This document shows, piece by piece, positions 1-47,603 of a stretch of DNA of 47,603 nucleotides. Positions within the stretch are counted from its first letter, which is position 1; each line of letters starts with the position of its first letter. A program made the position numbers and the translations under genes. The stretch lies in assembly GCA_030524805.1 (NCBI GenBank), contig JAUNFY010000018.1, forward strand, positions 1-47,603. The letters run 5' to 3'. This DNA is from Bacteroidales bacterium. GTDB taxonomy: Bacteria > Bacteroidota > Bacteroidia > Bacteroidales > Muribaculaceae. The notes beneath the pieces are model-generated. The model saw only the letters and a list, made by a program, of their open reading frames with translations, was not told the DNA's origin and made no database searches.

Positions 1-25
1 TATGCAGGGTCAGTTATGAGCAGGG

Positions 26-757
26 TCAGCGCTTTCCGCCGGATGTGATGTCTTTGATGATTTCGCCGGCGATGGTGAAGCCGAAGATGGCCGTGATGTG
101 CACCAGGCTGCCGTTGATGCTCGCCTTGTAGGAGCATGTTTCGGACGACGTGCCTTTGTTGGATAGCAATTCATCGGAATATACGCAGAGGAATTTCCTT
201 TTTGGAAATTCCTTTGTTTTTTTGAATTTATTGCGCAGTGCGCGTGCGAGCGGACACCCTTCCACCTTCCAGAATTCAGCGGTGTGTATGCGTGTCGGGT
301 CGAGTTTCAGTGCCGCTCCCATGCTGCTGTAGAATTTCCGGCCGCTTGCGGTGGCGTTGAGTATGAGCAGAGCCTTGTCTTTGAGCGAGTCGATGGCATC
401 CACTATGTAGTCGTATTGTGAGAGGTCGATCTGCCCGGCTGTGTCGGCCGAATAAAACATCCTGATGGCGTTGATGTCGGCATCGGGATTTATCTCGAGC
501 AGGCGGCGGCGTGCCGCTTCGGTCTTGTCTTCCCCTATGGTGAGGGTGGTGGCCGGCATCTGGCGGTTGACATTGGTGGTGTCGACGCAGTCGGCGTCTA
601 CCAGCGTGAGATGTCCCACTCCCGTGCGTATTAGGCTCTCGGCCACCCAGCTGCCCACGCCTCCCACTCCGAATATGATCACTCTTGCGTCGGCGATGCG
701 CTGCATGGCGTCGTCGCCCACGAGGAGGCGGGTGCGGTCGAATATGTCGCGGGTCAT
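26..757 (-). CDS. tcdA: tRNA threonylcarbamoyladenosine dehydratase (ThiF/MoeB/E1-like)
   Basis: This protein of 243 residues is an E1-like adenylating enzyme. The family uses ATP to cyclise t6A37 in ANN-decoding tRNAs to ct6A. The nucleotide-binding glycine motif GVGGVGSW lies near residues 30-37, followed by LVDADCVDTTNVNRQ, the acidic and Asn-Arg segment typical of TcdA, and by DAIDSLKDK. The C-terminal CSYKASINGSLVHITAIFG matches the TcdA tail. I chose the ATG at 755-757 because homology begins there; the open frame continues upstream but inside the previous gene. Its start shares one base with the stop of the upstream phosphatase (TGATG), which suggests translational coupling. It has no obvious functional link to the capsule-like genes upstream. 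Confidence 0.9.
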   Translation of the reverse strand: MTRDIFDRTRLLVGDDAMQRIADARVIIFGVGGVGSWVAESLIRTGVGHLTLVDADCVDTTNVNRQMPATTLTIGEDKTEAARRRLLEINPDADINAIRMFYSADTAGQIDLSQYDYIVDAIDSLKDKALLILNATASGRKFYSSMGAALKLDPTRIHTAEFWKVEGCPLARALRNKFKKTKEFPKRKFLCVYSDELLSNKGTSSETCSYKASINGSLVHITAIFGFTIAGEIIKDITSGGKR

Positions 758-1485
758 CAGAGCATCGTGTTGCTGCCGACCACGCACTTGAGCAAGTCGA
801 GATGTTCTTTCTTGTCGGGACTCTTGGCTATCAGCGTCTGGTTGGAGGCAAGACGGTGGACGTCGCTGCCCACTATGTCGATACATCCGTTCTGAAGTAG
901 CCAGATGGCCTTTTTTCTTGCTGTCTCGCCATATCCGCCCACGAGCGATACGTAGTTGAGCTGCATTCTCACTCCTTTCTCGCGCAGGCGTGCGTAGTCT
1001 TTCTCGTTCATGTAGGTGTAGCGTTCCGGGTGCGCGAGGAGCACGTAGTATCCGGCCGACATTATCGAGTCGATGATGGAGTCGAAACCCATCGGCGCGG
1101 AGAAATAGGAGGTCTCGACGAGCAGATGGTCGGCGTTTTTGCCTATCGGAAGCAGGTCGCGGTTGGCAAGACGCTCCTCAAAAAGGGAGTCGAGCATGTT
1201 TTCCGAAGCCAGACGCAGCTTCACATTGCCATCCCATGCTTTTTTAAGTTCCTCGAAACGCATGCGCAGTTTCTCCGTGGTGTTGGGATAGTCTTCCATT
1301 ATGTGGGGAGTGAGCCATAGTGTGTCGACTCCGAGCGAGTCGAAATGGCGGAGCACTTCGAGCGAGTCGTTGATGTTCTGTATGCCGTCGTCCACTCCCG
1401 GGAGCACGTGGGAGTGCCAGTCGGTGATTCCCGTCAGGATACCGCTGTCTTTAAGCGATTCAACTTTTTGTTTGAAAGGCCACAT
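757..1485 (-). CDS. CpsB/YwqE-type PHP-domain tyrosine-protein phosphatase
   Basis: This 242-residue PHP-fold, metal-dependent phosphatase is of the kind that removes phosphate from tyrosine autokinases of capsule and exopolysaccharide systems. Metal-ligand motifs are visible: DWHSH (His24, His26), LTPH (His61), LLAHPERY (His152) and GSDVHR (Asp208, His210). Length and motif order fit the CpsB/CapC/YwqE family. It lies downstream of a Wza-like export lipoprotein and a WecA-like transferase, all on the minus strand, so a role in polysaccharide control is likely. The usual partner, a Wzc-type chain-length determinant and tyrosine kinase, is absent from the 85-bp gap between this gene and the wza-like gene. 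Confidence 0.85.
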   Translation of the reverse strand: MWPFKQKVESLKDSGILTGITDWHSHVLPGVDDGIQNINDSLEVLRHFDSLGVDTLWLTPHIMEDYPNTTEKLRMRFEELKKAWDGNVKLRLASENMLDSLFEERLANRDLLPIGKNADHLLVETSYFSAPMGFDSIIDSIMSAGYYVLLAHPERYTYMNEKDYARLREKGVRMQLNYVSLVGGYGETARKKAIWLLQNGCIDIVGSDVHRLASNQTLIAKSPDKKEHLDLLKCVVGSNTML

Positions 1486-1570
1486 AGTATTTATGTCGTC
1501 AAGGTTTGTCCGGATACGGGGCGCCGGTCGGCGGAGGGCACCGGATGATTGATTCTTTGTCAGGGATTCT

Positions 1571-2449
1571 TTATTTGATGAGAACGGCAGCCGTGGTGAT
1601 GAGAGAAGCCACTGAGATCCAGAAGCTGAGGTTGGCGAGGTTGTTGCCGTTGGCCGTGGTCTGGCGCTTTCTCACGTTGTTGGGCTCCACGTAGATCACG
1701 TCGCCCTGGTTGAGGTAGAATGCCGGCGACTGCAGCATCGATTTCGTGTCGGTCACGTTCACGCGGAAGGTCTCCATCTTATCGCCGTTGCGGCGGAGCA
1801 CCATCACGTTCTCGCGCTGTCCCTGTATGGTCATGTCGCCTGCGAGAGCCAGCGCTTCAGGGAGCGTCAGCACGTCGGTGTTGATGTCGAAACGTCCGGG
1901 CTTGTTGACTTCGCCGAGCACCGAGACGCCCGTGTTGAGGAATTCCACCGTCACCACCGGGTCTTTGATAAGGTTCTTGCCCATGAGTTCCCCTTTGATG
2001 AAGGCAGCCACTTCGTTGCGGGTCATGCCCTCGATGTTGATCACGCCGAGCATCGGATAGTCGATTGTTCCTTCGTCGGAGACGGTGAAGTGGGCGATGC
2101 CTTCGTTGGTGCCGAGGGCATAGTCGCGCAGCTCGGCGCCGGTGCCGCTGAAGCTGCGGTCCTGGCCGGTGCGGTTCACCACGAGGTTGAGGTTGAATAT
2201 CTGCGCGAGGTCGGGATCTTTCGAACTTACCACGATTGAAAGCTTGTCGTGGGGCTGCACGGTAATCGCCTTTCCTTCAGAGATGACGCTGATGAGTTCG
2301 GCGTTGTCTGCATCCTGGAAATATGCGATCTTTTTGGGTGTGGAGCAGCTTGAAGCCGCTGCGGCGAGAATTATGATAGCGAGTGTCTGCTTTAGAAATC
2401 TCTTTATATTCATCGTTGGGGTAGGTTTCTTTATTGCATTTTGTTGCAT
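1571..2449 (-). CDS. Wza-type polysaccharide export lipoprotein (Poly_export + SLBB)
   Basis: This is an outer-membrane polysaccharide export protein of 292 residues at most. A lipobox (ASSC) follows a hydrophobic stretch, so the mature protein should be lipidated. The polysaccharide export domain follows (QPHDKLSIVVSSKDPDLAQIF onward), then an SLBB-like segment (VSVLGEVNKPGRFDI ... LPEALALAG). The C-terminus (FWISVASLITTAAVLI) is hydrophobic and could cross the membrane. Two starts are possible. The ATG at 2447-2449 has a strong GGAGG motif about 8 nt upstream; the ATG at 2411-2413 gives a more usual signal peptide (MNIKRFLK). I kept the longer form because of the ribosome binding site. It is downstream of the WecA-like gene and probably in its operon. 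Confidence 0.87.
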   Translation of the reverse strand: MQQNAIKKPTPTMNIKRFLKQTLAIIILAAAASSCSTPKKIAYFQDADNAELISVISEGKAITVQPHDKLSIVVSSKDPDLAQIFNLNLVVNRTGQDRSFSGTGAELRDYALGTNEGIAHFTVSDEGTIDYPMLGVINIEGMTRNEVAAFIKGELMGKNLIKDPVVTVEFLNTGVSVLGEVNKPGRFDINTDVLTLPEALALAGDMTIQGQRENVMVLRRNGDKMETFRVNVTDTKSMLQSPAFYLNQGDVIYVEPNNVRKRQTTANGNNLANLSFWISVASLITTAAVLIK

Positions 2450-2544
2450 GAAGGGAACCTCCTTCGTGGAAATTCCCTATATCAATAACTGAAAAAGCAC
2501 TGAATTATTGCTTTGGCCTTAGGGAAAGCGCAGTCAGGATGCCG

Positions 2545-3678
2545 TCAGTCGTAGAGGGAAGTGTGCGAAGTCTGCTCTTTTTTGCGTATCAGGCCGGTGA
2601 TGGCCACGTTGATGGCAATCCAGATGGCTATATCGGCCAGCAGCAGGAATGTGGCTGAGATATAGGGGGAGAGGAGTACGTTGATGAGCATGAATGCGAT
2701 TGCTGCCGCGAGGATGAGGCAGAGCGATGTGCGCTGGTTGAATCCGAGGGCGAGCAATTTGTGGTGGATGTGGCATTTGTCGGGGAGGAAGGGGTTGCGG
2801 TGATGACGCACGCGGTGGAAATATACCCTTACCACGTCGAATGCCGGAATCACGAGCGGGGAGAAGGCGAGCACTACCTTATTGTAGTGGTATGTGATTT
2901 CAAGAGAGTCGATGTTGGTGATGCTCAGCGCGATAAACGACATGAGCATGCCGAGGGTGAGGGCTCCCGTGTCGCCCATGAAGATTTTCTTCTGCTTCTT
3001 GGGGTTGCCAAACACGTTGTAGTAGAAGAAAGGCACGAGGGTGCCGAACTGCGCCCATGCGAGGAGCGCGAGTATCCATTGCTGAGAGATGGTGAGTACT
3101 ATTCCGTAGAAAATCAGCGCGATGCCGCTGAGACCGGATGCCAGGCCGTCGATGCCGTCGATGAGGTTGATGGCATTCACGAGATATACGACGATGAATC
3201 CTGAAAGTATCCATCCGAGCCATGAAGGAATGGTGTGGATGCCGATTATGCCGCCGAGGTCGTGGATGTAGGCTCCTGCAGCGCAGATGAATACGGCGCA
3301 GATGATCTGCACGATGAACTTGGCTTTGTATCTGACGCCCACGAGGTCGTCGGCGATGCCGATAAGGAAAATCAGCATTTCGGCGCAGAGCAGATAGAGG
3401 ATTGACTGGCCGACGCCTCCGAGGATGGAGGGTATGTCGGTGTAGCCCAGACTTGAGCAGGTGGCAAGCACGAGGCAGATTGAAAAAATGATGGCCGGAA
3501 GGAATGCGATGCCGCCGAGCCGGGGGACCACTCCCTTGTGGATTTTCCGTTCATCGATTTCGTCGAATAGCTTCTTGCGGAACGCGATGAGCAGTATCTG
3601 TGGAATTATGATGCCGGTGAGAAAGAGGGCTACGCCAAACACCGCTATGTCAGTAATTATCCAAAATGATGTCGTCAT
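2545..3678 (-). CDS. WecA/TagO-type undecaprenyl-phosphate sugar-1-phosphate transferase
   Basis: This polytopic membrane protein of 377 residues belongs to the MraY/WecA superfamily. These enzymes transfer a sugar-1-phosphate, usually GlcNAc-1-P, from a UDP-sugar to undecaprenyl phosphate and so start O-antigen, capsule or teichoic-type polymers. About ten hydrophobic helices are visible. Family motifs include the DD pair in GIADDLVGVRY, NLIDGIDGLASG and, near the C-terminus, CHIHHKLLALG, the His-rich motif that separates WecA/TagO from MraY. It is the first gene of a minus-strand run with the export lipoprotein and phosphatase, downstream of a promoter-like element. The exact sugar specificity cannot be read from sequence. 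Confidence 0.88.
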   Translation of the reverse strand: MTTSFWIITDIAVFGVALFLTGIIIPQILLIAFRKKLFDEIDERKIHKGVVPRLGGIAFLPAIIFSICLVLATCSSLGYTDIPSILGGVGQSILYLLCAEMLIFLIGIADDLVGVRYKAKFIVQIICAVFICAAGAYIHDLGGIIGIHTIPSWLGWILSGFIVVYLVNAINLIDGIDGLASGLSGIALIFYGIVLTISQQWILALLAWAQFGTLVPFFYYNVFGNPKKQKKIFMGDTGALTLGMLMSFIALSITNIDSLEITYHYNKVVLAFSPLVIPAFDVVRVYFHRVRHHRNPFLPDKCHIHHKLLALGFNQRTSLCLILAAAIAFMLINVLLSPYISATFLLLADIAIWIAINVAITGLIRKKEQTSHTSLYD

Positions 3679-3789
3679 ATATCTATTTCTATTACCCGAA
3701 GTAATAATGATGAGGCTGCCTATATATTACTTTTTTACCGTATGTGAGAAAGTTTAGGCAACTTCGATGCCAAGGTTGTTACATTTGTG

Positions 3790-3821
3790 CAAAGGTAATA
3801 AAAAATAATGGCATTGCCAAG
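3790..3821 (-). promoter_or_regulatory. Bacteroidetes-type promoter upstream of the WecA-like gene
   Basis: On the minus strand, a -7 element TACCTTTG (3797 to 3790) lies 20 nt downstream of CTTG (3821 to 3818), one mismatch from TTTG. It sits about 110 bp upstream of the start at 3678, in a 199-bp gap, and probably drives the polysaccharide gene run. Confidence 0.55.
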
Positions 3822-3877
3822 TTTTTTTGAAACCTAAGCGTTTTTTTTGCACGTGGCGGCATCTTTTCAGGTTCGGA

Positions 3878-4975
3878 TCAAAGGCTTTTTATTGATTTGA
3901 AGTAGTAGTCAAGCACATCGTTGGCTGCTATGAACGATGACTGCTCGTTGTTGAGCACACGCAGTTCCTTCTGCTCGAGGAGCTCGCGGATGCCCGGCGT
4001 GTGGTAGAACCGTGCTCGCAGCTGCTCCTCGATGGTTTCGGTCATCCAGTAGCGAGCCTGCTCGTTGCGCTTGCGCTCGAAATATCCGTTGGCGGTCACG
4101 TAGTCGAAATAGCGGTCGATCATGTCCCATACCTTGTCGATGTCGATTTCGTAGTAGCCGCTGTATGTCACTACCTCGGGCACCCACTTACTGGGTGTGG
4201 GCGGGAAGAGCATGAGCGCCGTGCGGAATTGCTGCGCGGCAATCTGACAGCGCTGAATGTTGTCGCCGTCGCATTTGTTGATGGCGATGCCGTCGGCCAT
4301 CTCCATGATGCCCCTTTTTATGCCCTGCAGCTCATCGCCGGTGCCGGCGAGCTGGATGAGCAGGAAGAAGTCTACCATCGAGTGAACCGCAGTCTCGCTC
4401 TGGCCCACGCCTACTGTCTCGACGAAGATGCGGTCGTAGCCTGCGGCTTCGCACAGCACGATCGTCTCGCGGGTCTTGCGGGCTACGCCACCGAGCGAAC
4501 CGGAGGAGGGGGAAGGGCGTATGAACGCGTCTTTCTCGAGCGAGAGTTTCTCCATGCGTGTCTTGTCGCCGAGGATGCTTCCGTTGGTGCGTTCGCTGCT
4601 GGGGTCGATGGCCAGCACGGCGAGCTTGTGGCCTTGCTTCACCACGTGGGTGCCGAAGACGTCGATCGAGGTCGACTTGCCGGCTCCGGGTACTCCCGTG
4701 ATGCCGATGCGGCGGGAGTTGCCGCTGTAGGGGAGGCATTTCTCAATCACTTCCTGAGCCACAGCCTGATGCTCGTCGGCAGTGCTTTCGATGAGAGTGA
4801 CAGCCCGTCCGAGCAGGCTCACATCTCCTTTCAGAATTCCTTCCACATATTCACCGGGAGTGAGAATCCTCTTTTTTCTCACCACCTTGCGGTAGGGGTT
4901 AACACTTGGGCTTGACGTGACTCCGGCGTTGACTTTCAGTCCGGTGTATTTGGCATCATTTTCTGGGTGTTGCAT
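3878..4975 (-). CDS. meaB: MeaB/ArgK-type P-loop GTPase, methylmalonyl-CoA mutase chaperone
   Basis: This G3E-family GTPase of 365 residues protects and loads adenosylcobalamin-dependent methylmalonyl-CoA mutase. The Walker A motif GVPGAGKST is near residues 94-102. Next come the conserved DPSS and RPSPSSGSLGGVARKTRE segments, the ETVGVGQSE switch region and an INKCDG motif for guanine recognition. A C-terminal helical dimerisation region follows. Length matches the family. The mutase genes (mutA/mutB) are not next to it; the upstream neighbours are two DUF1573 genes, 44 bp away on the same strand. I cannot say whether they share a transcript. Confidence 0.92.
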   Translation of the reverse strand: MQHPENDAKYTGLKVNAGVTSSPSVNPYRKVVRKKRILTPGEYVEGILKGDVSLLGRAVTLIESTADEHQAVAQEVIEKCLPYSGNSRRIGITGVPGAGKSTSIDVFGTHVVKQGHKLAVLAIDPSSERTNGSILGDKTRMEKLSLEKDAFIRPSPSSGSLGGVARKTRETIVLCEAAGYDRIFVETVGVGQSETAVHSMVDFFLLIQLAGTGDELQGIKRGIMEMADGIAINKCDGDNIQRCQIAAQQFRTALMLFPPTPSKWVPEVVTYSGYYEIDIDKVWDMIDRYFDYVTANGYFERKRNEQARYWMTETIEEQLRARFYHTPGIRELLEQKELRVLNNEQSSFIAANDVLDYYFKSIKSL

Positions 4976-5019
4976 GGTGACTTGGGTGTGTGATGGGTTA
5001 GACGTGGTGTTGGATAAGG

Positions 5020-5790
5020 TTATTCGGCATCAGCCATTGTTCCCCCTGCGGGGATTGCGATCAGGGTCCGGCCGGTGGCGGCATCGGTCAGGGTTGCCTT
5101 GAATGTGAAATCTTTTGTGGAGGCGGGTATCAGTCGCCCTTTGAGCATCATGGTGACAGTGGCGGTGCCGTAAGGCTCGATGGTGTCGGGGCGGAGGGTG
5201 CATTCGAGTGCGTCGCTGTCCGATTCCACGCGGAGCGCCACGGGGGTGTCGCTGTCGTTGTAGATGCCTATGAAGAGAGGCTTGGTGATGTCGCGCTTCA
5301 TGTCGCCGACATTCACCAGAGCGGTGGAAAGCCTGAGCTGTCCGGCTTTGGCAGGATAGGACCTGTCGAGGGTTGCGGAGGAAGGTATGACGTTGCCCGA
5401 CAGGCGGAACGAGTTGCTCACCCGCTCCTTGCCGGTGAATATCTTTGCTGTCTTCTGAAATTTTCCGGGTCGACCGGTCGGGTCGTATGCCACGGTGATT
5501 TCAGTGGTGTCGCCCGGCGCGAGCATGCGGCCGTCGAATACAGCCTCGGAGCATCCGCAGCTTGTGCGGGCCGAGATGATGAAGGTGGGCTCCGACGAGA
5601 TGTTGACTGCCTTCACGCTTCTCGACACTTTTCCGTCGGATTCCCGGATATTGCCGAAATCGACGTTTTCAGGAATGAACTGCAGCGACTTGAGTATCTG
5701 GGCGACGGCATCGGCCGGCATACATGCCGCGGCAGCCACCGTCAGCAAGACGGCGGCAATTGATGCCGGTGAGGGTAGGGAAGGTTTCAT
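5020..5790 (-). CDS. DUF1573-containing secreted protein, long form
   Basis: This protein of 256 residues starts at the ATG at 5788-5790, which overlaps the stop of the upstream DUF1573 gene by 4 bp (ATGA). It has a signal peptide (MKPSLPSPASIAAVLL ... ADAVA). A DUF1573 domain follows: FGNIRESDGKVSRSVKAVNISSEP ... TSCGCSEA ... LAPGDTTEITVAYDPTGRPGKF. A second immunoglobulin-like beta domain completes the protein. DUF1573 domains are common in exported Bacteroidetes proteins and their role is not established. The frame stays open for 215 codons upstream of this ATG, but there it is only the antisense-free shadow of the neighbouring gene and should not be read as a fusion. Confidence 0.82.
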   Translation of the reverse strand: MKPSLPSPASIAAVLLTVAAAACMPADAVAQILKSLQFIPENVDFGNIRESDGKVSRSVKAVNISSEPTFIISARTSCGCSEAVFDGRMLAPGDTTEITVAYDPTGRPGKFQKTAKIFTGKERVSNSFRLSGNVIPSSATLDRSYPAKAGQLRLSTALVNVGDMKRDITKPLFIGIYNDSDTPVALRVESDSDALECTLRPDTIEPYGTATVTMMLKGRLIPASTKDFTFKATLTDAATGRTLIAIPAGGTMADAE

Positions 5791-6188
5791 TCCGTGACTT
5801 CTCCTTTGATTATCAATCTGGCCTTGCGCGGGTTGCCGTTGGTGCTCACGGTCACTTTCTTGGTGAAATGTCCGCGTCCGTTTGGCACGAAGGTCACCTT
5901 TATGGTGCCCGTCTTTCCTGGAGCGATCGGCTGCTCGCTGTAGGCGGGTTTGGTGCAACCGCAGTCGGCTTTGGCGTCGAGGATGATGAGGTTCGACTTC
6001 CCGGTGTTGGTGAAAATGAAGTCGTGGGTCACCTTGCCACCGGCAACCGATACCTTTCCGAAATCGTAGACGTCTTCCTTGAATTCGATCTTGGCATCTG
6101 CTTTTTTCTTGGCGTCGGCGGGGAGTGCCGCGGCCATGCCGAGCATCAGGATAATGAATGAAAATATGTAAAATCCGAGTGTCTTCAT
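5787..6188 (-). CDS. DUF1573-containing secreted protein, short form
   Basis: This is a small exported protein of 133 residues: an N-terminal signal peptide (MKTLGFYIFSFIILMLGMAAALPADA) followed by a single DUF1573 domain. The hallmark residues are YDFGKVSVAGGKVTHDFIFTN, ADCGCTKP and IAPGKTGTIKVTFVP. The fold is expected to be an immunoglobulin-like beta sandwich; the CGC motif is conserved in the family with no proven function. Its stop overlaps the start of the longer DUF1573 gene by 4 bp, so the pair is translationally coupled. I saw no clear Bacteroidetes promoter on the minus strand upstream. Confidence 0.82.
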   Translation of the reverse strand: MKTLGFYIFSFIILMLGMAAALPADAKKKADAKIEFKEDVYDFGKVSVAGGKVTHDFIFTNTGKSNLIILDAKADCGCTKPAYSEQPIAPGKTGTIKVTFVPNGRGHFTKKVTVSTNGNPRKARLIIKGEVTE

Positions 6189-6267
6189 ATCTATTTAACG
6201 CGCGAGAGAGCGAAAAGGTGTGGTGAAGTCCTTTTTTTTGCCTACAAGTCAAAAAATCAATGTTTTT

Positions 6268-6299
6268 TTTGGTGGAATGCGGAAAAACGATTAATTTTG
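6268..6299 (+). promoter_or_regulatory. Consensus Bacteroidetes promoter for the tRNA-Pro transcript
   Basis: TTTG at 6268-6271, a 20-nt spacer, then TAATTTTG at 6292-6299: both boxes match the Bacteroidetes primary sigma consensus. The predicted start is near 6304, about 130 nt upstream of the tRNA. No other plus-strand gene is within reach. Confidence 0.72.
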
Positions 6300-6436
6300 C
6301 AGTGCGAAACGAAGAATCACTCCCGATCAAACCGTGATGGTTGTGGAGGATGTGTTTATGACGGCATTCATGGCAGATTATGTGAATGTGTGTAATCGCC
6401 GGAATGGTTTGAAAGGAAGATTCTTCGCATAGCAAG

Positions 6437-6510
6437 CGGGGCGTAGCGCAGTCCGGTAGCGCACCTGGTTTGGGACCAGGTGGTCGCAGGTTCGAATCCT
6501 GTCACCCCGA
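6437..6510 (+). tRNA. tRNA-Pro (anticodon TGG)
   Basis: The 74-nt cloverleaf can be folded by eye. Acceptor arm is 6437-6443 with 6503-6509; D stem GCGC twice; anticodon stem CCTGG/CCAGG with loop TTTGGGA (anticodon TGG at 6471-6473); T stem GCAGG/CCTGT with loop TTCGAAT; discriminator A at 6510. CCA is not encoded. Acceptor pair 6-67 is a C-A mismatch (6442/6504), the only irregular feature. UGG reads most or all proline codons with modification. The gene has its own promoter and terminator. Confidence 0.96.
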
Positions 6511-6513
6511 CGC

Positions 6514-6555
6514 AAAAAGACTCACCTTTCAGCGATGATCGGTGAGTCTTTTTTT
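6514..6555 (+). terminator. Intrinsic terminator after tRNA-Pro
   Basis: AAAAAGACTCACC (6514-6526) pairs with GGTGAGTCTTTTT (6541-6553) around a 14-nt loop, and the T run continues. The A run on the left also makes it usable on the minus strand. Confidence 0.88.
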
Positions 6556-6649
6556 GTCTTTTATCTTGTGTCTTTTTTGTGTTTTTTTGAGAATTCTTGC
6601 CCCGGACCTTTGAGACCTTCTGTCTCGGGCCTTCTTTGTTTTGGAGTCT

Positions 6650-7966
6650 TTATGTCGTCGTGGGGCAGTCCTGGATGAGGCTGAGGATTCGGCGCGCCAC
6701 TTCGGGGGCGCTGAATCGGTCGCAGACCGACTGCTTCATGCGCCGGCACATGGCGTCGATACGGTCGCTGCGGCATATTTTGTAGGCCCAGATCAAGCCT
6801 TTCGCTATCTCTTCGGCGCGGATGCCGGGCTCGTCGTTCCAAGGCGCGAGCCATCCGGTGAGGTGATGGTCGATTATGTCTCCCTGGCCGCCATGGTCGG
6901 TGGCTACGGGTATGCAGCCGTAGGCCTGCCCCTCGACGAGGGTTCCGGGCAGGGTCTCGTAGTCTGACGTCGACACCACAATGCCGCAACCTCGGTAGGC
7001 GCGCCTTATCTCGCTGTTGCCGTGGAGCATCCCGAGGTGGGTGTGGGCAATGGAGAAGCCTGCGTTGCTTTCCGGATCTTTGAACGCTCCGAAAGTGACC
7101 AGCTGCATGTCGGCGGCTATTTCCGGATATCGGTCGCTTATGATCTTCAGCGCTTTCTTCAGCACCGGGAGCCCTTTGATGGGGTCGTCGAGGCGTGCTC
7201 CGCCGTAGATGATGCGTATCGGGCCATCGGGGCGGGCAGACAGCTCGTCGTCATCGGTATGGGTGCGGAATTGCTCGGCTTCCGATTCAATGTCGAAAGC
7301 GTTGGGCACCACGGCCACATCGTGGTGGCGGAGCAGACCGCTCTCGCGTGCCTTGCCGGCCAGCCAGTTGCTGACGGCCACGAAGCGCAGGGTGGTGTTT
7401 TCGTAGGTGAAGCGTTTGTTTTCCCAAGTGGTGCGGGATAAGTCGGAGTCGGAGGCCTTGTCGCCGAGCAGGGGGCAGTCGCCGCAGCTGTGGAGATAGC
7501 CGGTGCAGTCGCCGGCATGGTGGCAGATTCCGGTCATGTTCCACATGTCGTGCATGATCCACACCACGGGCTTTCCCAGCCCGCATATCTTCCTTATCCC
7601 CCGCAGGCTCAGCATGCCCTGGCATACCCAGCCGAGAAACACGGCATCGGCCTCCTTCACCCATGGATGTTGCCAGAGTGGAAGTCCGTGCGATGCCGGG
7701 TCTATCTTGAAAAGGGTGGAGCGGTTGAAGCCGTTGCGGCGCATTACGCGGAGCCTCTCCTTGATGAATTCAGCCTTGATCTTCCATTGCGGGGCGCACA
7801 GCTCCACGAAGGGGGCGTCGCTCAGTTTCTCGCACACCAGCATGCGGGCGTCGTGCCCCTCGGCGCGGAGAGCCTGCACGAGGCGGAAGGTGACGATGGC
7901 GGCGCCGCCGCGGAGGTCGCTCTTGCTGATGAATACGAGCCGGCGTGTTGTCAGATTCTCGACCAT
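6650..7966 (-). CDS. Glycosyltransferase family 4 (GT-B) protein
   Basis: This GT-B fold glycosyltransferase of 438 residues probably adds a sugar to a surface polysaccharide or lipid carrier. The N-terminal Rossmann region holds SKSDLRGGAAIVTFRL (acceptor-side glycine loop). The C-terminal half has IIYGGARLDDPIKGL and the nucleotide-sugar EX7E motif in YETLPGTLVEGQAYGCIPVATDHGG. A Cys/His-rich stretch between (CHHAGDCTGYLHSCGDCPLLG) looks like a metal-binding or disulfide loop known from colanic-acid-type GT4 enzymes. The start overlaps the end of folA by 16 bp. Donor and acceptor are unknown. Confidence 0.85.
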   Translation of the reverse strand: MVENLTTRRLVFISKSDLRGGAAIVTFRLVQALRAEGHDARMLVCEKLSDAPFVELCAPQWKIKAEFIKERLRVMRRNGFNRSTLFKIDPASHGLPLWQHPWVKEADAVFLGWVCQGMLSLRGIRKICGLGKPVVWIMHDMWNMTGICHHAGDCTGYLHSCGDCPLLGDKASDSDLSRTTWENKRFTYENTTLRFVAVSNWLAGKARESGLLRHHDVAVVPNAFDIESEAEQFRTHTDDDELSARPDGPIRIIYGGARLDDPIKGLPVLKKALKIISDRYPEIAADMQLVTFGAFKDPESNAGFSIAHTHLGMLHGNSEIRRAYRGCGIVVSTSDYETLPGTLVEGQAYGCIPVATDHGGQGDIIDHHLTGWLAPWNDEPGIRAEEIAKGLIWAYKICRSDRIDAMCRRMKQSVCDRFSAPEVARRILSLIQDCPTTT

Positions 7967-8451
7967 CGCTCAAACCTGTATCTTACCCCGGCGTCGACAT
8001 CCTGCATCCATTCCGAGGCTTCGTCGAGTTTCCAGTTGCCGTGATAGTCGGGAAACCAGGCGTCGACTTCCACCGCAGGCTCCGCATCCACATGAGTGAG
8101 ATAGAGATGCGATGCAAACGGCATGAAAAGTTGATAGATCTGCTGGCCGCCGATGATGAACGGCGATTCCTGACCCTTGCATAGCTCGAGCACTTCATCG
8201 ACGGAGGTGGCGGTGGCAGCCCCTTCCACAGGGGCGTTGCGGCGTGTCATCACTATGTTGAGGCGTCCGGGGAGGGGGCGCTTCGGAAGGCTTTCCCACG
8301 TCTTGCGTCCCATCACCACAGGATGGCCCGTGGTGAGGCGCTTGAAATTCTTCAGGTCGGCCGAGATGTGCCATATCAGGTCGCCATGGCTGCCGAGCTC
8401 GAGGTCGGGGCCTACGGCGGCTATCATCGCTATGTCTTTGATCGTCTTCAT
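7951..8451 (-). CDS. folA: Dihydrofolate reductase
   Basis: This NADPH-dependent reductase of 166 residues regenerates tetrahydrofolate from the dihydrofolate made by thymidylate synthase. Family motifs: [19 protein letters not shown] (active-site loop; the Trp-His takes the place of the usual Trp-x), [25 protein letters not shown] and [20 protein letters not shown]. The ATG at 8449-8451 overlaps the thyA stop by 4 bp (ATGA); a longer in-frame start lies inside thyA and adds no conserved sequence. The thyA-folA arrangement is common in bacteria and links the two steps of the thymidylate cycle. Confidence 0.94.
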
Positions 8452-9242
8452 ACGCTTACAGTGCCTTTGATTGCGGGCCACGGGTCGTAGCCCTCCAGTT
8501 TGAAATCATCGTAGTCGAAACCGAAGATATCCTTGATCTCAGGGTTGAGGTGCATCTTCGGCAGCATGCGCGGGGTGCGGCCCAGCTGCTCCCTGACCTG
8601 GTCGAGATGGTTGAGGTAGATGTGCGCGTCGCCGAGGGTGTGGATGAACTCACCCGGCTCCAGACCGCACACCTGGGCCATCATCATGGTCAGCAGGGCG
8701 TAGGAGGCGATGTTGAATGGTACTCCGAGGAAGCAGTCGGCGCTGCGCTGATAGAGCTGGAGCGAGAGGCGCCCGTCGCATACGTACATCTGGAAAAACG
8801 CGTGGCAGGGGGGAAGGTTCATTTTCCCGAGGTCGGCCACGTTCCATGCGTTTACTATGATGCGGCGTGAGTCGGGATTGTTGCGTATCGTCTCCACAGC
8901 CTCGCGAATCTGGTCGATGTGGCCGCCGTCGTAGTCGGGCCATGAGCGCCACTGGTAGCCGTAGATATGCCCGAGGTTTCCGTCGGGGTCGGCCCATTCG
9001 TTCCATATTCTCACGCCGTGCTCCTGAAGATAGCGCACGTTGGTGTCGCCTTTCAGAAACCAGAGCAATTCGTAGATGATGCTCTTCAGATGCACCTTCT
9101 TGGTGGTGACGAGCGGAAACCCTTCCGAAAGGTCGAATCTCATCTGATGGCCGAAAGTGGAGATTGTGCCTGTGCCCGTGCGGTCTTCCTTTCGGTGGCC
9201 ATGGTCGAGGATATGCCGGAGCAGGTCGAGATATTGCTGCAT
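8448..9242 (-). CDS. thyA: Thymidylate synthase
   Basis: This ThyA-type synthase of 264 residues is the same length as the E. coli enzyme. It methylates dUMP with methylene-tetrahydrofolate. Visible landmarks: [19 protein letters not shown] at the N-terminus, [11 protein letters not shown], the catalytic cysteine in LPPCHAFFQ, the dUMP-binding segment [20 protein letters not shown], and [10 protein letters not shown]. Its last codons overlap the start of folA. A 72-bp gap separates it from the upstream iron-sulfur protein gene, so the run yidC to the GT4 gene may be one transcript. Confidence 0.96.
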
Positions 9243-9314
9243 CGTGTGTGGTCTGTTTTTTTTCTGATCTTGAGTATTTCTTGTTCGGGGGGATTGACTG
9301 CCGGTTGACGCCGG

Positions 9315-10112
9315 TCATGTGGGATTCATCAGCGGGGTGCGCCGGTTGCGGTCGCGGTTTATCTGATAGCGTATGGCGTCGTTGGGGCAAACGTCGGTGC
9401 AGTCGAAGCATCTCACGCAGCGCGAGTTGTCGACGCGGCGGGTCTTGACGTCGATGCAGCGGGCGGGGCAGATGTCTTCGCATTTCATGCAGCTAACGCA
9501 TTTGTCGGGGTCGATCGCCACGTGGAAGAGGGTCTGCGTGTGAACGCATCCGAGCATGGTGCCGATGGGGCAGACGGTGGTGCAGAATTCTCTTCCGGAA
9601 TGCCATGCCCACACCACGATGCCTGCTATGGCGACGGCTCCGGCCGCGATGCCGACGGCCACGGGGATTCCGGCCTCCTGCCAAGTCATGGCCGTGGCGG
9701 AGGGATTGGCGGCTGAGGCGGCGTTGCGCATCATGTTCCAGGGTTCTATTACGTAGCCCACCGCGAGAATGCCGGCTGCAAGCGAGATGAGATAGATGAG
9801 GCAGATGATGAAGCGGGCCTTGCGCCCTTCATGCCAGCGGAAGGCTCTTCGCCGGCCGGTGCGCCGGGCTGCCCAGAGGGTGAGGTCCTGAACGGTGCCG
9901 ACAGGGCATACCGTGGAGCAGTAGACCCTGCCGAAGAGCAATGTGGCTATTATCCAGAAGATTGTGGTGCCGAGGCAGGCTCCGATGGCCGAGGGAATGA
10001 TCTGGAAACGCTCCGAAAACACAGCATGGCTGCCGATTCCCGTGCCCAAGATGAGCCAGAGCAGGGAGGCGATCAGCATCACCGATGCAAGGATTATCCG
10101 GAGGTTTCTCAT
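9315..10112 (-). CDS. NapH-like membrane 4Fe-4S ferredoxin
   Basis: This membrane iron-sulfur protein of 265 residues has about five transmembrane helices. Two CxxxCP motifs face membrane loops, as in NapH/NosR/CcoG-like proteins: YCSTVCPVG (Cys65, Cys69) and FCTTVCPIG. Two classic ferredoxin motifs near the C-terminus (CVSCMKCEDICP and CVRCFDCTDVCP) should hold two 4Fe-4S clusters. The family passes electrons between quinol or a flavoprotein and a periplasmic or cytosolic partner. No nitrate, nitrous-oxide or flavin-trafficking partner lies nearby, so the redox pathway is unknown. Confidence 0.8.
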   Translation of the reverse strand: MRNLRIILASVMLIASLLWLILGTGIGSHAVFSERFQIIPSAIGACLGTTIFWIIATLLFGRVYCSTVCPVGTVQDLTLWAARRTGRRRAFRWHEGRKARFIICLIYLISLAAGILAVGYVIEPWNMMRNAASAANPSATAMTWQEAGIPVAVGIAAGAVAIAGIVVWAWHSGREFCTTVCPIGTMLGCVHTQTLFHVAIDPDKCVSCMKCEDICPARCIDVKTRRVDNSRCVRCFDCTDVCPNDAIRYQINRDRNRRTPLMNPT

Positions 10113-10178
10113 GTCGGTATCAGATGCGGGCGTGACGCGCCTCAGTGTGGGTGCGTCACGCTCCGTCGGTAGTGGTTT

Positions 10179-12296
10179 TTACTTCTTTTTGGGCTGACCC
10201 TTGCGCTGCTGCTGTTGCTGCTGGCGCATCAGCTCCTGCTGCTGCTTCTGCATCTCTTCGAGGCGCGCCATCCAGCCCGATTTCTTGCGGGGCTTCTTGG
10301 CGTTTTCAGCCATGGTGCGGCGCACGTCTTCTTCCTTGATCACCCATTTGCGGATAGCGTAGGTCTGGATGATGGTGATGAGCAGCGAGAGGAAATAGTA
10401 GTAGCTCAGGCCGGCTGCATAGTTGTTGAAGAAGACGAGGAACATCAGCGGCATGAGATACATCATCCATTTCATGCCCGGCATCGACTGGTTCTGTCCC
10501 TGCATCGTGGAGCGGGTGTAGATGATGTTGGTCACAGTCATCAGAAGGCAGAAGAGCGATATGTGGTTGCCGAAATATTCAGTGATGAAGGGAATGTTGC
10601 CGCTCCATGAGATGATGGCGTCGGGAGCCGCGAGGTCGTGGGCCCACAGGAACGACTGTCCGCGCAGTTCGATACAGTTGGGGAAGAACGTGAACATGGC
10701 GAAGAGTATCGGCATCTGCAGCAGCATCGGGAGGCAGCCCGACATGGGGCTTGCGCCGGCTTTGCTGTAGAGGGCCATGGTCTTCTGCTGGCGCACCATC
10801 GCGTTCTCATTGCCGGGATACTTGTCGTTGATGGCCTTGATGTCGGGTGCGAGTATGCGCATCTTGGCCTGGCTCACGTAGCTCTTGTAGGTGAGCGGGA
10901 AGAGCACGAGCTTGAGCAGGACTGTGAGCACGAGGATGACGATACCGTAGTTCCAGCCGAAGCTTCCGAGGAAGTTGAAGACGGGGATTACAATCAGCGT
11001 GTTGATCCACCTGAAGATGGGCCAGCCGAGGGGCACGAGCTTGGTGAGGCGCAGCTTCTCGTCGCTGCCGGCCTGCTTGTCGATGTCGCTGAGCAGAGGG
11101 TAGAGGTTGGGGCCGATGAAGTAGTGGAAGCTGGCCGGAGTGGCGGCGTTCCAGTCGTAGTCGTTCACTTCAGCCTGCGTCGACATCGACTTCAGGAAGG
11201 TGCTGCCCTTGAGCACGTCGCTCTGGAAGTCGGCGGAGTTGAAGTTCTTGTCGGAGATCAGCACCGAGGAGAAGAACTGATTCTTGAAAGCGATCCATTT
11301 CAGTTTCTGCTGGCGCTTCTCGGAGTCGTTTTTCGACTCGCTGAGTTCTTCGACGGAGCCGCCGGCAAACTTGTATTCAATGCGTGAGTTGCGTTCCTCA
11401 AACATGCGTCCCTTTTCCTGACGGCGCAGGTCCTGATGCCAGTCGATGCCGAGTTTGCGGACGTTGCTCTGCACTATCGGGGCCATGTTTTTCTGCACCA
11501 CTTCCATGCCTATCAGATACGACTCCCCTTTGGGCAGCGTGTAGCGTATGCCCCAGAAGGCGTCGTCGGCCACGTTGAGAGCCATCAGCACTGTGGTGTC
11601 GCTCTCGAGGGTGGGGGTGAAGTAGAGGTCGGAGGTGGCTATCTCCTGCGGCAGGGGCAGGGTGAAGCTCATCTGGTTTGACTTGTCGTCGAAAATCACG
11701 ACTTTCTTCTTCACCTTCTTCGTCTCGTCGGGGTCGTATTCGGTGTCGTATTTCTTCAGCTCCGCACGAGTCACCATGCCTCCCTTCGAGGAAAGGGTGA
11801 GTTTGAGGGCTTCGTTTTCGAGGGTAATGTCTTTGTTGTCGCCGGTCAGGAAGGATGCGAATCGGCCGTAGCGTCCGATGGAGTTGGAGAGTGCGCGCAC
11901 CTTCTCTATGGCTGCGGCATGGTCGGCGCGGCTCACTTTCGAGAAGTCGTTGGCCATTAGGTCGCTCCAGGCCAGGGTGCGGCCGTCGACTTCAACGGTG
12001 CCGCTGATGGAGTCGCCTGTCAGCAGGAGGTCTACGCCATTTGCGGCGAGCGCCACTGCTATGCGTCCGTCGGCAGTAGCCGCGGGAGTGCCGTTAGAAA
12101 GGATGTTCTTGGCGAGCCATTCGCGTTCGGTGTCGGTGAATACTACAGCAGCGGGTTGCTGTTGCTGCGCTTCGGCTGCAGCCTCTTCGGTTTTGACCTG
12201 ATTTTCTACCGCCTTGGGATCGGGGGTATTGAGCCACATGAAGCCGAAAAATACCAAAGCCATCAGCACGAGACCATAGACTGTGTTCTTATCCAT
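10179..12296 (-). CDS. yidC: Membrane protein insertase YidC
   Basis: This is a Gram-negative-type YidC/Oxa1 insertase of 705 residues. Residues 1-20 form an N-terminal membrane anchor (NTVYGLVLMALVFFGFMWLN), followed by a long Gln/Ala-rich linker, a large periplasmic beta domain, and the conserved five-helix core near the C-terminus (LGSFGWNYGIVILVLTVLLKLVLFPL ... GCLPMLLQMPILFAMFTFF ... YYYFLSLLIT). The tail is very basic and Gln-rich (KQQQELMRQQQQQQRKGQPKKK), suited to ribosome contact. A consensus promoter lies 107 bp upstream. rnpA and yidD, often clustered with yidC elsewhere, are about 14 kb away in this window. Confidence 0.96.
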   Translation of the reverse strand: MDKNTVYGLVLMALVFFGFMWLNTPDPKAVENQVKTEEAAAEAQQQQPAAVVFTDTEREWLAKNILSNGTPAATADGRIAVALAANGVDLLLTGDSISGTVEVDGRTLAWSDLMANDFSKVSRADHAAAIEKVRALSNSIGRYGRFASFLTGDNKDITLENEALKLTLSSKGGMVTRAELKKYDTEYDPDETKKVKKKVVIFDDKSNQMSFTLPLPQEIATSDLYFTPTLESDTTVLMALNVADDAFWGIRYTLPKGESYLIGMEVVQKNMAPIVQSNVRKLGIDWHQDLRRQEKGRMFEERNSRIEYKFAGGSVEELSESKNDSEKRQQKLKWIAFKNQFFSSVLISDKNFNSADFQSDVLKGSTFLKSMSTQAEVNDYDWNAATPASFHYFIGPNLYPLLSDIDKQAGSDEKLRLTKLVPLGWPIFRWINTLIVIPVFNFLGSFGWNYGIVILVLTVLLKLVLFPLTYKSYVSQAKMRILAPDIKAINDKYPGNENAMVRQQKTMALYSKAGASPMSGCLPMLLQMPILFAMFTFFPNCIELRGQSFLWAHDLAAPDAIISWSGNIPFITEYFGNHISLFCLLMTVTNIIYTRSTMQGQNQSMPGMKWMMYLMPLMFLVFFNNYAAGLSYYYFLSLLITIIQTYAIRKWVIKEEDVRRTMAENAKKPRKKSGWMARLEEMQKQQQELMRQQQQQQRKGQPKKK

Positions 12297-12402
12297 TATG
12301 GAAATATTAGTTCAGCTTTTGCCCGGCAAAAACTGAAGGTTACGGGTTTGGGGTTAAACGTTTAAAATACTGATAAAAGATAGCGCGAGGCTATTCAAGT
12401 TG

Positions 12403-12433
12403 CAAAATTAATGAAAAATTTCATCACTGCAAA
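12403..12433 (-). promoter_or_regulatory. Consensus Bacteroidetes promoter for yidC
   Basis: On the minus strand TTTG (12433 to 12430), a 19-nt spacer and TAATTTTG (12410 to 12403) match the Bacteroidetes consensus. The predicted start near 12398 gives a leader of about 100 nt before the yidC ATG. Confidence 0.75.
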
Positions 12434-12489
12434 ATAAAAATGCTCACCCCCGCCGCTTACCCGCATGGCTGCCTCGCCGCCGGCCTGTT

Positions 12490-14309
12490 TTAAAGCAGAC
12501 GGATGATGCCGGTGATTGTCTTGGCATCCAATTTCGTGTCAAGCACCTTCAGGCATATTGAATCACGCCGCGAGATGATGGCCCCGTTGCTTTTCCCCAA
12601 TAAGATTGTCATGTCGACCGGTCTGAAACCACATTTGATGAGTAGGGCCGTGTGGATTTCCGGCATGCTCAGCTTGCCGGAAGCCAGCAGAAAAAGATTC
12701 TGTCGGAAATGAGGTGAATTTTTCAGCACCATCTCTTCCAGTTCTTTCCATAGCGGATTGGAGTCAACTATCATTTTCCCGTCGTGGACATATTCCACAA
12801 ACCGTCGATAGATGTCCGACCCGATTATTTCCGGATCTATCTCTATGTTGCCCGGCGTTCGGGAGTAGAGTTGCAGCAGTTCCTGCTGCAGCCTTTCACG
12901 CAGATCTTTGGCAATGGGATTCTGTTGCCCGGCGTTCGGGAGTAGAGTTGCAGCAGTTCCTGCTGCAGCCTTTCACGCAGATCTTTGGCAATGGGATTCT
13001 GCGGCTGCCGGCTCCGGAGACCTGCTTCCGCAGATGTTTCGCCGCCCGTTTCGCCGCGGGTGTCGGGCGTTATCGCGTTGCGTCGCTCAAGTTCCGCTTT
13101 CAGGATGCTTATGTTGGAGAGCGCCTGCTGAAGCTGGATGATACGTGTCTTGTTTCGGTTTCGGAACAGCAGAATCACACACGACATGACGGCTGCAAGC
13201 ATTATCAGCCACATTACGGCTGCTGTCAACCTCCTGTTGGCTTGCTCGGTCTGTTCTTTCTCGCGCACGTGCAGATCGTAGTTGTATATGCTCTGCTGGG
13301 TTATGGCGAGCTCGGCTCTGTTTTTGTTGAACCGAGACTTCAGCAGCCTGTGATATTCGTAGATGTAACGCCGCAGGGAATCTGTGGCTACAAGCGCGTC
13401 CATATCCGGGTCGAGCAGCAAGTCGTATCCCATCTCTTTCGATATGGAATCGGGGCGCATTGTCAGTTGGCGGGCATACATATAGGCGCAATCCTTCAGT
13501 CCTGCTGCAAGATAGATGTTGGCTGCCACCGACATGGCATAGTCGCGCGCCGCCGGATGCGCTTCCTCCACGATGCCGCGGGCGAAGAGCAGCGCTGAGT
13601 CGGTTTGGTGCGTTATGTTTTTGATCGATGCGATATACATTCTGGATTTGGCCGCATGTCGAGGATATTTCTCTCCCGCCAGTGTCAGTGCCTCTCCAAA
13701 CAGTTGGCGAGCTGCGTCGTAGTCACCGTCACTCAGGTAAATGCCGGCCAGAAGCTGTAGGTCGTTGATTATGTTGATTGTGTCGTTGGCGGCTTTGCCC
13801 GTTTCAAGGGCGGCGCGTATGTGGGGTATGGCCTCGTTGTAAAGGTTGAGTTGTGCAAGCAGCCGGCCATATTGGCTTGATATGTTGGCCTTCAGCTCGG
13901 ATGCGCCGGGTTCTTCCCCGATGGCGTCCTGTGCTTTTTTGAAGTAAGACAACGCTCTTGGATAGTCGCCGATGTCGCTGTAGACCCTTCCGGCATAGTA
14001 GAGTGCTTCCGGGTATCGGCCGTTGCCCTTATGGCTGGATTCGTAATCGAGCACTCTCAGGATCATGCTGTCGGATGTGTGCCTGACATAAGCCTTGTCG
14101 GAGAGTTTCACCATCAGGAAATCAAGGTAGTGCCGGTCGGCCTGCTTCAGCGAGTTGCGGTCTACTGCATTGAGCGAGTCAAGAGCAGCCTCAGGATTGT
14201 TGCGACACATCGACTCGATGTCGGGCAGCAGCTCATTGTCGGTTTGCGGTCGGCATCCGTATAAGGCAAAAGTAATCAGCAGCGAGGCAATCAGTGTCTT
14301 GAGGTTCAT
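12490..14309 (-). pseudogene. Membrane-anchored TPR-HTH regulator, split by a 77-bp tandem duplication
   Basis: The first reading frame (14309 down to 12843) encodes a lipobox-like N-terminus (ALYGC, Cys19), TPR-type helices over residues 25-330, a transmembrane helix near 361-382 and a coiled coil. After Asn462 the frame shifts and ends 26 residues later. The missing C-terminus, with the probable helix-turn-helix (ASGKLSMPEIHTALLIKCGF ... LLGKSNGAIISRRDSICLK), continues in another frame down to 12490. Removing one 77-bp repeat joins the parts perfectly (PGN-IEIDPEIIGSD...) into a 580-residue protein, similar in size and plan to the intact paralogue at 20626-22317. As it stands, the sensor half is made without its DNA-binding domain. 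A phase-variable state, recent loss, or assembly error are all possible. Confidence 0.85.
12846..13001. repeat. Perfect 77-bp tandem duplication inside the TPR-HTH gene
   Basis: Positions 12846-12922 and 12923-12999 are identical, and the match continues 2 bases beyond each unit (TG). 77 is not a multiple of three, so the second copy shifts the frame. No mismatches separate the copies, so the event is recent or maintained. Confidence 0.95.
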
Positions 14310-14475
14310 GTCGGTGTCAATCCTGTTTCGGCTGCAAAATTACAAATATTTTTCTGAATTTGCAATTCAGCCGGATAGCGGTGCCGGATAGCCCTCTGAT
14401 GGTGTGCCTTCGCAAGTTGTATGCTGCCGGCGTCAGGGCCTGAACCCTGCATAAAGCATCGCTTCAATACAACCC
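14310..14475. other. Gap upstream of the TPR-HTH gene with a possible stem-loop
   Basis: On the minus strand a TAATTTTG-like -7 box lies about 25 bp upstream of the 14309 start without a good TTTG partner. Further up, GTTGTAT (14416-14422) can pair with ATACAAC (14467-14473) and enclose an inner CAGGG/CCCTG hairpin (14434-14438 with 14445-14449). I see no gene. Together with the flanking repeat to 14643 this makes a 335-bp non-coding stretch. Confidence 0.45.
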
Positions 14476-14643
14476 GGGCAGCCCGGCCTCGCGACCCGGC
14501 TGCCCGTAGGCATAGTATTCAAAACCAAAATTTTTAGCTTATGAAGTGGTTGGAATAAAATAATTATTTAACTATGTGAATCTGCTTGAAAAATAAATAG
14601 GTGTTTTAGACTTAATAGCGTATTATCTCAGACAGATTCTAAT
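14476..14643. repeat. 3' flanking repeat of the C10 module, copy A
   Basis: This ~168-bp segment is nearly identical to 18659-18827. It begins with a hairpin (GGGCAGCC 14476-14483 with GGCTGCCC 14498-14505) and continues into AT-rich sequence that ends just after the crystallin-domain stop. The hairpin lies downstream of the lipoprotein gene on the minus strand but lacks a T run on either side, so it is not a standard terminator. Confidence 0.85.
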
Positions 14644-14644
14644 A

Positions 14645-15833
14645 TTAATAATCAAGCAATAATCTATCAATATAACCGAAATGAAGTGAGAAGCAAGATA
14701 TGCAGTCGTTCCAGGATTTGGATGATCCTATCTTTTTTATCTTCTTTAAATCCGGACATGATACGCGAGGACTGTTTTGGGATGCTATGATGCTAATTCG
14801 GTGCTTGTTCCGGTCATCGTCTCCAAAATTGTAATCTGTATCATCCCAGACTGTAAGAACTGTACAGACAATTGGATCGGATCCTTGATAGCCAACTGCT
14901 ATCGACGTTATCTTGTCGTTCAAGTCCAGTGGTTTTATATTTGGTATATTATAAGTGAAATGAAAGTTCGCCAAGCCTCGGTAATGCATTTTACCCTTGA
15001 AATGATCGTTGTCATATAAGGCCATATACCCGAGGTCTTCATCTGCAATATTCTCAAAGCCATCTGCGCGTGTGGAGAGCACGGAGTTATCGTTATCGCA
15101 CTGCTGCAGTGATTGGATGTCAGAATATATGTTGCCTGAAAGGATATCGTTCTGGTCGTAATAATAGATGGTGGAGTCATCGAGAATCACCATCTGCGAC
15201 GATGGATTTGAGTCGATTTCATCCATTATCTTTTCATACTCTTCGTTGTGAAAAATGAAATTACCGTTTTCATCAAGTTCAGCTGAAGTGACATAAGTTA
15301 TCCCCTTATATTTGGCTTTCATCTCAAAGCACTTGGTGCTTCCCGATGCCGATTCTTGTATTATAGTAATTTCTCCGTATGGGATATACGAACCTACGGG
15401 GCTGGATTCAGCGAAAATACAGATGCGTCTGTCGGTTGAAGAGAGGTTGGCATCAAGCCTTACTTTTATGATGGCTTTCCCGTCTGCACTTTCTGTGGAT
15501 ACACGGAAGAATGATCCGCTTACTTGCGACGTATTTCCTGATAAAACAGGTTTCCAGTCTTTTTTTTTCGTTATCCCACTCCGATACGGAGAGGAATAGT
15601 TTGTCGGGTATCTGGAACCCTGTTTCCATGAGCGACTTGACGCTTAATGAGAACTCTTGTTCAGAGGAACTTACCGTCATAGTCTCACTGTTGCTGACTG
15701 AACCCGGAGTGTCAGTAAAGGCATATACAAGTTTTCGAGCTGTAATTTCTCCTTTGATGGCATCATCGTTGGAGCATGCACATGTCAGTGCAAGAAAGAT
15801 TATTGCCGTGAATATTAATTTGATACTATTCAT
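14645..15833 (-). pseudogene. BACON-like plus beta/gamma-crystallin lipoprotein, frameshifted in an A9 tract
   Basis: Reading from 15833, a lipoprotein signal (MNSIKLIFTAIIFLALTCAC) leads into a beta-rich domain ending like a BACON domain. The frame breaks at nine A's (15568 to 15560, minus strand); the paralogue at 18821-19318 has one base fewer here and stays open. Removing one A joins the frame through to 14645, about 395 residues. The C-terminal part (about 15040-14660) has two beta/gamma-crystallin signatures: ALYDNDHFKGK with LNDKITSIAV, and VWDDTDYNFGD with WNDCISCFSL. These contain the N/D-N/D-x-x-S/T-S calcium-clamp pattern, the second with Ser to Cys. It lies 28 bp downstream of the C10 protease gene. 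Polymerase slippage could restore the frame, so it may not be dead. Confidence 0.8.
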
Positions 15834-15861
15834 ATTGTTGTATTGTTTTATTGGTACTCTG

Positions 15862-16989
15862 TTACTTTGATGCTACTCCTCCGAGATAAAGGTGCCGCAT
15901 ATTTTTACCATAGTTTGTTCCTCCATTTGTGACATAGTATTTATCCGATGCCCAGCCAGAACTCATTCCAGGTCCCCATCCCCAGTTTATATGATACATG
16001 TTGTTGCCATCGCTTTGAATATAACCATCTAAAATCCACATGTGGCCGCCTGAATTGCTCGATCCGGCGATTAGATGTGGCAGGCCCTCTCGTAGATTCA
16101 TGATATATCGGTTGCTGTCGATATTGCCAGTCTTGTAATCACATTTATATCCATTGTCCAATAAGCAGTGAGCTGCTGCCAAAACAGTGCCTGAGCTACC
16201 ATCGCATCCGAATTTTATTTGACAAGTTAAAGCGACTTCTTGAAGGAAATGTGAAACATTCATAGCTTGTGTAGTATTAAATTGATAGCCATAATTAGGG
16301 AAATTGTCAAAGTTAATGTCTCTGTTTCCGTAGAATGTTCCATGGAATTTCTGCACCGTTGCTATCGTCTGTCCGACGGCAATAGTGACACATCCGATGG
16401 GCATGTGGTTTCCTCTTGTCTTGCATTGATCACAAATGCAATATGTTGCATAGTTATTGAAAGGAGGATTTTGATCCCATAGGAATCTAACCAACGGCGA
16501 GATTATTACATCTGAAGATCGGGTAGTTATATCCTTAGTTTCATTGTCTTGTGCCAATATATCAGATGCTATTTGTGGTATGTTTTCCACCATATCTTTA
16601 AGAGGCTTTATATCGATAGTATCATTTATACTGCCATCCTCTGTATAATAGAATATCTGATCAATTTCCGGAGTGTCGGAGAGAATGACGTAGCCTGATG
16701 TTTCTCCGAAATCTACGGAAACGGTGTGGATGTCGTAGCTGTCAGAAGAAGTTCTTGTCCCGGTACTGAGAGAATCCGGGATATCGAAAGTTTCTGTGGA
16801 GATACTCTTGATTGTGAATGAGTTGTTCTCTGCTCGTGTCCCTTTATGGACTTTTTGGTAAAAATTACCAATCAAGTCGGATATTCTGTCTTGTGGAAGA
16901 TCTGCGGTCTTTGTTTCGAGTAGCTCTGTCTGCGAGCATGATATCATGAGAATGCTCATGATCAAGATTGAGAAAATCTTAAACTTCAT
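15862..16989 (-). CDS. C10 (streptopain-family) cysteine peptidase lipoprotein
   Basis: This secreted cysteine protease of 375 residues has a lipobox at Cys18 (MISCSQ), which suggests anchoring to the outer membrane. Residues 20-155 resemble the inhibitory pro-domain of the SpeB/Bfp family. The catalytic cysteine is Cys200 in MPIGCVTIAVGQT and the catalytic histidine is His316 in GGHMWILDGY. The NWGWG loop (residues 335-339) and GMSSGW complete the family signature. It sits between a small DUF3244-like secreted protein and a BACON-crystallin lipoprotein, all on the minus strand. Sequence is clearly AT-richer than the housekeeping genes around. In Bacteroides such proteases often come with small inhibitor genes; a partner role for the neighbours is inference. 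Confidence 0.9.
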   Translation of the reverse strand: MKFKIFSILIMSILMISCSQTELLETKTADLPQDRISDLIGNFYQKVHKGTRAENNSFTIKSISTETFDIPDSLSTGTRTSSDSYDIHTVSVDFGETSGYVILSDTPEIDQIFYYTEDGSINDTIDIKPLKDMVENIPQIASDILAQDNETKDITTRSSDVIISPLVRFLWDQNPPFNNYATYCICDQCKTRGNHMPIGCVTIAVGQTIATVQKFHGTFYGNRDINFDNFPNYGYQFNTTQAMNVSHFLQEVALTCQIKFGCDGSSGTVLAAAHCLLDNGYKCDYKTGNIDSNRYIMNLREGLPHLIAGSSNSGGHMWILDGYIQSDGNNMYHINWGWGPGMSSGWASDKYYVTNGGTNYGKNMRHLYLGGVASK

Positions 16990-17175
16990 TTTTGTTGTTT
17001 TTTAGGTTAATGTATTAATCGGAAAGTATCGCGGGCCCTGCAATACTTTGTTGTGTGGCTAATTTTATCGTTTAGCCGCGGATGTTGTTTCTGTCGTTGT
17101 TTTTGTATTGGCGAAACTGATGTTTGTCAAGTTTAGAGTAATCCAGACTGTTAAATAATAAATATCAGGCAAGTA

Positions 17176-17559
17176 TCATGGATTCCACCAACCGGAGAAT
17201 ACGTATGATTCTGAATAGATGCGTAACTCGATTTCCTCTGTGACGCTGTAGATGAATGAGATGAAATCCGCCTCCGACGGGCTGGATAGGATGCAGATTC
17301 CATCCGCATCGTATGCTTCATATAGGTCGATCTGCGAATTGTCGATGCCCGCGACCATGATTCCTTCATGACTGATTGTGCATACGGTCGGGGCCGGAGG
17401 TGTGCGTCGCCCCACGGGGTCTAAAATAGGTTCGTGTTCGCGACGTTTTTCTTTCTTCATCGGGATTGTCTTCGATGAGTTGTTGTCGGCGAAAGTTGTC
17501 GCCGGAAGGGCCATCAGTATTGATGCGAACAGGATAAAAATAGATAAAAATCTTTTCAT
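17176..17559 (-). CDS. Small secreted DUF3244-like protein
   Basis: This exported protein of 127 residues starts at the ATG at 17557-17559; upstream codons in the same frame are not a signal peptide. It has a signal sequence (MKRFLSIFILFASILMALPATTFA), then a basic linker (IPMKKEKRREHE) and a small beta-rich domain: RRTPPAPTVCTISHEGIMVAG ... IDLYEAYDADGICILSS ... ELRIYSES. This pattern resembles DUF3244, a small beta-sandwich family often found beside C10 peptidases in Bacteroidales. It is first in the module, directly behind a consensus promoter. Function is unknown; chaperone, inhibitor or surface adhesin are all open. Confidence 0.7.
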   Translation of the reverse strand: MKRFLSIFILFASILMALPATTFADNNSSKTIPMKKEKRREHEPILDPVGRRTPPAPTVCTISHEGIMVAGIDNSQIDLYEAYDADGICILSSPSEADFISFIYSVTEEIELRIYSESYVFSGWWNP

Positions 17560-17589
17560 TGAAATTAGAGTTTTTGTTGATTTCGGTTG

Positions 17590-17620
17590 CAAAATTACAG
17601 TGCCGTGGTGAGGTGGCAAA
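17590..17620 (-). promoter_or_regulatory. Consensus promoter of the C10 protease module
   Basis: On the minus strand TTTG (17620 to 17617), a 19-nt spacer and TAATTTTG (17597 to 17590) are a full match to the Bacteroidetes consensus. The start should fall near 17585, giving a leader of about 26 nt. In the decayed second copy the -7 box reads GAATTTTG and TTTG is displaced, so that promoter looks dead. Confidence 0.78.
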
Positions 17621-17626
17621 AAAACT

Positions 17627-17672
17627 GATGACTGAAAAATGACTTTTTGGGAAAAGTCATCGTTCAGTCATC
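17627..17672. repeat. Long inverted repeat just upstream of the C10 module promoter
   Basis: The left arm GATGACTGAA-AA-ATGACTTTT (17627-17647) mirrors the right arm AAAAGTCAT-CG-TTCAGTCATC (17652-17672), with a 4-nt centre and one 2-nt mismatch. Its edge is 7 bp from the -33 box. It could be a regulator binding site, a DNA cruciform, or the terminator-like end of an upstream transcript. Confidence 0.8.
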
Positions 17673-17813
17673 GGTAATGTGTTGCAGTTCAGATTAAAAT
17701 GGATTGATGGTATTTGTCGTTGTTTTCGACGTTCAGTCGCCTTTCAGACACTTTCAGGCATGGAAAAACAGGTCTCGGATGATAACGCGACAGCCATTTC
17801 CGATACAAAAAAG

Positions 17814-17859
17814 TCAGAAGGGATAGCCGATGGAGAAGTGGAAGGCGGAGTCTCTTTTC
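17814..17859 (-). pseudogene. Stranded 46-bp fragment of the tamL 3' end
   Basis: Positions 17814-17859 match 22333-22378, the last codons of tamL, with a single mismatch. On the minus strand they read RDSAFHFSIGYPF and stop, the C-terminal beta strand of an outer-membrane barrel. Upstream sequence does not continue as tamL. It is a recombination scar or the remains of a duplicated tamL-like gene. Confidence 0.8.
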
Positions 17860-17889
17860 GGGTTGAGATATATTAGGCGTGCGGTGAGG

Positions 17890-18585
17890 TCAGTTGCCGA
17901 AGTAGTAGGCGGCTGTCAGGAAGGCTCCGTGGGATATTGGGTTTGGGGCGGGGTAGAAGCGTCGGAAAGATACTCCGTTGTAGGATAGATTGCGATAATA
18001 GCTGTAGATGTCGAGATTTGATAAGGCGTAGCCAGCGTTGATGCCTATCGGCCCGAAATTGACATAGATTCCGGTTCTTAGTTCCACTACGAGCCATTGC
18101 CCGTTGTTGGTGCTGAGCCGATGGCTGTTGGCCTCGACAATTCCGTACATGTCGTTGACATATACCCGTGTGTAAGGCACCTGAAGCATGCAGGCCGGCT
18201 CGGCCATGAGGCCCCATCGGGCCGATTTGAACGTTATGGAGGGAGTCTTCAGCAGAGCCGACAGGCGCAGGTAGAGATTGCCGGGACGGGCCGAATCTTC
18301 GTCGAGCCTCCATTCCGGGCCTTGCGGATAGCCGTCGGAGAAATAGTTTTGCCACAACCCGAGGCCGCCTCCCAAGCCTACATATCGGTTGAGCATATAA
18401 TGATACGACACCTCAAGCAGGTAGGCGTCTTGCGATACCAGCGCGCCGGTGAAGGCTCCTCTATGGTGTGTGAATTCAAAGGGATCATCTTTCGGAGTGA
18501 CGGCACGCACCGGCACGGAGGCGGCAATGATTGCCGACACTGCCACGAGTATGCAGGATATATGGAGCAACAACTCTTTTTTCAT
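17890..18585 (-). CDS. Predicted outer-membrane beta-barrel protein of unknown function
   Basis: I do not recognise this gene. The product has 231 residues with a signal peptide (MKKELLLHISCILVAVSAIIAASVPVRA) and alternating polar and aromatic strands typical of a small outer-membrane barrel (EVSYHYMLNRYVGLGGGLGLW, GNLYLRLSALLKTPSI, WLVVELRTGIYVNFGPIGINAGYALS). It ends in GAFLTAAYYFGN, close to the aromatic-ended last strand of barrel proteins. A consensus promoter lies so close that the message could be leaderless. It lies between the two copies of the C10 module and may belong with them, but nothing shows this directly. Confidence 0.62.
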   Translation of the reverse strand: MKKELLLHISCILVAVSAIIAASVPVRAVTPKDDPFEFTHHRGAFTGALVSQDAYLLEVSYHYMLNRYVGLGGGLGLWQNYFSDGYPQGPEWRLDEDSARPGNLYLRLSALLKTPSITFKSARWGLMAEPACMLQVPYTRVYVNDMYGIVEANSHRLSTNNGQWLVVELRTGIYVNFGPIGINAGYALSNLDIYSYYRNLSYNGVSFRRFYPAPNPISHGAFLTAAYYFGN

Positions 18586-18589
18586 ATTG

Positions 18590-18620
18590 CAAAATTATAA
18601 TAATTAGGCCAAATTGCAAA
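18590..18620 (-). promoter_or_regulatory. Consensus promoter abutting the start codon of the 18585 gene
   Basis: TTTG (18620 to 18617), 19 nt, then TAATTTTG (18597 to 18590) on the minus strand. The last G of the -7 box is only 5 nt from the A of the ATG, so the predicted start coincides with the start codon. Confidence 0.7.
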
Positions 18621-18658
18621 GAATAAAGACATGAAAAACCGTCAGGTAGAAGCAAGTA

Positions 18659-18827
18659 GGGCAGCCCGGCCTCGCGACCCGGCTGCCCGTAGGCATAGTA
18701 TTCAAAACCAAAATTTTTAGCTTATGAAGTGGTTGGAATAAATCAATTATTTAACCATGTGAATCTGCTTGTAAAATAAATAGGTGTTTTAGACTTAACA
18801 GCGTATTATCTCAGACAGATTCAAATT
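18659..18827. repeat. 3' flanking repeat of the C10 module, copy B
   Basis: Near-identical to 14476-14643, including the GGGCAGCC/GGCTGCCC hairpin at 18659-18688. In this copy the sequence joins the BACON gene directly; roughly 700 bp present in copy A, the crystallin-coding part, are missing at the junction. Confidence 0.85.
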
Positions 18828-19318
18828 TCCGATGCTGATTCTTGTATTATATTAATTTCTCCGTATGGGATATACGAACCTACAGGGCTGGATTCTGCGA
18901 AAATACAGATGCGTCTGTCGGTTGATGAGGTGTTGGCATCAAGACTTACTTTGATAATGGCTTTTCCGTCTGCGCTTTCTGTGTATACACGAAAGAATGA
19001 TCCGCTTACTTCCGTCGTATTTCCAGATAGAACAGGTTTCCAGTCATTTTTTTCGTTATCCCACTCCGATACGGAGAGGAACAGTTTGTCGGGTATCTGA
19101 AACCCTGTTTCCATAAGCGATTTGACGCTCAATGAGAACTCTTGTTCCGAGGAACTTACCGTCATAGTCTCACTGTTGCTGACTGAACCCGGAGTGTCAG
19201 TAAAGGCATATACAAGTTTTCGAGCTGCTATTTCTCCTTTGATGACATCATCGTTGGAGCATGCACATGTCAGTGCAAGAAAGAGGATTGCTGTGAATAT
19301 TAATTTTAGATTATTCAT
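18821..19318 (-). CDS. BACON-like lipoprotein, truncated paralogue without crystallin domain
   Basis: This 165-residue lipoprotein (lipobox LTCAC near residue 20) is nearly identical to the N-terminal half of the 14645-15833 gene. The domain runs from ARKLVYAFTDTPGSVSNSETM through SLMETGFQIPDKLFLSVSEWDN to a BACON-like end (AIIKVSLDAN ... RRICIFAESSPVGSY). It stops at QESASEI where copy A goes on into a linker and the crystallin domain, because a deletion fused it to the 3' flanking repeat. The frame is intact here (7 T's preceded by A where copy A has 9 T's). BACON domains are beta sandwiches often thought to bind carbohydrate or mucin; function here is unknown. No working promoter is visible upstream. 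Confidence 0.75.
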   Translation of the reverse strand: MNNLKLIFTAILFLALTCACSNDDVIKGEIAARKLVYAFTDTPGSVSNSETMTVSSSEQEFSLSVKSLMETGFQIPDKLFLSVSEWDNEKNDWKPVLSGNTTEVSGSFFRVYTESADGKAIIKVSLDANTSSTDRRICIFAESSPVGSYIPYGEINIIQESASEI

Positions 19319-19346
19319 ATTGTTGTGTTATTTTGTTGGTACTCTG

Positions 19347-19473
19347 TTGCTTTGATGCTACTCCTCCGAGATAGAGGTGCCGCATGTTTTTACGATTGTT
19401 CGTTCCGACATTTTTGACATAGTATTTATCCTATGCCTAACCAGTACTTTTCCTGGGTCTCCATTCCCTGTTT
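19347..19473 (-). pseudogene. 3' remnant of a second C10 peptidase gene
   Basis: About 127 bp align with the last ~43 codons of the C10 gene at 15862-16989 (matching ASDKYYV ... LGGVASK). The stop codon TAA of copy A is CAA here (19347-19349), small changes have accumulated, and everything upstream, including both catalytic residues, is gone. Confidence 0.8.
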
Positions 19474-19607
19474 ACAAAGTTCGTGTTCGCGACGTTTTTC
19501 TTTCTTCATCGGGATTGTCTTCGATGCGTTGCGTCGGCGACGGCTGCCGCCGGGAGGGCCATCAGTATTGATGCGCACAGGATAAAAATAGATAAAAATC
19601 TTTTCAT
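19474..19607 (-). pseudogene. 5' remnant of a second DUF3244-like gene
   Basis: The ATG at 19605-19607 begins the same signal peptide (MKRFLSIFILCASILMALPA) as the 17559 gene. A one-base deletion in the region matching 17472-17490 shifts the frame, so the linker SKTIPMKKEKRREHE lies in another frame and runs into the C10 remnant. The promoter region is also altered. Confidence 0.8.
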
Positions 19608-19675
19608 TGAAATATGAGTTTTTGTTGATTTCGGCTGCAAAATTCGGCAGGCGTGATAAAAAGCGGCGGCAAAGG

Positions 19676-20380
19676 TCAGAAGGAGTAGCCAACGCCAACA
19701 GAGAGTGTTAGCGTGTTCCTGAGCCAACCCTGCTTGATGAAAGGATACCTGGCGCGCAGCATATAGGAGAAATGTCTGCCCGTCTCGACCGCTATTTCGC
19801 CGGCTGCCCCTACGTTGAACCTTTGGTCGAAGTTTCCGGACAAAGATTCCTTGCGGCATATATGGCTGTCGGTTTCGGAGTTGTGGAATCCGACATAGTG
19901 CTTGCCTGCGAGCACAGTCTGCAGATAAGGTCCGGCAGCGATACGGAGCCCCACATTGTCGGCCACTTTGAACCGGAATGCGGCCATGACCGGGATGCTG
20001 ACGCTCCAGTAGTTTTTCCACATGGCATGATTGTTGAAGAAACTTTCGTTTTGCGACGATAGTGTCGCGCCGTTGTCGTCGAAAGCGAATTCAAGTTGCG
20101 GAGTCAGGCTCCAGTGGGGAATGAAGTTTATTTCATAGCCTGCACCGATGAATGCGCCTCCGCCCCAGCTGTAGGTTTTGTCGGCGCTTATCCATGGAGT
20201 CTCGCAAACATGCGAGATGCTTCCGCCGGCATAGACCTTCCAACGGTTGTCGCTTTGTCCGAAGCACAAGTCTTTATTTGGCTGTGCAGGCTCTTTCTTG
20301 CCGGAAGTGGTCTGCGACCATCCGGCGATTGCGGTGGCCATGATTGCGGCCACAATCAACAGTAATTTTGTTGTCTTCAT
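19676..20380 (-). CDS. Porin-like outer-membrane beta-barrel protein
   Basis: This protein of 234 residues starts with a signal peptide (MKTTKLLLIVAAIMATAIAGWSQ) and is followed by strands typical of the OmpX/PorT-like 'outer membrane protein beta-barrel' families: WKVYAGGSISHV, YSWGGGAFIGAGYEINF, WSLTPQLEFAFDD, WSVSIPVMAAFRFKVADNVGLRIAAGPYLQ, RFNVGAAGEIAVETGRHF. It ends in LTLSVGVGYSF with a terminal Phe, as needed by the BAM complex. Function is not known. It lies downstream of the TPR-HTH gene, separated by 245 bp that hold a strong hairpin and a promoter-like box. Confidence 0.78.
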   Translation of the reverse strand: MKTTKLLLIVAAIMATAIAGWSQTTSGKKEPAQPNKDLCFGQSDNRWKVYAGGSISHVCETPWISADKTYSWGGGAFIGAGYEINFIPHWSLTPQLEFAFDDNGATLSSQNESFFNNHAMWKNYWSVSIPVMAAFRFKVADNVGLRIAAGPYLQTVLAGKHYVGFHNSETDSHICRKESLSGNFDQRFNVGAAGEIAVETGRHFSYMLRARYPFIKQGWLRNTLTLSVGVGYSF

Positions 20381-20409
20381 GTCGTGCGTTTTTTATGAAT
20401 TTCGATGAT

Positions 20410-20417
20410 GCAAAATT
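20410..20417 (-). promoter_or_regulatory. Possible -7 box for the 20380 outer-membrane protein gene
   Basis: TAATTTTG on the minus strand, about 30 bp upstream of the ATG at 20378-20380. No clear TTTG is found 19-20 nt upstream, so this is a half-match only. Confidence 0.4.
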
Positions 20418-20498
20418 ACTGCTTTTCCACCGAAAAACACCTATCACGACCCGGATATGACCTATCATCGCTATTTTGTAACAGGCACATAATCAATG

Positions 20499-20544
20499 CT
20501 GATAGCCCCTGATAGATGAGCAAAATCTATCAGGGGCATATCAG
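20499..20544. repeat. Very stable hairpin between the TPR-HTH gene and the outer-membrane protein gene
   Basis: GCCCCTGATAGAT (20505-20517) pairs perfectly with ATCTATCAGGGGC (20525-20537). CTGATA (20499-20504) and TATCAG (20539-20544) extend the stem to about 19 bp with one bulged A. No T run follows on either strand, so a classical terminator is unlikely. A 5' mRNA stabiliser or processing signal is possible. Confidence 0.75.
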
Positions 20545-20625
20545 AAGCAAAAATTAGGCCTGTCAAGCCCTTTTTTTAACAGTTGATTTGAAACGGATGG
20601 AGAGGGATATTCCTATTGGCCGGCA

Positions 20626-22317
20626 TCACTTGATGGCATTGAGGTAAGATTCCTTAAGGGGGGTGTCGCTGTCTTTGATTTTCTTTTTAAGGCGCGACTT
20701 GCGGTTGTAGACAGCCGACATCTCGATATTGAGGATGACGGCGATGGTGCGCGAACTGAATCCGAGAAGGAGATACATATAGAGTCGGTGGAGATCCTTG
20801 CCGGCTTCTGAAAAATCGGATTTGAACGACAGATACAATCCATCAGTCAACCTGTTGATGTCGCGCTCTAAGTCCGCTATGTAATCGTCGTCGTTAAACT
20901 CGCCTACAATCTTTCCCATCTCCTTCTCAAGCCGGGCATGATGTTTGGGCGAGGCCTGCTTCTCATAATACTCATCGCAAAATGAATTTATCTTCTCATA
21001 CTTCTCCTTGATGGCGGTGCTGAAAGAATCGGAGAGTTCCTTGTTCTTCCTCACTATCTCCGCGAAGTCGTCGTGCAGGCTGTCGAGCGACATGATGGCG
21101 TCATCGCGCAACTTTTCATTCAGTCGGGCTTTGCGCCATAGAAGGAAAGCGATGGAGGCACCGACAATGATCAGCGAGAGTATCGCGACCACCCATGCAA
21201 GTCGTTCAGTACGACGTTTCTCAGCATTGATAAGTTGTTGCGCTTCCTCATATTCGATCAGCGACTTCGACACTCCGTTCTGCATGATGACGCGTATCAC
21301 GCTGTCTTGTTGGCTCCTGTAGGTGTGTAGATCCATATAGGCCTCTTCATAATTGCCTTGCTCCTCGTATATTTCAAAAGTTGTCAGATGGTGGTTTTTG
21401 AGTCTTAACGAGTCGGCAAGAGCCTTTGTGGTAGCCGGCATGCGGGATGTGTCGGCTTTGTTGAAGGCTATGATAAGATTGGATATGTCATTATCCGACA
21501 AGGCTCCCCGGTCTGTTTTGTAGGCAGCGATATAATTGTCGGTGGCTTCACTATACCTGCAGAGTACAAAACGTGAAGTCGCCGCTACCGTAAGAGCCTC
21601 GCCCTGTAGCGTGGAGTCATTCTTTGCCCTGGCATCCGAAGCCAGTTCCTTTGCCAGGGTGTACGCTAAATCGTATTGCCCGTTGTTGGAATAGGCCGTG
21701 GCGAGATCCAGCTTGCCCCAGCCTGTCCACACCTCATCGGCAGATTTGGAAAAAGCCTTGAACTCCCTGTCGGCATATTTGAGCTGTGCCGAACTGTTGA
21801 GCAGTTTGCCATAAAGTATGAATAGCCCTCTCGCGCACTGACCTTCCCATAAATGGCATTCCGCTTCAGCTGCCGTGTGCATGCCCTTTGAAAAGGTCAC
21901 GGCCGCTTCGCTCAACCGGTTGGAATTAAGCTGAACCATTCCCATAAGGAAAAGGGCCCGGGCGGCTTCATGCGGGTGGGCATTATCGAGGAAGTAACGG
22001 GCCGAGCGGCCTATGAGGCTGTCGTTGTCTGTGTCGATGTAGTTTTTGTAGAGGGCATGTGAGAGCAGCAGATCGCGATAGGCGCGGTCATATTCCGTGG
22101 CGTTGTCGCGGAGGCTCAGCGTGTCGAGGACCATGAGGGCGGAATCGGGATGTTGCTCCATGATGGCATCGATGTGCGCGAGCCTTTGGTCCGGCTCCGC
22201 TGTGCAGCCGGAAAGGAGGGCTATCGCCATCCAAAGCAGAGTGAGCAGGTGGCGGAAAGGTTTTGCTCCCGCAGCATGGCTGCCTGTGCGTGTTGATTCG
22301 ATCTCGTTGCCTGACAT
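20626..22317 (-). CDS. Membrane-anchored TPR-HTH regulator
   Basis: This protein of 563 residues is an apparent one-component transmembrane regulator. A hydrophobic N-terminal segment ends in a lipobox (LLSGC, Cys38). TPR-like helical repeats fill residues 45-345, probably in the periplasm. A transmembrane helix spans about 373-394 (LAWVVAILSLIIVGASIAFLLW). A charged coiled coil follows (400-490). The C-terminal 50 residues form a LuxR-like helix-turn-helix: YLLLGFSSRTIAVILNIEMSAVYNRKSRLKKK. The plan matches the broken gene at 12490-14309. The start lies 15 bp after the tamL stop, so it is probably co-transcribed with tamL. Ligand and target genes are unknown; the outer-membrane protein gene downstream is one candidate. 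Confidence 0.8.
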   Translation of the reverse strand: MSGNEIESTRTGSHAAGAKPFRHLLTLLWMAIALLSGCTAEPDQRLAHIDAIMEQHPDSALMVLDTLSLRDNATEYDRAYRDLLLSHALYKNYIDTDNDSLIGRSARYFLDNAHPHEAARALFLMGMVQLNSNRLSEAAVTFSKGMHTAAEAECHLWEGQCARGLFILYGKLLNSSAQLKYADREFKAFSKSADEVWTGWGKLDLATAYSNNGQYDLAYTLAKELASDARAKNDSTLQGEALTVAATSRFVLCRYSEATDNYIAAYKTDRGALSDNDISNLIIAFNKADTSRMPATTKALADSLRLKNHHLTTFEIYEEQGNYEEAYMDLHTYRSQQDSVIRVIMQNGVSKSLIEYEEAQQLINAEKRRTERLAWVVAILSLIIVGASIAFLLWRKARLNEKLRDDAIMSLDSLHDDFAEIVRKNKELSDSFSTAIKEKYEKINSFCDEYYEKQASPKHHARLEKEMGKIVGEFNDDDYIADLERDINRLTDGLYLSFKSDFSEAGKDLHRLYMYLLLGFSSRTIAVILNIEMSAVYNRKSRLKKKIKDSDTPLKESYLNAIK

Positions 22318-22332
22318 GAATGGAACTGTTTT

Positions 22333-24729
22333 TCAGAAGGGATAGCCGATTGAGAAGTGGAAGGCGGAGTCTCTTTTCCAGTTGGGGTGGATGAGGGGCC
22401 AGGGTGTCTGCCCCATCGCGGGGTTGTGGGCTTTCATTCCGAGGTCGAAGCGTAGGAGGAAGTAGTCGAAGTCGAGGCGCAGTCCGAGGCCGTAGGCAGC
22501 GGCTATCTGCTTGTAGAATTCATTGAAGCGGAACACACCGCCGGGCTGGTTGGGATAGTCGCGGATGGTCCAGATGTTGCCGGCGTCGATGAAAGCGCCC
22601 AGTTCAAGCACCCAGAAGAGTTTGGCGCGGTATTCGGCGCTGAAGATGAGGCGTATGTCGCCACACTGGTTGATGAAGTCGCTCGAGGAGTTCTTGCTCG
22701 GGTAGGCACCGGGCCCGAGGGTGCGCACGTTCCATCCCCTCACTCCGTTGGCGCCGCCGCCATAGAAACGTTTCTCGAAGGGTAGCATCTCGGAGTTGCC
22801 GTAGGGCACGCCCACGCCCACGCCGGCGCGCAGCGCCACGGAGTTGCGCTGGTCGAAGCGGTGTAGGAACGAATAGTCGGCGTCGATCTTGAAATATTGC
22901 GAATAGTGGATGCCGAATATCTTGTAGGGATCCTGATGGAAGTCGCTGCGGTGGGCGAAGATGCTGGAGATGGCGAAGAGCAGGTTGCCGGCAATCTCGG
23001 CGTTGAAGCGCACGGTGTAGATATTGCTCTGCATTGACTTGTCCCAGGGTGCGGGGTCGCGCTTGTTGCTGTGATACCATCGCCAGCCCATCCTCATGAT
23101 GAAGTGGTCTTCATAGCTGTAGCGCAGCAGCGGGTTGTCGGGTGCTATCTGGTTGATGAAGTCGTAGGTGGATTCGGGCAGATAGACGTAGTTGATGTCG
23201 ATCGGGGTGAAGGTGTGCTGGTTCTGTCGCCTGAAGTCGACCCATTTGTAGCTGAATCCGGCGGTGGATATGATGCGGGTGTATTCGGGTCGCTCCTGAT
23301 AGCTGATCGAGAAGTTGGCCTCGGTCGAGGCCTGTATGCGGCGCCTGATGCGGTGGGAGATGGGGGCCTTGAACTCCGGCATCGAGATGCCGAGGTCGGC
23401 TGTGTATTCCATGTATCGGTTGTGGAGCAGACCGTCGAGATCGCCCGATATCGACTCGTAGCTGCCGCGTAGTTTTCCGGTGAAGGTCTCCGACCCGCGC
23501 CCGATGTTGCGGTGGGAATAGCTGAGGCCTACGGCCACACCGAGGTCGCCCTCCGAGTTGGTGCCCTCAAGCTCCACGCTCGCGGTCTGCGACTTGCCTG
23601 GAGTGAGCAGGATGTAGGCGTCGAGCAGTCCCGTGTCGCCTATGGAGCCGGCATGGCGGAAGGTGATGTTGATGAATTTCAGGATGCTGAGGCGGGAGAA
23701 GGCCCTGTAGGTGCGGTCGACGTCTTTCTGCACGAATTCCCCGCCGGGGGTGATGAAGCAGTTGTCGGCCACCACCGATGGCCGCAGATAGCGCGAAGCG
23801 CCGTAGATGATCTTTATCCCCTTGAAGAGGGTGGAGTCGCTGCCGATGGCCGATGCCGGGTCGTCGGCATTCACGGCGTCGGCATCCGTGATCACGGTCA
23901 CCGTCCTCACAAGATATTTCGAATATATCTCCTCAGCCGCCTTGTGGCTCGACTTGGGAAGCGATATCCTCATCAGCAGGTCGGCCTGCGTGCTACCCTC
24001 TGTGGTGTCGGCCACGAATGTGATGCAGTCTTTCGAGAAATTATAATATCCGTTGTCGCGCAGCGAGTTGGTCACGAGCGTCTGCTGAGCCTCAAGCAGC
24101 TCGCGGGCGAGGGGGCTGCCCGGGGTGGTGACGAAGCGCGCGGAGTCACGCATCACGATGCTCTCCACCGCGCTGTCGGGAAACTCATAGCTTACTCCCG
24201 ATATCAGTTTGCGGGGGCCGGGCGTGATGTTGTAGGTGAGCGCTATTTTCCTTTTGCGCTCGTTTTTCACCGAATCGAGCGTCACCCCGGAGTTGAAGTA
24301 CCCTTTGTTGGCGAGAAACTGGGTGAGCTGCCGGGTGCTGGTTTCGGCCAGTTCCGGATTGTAGATCACCGGGGGCTCGCCGAGCTTCCGCATCCATTTG
24401 TTCCACCAGTTGGTGGAGTCCATTCCGCTCATATTGTAGAAACCGAGGCGGAACTTGATGCTCCACAGCATCTTGTGGTTGGGAAGCTGACGAATGTAGG
24501 CCTGCATCTCCGACACGTCGAGATTGTCGGCGCGAGCGGTCGAGTCGAGCCTTATGTTGACCTTGTCGAGCAGATAGCTGCCCTGCGCCACGTGTTTGCT
24601 CGACGAGCATCCGGAAAGGAGAGCCGTAAGAGCGGACACGACGCACACCAGGACGGCCATGAGGGTCGCCCGTAGCCGCCGCGGTGTCGTGGCAGGCTTG
24701 CAAAATAGGTATGTGCGCTTCGATGTCAA
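22333..24729 (-). CDS. tamL: TamL, BamA/TamA-family outer-membrane lipoprotein
   Basis: This Omp85-superfamily protein is the Bacteroidetes version of TamA that carries a lipid anchor and helps assemble outer-membrane or surface proteins. A lipobox (LLSGCSSSK) follows the hydrophobic N-terminus. POTRA-like domains fill the first half (YLLDKVNIRLDSTARADNLDVSEMQAYIRQLPNHK ... KGIKIIYGASRYLRPSVVADN). A 16-strand barrel occupies the second half, with the Omp85 signature GGANGVRGWNVRTLGPGAYP and terminal FHFSIGYPF. The start is uncertain: TTG at 24727-24729 gives 798 residues and an Arg-rich signal n-region, while ATG at 24658-24660 gives a shorter, uncharged signal. tamB is not adjacent; the neighbours are a GH3-like gene upstream and a TPR-HTH regulator downstream. 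Confidence 0.85.
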   Translation of the reverse strand: MTSKRTYLFCKPATTPRRLRATLMAVLVCVVSALTALLSGCSSSKHVAQGSYLLDKVNIRLDSTARADNLDVSEMQAYIRQLPNHKMLWSIKFRLGFYNMSGMDSTNWWNKWMRKLGEPPVIYNPELAETSTRQLTQFLANKGYFNSGVTLDSVKNERKRKIALTYNITPGPRKLISGVSYEFPDSAVESIVMRDSARFVTTPGSPLARELLEAQQTLVTNSLRDNGYYNFSKDCITFVADTTEGSTQADLLMRISLPKSSHKAAEEIYSKYLVRTVTVITDADAVNADDPASAIGSDSTLFKGIKIIYGASRYLRPSVVADNCFITPGGEFVQKDVDRTYRAFSRLSILKFINITFRHAGSIGDTGLLDAYILLTPGKSQTASVELEGTNSEGDLGVAVGLSYSHRNIGRGSETFTGKLRGSYESISGDLDGLLHNRYMEYTADLGISMPEFKAPISHRIRRRIQASTEANFSISYQERPEYTRIISTAGFSYKWVDFRRQNQHTFTPIDINYVYLPESTYDFINQIAPDNPLLRYSYEDHFIMRMGWRWYHSNKRDPAPWDKSMQSNIYTVRFNAEIAGNLLFAISSIFAHRSDFHQDPYKIFGIHYSQYFKIDADYSFLHRFDQRNSVALRAGVGVGVPYGNSEMLPFEKRFYGGGANGVRGWNVRTLGPGAYPSKNSSSDFINQCGDIRLIFSAEYRAKLFWVLELGAFIDAGNIWTIRDYPNQPGGVFRFNEFYKQIAAAYGLGLRLDFDYFLLRFDLGMKAHNPAMGQTPWPLIHPNWKRDSAFHFSIGYPF

Positions 24730-24763
24730 GGTTTTGTGCGGTCGGTTGTTATGCGGTTGGTTT

Positions 24764-26278
24764 TTATTTGTTTATGGATAGGAGCCGGTCGAGGAGGGCG
24801 CGGTTGTTGTTCAGTCGCGGAATCTTCCGCTGTCCGCCTAGTTTGCGGTTGCCGGCCGATGCGAGCCAACGGTCGAAGAGTCCCGGCTGCGCGGTGATGA
24901 TCTCCGGCGGGTCGAGGAAAATGCCGTGTGCCCGCTTTGCCTGATAGTCGGAGTTTACGCTCTGGAGTGTCTTGTCGAGCACGTCGGCAAAAGCGGCCAT
25001 CGACTGCGGCTTCTCTATCCATTCTATCAGCCATTGGTGATGTCCGCGCCTGTTGTCGTGAGCATAGTAGGGGCCGGCGGTGTAGTTGGCTATCGAGGCG
25101 CCGGTGGCGTCGCAGGCGGCCTCGATGGCGCGGTTGGCGTTGTCTTCCATCACTTCCTCGCCGAAGGCGTTGATGAAGCTGCGGGTGCGTCCGGCTATCC
25201 TTATCTTCACCGGGCTGGTGCAGGTTACGGTCACGGTGTCGCCCAGACGGTAGCGCCAGAGGCCGTTGCTGCTGCTTATCATCAGCTCGTAGGTCTTTCC
25301 TTGCTCCACCTCCCACGCGGCCAGCGGGCGTCCGCCGCCGAGGGGCTCGAACTCGTAGAATACCTTGCCGTCGAGTATCAGCAGCATCGAGTGGTCGGCG
25401 AAGTCGTTCTGGAAAGCGAAGAAACCCTCGCTTGCGTTGTAGGTCTCCATGAAGTGCATCTTCGCGGGGTCGGTGAGCGCCTCATATTCCTTGCGGTAGG
25501 GGCGGAAGTCGATGCCGCCGTGGAAGAAAACCTCCAGGTCGGGCCATACGTCGGAGATCCTCGAGGCCCCTTTTATGCGGCACACTTCCTTGATGACGGT
25601 GAGAAACCATGAGGGCACTCCGGAGATGTTGGTGATGTTTTCGCCGGCGGCGGCCTGCGAGAGGGCGGGCAGCTTCTCGCTCCAGTCTTCCATGAGTGCT
25701 ATCCTCTTTTCGGGCACCCTCACCATGTCGGCGAGTTTCGGCATGCGGTCGATGAGCGTGGCGCTGAGGTCGCCCACCTTCACTCCCTGCTTCAGGTTGA
25801 GCTCGTTGGCGAAACTGCCGCCGAGTATCAGGCTCTTGCCCGAGAAAAGGCGGCTGCGCGGATTCATCTTCAGGTAGTGGGCCACGACGTCGCTCGTGCC
25901 GGGATAATGGTTGTGGCGGAGGCAGTCGTCGGTGATTGGCACGAATTTCGACTTGCCGCCGCTCGTGCCGCTGCTCTGGGCAAATCGGCGGCAGCGTCCG
26001 GGCCAAAGCACATCTTTCTCACCATCCACCATGCGCATGGCGAGAGGGCGTATGTCGTCGTATTCCACAGCGGGTAGCGACTCCACGAAGCGTGCCGCCG
26101 TGTCGGCCGACGCCAGCAGGTCGTCAAACCCGTATTTCCGGCCCGTCTCGGTGTGAGCGGCCTTGCGCAGCAGCCATTCGAGTTGCTGCCGCTGCAATTC
26201 CTCCACCTGCACATCCCATCGGGCGGTGCGGCGGGCTCTCGGAGCCATCACGAGTCGGGCTATTTGCGTAAAATCCAT
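24764..26278 (-). CDS. GH3-like acyl-acid-amido synthetase family protein
   Basis: This protein of 504 residues belongs to the GH3 'auxin-responsive promoter' family, part of the ANL adenylating superfamily. Plant members join amino acids to hormone acids; the bacterial role is unknown. The ATP-binding signature is visible as FAQSSGTSGGKSKFVPIT, with later motifs GIDFRPY, NASEGFFAFQ, YELMISSSNGLWRYRLGD and the hinge region ending in FINAFGEEVMEDN. I used the ATG at 26276-26278; a TTG six bases upstream is less likely. It lies between yidD and tamL in a tight minus-strand run, a placement recurrent in Bacteroidetes as far as I recall. Confidence 0.85.
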   Translation of the reverse strand: MDFTQIARLVMAPRARRTARWDVQVEELQRQQLEWLLRKAAHTETGRKYGFDDLLASADTAARFVESLPAVEYDDIRPLAMRMVDGEKDVLWPGRCRRFAQSSGTSGGKSKFVPITDDCLRHNHYPGTSDVVAHYLKMNPRSRLFSGKSLILGGSFANELNLKQGVKVGDLSATLIDRMPKLADMVRVPEKRIALMEDWSEKLPALSQAAAGENITNISGVPSWFLTVIKEVCRIKGASRISDVWPDLEVFFHGGIDFRPYRKEYEALTDPAKMHFMETYNASEGFFAFQNDFADHSMLLILDGKVFYEFEPLGGGRPLAAWEVEQGKTYELMISSSNGLWRYRLGDTVTVTCTSPVKIRIAGRTRSFINAFGEEVMEDNANRAIEAACDATGASIANYTAGPYYAHDNRRGHHQWLIEWIEKPQSMAAFADVLDKTLQSVNSDYQAKRAHGIFLDPPEIITAQPGLFDRWLASAGNRKLGGQRKIPRLNNNRALLDRLLSINK

Positions 26279-26325
26279 ATTCAATATTCAGTTCCCGTCT
26301 TAAAGAAGCGGCCTGGCGTTTGCTG

Positions 26326-26544
26326 TCAGGGCACGGGGTCGTAGCCCGAGCCTCCCCAGGGATGGCAGCGGCAGATGCGCTTAAGCGTCAGCCAGCCCCC
26401 TTTGAGCGCGCCATGCTTCCTGATGGCCTCGATGCCATATTCGCTGCATGTAGGCACGAAGCGGCAGCTCGGCGGCGTGAGCGGCGAGATGGCCAGTTGA
26501 TAGAATCGTATGATGCCTATAAGCAGCGCCTTGACGGGATTCAT
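26326..26544 (-). CDS. yidD: Membrane protein insertion efficiency factor YidD
   Basis: This small protein of 72 residues has the full family signature: [58 protein letters not shown]. Cysteines in PSCRF, PTCSEY and RCHPWG are conserved. It associates with the inner membrane and assists YidC-dependent insertion. The ATG at 26542-26544 overlaps the rnpA stop by 4 bp (ATGA), the usual rnpA-yidD coupling. Yet yidC itself is about 14 kb away in this window rather than adjacent as in many bacteria. Confidence 0.95.
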
Positions 26545-27017
26545 AATTTCTTGATTAATTTTTCGAGTCCGCGCCCCAATGCGGGATATATCACCTCCAT
26601 CGGAGCGTTTTCCTTCGACATGTAGACAATGGCCACCGAGAGGGTCCTTATCTCGGGATTCTGCTCTATGAGCCGCCTGAGCGGTCGCCACTGGAGCCTG
26701 AAGGCCTCCCTGATGCGGCGGCGCATCAGCACGCGGTCTACGGCATGGCGGCGCTTCTTCTTCGGCACCGTGATCATCACCTGCACCGGGGCGATGAGGT
26801 CGGGCACCGCGCCGCGAAACGAGTTGGCCAGTTCTTCGTCAGAAAGGGCGTGGAACGTAAGCCTGAGCGGCCCGGAATAGACCGATTTCCCCTTGTCGAA
26901 GAGGTTGCCTACGAGCGTGCGGTGCCGCAGCTTGGCGCTCTTGCGGAGCGTCAGCCTTTCTTCGGCCGCAGGTGTGGTCGGCGGTACGGTGGCGGTATTG
27001 TCGGTGGTGTCAGTCAT
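26541..27017 (-). CDS. rnpA: Ribonuclease P protein component
   Basis: This basic protein of 158 residues assists RNase P RNA in maturing the 5' ends of tRNAs. The core has [31 protein letters not shown] and the RNR-type motif as [15 protein letters not shown]. It is longer than the usual ~120 residues because of an acidic, Thr/Pro-rich N-terminal tail ([20 protein letters not shown]). The start overlaps the end of the HAD phosphatase gene by 8 bp and its end overlaps yidD by 4 bp, so the three are tightly coupled. rpmH is not next to it. Confidence 0.92.
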
Positions 27018-27663
27018 CTTTCAGTGCCAGTTTTAGGATGTCGTCGGGTGTCGACACAATGTGGTCGGCGCAAGCCTTGCGCAGCTCGGTGATGGGGCGG
27101 AAACCCCATGTCACTCCCACCGAGTCGATGCATGCGCGCCTTGCGGTCTCGATGTCTACAGCCGAGTCGCCCACGTGCATTGTCTGCGCCTTGGGGGTGG
27201 GGTGGGAGAGGAGCACCTGGAAGTCGATGCTCGGGTCGGGCTTCACTGGTCGGTCTTCGACCTGCCCGAGGATAGCCACGAAAGGAATGTCGGGGAAGAA
27301 ATGGGTTACTATGCGGCGGCTTGCCGACTCATATTTGTTGGAGGCCACAGCGATGGCGATGCCGCGCGAGTGGAGCTCGGCCAGCAGTTCCGGTATGCCG
27401 GGATAGGGTTTGGTGTAGTCGGTGCAGTGCTCGTCGTAGTATTGGCGGAAGATGCCCAGCAGCTCCTCCACCTCCTCGGGCGAGGCATCGGGCTGTGCCC
27501 GCTCTATGAGTTTCCTCACTCCGTTACCTACCATGTAGGGGTATGCGGCGAGCGGATGCCTGCGGTAGCCTTTCGATTCAAGGGCATGGTTGCAGGCAGT
27601 CCCGAGGTCGGCGATTGTGTCGAGGAGAGTGCCGTCGAGGTCGAATATGATGAGCTTTTTCAT
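27010..27663 (-). CDS. HAD-superfamily hydrolase, phosphoglycolate phosphatase-like
   Basis: This is a haloacid dehalogenase-type phosphatase of 217 residues. HAD motif I is FDLDGTLLDT at the N-terminus (nucleophile Asp8, acid Asp10), motif II is in AVASNKYE, motif III is Lys in VKPDPS, and motif IV is HVGDSAVDIETARRA. The alpha-helical cap between motifs I and II matches the Gph/PgmB class. The substrate may be 2-phosphoglycolate, released during repair of oxidised DNA ends, but HAD specificity is hard to read from sequence. The gene begins one base after the xseA stop. Confidence 0.86.
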   Translation of the reverse strand: MKKLIIFDLDGTLLDTIADLGTACNHALESKGYRRHPLAAYPYMVGNGVRKLIERAQPDASPEEVEELLGIFRQYYDEHCTDYTKPYPGIPELLAELHSRGIAIAVASNKYESASRRIVTHFFPDIPFVAILGQVEDRPVKPDPSIDFQVLLSHPTPKAQTMHVGDSAVDIETARRACIDSVGVTWGFRPITELRKACADHIVSTPDDILKLALKDD

Positions 27664-27664
27664 T

Positions 27665-29014
27665 TTAAAGCGTTTGATTGCGTTTGGTTTCCACCGCGGT
27701 TGATGTTATCACTCCGTCGGCTGTGATGGTCTCTATGCTGTCGCCGGGCCGGATTTGGGAGACTGCGGTGACGGCTTTCCCTCCGGCGCGGGTTATGGTG
27801 TAGCCCCTGCGGAGAGTGGCCGTGGGCGATAGTACCTCCACGAGCTGCCCCAGATTCTCGAGCCGGAGCGCCTCTTTCTCCATTCGCGCCAGCGAGGCCA
27901 TGCGCAGCGTGGTGGCAATGTTGGCCAGACGGGTGCGGTGGCGGTCGGTGACGTTTTTTGCCGCGAGTGGGAGGCGCGACGAGATGGAGCGCAGCTGCAG
28001 CCCGGCGTTGGCTATGCGGGCCGAGGCGGCCGCCGGTATCATTGTCTGCGCGGCCTGAAGCCTTATCTTCTCGCCGTTGAGCCGCTGCGAGGCGTAGGAG
28101 GCGATGCGGGTGGTGAGGTCCACAGCCTGCTGCCAGCGGGCGCCTACGGTGTCGATGAGCCATGCCGCTACGGCAGTGGGGGTCTTGCATCTGATGCAGG
28201 CTATATCGTCGAGCACGCACCTGTCGCGCTCATGCCCTATGCCTACGGCCACCGGGAGCGGGAAAGTGGCCACGCGGCGCGCAAGGTCAAGGTTGTCGAA
28301 GCCGTTCATGTCGGTGGTGGCTCCGCCGCCGCGGATTATGACCACGCAGTCCCATCCGGCGATGGAGCGGGTCTGCTCCACAAGGTCGAGCGCCGCCATC
28401 ACGCTGTCGGCGGTCTTCTCCCCCTGCATCACTGCCGGAAATAGCAGTGTGTGGAATTCCACTCCGAGGGGATTGGCCTGCAGCTGATGGATGAAGTCGC
28501 CGTATCCGGCGGCTTTTTCCGAAGAGATCACCGCCACCCGAAGCGGGGGCTCGGCGATGCGTAGCCCGCGGTTGCGTCCGATCACTCCTTCCTTCTGCAA
28601 GGCGGCCAGTATCTCGCGCCTGATGCGCTCGAGGTCGCCCATGGTGTAGGAGGGGTCGATTTCGCCTACGTTGAAGCTCATGCCGTAGCTGCTGTGATAG
28701 TTGATGCCGCCATAAAGCATCACTTTCAGCCCGTTGGCCAGCTCCTGGCCTGTGGCGGCCAGGAATTTGTGGCGGATGTGGAGGTAGCGGTTGGCCCAGA
28801 TTGTGGCCCTCATGCGGGCGATGGTGGTGCCCGACGGGTCTTTCTCGATAAGGGTCATGTAGCAGTGGCCGCCGCTCGTGGAGAGGTCGGAAATCTCGGC
28901 CGACACCCACGTGCCGAGCAGCACAGGCTGCCTGGTGAGAGCCTGCGCCACATATCCGGCCAGTTGCGACAGGGTGAGCGCAACGGGCAATTCCGTACGG
29001 TCGTGACATTCCAT
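27665..29014 (-). CDS. xseA: Exodeoxyribonuclease VII large subunit
   Basis: This catalytic subunit of exonuclease VII (449 residues) degrades single-stranded DNA to oligonucleotides. It has an N-terminal OB-fold (LSQLAGYVAQALT ... GTWVSAEISDLSTSGGHCYMTLIEKD), the conserved catalytic region (VISSEKAAGYGDF, VIIRGGGATTDMNGFDNLDLARRVATFPLPVAVGIGHERDRCVLDDI), a helical segment, and an OB-like C-terminal tail (LRRGYTITRAGGKAV). The small-subunit gene xseB, normally adjacent, is absent; the HAD phosphatase follows after one base. The start codon lies 5 nt from a TAATTTTG box, so the message could be leaderless. Confidence 0.93.
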   Translation of the reverse strand: MECHDRTELPVALTLSQLAGYVAQALTRQPVLLGTWVSAEISDLSTSGGHCYMTLIEKDPSGTTIARMRATIWANRYLHIRHKFLAATGQELANGLKVMLYGGINYHSSYGMSFNVGEIDPSYTMGDLERIRREILAALQKEGVIGRNRGLRIAEPPLRVAVISSEKAAGYGDFIHQLQANPLGVEFHTLLFPAVMQGEKTADSVMAALDLVEQTRSIAGWDCVVIIRGGGATTDMNGFDNLDLARRVATFPLPVAVGIGHERDRCVLDDIACIRCKTPTAVAAWLIDTVGARWQQAVDLTTRIASYASQRLNGEKIRLQAAQTMIPAAASARIANAGLQLRSISSRLPLAAKNVTDRHRTRLANIATTLRMASLARMEKEALRLENLGQLVEVLSPTATLRRGYTITRAGGKAVTAVSQIRPGDSIETITADGVITSTAVETKRNQTL

Positions 29015-29018
29015 ATTG

Positions 29019-29026
29019 CAAAATTA
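29019..29026 (-). promoter_or_regulatory. -7 box abutting the xseA start codon
   Basis: TAATTTTG on the minus strand ends 5 nt before the xseA ATG, in the same context (TAATTTTGCAATATG) as the gene starting at 18585. No TTTG is found at the expected distance, so promoter activity is uncertain. Confidence 0.4.
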
Positions 29027-29066
29027 ATGAAAATAATCCGAACTTCATATTTTTCAGGCTCTCTTA

Positions 29067-29098
29067 TTTGCGGGGTTAACGAAAATTTATTAACTTTG
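29067..29098 (+). promoter_or_regulatory. Consensus promoter of the candidate small RNA
   Basis: TTTG (29067-29070), 20-nt spacer, TAACTTTG (29091-29098), a full Bacteroidetes match. It reads away from xseA into the non-coding stretch that ends at the terminator near 29365. Confidence 0.75.
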
Positions 29099-29102
29099 CA
29101 AT

Positions 29103-29365
29103 GCAAACCGCCCCACACAGCGGGCGGTGCGGGAAATTACATTGCCTTGGCAATTCGGCGCAGAGGTGCTGAAAGCAATGGGACGGCTCTTTTCCCGCCT
29201 CAAATGTAGATATATTCTGCGTCCCGTCTTGCAGACTCAGATTCCAATCCGCGGTGCCGGCATGGCTCCGCAGGACAGGGATATGGATCTTGCCGGAGGG
29301 AATAATTGTATGTAATTGAAAAGAACAGCAGCGTCTGACCTCCCTGAGGTGCAGACGCTTTTTTT
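29103..29365 (+). ncRNA. Candidate structured small RNA of about 260 nt, family not assigned
   Basis: A consensus promoter and a strong terminator bracket this segment, which has no convincing reading frame. Local structure is dense: ACCGCCC/GGGCGGT hairpin near the 5' end; GCGGGAAA (about 29128-29135) can pair with TTTCCCGC about 65 nt later, enclosing an ATTGC/GCAAT hairpin; a GGGACG/CGTCCC pairing competes with the latter; and the 3' end is the terminator. It lacks the GAGGAAAGUC core of RNase P RNA, the SRP tetraloop signature and the tRNA-like ends of tmRNA. The size could suit a 6S-like RNA, but I cannot confirm that. Together with 29366-29451 it fills the 437-bp gap between xseA and the next gene. 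Confidence 0.6.
29330..29365 (+). terminator. Intrinsic terminator of the candidate small RNA
   Basis: AGCGTCTG-ACCTC (29330-29342) pairs with GAGGT-CAGACGCT (29346-29359) with one bulged G, then seven T's. Confidence 0.9.
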
Positions 29366-29394
29366 AATAAAACTCACGAACCTTACATTGAAGT

Positions 29395-29420
29395 GATGAA
29401 GTCGTTGAAACGACTTCATC
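29395..29420 (+). promoter_or_regulatory. Hairpin in the leader of the 29452 gene
   Basis: GATGAAGTCG and CGACTTCATC form a perfect 10-bp stem with loop TTGAAA, about 30 nt upstream of the ATG and 30 nt after the small-RNA terminator. It is followed by two TTGAAGAA repeats. It might stabilise the message or control translation. Confidence 0.55.
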
Positions 29421-29451
29421 AGTTGAAGAAAGTTGAAGAAAAACAATTAAG

Positions 29452-30762
29452 ATGAAAAGAAAAGCAACGATTCTGATGGCTGCCTTGGCCTTGGTTGCGG
29501 CGGCTATGCCCGAAGTCGCTGTGGCTCAGCAGACTTTGGTAGCCCCTGTGGATTCTTCTGTCAATCTGCGTTCTACGGGCGACTACGTGCCGGCTCAGAT
29601 GGCCAAGGATGGCAAATGCCTGCTCACTTTCACCGATTTCGATAAGGAAACCGGCCTGATGACGGCTACCTCCATCGACGGCACCCTTGCTCCGGTGGCC
29701 GACCTGCGTATCTCCTCGCCTGCCGACTGCTACAACAGTTTCATGGGCGGCCGTGGGTTCATGAAAATGAATTGGGACACAGTGGAACGCGACACTCTTT
29801 CCGCTCCTCCAAGTCCGATGGATTTTGCGATGGTAGAAGACTTTCTCGCCAATAATAAAGGCGTCAAGGTGCATTTTGAAGCCAAGTATGTGGTAGATCC
29901 GACCACAAGCGATGGCGGGGTGTACGTGACGGATGAGTCGTATAAGGAAATAGACGGCGTTAAGGTGCCATGGTGGTTTTTCGTGCTGACTAACTCAGGC
30001 TACTTGATAGAGGTGAAATGCTCAGGCAACTGCGCTTTGGAGTATGAATATGAGAATCAGCCGAGGGTAGAATATGTAAGCCCCTTGCTCTCACCCGGAT
30101 TCTATGACTACGACAATGGCCTATCTACTCTTGGCCGGGTATCGCTCACGCAGACCTTGCTCAACGATGACGATGCGTTCGAATATTTCTCTCCGGTTTG
30201 CGTTGAGCCTGTGGTAAGTGGCGGTGTATGGCCATACACAGGATACTTATATGACATAGACGGAACCTTTGCGTATGAATTTTCAAGTGAGCATTTCAGC
30301 GGGATTAGTGGCGCAAAGGGCTTCCGGATCATGAGAGAGGATGGCACAGAACTTCAGAGCGTGCTTTTCGGAGAGGATCTAACTTCGAGTGGCTTTGATT
30401 TCATGACCATCATATTCTTCGGCGGCGAAAGATATCTGAGTTGCGCGGTTGGCGGCAAGACTATTCTCTACAGGCTGAATTCCGCAGTAGGCACGGTGGA
30501 GAAAGTGGCTTCATTCAACAACAGGGTCTATCCCACATTGGTGACACCCGACGGTATGGTCAACGTAGAGTTTGGCGAAGCCGGTAAGGTGACCGGTGTG
30601 GGCGTGTGGAATGTAGCCGGCACCAAAGGCTACAATTCAAAGGTGGATCCCGACCAGCGCTCGATGTCGATCCCGGCATCGCGGCTGAGCAAGGGACTAA
30701 ATATCGTCACCCTTTCCGGAAATGACGGACAGCAGTCGTCTACTAAAGTGATAGTTAAATAA
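29452..30762 (+). CDS. Secreted protein of unknown function with type IX secretion-like C-terminal domain
   Basis: I do not recognise the main body of this protein of 436 residues. It has a signal peptide (MKRKATILMAALALVAAAMPEVAVA) and beta-rich sequence throughout with little catalytic pattern. The last ~75 residues (VNVEFGEAGKVTGVGVWNVAGTK ... RLSKGLNIVTLSGNDG ... KVIVK) resemble the C-terminal sorting domain that targets proteins to the type IX secretion system, so it is likely a surface-attached or released protein. It is a single plus-strand gene between the small-RNA locus and a terminator, facing prfB. A role in host or glycan contact is only a guess. Confidence 0.72.
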   Translation: MKRKATILMAALALVAAAMPEVAVAQQTLVAPVDSSVNLRSTGDYVPAQMAKDGKCLLTFTDFDKETGLMTATSIDGTLAPVADLRISSPADCYNSFMGGRGFMKMNWDTVERDTLSAPPSPMDFAMVEDFLANNKGVKVHFEAKYVVDPTTSDGGVYVTDESYKEIDGVKVPWWFFVLTNSGYLIEVKCSGNCALEYEYENQPRVEYVSPLLSPGFYDYDNGLSTLGRVSLTQTLLNDDDAFEYFSPVCVEPVVSGGVWPYTGYLYDIDGTFAYEFSSEHFSGISGAKGFRIMREDGTELQSVLFGEDLTSSGFDFMTIIFFGGERYLSCAVGGKTILYRLNSAVGTVEKVASFNNRVYPTLVTPDGMVNVEFGEAGKVTGVGVWNVAGTKGYNSKVDPDQRSMSIPASRLSKGLNIVTLSGNDGQQSSTKVIVK

Positions 30763-30929
30763 TTGAGAGTTGATGTTCCGGGCGGGGCGTTCACTTGGTG
30801 GATTGCTTCCGCCCGGATGTTCAGCACTATATAAAATTATATATACAGGATTATATAAAAGAAAAAATAGCGACAATAAATAATGGAAATGACCACAGCT
30901 TGCAGATGATAAAGACTTGCATATAGAGT

Positions 30930-30970
30930 CAGCCGGCTCCCTGAGAAAGGAAGCCGGCTGCAATCTTTTT
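30930..30970 (+). terminator. Intrinsic terminator after the 29452 gene
   Basis: CAGCCGGCT (30930-30938) pairs with AGCCGGCTG (30952-30960), then a T run at 30965-30970. It is about 170 bp past the stop; an AT-rich stretch (30826-30880) with repeated ATTATATA lies between. Confidence 0.8.
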
Positions 30971-31055
30971 ATACTTGTTATGTCGATTCTTTACGGCGAT
31001 TTTTGCTTTGCTTTTCGCCTCTTGATTATTATCGCGGGTTATGACGCGGCGGATA

Positions 31056-32171
31056 TCAGGCCTCGTCGGAAGCGAATTCCATCAGATAAGCCTTGATGAA
31101 CTCATCGATTTCGCCGTCCATCACGGAGTTTACATCCGAAGTCTGGTAGTTGGTGCGGTGGTCTTTCACGCGGCGGTCGTCGAAGACGTAGCTGCGGATC
31201 TGCGATCCCCATTCTATCTTCTTCTTTCCTGCTTCCACCTTGGCCTGCTCTTCGAGGCGATGGTTCATCTCCTTCTCGTAGAGTATGCTCTTGAGGTGAC
31301 GGAGTGCGTTTTCCTTGTTTTTAGGCTGGTCGCGTGTCTCGGTGTTTTCAATCAGGATTTCCTCTTCCTCTCCGGTGTAGGGGTCTTTATACTGATAGCG
31401 GAGTCGGACGCCCGATTCCACCTTGTTGACGTTCTGACCGCCGGCGCCGCCTGAGCGGAACGTATCCCACGAGATTCGCGCCTGCTCCACGTTGATTTCA
31501 ATGGTGTCGTCGACGAGCGGGGTGACAAACACCGATGCAAACGACGTCATTCGTTTGCCCTGGGCGTTGTAGGGGCTCACGCGCACGAGGCGGTGCACTC
31601 CGTTCTCGCTCTTGAGATATCCGTAGGCATAGTCGCCCTCGATGTTGATCGTCACCGACTTGATGCCGGCGTCGTCGCCTTCGAGCAACTGTGCTATCGA
31701 GGTCTTGTAGCCGTGGCGCTCGGCATAGCGCAGATAGAGGCGCATCAGCATCTGTGCCCAGTCCTGGCTCTCGGTGCCGCCGGCTCCGGAGTTGATCTTC
31801 AGCACCACTCCGAGTTTGTCTTCCTCGCGGCGCAGCATGTTGCGCAGCTCAAGGTTCTCGATGTCGGCCATCACTTTGGCATACTGGCTGTCGACTTCCT
31901 CCTCGCTCACGAGCCCTTCCTTGATGAAGTCGAAAGCGAGATGCAGTTCCTCCACCTGCTTTTCAAGAGCCTGATACGAATCGATCCAGAAATGGAGGTC
32001 CTTGATTTTCTTCATCTGTGCCTCGGCCTTCACGCGGTCTTCCCAGAAGTCGGCCACGTGGGTGCGAAGTTCCTCTTCCTCGACCTCAATCTTCTTCGAA
32101 TCGATGTCGAGATATCGTTTGAGCGCCTCGGTGCGTTGATCGGCGTCCTTGAGTTGTTCCTGTGTTATCAT
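31056..32171 (-). CDS. prfB: Peptide chain release factor 2
   Basis: This class I release factor of 371 residues reads UGA and UAA stops. It carries the GGQ peptidyl-hydrolysis motif (RSGGAGGQNVNK) and the codon-recognition loop VRVSPYNAQGKR, with SPY where E. coli RF2 has SPF. Unlike most bacterial prfB genes it is one continuous frame: at the usual frameshift site (YLDID, residues 20-24) the codons are TAT CTC GAC, with no in-frame TGA and no upstream Shine-Dalgarno-like spur. So the autoregulatory frameshift is absent. It starts 30 bp after topA on the same strand and is probably co-transcribed with it. Confidence 0.95.
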   Translation of the reverse strand: MITQEQLKDADQRTEALKRYLDIDSKKIEVEEEELRTHVADFWEDRVKAEAQMKKIKDLHFWIDSYQALEKQVEELHLAFDFIKEGLVSEEEVDSQYAKVMADIENLELRNMLRREEDKLGVVLKINSGAGGTESQDWAQMLMRLYLRYAERHGYKTSIAQLLEGDDAGIKSVTINIEGDYAYGYLKSENGVHRLVRVSPYNAQGKRMTSFASVFVTPLVDDTIEINVEQARISWDTFRSGGAGGQNVNKVESGVRLRYQYKDPYTGEEEEILIENTETRDQPKNKENALRHLKSILYEKEMNHRLEEQAKVEAGKKKIEWGSQIRSYVFDDRRVKDHRTNYQTSDVNSVMDGEIDEFIKAYLMEFASDEA

Positions 32172-32201
32172 ATTGTCGGTGTGATGTAGCTGTTTAGTGT
32201 A

Positions 32202-34547
32202 TTATGCTTTGCTTTTTGCACGCACTGTCTTCTTTTTCGGCGCGGCATCCTGCTGTGCCATAAGCCGCTCGATGTCTTCGTAGGTGAGCGCCGCGGGGTC
32301 GGTGCCTTTCGGTATCTTGTAGTTCACCTTCTTCTTTGCTCCGGCGCGGAGGCAGGTGAAGTAGGGGCCGAAGCGGCCGTTGAGCACCTCTATCTCGGGA
32401 TGTCCTTCGAAGCTCTTGATGTGTTTGTTGGCCTCCGTTTCCCGTTTTTTCTCTATCAGTTCGATCGCCTCCTGCTCGGTGATGGTCATGGGCGACATGT
32501 CTTTCGGTATCGACACGAAAATGGAGTTGTGGCGGATGTAGGGGCCGAAGCGGCCTACTGCGGCCGTGATGTCCTTGTCTTCAAAGGTGCCCACCTTTCT
32601 CGGGAGCTCGAAAAGCTTCAGCGCTTCCTCGAGCGTGATGGTCTGCACGCTCTGGTCGGGCTGCAGCGAAGCGAAGAGCGGTTTCTCTTCGTCGGATGCC
32701 TCGCCGATCTGCACCACAGGTCCGAACCGTCCGATCTTCACCGATACGGGGCGGCCGGTCTTCGGGTCGGTGCCCAGCGCGCGTTCTCCCACCTTGTGCT
32801 CCATCTTGAGCGAGTTCATCTTCTCGATCTCGGGGTGGAATCCGCTGTAGAAATCCTCCATCTCGTTTTGCCATGCGAGGTTGCCCTCGGCGATGTCGTC
32901 GAATTTCTCCTCAATCTTTGCGGTGAAGTTATAGTCGAGGATGTCGGGGAAATATTCAGTCAGGAAGTCGTTGACCACCATTCCGGTGTCGGTCGGGATA
33001 AGTTTTCCCTTTTCCGATCCGGAGAGCACGTTCTTGGTGTGGCTCTTTATCTTGCCTCCTTTCAGGGTGAGCATCCTCAGTTGTGTGGGGGTGCCTTCCT
33101 TCTCGCCCCGCTTCACGTATTCGCGGTGCTGGATGGTGGAGATGGTAGGCGCGTAGGTCGACGGACGTCCGATGCCGAGCTCCTCCATCTTCTTCACGAG
33201 CGAAGCCTCAGTGTAGCGTGCGGGAGCCTGGGTGAAGTCTTCGGTGGCGGTGATTTCCTTGGCGTCGAGCATGTCGCCGGCCTGCATGGCGGGGAGCGAA
33301 GTGTCTTTGTCGAGACCTGCCGACTGGTACACTTTCAGGAAGCCGGGGAATTTTATCACTTCCCCTTCGGCCTTGAACACACCCTTTTCGGTGTCTTCAG
33401 CATGGCTTCCGGCCGGCACGATGGCGATGTCGACGCTTGTCTTCTCAATCTCGGCGTCGGCCATCTGCGATGCCACGGCGCGTCGCCAGATGAGGTCGTA
33501 GAGTTTCTGCTCGCGTGCGTCGCCCTCGATGGTGCGGTTGCTGATATATGTGGGGCGGATTGCCTCGTGGGCTTCCTGCGCACCCTTCGAGTTGGTGTGG
33601 TAATGGCGCGTCTTCAGGTAATCCTCGCCCATGTCGCTGCGGATGGCCTGCGCGATGTCGTTGAGGGCCAGCTGCGAGAGGTTGGTGGAGTCGGTACGCA
33701 TGTAGGTGATGCGTCCGTCTTCATATAGTTTCTGGGCGATGACCATAGTCTGGTTGACCGAGAAACCCAGTCGGCGCGACGCCTCCTGCTGCAGGGTGGA
33801 GGTGGTGAAGGGGGGATATGGCATGCGCTTGGCGGGCCTCACGCTCACGTCGCTGATGCGGAATCCTGCACCGGCGCAAATCTTCAGCATCTCCTCGGCT
33901 TCCTCTTCCGTCTTGAGGCGGCGGGTGAGGTCGGCCTTCACGGTGCTTCCGGAGGCTTCAAACTGACCTTGGATCCTGAAATATGATTCGGGGGTGAAGG
34001 CGTCGATCTCCTTTTCCCTCTCGCATATCAGGCGCACGGCGACGCTCTGCACGCGTCCGGCCGAAAGCGACGGCTTGATTTTCTTCCAGAGCACGGGGCT
34101 GAGCTCGAAACCGACTATGCGGTCGAGCACGCGGCGTGCCTGCTGGGCGTTGACGCGGTCGATGTCGATGCTGCGCGGATTCTCGATGGCGTTGAGTATT
34201 GCCGGTTTTGTGATTTCATGAAACACAATTCGCCGCGTGGTCTCCGGTTTGAGCCCGAGCACTTCGTAGAGATGCCAGGCGATGGCCTCACCCTCGCGGT
34301 CCTCATCAGATGCGAGCCATACCATGTCGGCCTTCTTGGCAGCCTCTTTCAGGCGGCGCACGAGGTCTTTCTTATCGGCGGGAATCTCATATTCCGGTGC
34401 GAAATTATTGTCAAAATCAATGGCGATTCCTTTCTTTTTCAGGTCGCGTATATGTCCGTAGGATGAGAGGACTGTATACCCCTTCCCGAGGAATTTTTCG
34501 ATGGTCTTGGCTTTGGCTGGAGACTCGACAATTACAAGATTATTCAT
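32202..34547 (-). CDS. topA: DNA topoisomerase I
   Basis: This type IA topoisomerase of 781 residues relaxes negative supercoils. The N-terminal Toprim domain has NNLVIVESPAKAKTIEKFLG and SDEDREGEAIAWH. The catalytic tyrosine is in GRITYMRTDSTNLS. At the C-terminus three GRFGP repeats (VKIGRFGPVVQIG, AVGRFGPYIRHN, LNGRFGPYFTC) replace the Cys4 zinc ribbons of the E. coli enzyme, as in other Bacteroidetes. The tail is basic (KKKTVRAKSKA). A -7 box (TAATTTTG, 34627 to 34620) lies about 75 bp upstream. prfB follows in the same direction. Confidence 0.96.
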   Translation of the reverse strand: MNNLVIVESPAKAKTIEKFLGKGYTVLSSYGHIRDLKKKGIAIDFDNNFAPEYEIPADKKDLVRRLKEAAKKADMVWLASDEDREGEAIAWHLYEVLGLKPETTRRIVFHEITKPAILNAIENPRSIDIDRVNAQQARRVLDRIVGFELSPVLWKKIKPSLSAGRVQSVAVRLICEREKEIDAFTPESYFRIQGQFEASGSTVKADLTRRLKTEEEAEEMLKICAGAGFRISDVSVRPAKRMPYPPFTTSTLQQEASRRLGFSVNQTMVIAQKLYEDGRITYMRTDSTNLSQLALNDIAQAIRSDMGEDYLKTRHYHTNSKGAQEAHEAIRPTYISNRTIEGDAREQKLYDLIWRRAVASQMADAEIEKTSVDIAIVPAGSHAEDTEKGVFKAEGEVIKFPGFLKVYQSAGLDKDTSLPAMQAGDMLDAKEITATEDFTQAPARYTEASLVKKMEELGIGRPSTYAPTISTIQHREYVKRGEKEGTPTQLRMLTLKGGKIKSHTKNVLSGSEKGKLIPTDTGMVVNDFLTEYFPDILDYNFTAKIEEKFDDIAEGNLAWQNEMEDFYSGFHPEIEKMNSLKMEHKVGERALGTDPKTGRPVSVKIGRFGPVVQIGEASDEEKPLFASLQPDQSVQTITLEEALKLFELPRKVGTFEDKDITAAVGRFGPYIRHNSIFVSIPKDMSPMTITEQEAIELIEKKRETEANKHIKSFEGHPEIEVLNGRFGPYFTCLRAGAKKKVNYKIPKGTDPAALTYEDIERLMAQQDAAPKKKTVRAKSKA

Positions 34548-34619
34548 AAAGTGTTAAAAATCAATCTATGAAAACCGGCGCCAGGTGGTTATGACCGTGA
34601 CAGCCGTCATATCGTGGCG

Positions 34620-34627
34620 CAAAATTA
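34620..34627 (-). promoter_or_regulatory. -7 box upstream of topA
   Basis: TAATTTTG on the minus strand, about 75 bp before the topA start. The TTTG partner is at a non-standard spacing (14 nt), so only the -7 half is convincing. Confidence 0.45.
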
Positions 34628-34709
34628 ATACTTTTATTTTACAAACACAATATTAAGGTGTAATGTTTTCATATTTTTTCCGCTGTCGCGTTTTTGGCCA
34701 TCGGGCGTC

Positions 34710-35678
34710 TCAATAGCGGTAGCCGCCTTCGGCAATGAGCCGTTTGTCGTCTTCCACTTTCGAGCCAATGGTGGTGAGCATGTCGCCCATGATGCTGCCG
34801 TTCATGCCTATGCGGAGCGCCCGCAGCTGAGTCTCCCTCGAGAGCTTCGCGCGGCCTCCGGCAAAGCGCAGTGTGGCGCCGGGGTGGATCATCCGGAAGA
34901 AGGCGAGGGTGAGCAATACTTCCTCTTCGTCGAGAGGTTCCTGATTTTCCAGAGGTGTGCCGGGAATGGGGCAGAGGATGTTGATTGGTATCGACGCCGG
35001 CTCCACGCGCAGCAGTTCAAGCGCGAGCTCTATGCGCTGGCGGCGCGTCTCGCCCATGCCGATGATTCCGCCCGAGCATACGTCCATGCCCACTTCCTTG
35101 GCGGCACGGATGGTGCATATCTTGTCTTCCACGGTGTGAGTGGTGCAGAGGGTGCTGAAGTAGGAGGGTGCCGCTTCGAGGTTGCAGTGGTAGCGGCTCA
35201 CTCCGGCTTCATGCAGTTTGCTGAGCTCCTCCTTGTCGAGCAGTCCCATCGAGGCGCACAGCCCCAGCCCCCCTTCGCGCTTCAGGTCGCGGTAGTAGGA
35301 GCATACGGTTTCGAGGTCCTTGCCGGTCATTTTCCGGCCGCTCGTCACGAGCGAGAATCTCTTGATGCCGGCCTTGCGGTTGGCCTCCGCCATCTTCAGG
35401 CATTCCTCGCGGCTCACGAGCGGATATGTGTCGATGTTCGTTTTGAAATGTGCCGACTGGGCACACCATTTGCAGTTTTCCGGACATTTTCCCGAGCGGG
35501 CGTTGATGATGGAGCAGGAGTCGAAATCGCGCGGGCAGAAGGCCCGTGAGATTTCTTCGGCGGCATCGAGCAGCGCCCCGTATTGGTCGCGTTCTATCCC
35601 GCAGAGTGAGAGCGCTTCGTCGGCCGTAAGCCTGCCGCCCTCCAATATCTTGTTTTTCAATTCTTCTATTCTGACCAT
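34710..35678 (-). CDS. bioB: Biotin synthase
   Basis: This radical SAM enzyme of 322 residues inserts sulfur into dethiobiotin to make biotin. The SAM-cluster motif CPENCKWC (Cys65, Cys69, Cys72) follows CSIINARSGK. Other landmarks are YHCNLEAAPSYFSTLCTTHT, VCSGGIIGMGETRRQRIELA, NILCPIPGTPLE and RFAGGRAKLSRE. The remaining biotin genes are not in the window. Upstream is a pair of direct repeats over the predicted transcription start, a possible biotin-responsive operator. Confidence 0.96.
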   Translation of the reverse strand: MVRIEELKNKILEGGRLTADEALSLCGIERDQYGALLDAAEEISRAFCPRDFDSCSIINARSGKCPENCKWCAQSAHFKTNIDTYPLVSREECLKMAEANRKAGIKRFSLVTSGRKMTGKDLETVCSYYRDLKREGGLGLCASMGLLDKEELSKLHEAGVSRYHCNLEAAPSYFSTLCTTHTVEDKICTIRAAKEVGMDVCSGGIIGMGETRRQRIELALELLRVEPASIPINILCPIPGTPLENQEPLDEEEVLLTLAFFRMIHPGATLRFAGGRAKLSRETQLRALRIGMNGSIMGDMLTTIGSKVEDDKRLIAEGGYRY

Positions 35679-35689
35679 AGTCGTGGTTG

Positions 35690-35730
35690 GTTAAAATACC
35701 GGTATAGTTAAAATACCGGCTGCAAAATTA
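35690..35730 (-). promoter_or_regulatory. bioB promoter region with paired direct repeats (candidate operator)
   Basis: GTTAAAATACCGG occurs at 35690-35702 and 35707-35719, 17 bp apart. A -7 box (TAATTTTG, 35730 to 35723) places the transcription start inside the upstream copy. Repeats spaced by about 1.6 helix turns over the start of a biotin gene suggest a repressor site; the regulator is unknown. Confidence 0.55.
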
Positions 35731-35796
35731 CTCAAAAAATTCCAATTCCCCATCTCCCTCCCCGAAAATCCTGCACCGACCTTGGGGATGGATAAG

Positions 35797-35837
35797 AAAA
35801 AGCCTCCGCCCCCTTTTTTCAGGAAGGGGCATGAGGC
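35797..35837 (-). terminator. Terminator-like hairpin upstream of bioB, with no gene in front of it
   Basis: On the minus strand GCCTCATGCCCC (35837 to 35826) pairs with GGGGGCGGAGGC (35813 to 35802), then five T's. No minus-strand gene lies between here and the divergent start at 36040. It is the main feature of a 361-bp gap (35679-36039), which otherwise holds the bioB operator and no convincing plus-strand promoter. Confidence 0.6.
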
Positions 35838-36039
35838 GCGGGAGTTTTAATTCGGGCTTCCGCCCTCACACGGCTTCCCCTGATTTTTTATCGACTTTAA
35901 GTGAAGAGAGAGCCGGCTGAATGGCAAAAAAAGCCTTTCAATCGTTATATAAGTATATGCCTGAGTGGTTGAGGATGCGATTTCAGTAGATTTTTCGCGC
36001 TTCTTCCCGGGCTGAATGCCTTATTAAAACGAATGGAAA

Positions 36040-37893
36040 ATGGCAAATAAACTTGTAGAAATGATTCGCCGTCAGGCGGATAAATATGTCGACCGCGAAG
36101 CTTTCCGCTATTGCCGCCGCAAGGCTGGCGAGTGGCTCCCCACAAGCTGGGAGGAATTCCGCGCTCAGATTGATGTGGCTGCCCGTGCCCTGGCCCGCCT
36201 GGGCGTGAAGGAGAAAGACAGCATCGCGATCTGCTCCAACAACAATCCCTGCATCCTCATCACGGAATTCGCCGGATTCCGCAACCGCCTCGCCTGCATC
36301 CCGCTCTATTCGAGCAGCAGCCAGGGTCAGTATGATTTCATCGTCGAAAACGGTCAGGCGAGGGTGCTCTTCGTAGGCGACTCCAACCAGTATCCGCTTG
36401 CCTACAATTATTGGAAAAAACATCCGGAGCAGATTGAGAAGATAGTGATCTTCAAGAGCGACGGCTTCACTCCGAACGCCGACGACAAGGCGACAATCTC
36501 CTGGGACGAATTCATGCAGACCGGCCTCGAGGCAGGCGACGAGGTGATCGACCTCGTGGACCAGCGCACGGCGCGCGGCCTGCCTGACGACATCGCGACC
36601 CTCATCTACACCTCCGGCACCACCGGCGAGCCCAAAGGAGTCTGCATCAGCCATGCCAACTATGATGCCGCCATGGAGGCGCACCTCAAGTTCCTCACCA
36701 ATGTCAACGACAAGCAGCTCTCGATGTCGTTCCTGCCGATGAGCCACATCTTCGAAAAGGCATGGTGCTATTTCTGCCTGACAAAAGGTATACGCATCGC
36801 GGTCAACGAAGATCCGCGTATCATCCAGGACACGATAAAGGAAGTGCGCCCCAACCTCATGACGTGTGTGCCGCGTTTCTGGGAGAAGGTATATGCCGGA
36901 GTGAAGGAAAAAATCTCCGGCATGAGCAAACTGCAGCAGATGATGGTGGGCCGCGCCATAAGGGTGGGCTATCGCCGCAATCTCGGTTTCAAACGAGAAG
37001 GAAAACCGGTGCCCGCTTTGCTCGAGAAGGAATACCGCTTCTGGGACAAGAAAGTTTTCTCACTCGTGAAGAAGACCATCGGCATCCCCGACCCGGTGAT
37101 GTTCCCCACGGCAGGAGCCGCCCTCAGCCCGCGCATCACGGAATTCATGCAGTCGATCGGCATCAACGTCATAATCGGATATGGACTGAGCGAGACCACT
37201 GCCACCGTGTCGGCATTCCCCTTCGTAGACTATGAGATAGGCACCGTAGGCAAACCGCTGCCGATGGTGAAGGTGAAAATCGACACCAACGGCGAGATCC
37301 TCGTGAAAGGACCCACCGTGACGGCCGGCTATTACAATAATCCCGACGCCAACGCCGAGGCCTTCACCAAAGACGGATGGTTCCGCACGGGCGACGCCGG
37401 ATATTTCACCGAAGGCGGCTCGCTTGTGCTCACCGAGCGCGTGAAGGATCTTTTCAAGACCTCCAACGGCAAATACATTGCGCCGCAGCTCCTCGAGAGC
37501 CGTCTGGCCGAAAACAAATTCATCGACGAGATCGCAGTGATCGGCGACAAACGCAAATACGTCACCGCCCTTATCGTGCCCAACCTCGAGCAACTGAAAG
37601 CCTGGGGCGTGCTCAACAATGTTGATTCGTCCGACCTCAAGGCCTTCCTTGCCGACGAGCGGGTGCTGGGGATGCTGATGTCGGAGATAGATGAGCTTCA
37701 GAAAGATCTGGCCAAGTATGAACAGATAAAGAAGATAACGCTTCTGCCCAACCATTTCTCGCTCGCGCATGGCGAGGTGACCAACACCATGAAGGTGCGC
37801 CGCTCGGTAGTGGCGAAACATTATGCCAAGGAAATCGAGGCGATGTATGACGGCACTCCCGTCGACGCGCCCCTAATACCCGAGGAGAAATGA
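36040..37893 (+). CDS. Long-chain fatty acid-CoA ligase (AMP-binding, ANL superfamily)
   Basis: This acyl-CoA synthetase of 617 residues activates a fatty acid through an acyl-adenylate and transfers it to CoA. The P-loop is YTSGTTGEPKG (190-200). Other motifs are SFLPMSHIFEK, CVPRFWEKVYAGVKEKI, GYGLSETTATVS, and WFRTGDAGYF with the linker/hinge in RVKDLFKTSNGKYIAPQ. The large insertion after residue 280 is typical of FadD15-like long-chain enzymes. Its stop overlaps the start of the next gene by 4 bp (ATGA), so it is coupled to the CBS-nucleotidyltransferase. Confidence 0.92.
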   Translation: MANKLVEMIRRQADKYVDREAFRYCRRKAGEWLPTSWEEFRAQIDVAARALARLGVKEKDSIAICSNNNPCILITEFAGFRNRLACIPLYSSSSQGQYDFIVENGQARVLFVGDSNQYPLAYNYWKKHPEQIEKIVIFKSDGFTPNADDKATISWDEFMQTGLEAGDEVIDLVDQRTARGLPDDIATLIYTSGTTGEPKGVCISHANYDAAMEAHLKFLTNVNDKQLSMSFLPMSHIFEKAWCYFCLTKGIRIAVNEDPRIIQDTIKEVRPNLMTCVPRFWEKVYAGVKEKISGMSKLQQMMVGRAIRVGYRRNLGFKREGKPVPALLEKEYRFWDKKVFSLVKKTIGIPDPVMFPTAGAALSPRITEFMQSIGINVIIGYGLSETTATVSAFPFVDYEIGTVGKPLPMVKVKIDTNGEILVKGPTVTAGYYNNPDANAEAFTKDGWFRTGDAGYFTEGGSLVLTERVKDLFKTSNGKYIAPQLLESRLAENKFIDEIAVIGDKRKYVTALIVPNLEQLKAWGVLNNVDSSDLKAFLADERVLGMLMSEIDELQKDLAKYEQIKKITLLPNHFSLAHGEVTNTMKVRRSVVAKHYAKEIEAMYDGTPVDAPLIPEEK

Positions 37894-38948
37894 ACGAAAT
37901 GCTCGCAAAGCATACGGTGAGCGACAGCTTCACCATCCGCGAGACTCTCGTGGCGCTCAACGGCCTCAGTGGCGACGCCATGACCCTCTTTGCGGTGGAT
38001 GAGGCAGGACGCCTTACAGGAAGTGTCACCGACGGCGATATACGGCGTGCCCTGATTGCCGGGCATTCCACCGACGACCTCACGCGCGACATCGCTTTCC
38101 GCCGATACACGTCGCTCGCTGCCGACGCCTCGCCCCGCGAGCGCTATGCCACGGTGGCCGAGGCCCGCCGCAGGAAAATCAACCTGCTCCCGGTGCTGTC
38201 GGCCGACGGCGTGCTCACCGACATTGTCGACCTCCGCAAGATAAAGGCTGCCATTCCGGTAGATGCAGTGCTCATGGCAGGGGGCCGCGGCGAACGCTTG
38301 CGCCCGCTCACGCTCCAGACTCCGAAACCTCTGCTTGAAGTGGGGGGCAAACCGATCATCGACTATAATGTGGAGTCGCTGCTCAGGCATGGAGTGCGCC
38401 GGGTTTATGTCACGGTCAACTATCTCAAGGAGCAGATAATCCGTCATTTCGACGACCCGAAATGGGAAGGACGGGTGGTCTGCATAGAGGAGCCGCGCCG
38501 TCTCGGCACCATGGGGAGCGTGGCGCTCATCGACGACCTCGCGAGCGAGCAGGTGATAGTGATGAACTCCGACCTGCTCACCAACATCGACTTCGAACGC
38601 CTCTGGCGCCACCATGTGGATGCTGAGGCCGCGCTCACCATAGCCACAGTGCCCTATACGGTGTCGGTGCCTTTCGCTATCCTCCGCACCGACGGCGACC
38701 GGGTGACGGGCCTGGAAGAAAAGCCCACTTTCAATCATTTTGCCAACGCAGGCGTTTATATATCGGAGCGACGTGCTCTCGAGGGCATTGCAAAGGGAGA
38801 ATATCTTGATGCTCCCGACTTCGTGGAGTCGCTGATCGCCGGCGGGCAAAAAGTGTCGCATTTCGCTATCGAAGGCACATGGATCGACATCGGCAGCCCC
38901 GACGACTTCCGCTACGCCAACGAAATAATGCGCACCATCGAGTTCTGA
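37890..38948 (+). CDS. CBS-domain sugar nucleotidyltransferase
   Basis: This two-part protein has 352 residues. Residues 1-120 form a pair of CBS domains (TLFAVDEAGRLTGSVTDGDIRRAL ... LLPVLSADGVLTDIVD), which usually bind an adenine nucleotide and tune activity. Residues 124-352 are an RmlA/GlmU-type transferase: VLMAGGRGERLRPLT with TPKPLLEVGGKPI, the metal-binding NSDLLT, and a WIDIGSPDDF ending. The same build occurs in enzymes making NDP-sugars for surface glycans or nonulosonic acids (PtmE-like), so it may feed a surface polymer. Sugar and nucleotide are not readable. It overlaps the acyl-CoA ligase by 4 bp. Confidence 0.86.
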   Translation: MNEMLAKHTVSDSFTIRETLVALNGLSGDAMTLFAVDEAGRLTGSVTDGDIRRALIAGHSTDDLTRDIAFRRYTSLAADASPRERYATVAEARRRKINLLPVLSADGVLTDIVDLRKIKAAIPVDAVLMAGGRGERLRPLTLQTPKPLLEVGGKPIIDYNVESLLRHGVRRVYVTVNYLKEQIIRHFDDPKWEGRVVCIEEPRRLGTMGSVALIDDLASEQVIVMNSDLLTNIDFERLWRHHVDAEAALTIATVPYTVSVPFAILRTDGDRVTGLEEKPTFNHFANAGVYISERRALEGIAKGEYLDAPDFVESLIAGGQKVSHFAIEGTWIDIGSPDDFRYANEIMRTIEF

Positions 38949-38990
38949 CTCGTCCTCCTCTTTTTCTAACCCCAAAAATTGAATCAATCC

Positions 38991-40208
38991 ATGGCCGAAT
39001 CAAATTTCATAGACTACGTCAAGATTCTTTGCCGCTCGGGCAAAGGAGGTGCCGGAAGCCGGCACTATCATCGTGCCAAATATATCCCTAAGGGAGGCCC
39101 CGACGGCGGCGACGGCGGTCGCGGCGGCCATATAATCCTGCGTGGCAACCGACATAAGTGGACCCTCCTCGACCTGCGCTACCAGCGGCATATCTTCGCT
39201 ACCGACGGACAGAGCGGCGGCGAGAACCGCAGCACCGGCAAGGACGGCGAAGACCGCATCATTGAAGTGCCGGTAGGCACCACCGTGTTTGATGCGCAGA
39301 CGGGAGAATACCTGTGCGAAATCACCCGCGACGGCGAGGAAATCAAGCTGCTGAGGGGCGGCAAGGGTGGCCGTGGCAACGTGCACTTCGCCACATCCAC
39401 CAACCGCGCTCCCCGTTATGCCCAGCCCGGACAGCCTGCCATCGAGAAGGAAGTGGTGCTTGAGTTGAAACTGCTCGGCGACGTGGGTCTTGTCGGTTTC
39501 CCGAATGCCGGAAAGTCGACACTTCTCTCCGCCATCTCGGCCGCAAAGCCGAAGATAGCCGACTATCCCTTCACCACCATGGAGCCGAGCCTCGGCATCG
39601 TCAGCTATCGCGACGGACAGAGCTTCGTCATGGCCGACATCCCGGGTATCATAGAGGGTGCCAGCGAAGGTAAGGGCCTCGGACTCCGTTTCCTGCGCCA
39701 CATCGAGCGCAACGCCGTGCTCCTCTTCATGATTCCGGCTGACTCGCAGGATATCAGGAAAGACTACGAGATTCTGCTCAACGAGCTCAAGCAGTTCAAT
39801 CCCGAGCTGGCGGATAAAAGCCGTGTGCTCGCCATCTCGAAGAGCGACATGCTCGACGACGAGTTGCGCGAGGCTCTTCAGGCTGAACTGCCCGAAGGGG
39901 TGCCCTCGGTGTTCATCTCCGCTGTCACCGGTCAGGGCCTCACCGAGCTGAAGGACCTCTTGTGGAGAGAGATCAATTCTGAAGAGAATCTTGCCGTCTC
40001 CACCATCACCCACCGCAATCTCGACCGCCATCACAGGGTGGAGGAAGAAGATGAATTCATCTTCCAGCAAGACGACGATGAGGATGAAGACTGGATGCCG
40101 GAGACCGATGAGGAATGGGCCGACGAATTCTGGGACGAGGAGCAGTCGCTCTCGGAAGGCGACGGCAAGAATGCCTGGCGAGGCGCGAAGAAAGGTACCG
40201 GAAAATGA
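38991..40208 (+). CDS. obg: GTPase Obg/CgtA
   Basis: This ribosome-associated GTPase of 405 residues takes part in 50S assembly and stringent control. The glycine-rich Obg fold is at 1-160 ([40 protein letters not shown]). The G domain has G1 GFPNAGKST (169-177), G3 DIPGIIEGA and G4 SKSD. The C-terminus is a long acidic tail ([17 protein letters not shown]), normal for Bacteroidetes Obg. I chose the ATG at 38991; a TTG 12 bases upstream adds only four unconserved residues. It overlaps the following acyltransferase gene by 4 bp. Confidence 0.95.
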
Positions 40209-41056
40209 GTTCACAGACGCTTCTGCAACTCGACATCGAAAGCATCCTGAAAGGCCGCATCCCAAGGTCGAAAGAGCGTTTTGTGCCCAATTTCCTCTAC
40301 AAGGGCCTCGCCGCCATGATACATCAGGACGAACTCAACGAGATGCTGCGCCGGGGTTTCCCTTCGGAGGGCAGCGAGTTCGCCCACAAGCTGCTGCAGC
40401 ATCTCGGCATCGAGGTGGAGGTGGAGGGAAAGGAGAATCTTCCCCCGGCCGGCCACCGCACGGTCTTTGCCTGCAACCATCCCCTCGGCGGCCTCGACGG
40501 AATAGCGCTCATCGACGTTCTGGGCAGCCATTACCGCGATGAGAACATCCGGTTTATGGTCAACGACCTGCTGATGAACGTGGCGCCGTTGAGCCCGGTG
40601 TTCATTCCTATCAACAAATACGGCAGCCAGGCCCGTGAGTCGGTGGATATCATCAACCGTGAGTATGCCTCCGACCGCAATATGGTGGTGTTTCCGGCCG
40701 GCCTCGTGTCGCGCCTTCAGGATAATGGCTGCGTCGAAGACCTCACGTGGCAGAAAGCGTTTGTGGTGAAAGCGTTTGAATACGACCGCGACATCGTCCC
40801 GGTAAGGTTTGTCGCGCTCAACCGCAAGCGTTTCTATCGTTTCGCGCGTTGGCGCAAGAAATTGGGTATCAAGGTCAATCTGGAGCAGGCCACGCTTCCG
40901 GCCGAACTGTGCGCCGCCCGCGGCCGGAAGTTCAAGGTCATCATAGGGCGCCCCGTGAAAATCCGCGACCTCAGGGCCCGCAAACTACCCCACGTGAGGG
41001 CTGCCGCCTACATCCGCGACCTCGTATATTCACTCCGACGCCCCGAAAAAATCTGA
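40205..41056 (+). CDS. PlsC-like glycerol/lyso-lipid acyltransferase
   Basis: This protein of 283 residues belongs to the 1-acylglycerol-phosphate acyltransferase superfamily. The acyltransferase block I reads [12 protein letters not shown], with five residues between His and Asp rather than the usual four (HX4D). Later blocks are FIPINKYG and [10 protein letters not shown] (block III-like, with an Ala-Gly-Leu where E-G-T-R is common). In Bacteroides this 'hemolysin-like' subgroup has been linked to glycine or ornithine lipid synthesis, so the substrate may be an acyl-amino acid rather than lysophosphatidate. The start overlaps obg by 4 bp (ATGA). Confidence 0.8.
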
Positions 41057-41086
41057 ATAGTAGTTGTCTTATTGGATTTTTATTGT

Positions 41087-41094
41087 TAAATTTG
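41087..41094 (+). promoter_or_regulatory. -7 box upstream of sufE
   Basis: TAAATTTG at 41087-41094 matches TAnnTTTG; 19 nt upstream is TTGT rather than TTTG. A second, less well spaced TTTTGCAATAT lies at about 41155. The sufE ATG is at 41180. Confidence 0.45.
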
Positions 41095-41179
41095 CATCGC
41101 TAAGGTTTGCGACGCGCCTTTCGGCCGGCTTTTGTGGTGAGTGTCGGCGCGTAAATTTTGCAATATTAAGTATAAGATT

Positions 41180-41605
41180 ATGACTATCAACGAAGTTCAA
41201 GACGAGATAATAGAAGAGATGGAAGGCATGGACGACTGGCTCGACCGGTATGCCTACATCATCGACCTGGGAAATACGTTGCCGCCTATTCCCGACGACC
41301 TGAAGACTCCTGCCAACCTCATAGAAGGTTGCCAGAGCCGCGTATGGATTGATGCGCGCGACATGCCCGACGGCAAGATCCATTTCGAGGCTGATTCCGA
41401 TGCCCTGATAGTGAAAGGTATCGTGGCGCTCCTCATCCGGGTGCTCTCCGACCGCACTCCCGATGAGATTTTGGGAGCCGACCTCTATTTCATCGACCGC
41501 ATCGGCCTCAGCGAGCACCTCTCGCCGACGCGTAGCAACGGCCTCGTGGCGATGGTGCGCCAGATACGCAACTATGCCACAGCCTTCAAGCTGATCGGCG
41601 GCTGA
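41180..41605 (+). CDS. sufE: SufE-family sulfur acceptor protein
   Basis: This protein of 141 residues accepts persulfide sulfur from the cysteine desulfurase SufS for iron-sulfur cluster assembly. The acceptor is Cys51 in NLIEGCQSRVW. Also visible are DWLDRYAYIIDLG at the N-terminus and a C-terminal LSPTRSNGLVAMVRQIRNYA. I chose the ATG at 41180 because homology begins with TINEVQDEI; a GTG 39 bases upstream precedes no conserved sequence. The sufBCDS genes are not nearby. It is followed by a short repeat cluster and a peptide transporter gene. Confidence 0.93.
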   Translation: MTINEVQDEIIEEMEGMDDWLDRYAYIIDLGNTLPPIPDDLKTPANLIEGCQSRVWIDARDMPDGKIHFEADSDALIVKGIVALLIRVLSDRTPDEILGADLYFIDRIGLSEHLSPTRSNGLVAMVRQIRNYATAFKLIGG

Positions 41606-41624
41606 GGCGGCCCGGATTATCCTT

Positions 41625-41673
41625 GGAAATCATGAATAAACATGGGAAATCATGGATATTCATGGAAATCATG
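41625..41673. repeat. Short repeat cluster GGAAATCATG x3
   Basis: GGAAATCATG occurs at 41625-41634, 41645-41654 and 41664-41673, spaced 20 and 19 bp, separated by related ATG-rich words. It lies between sufE and the transporter gene, about 60 bp before the latter's start. Confidence 0.7.
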
Positions 41674-41733
41674 GGCGATGATGAATCCTTCAATAGACAA
41701 CAATAATAACCCCTAATAAAAATCCACTGAGTT

Positions 41734-43530
41734 ATGTTCAAGAACCAACCTGCAGGACTCTATGTGCTCGCTCTCGCGAACACGGGCGAACGATTCGGTT
41801 ACTACACGATGCTTGCCATTTTCCTGTTCTTCCTCCAGGCCAAATTCGGCTTCGACGCCACCTGGACCGGCCAGATTTTCTCAATCTTCCTGGCTCTCGT
41901 GTATTTCATGCCCGTCCTCGGCGGTTGGCTCGCCGACCGATGGAGCTTCAACAAATGCGTGCTCGCCGGCATAGCCGTGATGTTTGTCGGCTACGCCCTG
42001 ATGTCGGCTCCGACTCCGGTGCGCAGCAACACCTCCTTCCTCGTGCTGCTGGCAGCCCTTCTGCTGATAGCCACCGGCACCGGACTCTTCAAAGGCAACC
42101 TTCAGGTGATGGTGGGCGACCTCTACAACAACAGCAAATATGGCGATAAGCGCGACGCCGCTTTCTCGCTCTTCTACATGGCCATCAACCTCGGCTCGAT
42201 GTTCGCGCCCGGCGCGGCCATCGCGCTCAAGAACCTCGCGCTCAAGAACGCCGGATACCTCTCCAACAACCCTATGGCGGCGACGGTAAGCAACTGGTGT
42301 CTTGACACCAACGGCTTCACCAACATGCCGACCGATCAGGAGACACTCAAGAGCATGACCGACTTCGCCGTGAAGAACGGCATGGAGCAGGGTTCCGACC
42401 TCGCCACATGGCTCACCGGATATCTCCAGACTTTCGCCGACAGCTGCACCGTGCAGTTCGGCTCGCTGACCGAGTTTGCCGGCGGCTACATATCGGCTTT
42501 CTCCACCGGTTGCACCTACGCTTTCTCGCTGGCATGTGCCTCCCTCATCGTCAGCTTCCTCATCTACACTCTCGGACGCCGCACCTACAAGCATATCATC
42601 ACCGACGCCCCGAAAGCCGCTGACGGCAAGAAAGCACCGGTTGCAAGCAATGAGCCGGAACTCACTCCGGAGCAGACCAAGCAGCGCGTGGTGGCTCTCT
42701 TCCTCGTCTTCGCAGTGGTGATCTTCTTCTGGATGGTATTCCACCAGAACGGACAGACTCTCACCGAATTTGCCAAGAGCTGCACCGCCTCAGTGTCGGG
42801 CTCATGGACCCGCATCGGCTTCAACCTCGGCGCACTCGCAGCGATAGCCGCAGGCGTGTATGCCCTTTTCTCATTGATACAGTCAAAGACAAGCAAAGGC
42901 AAACTAATCAGCGGTGTCATCCTCGCAGTCTGCGCCGGCATCGTGATCTGGCTCTACAACGGCATGCCTGCCGAACTCACCGACATCGACCCCGCCGCCT
43001 ACCAGCAGTTCAACCCCTTCTTCGTGGTTGCCCTCACTCCCTTCTCCCTGGCCCTCTTCGGCTGGCTCAACCGCAAAGGCAAGGAACCCTCTGCACCGCG
43101 CAAGATCGGCTACGGCATGATCACCGCCGGAGTGGCATATCTCGTGATGGTGTTCGGATCGCTCTCGCTTGTAGGCACCAACGGTGAGGTATCCACCAAC
43201 TGGCTCATCTCCACCTATCTGCTTCTGACATTCGCTGAGCTTCTGCTCTCGCCGATGGGCATATCGTTTGTCAGCAAGGTGGCTCCTCCGAAGCTGAAGG
43301 GCGCCATGATGGGCGGATGGTTTGCCGCCACTGCCGTAGGCAACTATCTGGTATCGATCCCGATGCTCCTCTGGGGCAAGATCCCCGTATGGACCATCTG
43401 GACCATCCTCATCGCATTGTGTCTGCTCTCGGCAGCCTTCATATTCTCACAGATGAAGAAACTCGAGGCCGCTACCGGCGACATGCCGCAGCCCGTGCCC
43501 GACGATACTCTGGCCGACCCTGCGGAATAA
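41734..43530 (+). CDS. POT/PTR2-family oligopeptide transporter
   Basis: This major-facilitator transporter of 598 residues probably takes up di- and tripeptides with protons. About 14 hydrophobic helices are visible. The N-terminal family motif ExxERF appears as NTGERF, with Asn in place of the first Glu. GGWLADRW and GTGLFKGNLQVMVGDLY (PTR2 signature) follow, then YMAINLGSMFAPG. A large insertion of 100+ residues lies between helices 6 and 7, as in many Bacteroidetes members. The gene is alone, with a strong terminator just after it. Confidence 0.88.
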   Translation: MFKNQPAGLYVLALANTGERFGYYTMLAIFLFFLQAKFGFDATWTGQIFSIFLALVYFMPVLGGWLADRWSFNKCVLAGIAVMFVGYALMSAPTPVRSNTSFLVLLAALLLIATGTGLFKGNLQVMVGDLYNNSKYGDKRDAAFSLFYMAINLGSMFAPGAAIALKNLALKNAGYLSNNPMAATVSNWCLDTNGFTNMPTDQETLKSMTDFAVKNGMEQGSDLATWLTGYLQTFADSCTVQFGSLTEFAGGYISAFSTGCTYAFSLACASLIVSFLIYTLGRRTYKHIITDAPKAADGKKAPVASNEPELTPEQTKQRVVALFLVFAVVIFFWMVFHQNGQTLTEFAKSCTASVSGSWTRIGFNLGALAAIAAGVYALFSLIQSKTSKGKLISGVILAVCAGIVIWLYNGMPAELTDIDPAAYQQFNPFFVVALTPFSLALFGWLNRKGKEPSAPRKIGYGMITAGVAYLVMVFGSLSLVGTNGEVSTNWLISTYLLLTFAELLLSPMGISFVSKVAPPKLKGAMMGGWFAATAVGNYLVSIPMLLWGKIPVWTIWTILIALCLLSAAFIFSQMKKLEAATGDMPQPVPDDTLADPAE

Positions 43531-43545
43531 GAAAAGAATGATAAA

Positions 43546-43577
43546 GGGGACGCACCACAGTGCGTCCCCGACTTTAA
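43546..43577 (+). terminator. Intrinsic terminator of the POT transporter gene
   Basis: GGGGACGCAC (43546-43555) pairs perfectly with GTGCGTCCCC (43560-43569) around CACA, with flanking AAAG/CTTT. It begins 16 bp after the stop codon. Confidence 0.85.
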
Positions 43578-43644
43578 AACATAACCTCAATCCTCATTTT
43601 TTTTTAACTCACAATACCTAACCCCTAAACCTTAACCCTTAACC

Positions 43645-43671
43645 CGCAAGTTTCGCCTTGCGAGACTTGCG
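43645..43671 (+). promoter_or_regulatory. Alternative hairpins just before the NSS transporter start
   Basis: CGCAAG (43645-43650) can pair with CTTGCG (43657-43662), or, extended to CGCAAGT, with ACTTGCG (43665-43671). The two pairings exclude one another and end 11 nt from the ATG, where ribosomes bind. A run of CCTAA/CCTTAA-like words precedes it (43616-43645). Confidence 0.5.
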
Positions 43672-43682
43672 TTGACGATATT

Positions 43683-45050
43683 ATGGCAAACAATTCTGAA
43701 TTCAGCAGCAAGCTCGGAATCATAGCAGCCACAGTGGGAAGCGCGGTAGGCCTCGGCAATATCTGGCGTTTCCCGGCCGAGACACAGGCCAATGGCGGAG
43801 CGGCATTCCTGCTGATATATGTGGTGTGTGTACTCTTTTTCGGCATCCCCGTGATGTTGGGAGAGTTCGTGATCGGACGCGCCGGACGCAGCGACGCAAT
43901 CAACAGTTACAAAAAACTAAGTCCCGACAAGCCCTGGTGGGTTGCCGGCCTCTTCGGAGTGGTGTGCAGCTACCTCATCCTCACATTCTACATGGTGGTG
44001 TCGGGCTGGACCATGGAATACCTCTACCAGTCGATAACGGGCGAACTCTTCCGTCCGCTCGAGGGAGTGGAGGAAGGTAGCAATGTGCAGTTTCTTCAGC
44101 GGATGGATGAATATGTGTCGGGGGTGTGGCCTCCGATGATATGGACATGGATCAACATTGCGGTCTGCGGGCTCATCCTCTCGATGGGAGTGCAGAAGGG
44201 AATAGAGAAGGCGAGCAACATCATGATGCCCATGCTCTTCGTGATTCTCATCGTGCTGTGCATCTCGGCCATGACGCTGCCTAAGGCATCGGAAGGCCTG
44301 GCCTATTTCTTCAACCCCGATTTCTCAAAGATCACGCCCAAGGTCTGGATCAGCGCCCTCGGGCAGGCTTTCTTCTCGCTCAGCCTCGGCATGGGCACCA
44401 TGATCACTTACGCAAGCTATTTCAAGAAAGACACCAACCTGATGCAGACGGCCGTCACAGTGTCGGGAATAGGCATCTTCGTAGCCATTCTCGTGGGTAT
44501 GATCATCTTCCCCGGCGTGATGTCGTTCGGTCTGGAAGGGGAGTCGTTCAAGGGGAGCACCCTTGTGTTTGTAACCTTCCCTGAGATATTCAACCGGATG
44601 TGGTGTCCGCAGCTGTGGTCGATACTGTTCTTCACGCTCCTTGCAGTGGCCGCCATCACGAGCAGCATCTCCATCTCGGAAGTGTCGATAGCCTATTTCT
44701 GCGACCATTACGGCATGAAGCGCAAGATGGCCACTGTGATTGTGATGCTTCCTCTCATGGTGCTCGGCGCCCTGTCGTCGCTCAGCAACGGTGTGCTCTC
44801 CGACATGACACTCTTCGGCTTCACCATCTTCAGCGGATGCGACGCGCTTACGGCCGATGTGATAATGCCTTTGGGAGCCCTGATAATGTCGGTCTTCCTC
44901 GGATGGTTCGCGCCGAAAAACCTGATAAGGGAGCAGCTGACCAACGGAGGAAAACTAAAAGGATATTTTGTCGCCCCGGTGATATTCCTTCTCAAGTGGG
45001 TGACGCCGATTGTAATTGTCATCATACTCGTGACCTCGTTGTTCACGTGA
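43683..45050 (+). CDS. NSS-family sodium-dependent amino acid transporter
   Basis: This LeuT-fold neurotransmitter:sodium symporter of 455 residues probably moves an amino acid with sodium. The first helix holds the sodium-site signature GSAVGLGNIWRFP. Next are GGAAFLLIYVVCVLFFGIPVMLGEFVIGR and about eleven helices in all, as in the bacterial MhsT/TnaT-like proteins. The ligand cannot be told from sequence. The start of murF-alr is 6 bp after its stop, so they are likely co-transcribed, which is unusual pairing for a cell-wall gene. Confidence 0.9.
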   Translation: MANNSEFSSKLGIIAATVGSAVGLGNIWRFPAETQANGGAAFLLIYVVCVLFFGIPVMLGEFVIGRAGRSDAINSYKKLSPDKPWWVAGLFGVVCSYLILTFYMVVSGWTMEYLYQSITGELFRPLEGVEEGSNVQFLQRMDEYVSGVWPPMIWTWINIAVCGLILSMGVQKGIEKASNIMMPMLFVILIVLCISAMTLPKASEGLAYFFNPDFSKITPKVWISALGQAFFSLSLGMGTMITYASYFKKDTNLMQTAVTVSGIGIFVAILVGMIIFPGVMSFGLEGESFKGSTLVFVTFPEIFNRMWCPQLWSILFFTLLAVAAITSSISISEVSIAYFCDHYGMKRKMATVIVMLPLMVLGALSSLSNGVLSDMTLFGFTIFSGCDALTADVIMPLGALIMSVFLGWFAPKNLIREQLTNGGKLKGYFVAPVIFLLKWVTPIVIVIILVTSLFT

Positions 45051-45056
45051 TCAACT

Positions 45057-47480
45057 ATGAAAATTGAACTGAAACAACTGGCAGCCGCAGCCGACTGCAA
45101 ACTGATTGGTAAAAATCGTGCGATTGACATACTTCTGACCGACTCCCGCAGTCTGACCGAGCCGGAACGGACACTTTTTTTCGCACTCAAAGGTGAAAGC
45201 AACGACGGACACCGATACGTAAATGACCTCTACGCCCGCGGCGTGAGGTCGTTTGCCGTCGACCATGTTCCTGCCGACGCACCGGCCGAGATGCCCGAGG
45301 CTTCGTGGCTTGTCGCTGCCGACACGCTGAAAAGCCTCCAGAAGGCGGGGCACGCCTGCCGGGCGAATGCGCGGCGCATAGTGGCGATAACGGGATCGCG
45401 TGGCAAGACCACACTCAAGGAATGGCTCTTCAGCATGCTCTCGCCAACGCTCAACGTGAGCCGTTCGCCGCGCAGCTACAATTCCCAGATCGGGGTTCCA
45501 CTGAGCCTCTGGGCCATACGCCCGGGCAGCGATGTGGCCATAATCGAGGCCGGCATCTCCCACAGCGGAGAGATGGCCGCGCTTGCCGCCTGCATAGAGC
45601 CCGACACTGTGGTGATAACCAACATAGGGGAAGACCACGACCGCGGATTCGCATCGCGCGAGGAGAAAGTGAGCGAAAAGGTGAGTCTGGCGGCTGCGCC
45701 ATCGGTGAAGACAGTGGTGTATTGCGCCGACGACGTGTCGCTGGAAGCGGAGGTAATGCGGCAATGCGCGGGCAAACGGCTCATAGGCTGGCACGCAGCC
45801 GATATGGATGCCGGGATATTCAGCGATGAATTCCGCCGCGAGGCTGTGACCGGTGCTGATATCGAGAATCTCGGCAATGCCATTTCCACAGCCATGGCGC
45901 TCGGAATGCCGGAGGCGCAAGCCATCGGGGCGGCCGGAAAACTTCACCGCATCGGCACGCGCCTCAATGTGAGCGAGGGTGTGAACAACTGCATGATAGT
46001 TTTCGACTCCTATACGTCCGACCAGTCGTCGCTCGCTCCGGCACTCGACTTCATCAACCGCCGAGTCCCGGCCCGTAGCGCGAAGACTGTAATAGTAAGC
46101 GACCTTCTTCATGAAGCCGACAACGACGGCGACGCAGTGGCGGCGATGGCTGCCATGCTACGTGGGGCAGGAGTGTCGAGGCTGATAGCTGTCGGTAAAC
46201 GGCTCGGGAACGCGTCGGCAATCCTTTCGGAAGCAGTGGATTCGGCTGCATTTTTCGACGACACCGACTCACTGCTCGCATCGCTGAGCACGTCTGATTT
46301 CCGCAACGAGACCATCCTTGTGAAAGGGGCGCCGGAATATGATTTCGGCAGCGTGGCCCGGATGCTTGAGGCACGCACGCATGAGACGGTGCTTGAGGTA
46401 AACCTCGACGCCGTGGTGCGCAACTACAATTTCTTCAGGTCCCGGCTTCCGGCCGGCACCGGAATCGTGGCCATGGTCAAAGCTTCCGGCTATGGTGCGG
46501 GCAGCTATGAGATAGCCCGCACGCTTCAGGATGCCGGGGCCGCCTATCTGGCGGTAGCCGTGCTCGACGAGGGTATCGACCTCCGTAGCCGTGGCATCAC
46601 CATGCCCATCATGGTGATGAATCCGAAGGTGCTCAATTATCGCGAGATGTTTACCCACAGGCTCGAGCCGGAGGTGTTCTCCATGCCGATGCTTCGCGAT
46701 GTCATAAGGGAAGCGGAGAAGTATGGAGTGGAAGATTATCCGGTGCACATCAAGCTCGACACCGGCATGCACCGCATGGGCTTCGTGGAGGAGGAACTGC
46801 CTGAACTGATGCGCCTTCTCGCATCAACGGGCGCTGTGCGCATAGCCACGGCTTTCAGCCATCTGGCCACTGCCGATTGCGTCGACATGGACGATTACAC
46901 CCGCATGCAGCTGGAGCGTTTCGACCGCTTCACCAACTTCATGCTCTCCCACATTCAGCGTCCCTTCTTGCGCCATGTGCTTAATTCGGCCGGGATACTG
47001 CGTTTCCCTGAGTATCACTACGATATGGCGCGTCTCGGCATCGGCCTCTACGGCGTCAACACCCTTCCCCCCGAAGTGGAGCCGCCGTTGGCCACTGTCA
47101 GCACATTGCGCACCGTCATCATCGCCATCCGTGAATGGAAGAAAGGGGAGAGCATCGGCTATGCCCGCCGCACCGTTCTGGAGCGCGACTCGCGCATCGC
47201 CACCATTCCCATCGGATATGCCGACGGCATGAACCGTCATTTCGGCCGTGGCAACATCACGGTGAAGGTCAACGGGCAGGATGCGCCTACGGCCGGCAAC
47301 ATCTGCATGGATGCCTGCATGATCGACGTCACCAGCATCGACTGCCGTGAAGGCGATGTCGTGGAGATTTTCGGCCCCTCCGCCCCCGTATATCGTCTCT
47401 CCGACCTGCTCGACACCATCCCCTACGAAATCCTCACCTCCGTCTCGCCCCGCGTAAAAAGAGTCTACTACCGAGAATAA
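45057..47480 (+). CDS. Bifunctional MurF ligase / alanine racemase fusion
   Basis: This fusion protein has 807 residues. Residues 1-440 are UDP-MurNAc-tripeptide:D-Ala-D-Ala ligase (MurF), with the ATP loop ITGSRGKTT (111-119), NSQIGVPLSLW and EAGISHSGEM. Residues 441-807 are alanine racemase, which supplies D-Ala; the PLP lysine is Lys475 in VAMVKASGYGAG. Further Alr landmarks are VHIKLDTGMHRMGF, HVLNSAGILRFPEYHYDMARLGIGLYGV, IPIGYADGMNRHFGRG and AGNICMDACMIDVT. The first two Mur domains show the usual UDP-sugar binding start (LLTDSRSL). The fusion is standard for Bacteroidetes. It follows the NSS gene by 6 bp. Confidence 0.95.
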   Translation: MKIELKQLAAAADCKLIGKNRAIDILLTDSRSLTEPERTLFFALKGESNDGHRYVNDLYARGVRSFAVDHVPADAPAEMPEASWLVAADTLKSLQKAGHACRANARRIVAITGSRGKTTLKEWLFSMLSPTLNVSRSPRSYNSQIGVPLSLWAIRPGSDVAIIEAGISHSGEMAALAACIEPDTVVITNIGEDHDRGFASREEKVSEKVSLAAAPSVKTVVYCADDVSLEAEVMRQCAGKRLIGWHAADMDAGIFSDEFRREAVTGADIENLGNAISTAMALGMPEAQAIGAAGKLHRIGTRLNVSEGVNNCMIVFDSYTSDQSSLAPALDFINRRVPARSAKTVIVSDLLHEADNDGDAVAAMAAMLRGAGVSRLIAVGKRLGNASAILSEAVDSAAFFDDTDSLLASLSTSDFRNETILVKGAPEYDFGSVARMLEARTHETVLEVNLDAVVRNYNFFRSRLPAGTGIVAMVKASGYGAGSYEIARTLQDAGAAYLAVAVLDEGIDLRSRGITMPIMVMNPKVLNYREMFTHRLEPEVFSMPMLRDVIREAEKYGVEDYPVHIKLDTGMHRMGFVEEELPELMRLLASTGAVRIATAFSHLATADCVDMDDYTRMQLERFDRFTNFMLSHIQRPFLRHVLNSAGILRFPEYHYDMARLGIGLYGVNTLPPEVEPPLATVSTLRTVIIAIREWKKGESIGYARRTVLERDSRIATIPIGYADGMNRHFGRGNITVKVNGQDAPTAGNICMDACMIDVTSIDCREGDVVEIFGPSAPVYRLSDLLDTIPYEILTSVSPRVKRVYYRE

Positions 47481-47486
47481 AACCCA

Positions 47487-47521
47487 CTGAGGCCGAGGGT
47501 GGCAGACACCCCCGGCCTCAG
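47487..47521 (+). terminator. Terminator-like hairpin after murF-alr
   Basis: CTGAGGCCG-GGGTG (47487-47501, with one unpaired A) pairs with CACCC-CGGCCTCAG (47507-47521). The T run is lacking on the plus strand, so termination may be Rho-assisted or the hairpin may protect the 3' end. Confidence 0.65.
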
Positions 47522-47549
47522 CGTAAAAAGCGGGCAATCCTGGCCGGTT

Positions 47550-47594
47550 TACACTTTTCAATCTCTTTTAGCCCTCGAAAAATACACTTTTCAA
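47550..47594. repeat. Direct repeat TACACTTTTCAA at the window edge
   Basis: TACACTTTTCAA occurs at 47550-47561 and 47583-47594, 33 bp apart. The next feature lies outside the window, so its role cannot be told. Nothing else is seen in the last 80 bases. Confidence 0.6.
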
Positions 47595-47603
47595 GCCATT
47601 TTG

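Follow-up and report, generated by a model that had tools for sequence, protein, structure and literature searches.

The window analysed here, the whole stretch of 47,603 nucleotides from a genome related to the Muribaculaceae of the gut, contains a gene on the minus strand (12490–14309) for a predicted TPR-type regulator that is interrupted by a perfect tandem duplication of 77 bp. The locus raises the question of whether this duplication is a reversible switch, a plain loss of function or an artefact of assembly, and of what the regulator would act on if it were whole. The original prediction, made from the same DNA, favoured an on/off switch for a regulator next to a surface protease module and offered a recent loss or an assembly artefact as alternatives. 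Its observation of two identical units placed back to back is confirmed: TRF reports a perfect duplication at 12846–13001 (period 77, 2.0 copies, 100% match), and a repeat search of the window returns the two identical units given in Table 1. The exact periodic run is 79 bp long, so that both units share the 2-bp TG at their ends. The hairpin inside the unit has a z of −1.94, with equally good folding in 8 of 200 shuffles. A scan of the bacterium's own genome for tandem duplications covered 80 stretches (one of them all N) and the window, i.e. 1.113 Mb of 2.914 Mb or 38% of the assembly. It contains three exact tandem duplications with a period of at least 20, with units of 23, 77 and 211 bp, and no second one of 77 bp. 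Since these three are all that 1.113 Mb holds, the 77-bp duplication is far beyond chance; taken alone, it is an ordinary type of mutation. The 211-bp duplication is located at a contig end (L147, G000:C79, 10159–10591).

As predicted, 77 bp leave a frameshift. The 488-residue frame of the truncated regulator stops just past the second unit, and the 160-residue C-terminal frame stays open beyond it to the normal C-terminus. Copy 1 of the unit is read in the normal frame, copy 2 in a shifted frame with a stop just past the unit, and a third copy would fall into a frame that contains a stop. Thus, the protein is complete with exactly one unit and truncated with two or more; rescue of the frame by additional copies is ruled out by the stop in the third frame. 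This is an exact tandem duplication within an ORF that changes the frame, as in duplication-based phase variation. The cut falls just where the predicted DNA-binding domain begins, and, because both frames are otherwise open, the event looks recent. The claim that removal of one unit would restore a protein matching an intact paralogue holds in its first half: only one unit keeps the frame, but the other TPR-HTH gene of the window is no close match. According to BLASTP, that gene product is 25% identical to the truncated regulator over 255 N-terminal residues and has no significant match to the DNA-binding end of the broken regulator, which rules it out as a close intact paralogue. Directly after this second gene, and upstream of an outer-membrane-protein gene, runs an inverted array of the CTGATA/TATCAG type, seen by eye.

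Table 1. Positions of the duplication, the two regulators and the predicted target operon in the window
Feature	Position	Strand	Remarks
Truncated regulator frame, 488 aa	12843..14309	-	Lipobox signal, TPR repeats, transmembrane helix, coiled coil, linker, first helix of C-terminal domain, out-of-frame residues from the repeated unit
Detached C-terminal frame, 160 aa, with predicted DNA-binding domain and recognition helix GKSNGAIISRRD	12493..12972	-	
Unit copy 1 (plus-strand order)	12846..12922	-	Carries a hairpin with a 10-bp stem and a 3-nt loop
Unit copy 2, identical to copy 1	12923..12999	-	TG at 13000–13001 is the unit's first two bases again
Lipoprotein, third gene	14645..15833	-	Frame broken at poly-A run 15560–15568, one base more than the copy at 18821–19318
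C10 family peptidase, second gene	15862..16989	-	Pfam PF01640; lipobox-like signal by eye
Small secreted protein, first gene after the operator	17176..17559	-	E 2e-35 with an HMM built without it; sole match in the window
Putative promoter −7-like box TAATTTTG	17590..17597	-	37 bp from where the last operator core starts
Predicted operator of the broken regulator	17626..17673	-	GTCAT half-sites at 17628 and 17639 (-) and at 17656 and 17667 (+), four in all; two inverted arms, each with 11-bp spacing
Distant second regulator (TPR-TM-HTH; intact; 563 aa)	20626..22317	-	Different inverted array by eye at about 20499–20544

The N-terminal half of the window regulator contains TPR repeats (Pfam). 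The rest of its architecture is read from the AF2 model of an intact relative, and the transmembrane helix and the lipobox are assigned by eye. The relative is L174 from Muribaculaceae bacterium Isolate-037 (Harlan), and its model, built with 20 aligned sequences, has a mean pLDDT of 85. The TPR part is made up of helices from residue 27 to 299 and is followed by one very long helix (residues 310–413), which we read as a probable membrane span continued by a coiled coil, a low-confidence linker (residues 412–431) and a helical C-terminal domain (residues 430–575) with a conserved helix-turn-helix near residues 518–559. The 77-bp unit matches about residues 432–457, i.e. the first helix of the C-terminal domain, in support of the proposal that the break parts the sensor and coiled coil from the DNA-binding domain. 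A lipobox-type Cys at position 20 is invariant in all 20 aligned sequences. The model of L174, the TPR matches, the transmembrane helix and the helix-turn-helix thus place a periplasmic sensor, a membrane span and a putative DNA-binding domain in one chain of the intact form. HTH_23 weakly matches three of 27 C-termini (Pfam, best 7.5e-4), and neither Pfam nor the PDB gives a confident sequence match for the helical HTH domain; the covariation of its helix with operator DNA, described below, argues for DNA binding more strongly than the libraries do. The AF2 model of the detached C-terminal piece alone has a pLDDT of 42. In a PDB fold search, TPR proteins stand at the top among the best 50 matches.

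An early scan of genome contigs and viral contigs with the truncated protein returned no relatives. Searches of 61 genomes (the bacterium's own and 60 relatives) and of 111 genomes of the genus (its own included) give matches in 41 of the former (E up to 1e-3) and 47 of the latter (E up to 1e-40). The closest intact counterparts found come from other genomes of the genus, the best being 44% identical over residues 6–466, and relatives at up to this identity are unbroken at the duplication point. The comparison with related genomes for which the original prediction had called thus shows that relatives with an intact gene exist in the genus. At L072, both pieces of the window protein (residues 6–466 of the N-terminal piece and 14–151 of the C-terminal one) match one continuous frame of 590 residues. 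Exactly one unit's length separates the two matches in 25 of the 53 relatives that match both pieces; in the others the linker is longer or shorter, in three cases by at least 27 residues (L091, L196, L195). Open frames of 555–664 residues hold 43 of the 61 nonredundant C-termini, and no exact tandem duplication like that of the window was seen in the relatives' genes. Seven of the 61 C-termini, the window's included, come from broken genes, a count that leaves out N-terminal fragments devoid of a C-terminus (e.g. L094, L099). The six others carry in-frame TAG stops (L098, L100) or frameshifts (L092, L093, L095, L096), and none of them has an exact tandem duplication (unit of at least 7 bp) at the break. 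The regulator family is read as one with fast turnover. That the family loses its members by other lesions argues against the duplication as an evolved switch.

Arrays of short repeats spaced 11 bp apart lie just past the stop codon of many relatives' regulator genes (e.g. L072, L004, L012, L077, L171, L203). Typically, each arm consists of direct repeats, the two arms are inverted, and the core varies by gene (CCGCAC, CCGTAC, CCGTCA, CCGAAC and others). An automatic search within about 500 bp of 59 C-termini (the 61 minus the window and one with a gap) found an array of 11-bp spacing that has an inverted arm or a −7 box for 32 of them and none for 27; doubtful among these calls are the array of L176 and the core register of L013, which is read otherwise by eye. 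A TAnnTTTG box, which we take to be a −7-like promoter box on the basis of the Bacteroides promoter consensus, occurs in 20 of 30 deduplicated pairs of regulator and array, always 37–39 bp after the start of the last core; it was searched for at 32–42 bp, and its presence raised the score of an array. A stricter search retains 24 loci with a downstream operator, 22 of which have an ORF after it. In 19 of these 22, the first gene encodes a member of one small secreted protein family (jackknifed HMM, worst E 1.7e-16), and in L172, L004 and L075 the first gene does not match the HMM of this family. The later genes (ten scanned with Pfam) include C10 peptidases (L171, L192, L177), VKOR (L203, L193), radical SAM (L188, L195) and Porph_ging (L184) proteins; those of L201 and L191 have no Pfam match. 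Operons behind the same type of operator also contain a radical SAM protein with its associated lipoprotein in L188 (TIGR04133/TIGR04134, the latter also in L175), a GLPGLI protein in L203, a radical SAM protein in L195 and VKOR proteins in L203 and L193. The operons of L188, L175, L203, L193 and L195 are possibly secreted-peptide systems under the TPR-HTH regulator family. One literature collection yielded nothing on the operator or specificity code of this family, an absence that is no proof.

The core of the operator co-varies with the recognition helix of the adjacent regulator. Asn or His at the recognition position is paired with the core GT[CT]A in six of six cases (five Asn, one His), and other residues in none of 24. 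Mutual information between the recognition residue and the core base is 1.09 bits versus 0.33 in shuffled data and is reached by none of 1000 shuffles, for a link that is the best of 72 column–base pairs tested and a code that is derived from the same data, with related and thus not independent sequences. At a second helix position, Ser occurs with C or A in 12 of 12 pairs and Val or Ile occurs with T at the next base in 10 of 13, the other three being exceptions. In L199, which is of the Asn type, a GTCA operator lies about 480 bp upstream, past the limit of the automatic search; no recognisable operator was found near L173 and L190, which also have Asn-type helices. Judged by these sequences, the covariation suggests a specificity code.

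The recognition helix of the broken regulator (GKSNGAIISRRD) has Asn at the recognition position, and so the protein should bind GT[CT]A repeats. The predicted operator in Table 1 consists of such repeats. An exact-repeat scan of the window (a 7-mer repeated at +11 plus an inverted copy within 60 bp) retains this array and no other, and 20 mononucleotide shuffles give a mean of zero. The pattern MGTCATTTTTCMGTCAT, with one mismatch allowed, has one match in the bacterium's own genome, at 17628, and 19 matches in nine of the 111 genomes of the genus versus two for the reversed control; four of the 19 (L154–L157) lie outside such arrays and five form part of a longer run of repeats close to an HTH gene of another kind in G061. 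This run, of the CCGTCAT type (L202, G061:C18, around 2084–2173), is outside the usual regulator–operator layout. The looser GTCAT-N6-GTCAT occurs six times in the own genome, two of the six being both arms of the predicted operator. Three other genes of the genome match the C-terminal profile (C32, C40, C119), and because all carry other helices, no stand-in regulator is evident.

The operon behind the array encodes, in this order, the small secreted protein, the C10 peptidase and the lipoprotein, and its far end adjoins the broken regulator. The protease module placed next door by the original prediction is therefore there, with a PF01640 score of 69.7 bits against a gathering cut-off of 26. 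Furthermore, the first gene after the array is a member of the small secreted family, which also comes first behind the operator in 19 of 22 relatives. Against the assignment, the broken regulator is 3.3 kb from the array, the operators of relatives were found only close by (about 500 bp searched), and 27 of the 59 relatives have none within that distance. On balance, the array is the predicted target site of the broken regulator.

The neighbourhood itself is unstable. Between 14476 and 19644 the window carries a partial segmental duplication of the protease module, parts of which are repeated at 91–98% identity (15340–15861/18826–19346, 14476–14643/18659–18826 and 17430–17596/19479–19644), and there is a remnant of a small secreted protein gene near 19612. 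The extra A in the poly-A run that breaks the first copy of the lipoprotein gene is a second length lesion in the same operon. A duplicated neighbourhood that bears such lesions fits a decaying locus or one rich in contingency changes.

We consider it probable that the duplication is recent and abolishes the function of the regulator dedicated to the adjacent small-secreted-protein/C10 operon; reversion is possible. The gene would once have encoded a one-component, membrane-anchored transcription activator, in which a periplasmic TPR sensor, one transmembrane helix, a coiled coil and a flexible linker precede a cytoplasmic DNA-binding domain. When intact, it would bind the inverted GTCAT array with 11-bp spacing that immediately precedes the promoter for the genes of the small secreted protein and the C10 peptidase; activation is suggested because the array lies upstream of this promoter. 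The 77-bp duplication, recent and probably real, falls within the first helix of the DNA-binding domain and would then cause the sensor to be made without its DNA-binding end, and the operon would lose its dedicated activator (or repressor). Most likely, the duplication arose by an ordinary error of replication or recombination, and one unit could be lost again.

A maintained reversible switch, in which cells with one unit (on) and with two units (off) of this surface-protease regulator always coexist, is an unlikely account of the locus. The exact identity of the units and the hairpin inside them would favour slippage, the strict dependence of the frame on a single unit would make the gene either on or off, and the poly-A lesion supplies another length change within the target operon. 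Short duplications within ORFs are, moreover, cited as a cause of capsule phase variation in pneumococcus in PMC4022640. However, the absence of tandem duplications from the breaks of all six other damaged family members goes against a switch, and the partly duplicated surroundings with their gene remnant suit plain loss equally well. With one genome per species, a switch that works by gain and loss of a unit is unsupported; the domain reading of the original prediction was right, its interpretation stands in part, and the switch is unproven. Doubtful to a similar degree is a broader proposal, according to which uncultured Muribaculaceae possess membrane-anchored TPR regulators that are each paired by the helix code with their own 11-bp-spaced operator and each placed over a small-secreted-protein operon (with C10 peptidase, VKOR, radical-SAM or other proteins). 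Here, gain and loss of the 77-bp unit, which falls in helix 1 of the DNA-binding domain, would toggle the regulator of the protease operon, a contingency switch in a specificity-coded regulator rather than in a surface gene.

It is improbable that the cells have one unit and that the second was made by the assembler, or that a mixture of strains was assembled. The assembly is a draft in 128 contigs (2.91 Mb, 95.5% complete), the exact 211-bp duplication sits at a contig end, and 77 is a common k-mer size of assemblers. Against this, contig ends of the same genome point to another k. Of 123 ends, 23 have at least 20 bp in common with another sampled place, and their best overlaps are exactly 55 bp in nine cases, 53–54 bp in four, 22–43 bp in eight, and 66 and 222 bp in one each, with none of 77 bp. 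This peak at 55 bp makes 55 the most likely final k, and it is unlikely that the unit is an undeleted k-mer overlap of 77 bp. At k = 55, an exact repeat of 79 bp must enter the assembly graph via real junction k-mers. The lack of a second 77-bp tandem in the sampled sequence likewise speaks against an artefact of this length. Less probable still is a split gene, in which the detached DNA-binding part would be made alone by reinitiation and work as a free regulator. Its frame is open and conserved for 160 residues and a GTG start at 12798 would yield 102 residues, but this start lies within the C-terminal domain, most family members sit in full-length frames as described above, and the short ones checked are broken or cut by the ends of contigs or loci. 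Of the alternatives offered originally, recent loss is thus the best reading and the artefact is weakened.

Among known systems, one of the closest is a case of phase variation. Capsule phase variation by spontaneous duplication within ORFs is described for the pneumococcal type 3 capsule locus, tts and cap8E (Waite et al. 2001, 2003, as cited in PMC4022640). As in that system, a short tandem duplication within an ORF turns a gene off and loss of a unit could turn it back on; unlike in the capsule system, the target here is a regulator and not a biosynthetic enzyme, and other broken copies of the family are free of the duplication. If the duplication were reversible, it would represent a phase switch acting through the dedicated regulator of a secreted protease operon. 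Beyond this locus, the operator, the promoter position and the target operon of this family in uncultured gut bacteria can be proposed from the sequence alone, along with a specificity code of recognition-helix residue versus operator base; the wider gain is the pattern of regulator, operator and target. The domain order in CadC and ToxR is the reverse of an N-terminal sensor and a C-terminal DNA-binding domain. Unlike them, the window regulator has an N-terminal TPR sensor with a lipobox and a predicted C-terminal DNA-binding domain. It is similar to CadC/ToxR in that its intact form would be a single chain of sensor, one transmembrane helix and DNA-binding domain, an arrangement (periplasmic sensor, transmembrane helix, cytoplasmic DNA-binding domain) given for CadC in PMC9214523. 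The best NCBIfam match of both window regulators is NF053779 (BT3442 family protein), to which the truncated regulator scores 50.7 bits and the second one 31.4 bits, both below the cut-off of 940. A passage of PMC2954219 places BT_3442, a TPR protein, at one end of a cluster of surface proteins, adjoining BT_3441.

The layout of the target operon also has counterparts. Transcriptional coupling is reported for the operons of C10 proteases and their inhibitors in Bacteroides (btp/bti, bfp/bfi; PMC3462683), and the window similarly has a gene for a small exported protein beside a C10 peptidase gene. BT2221 is btiZ in the same paper and is given as a DUF3244 protein in PMC10434189. The small secreted protein of the window matches no Pfam family, DUF3244 included, and searches of the PDB with this protein and its family gave no lead. 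One of 15 family members matches DUF3244 (E 0.01), and a relationship to the Bti proteins is only hinted at by this comparison. A second member of the family is encoded elsewhere in the bacterium's own genome (L062, G000:C32, 3–416), on a contig that also carries another close TPR-HTH regulator.
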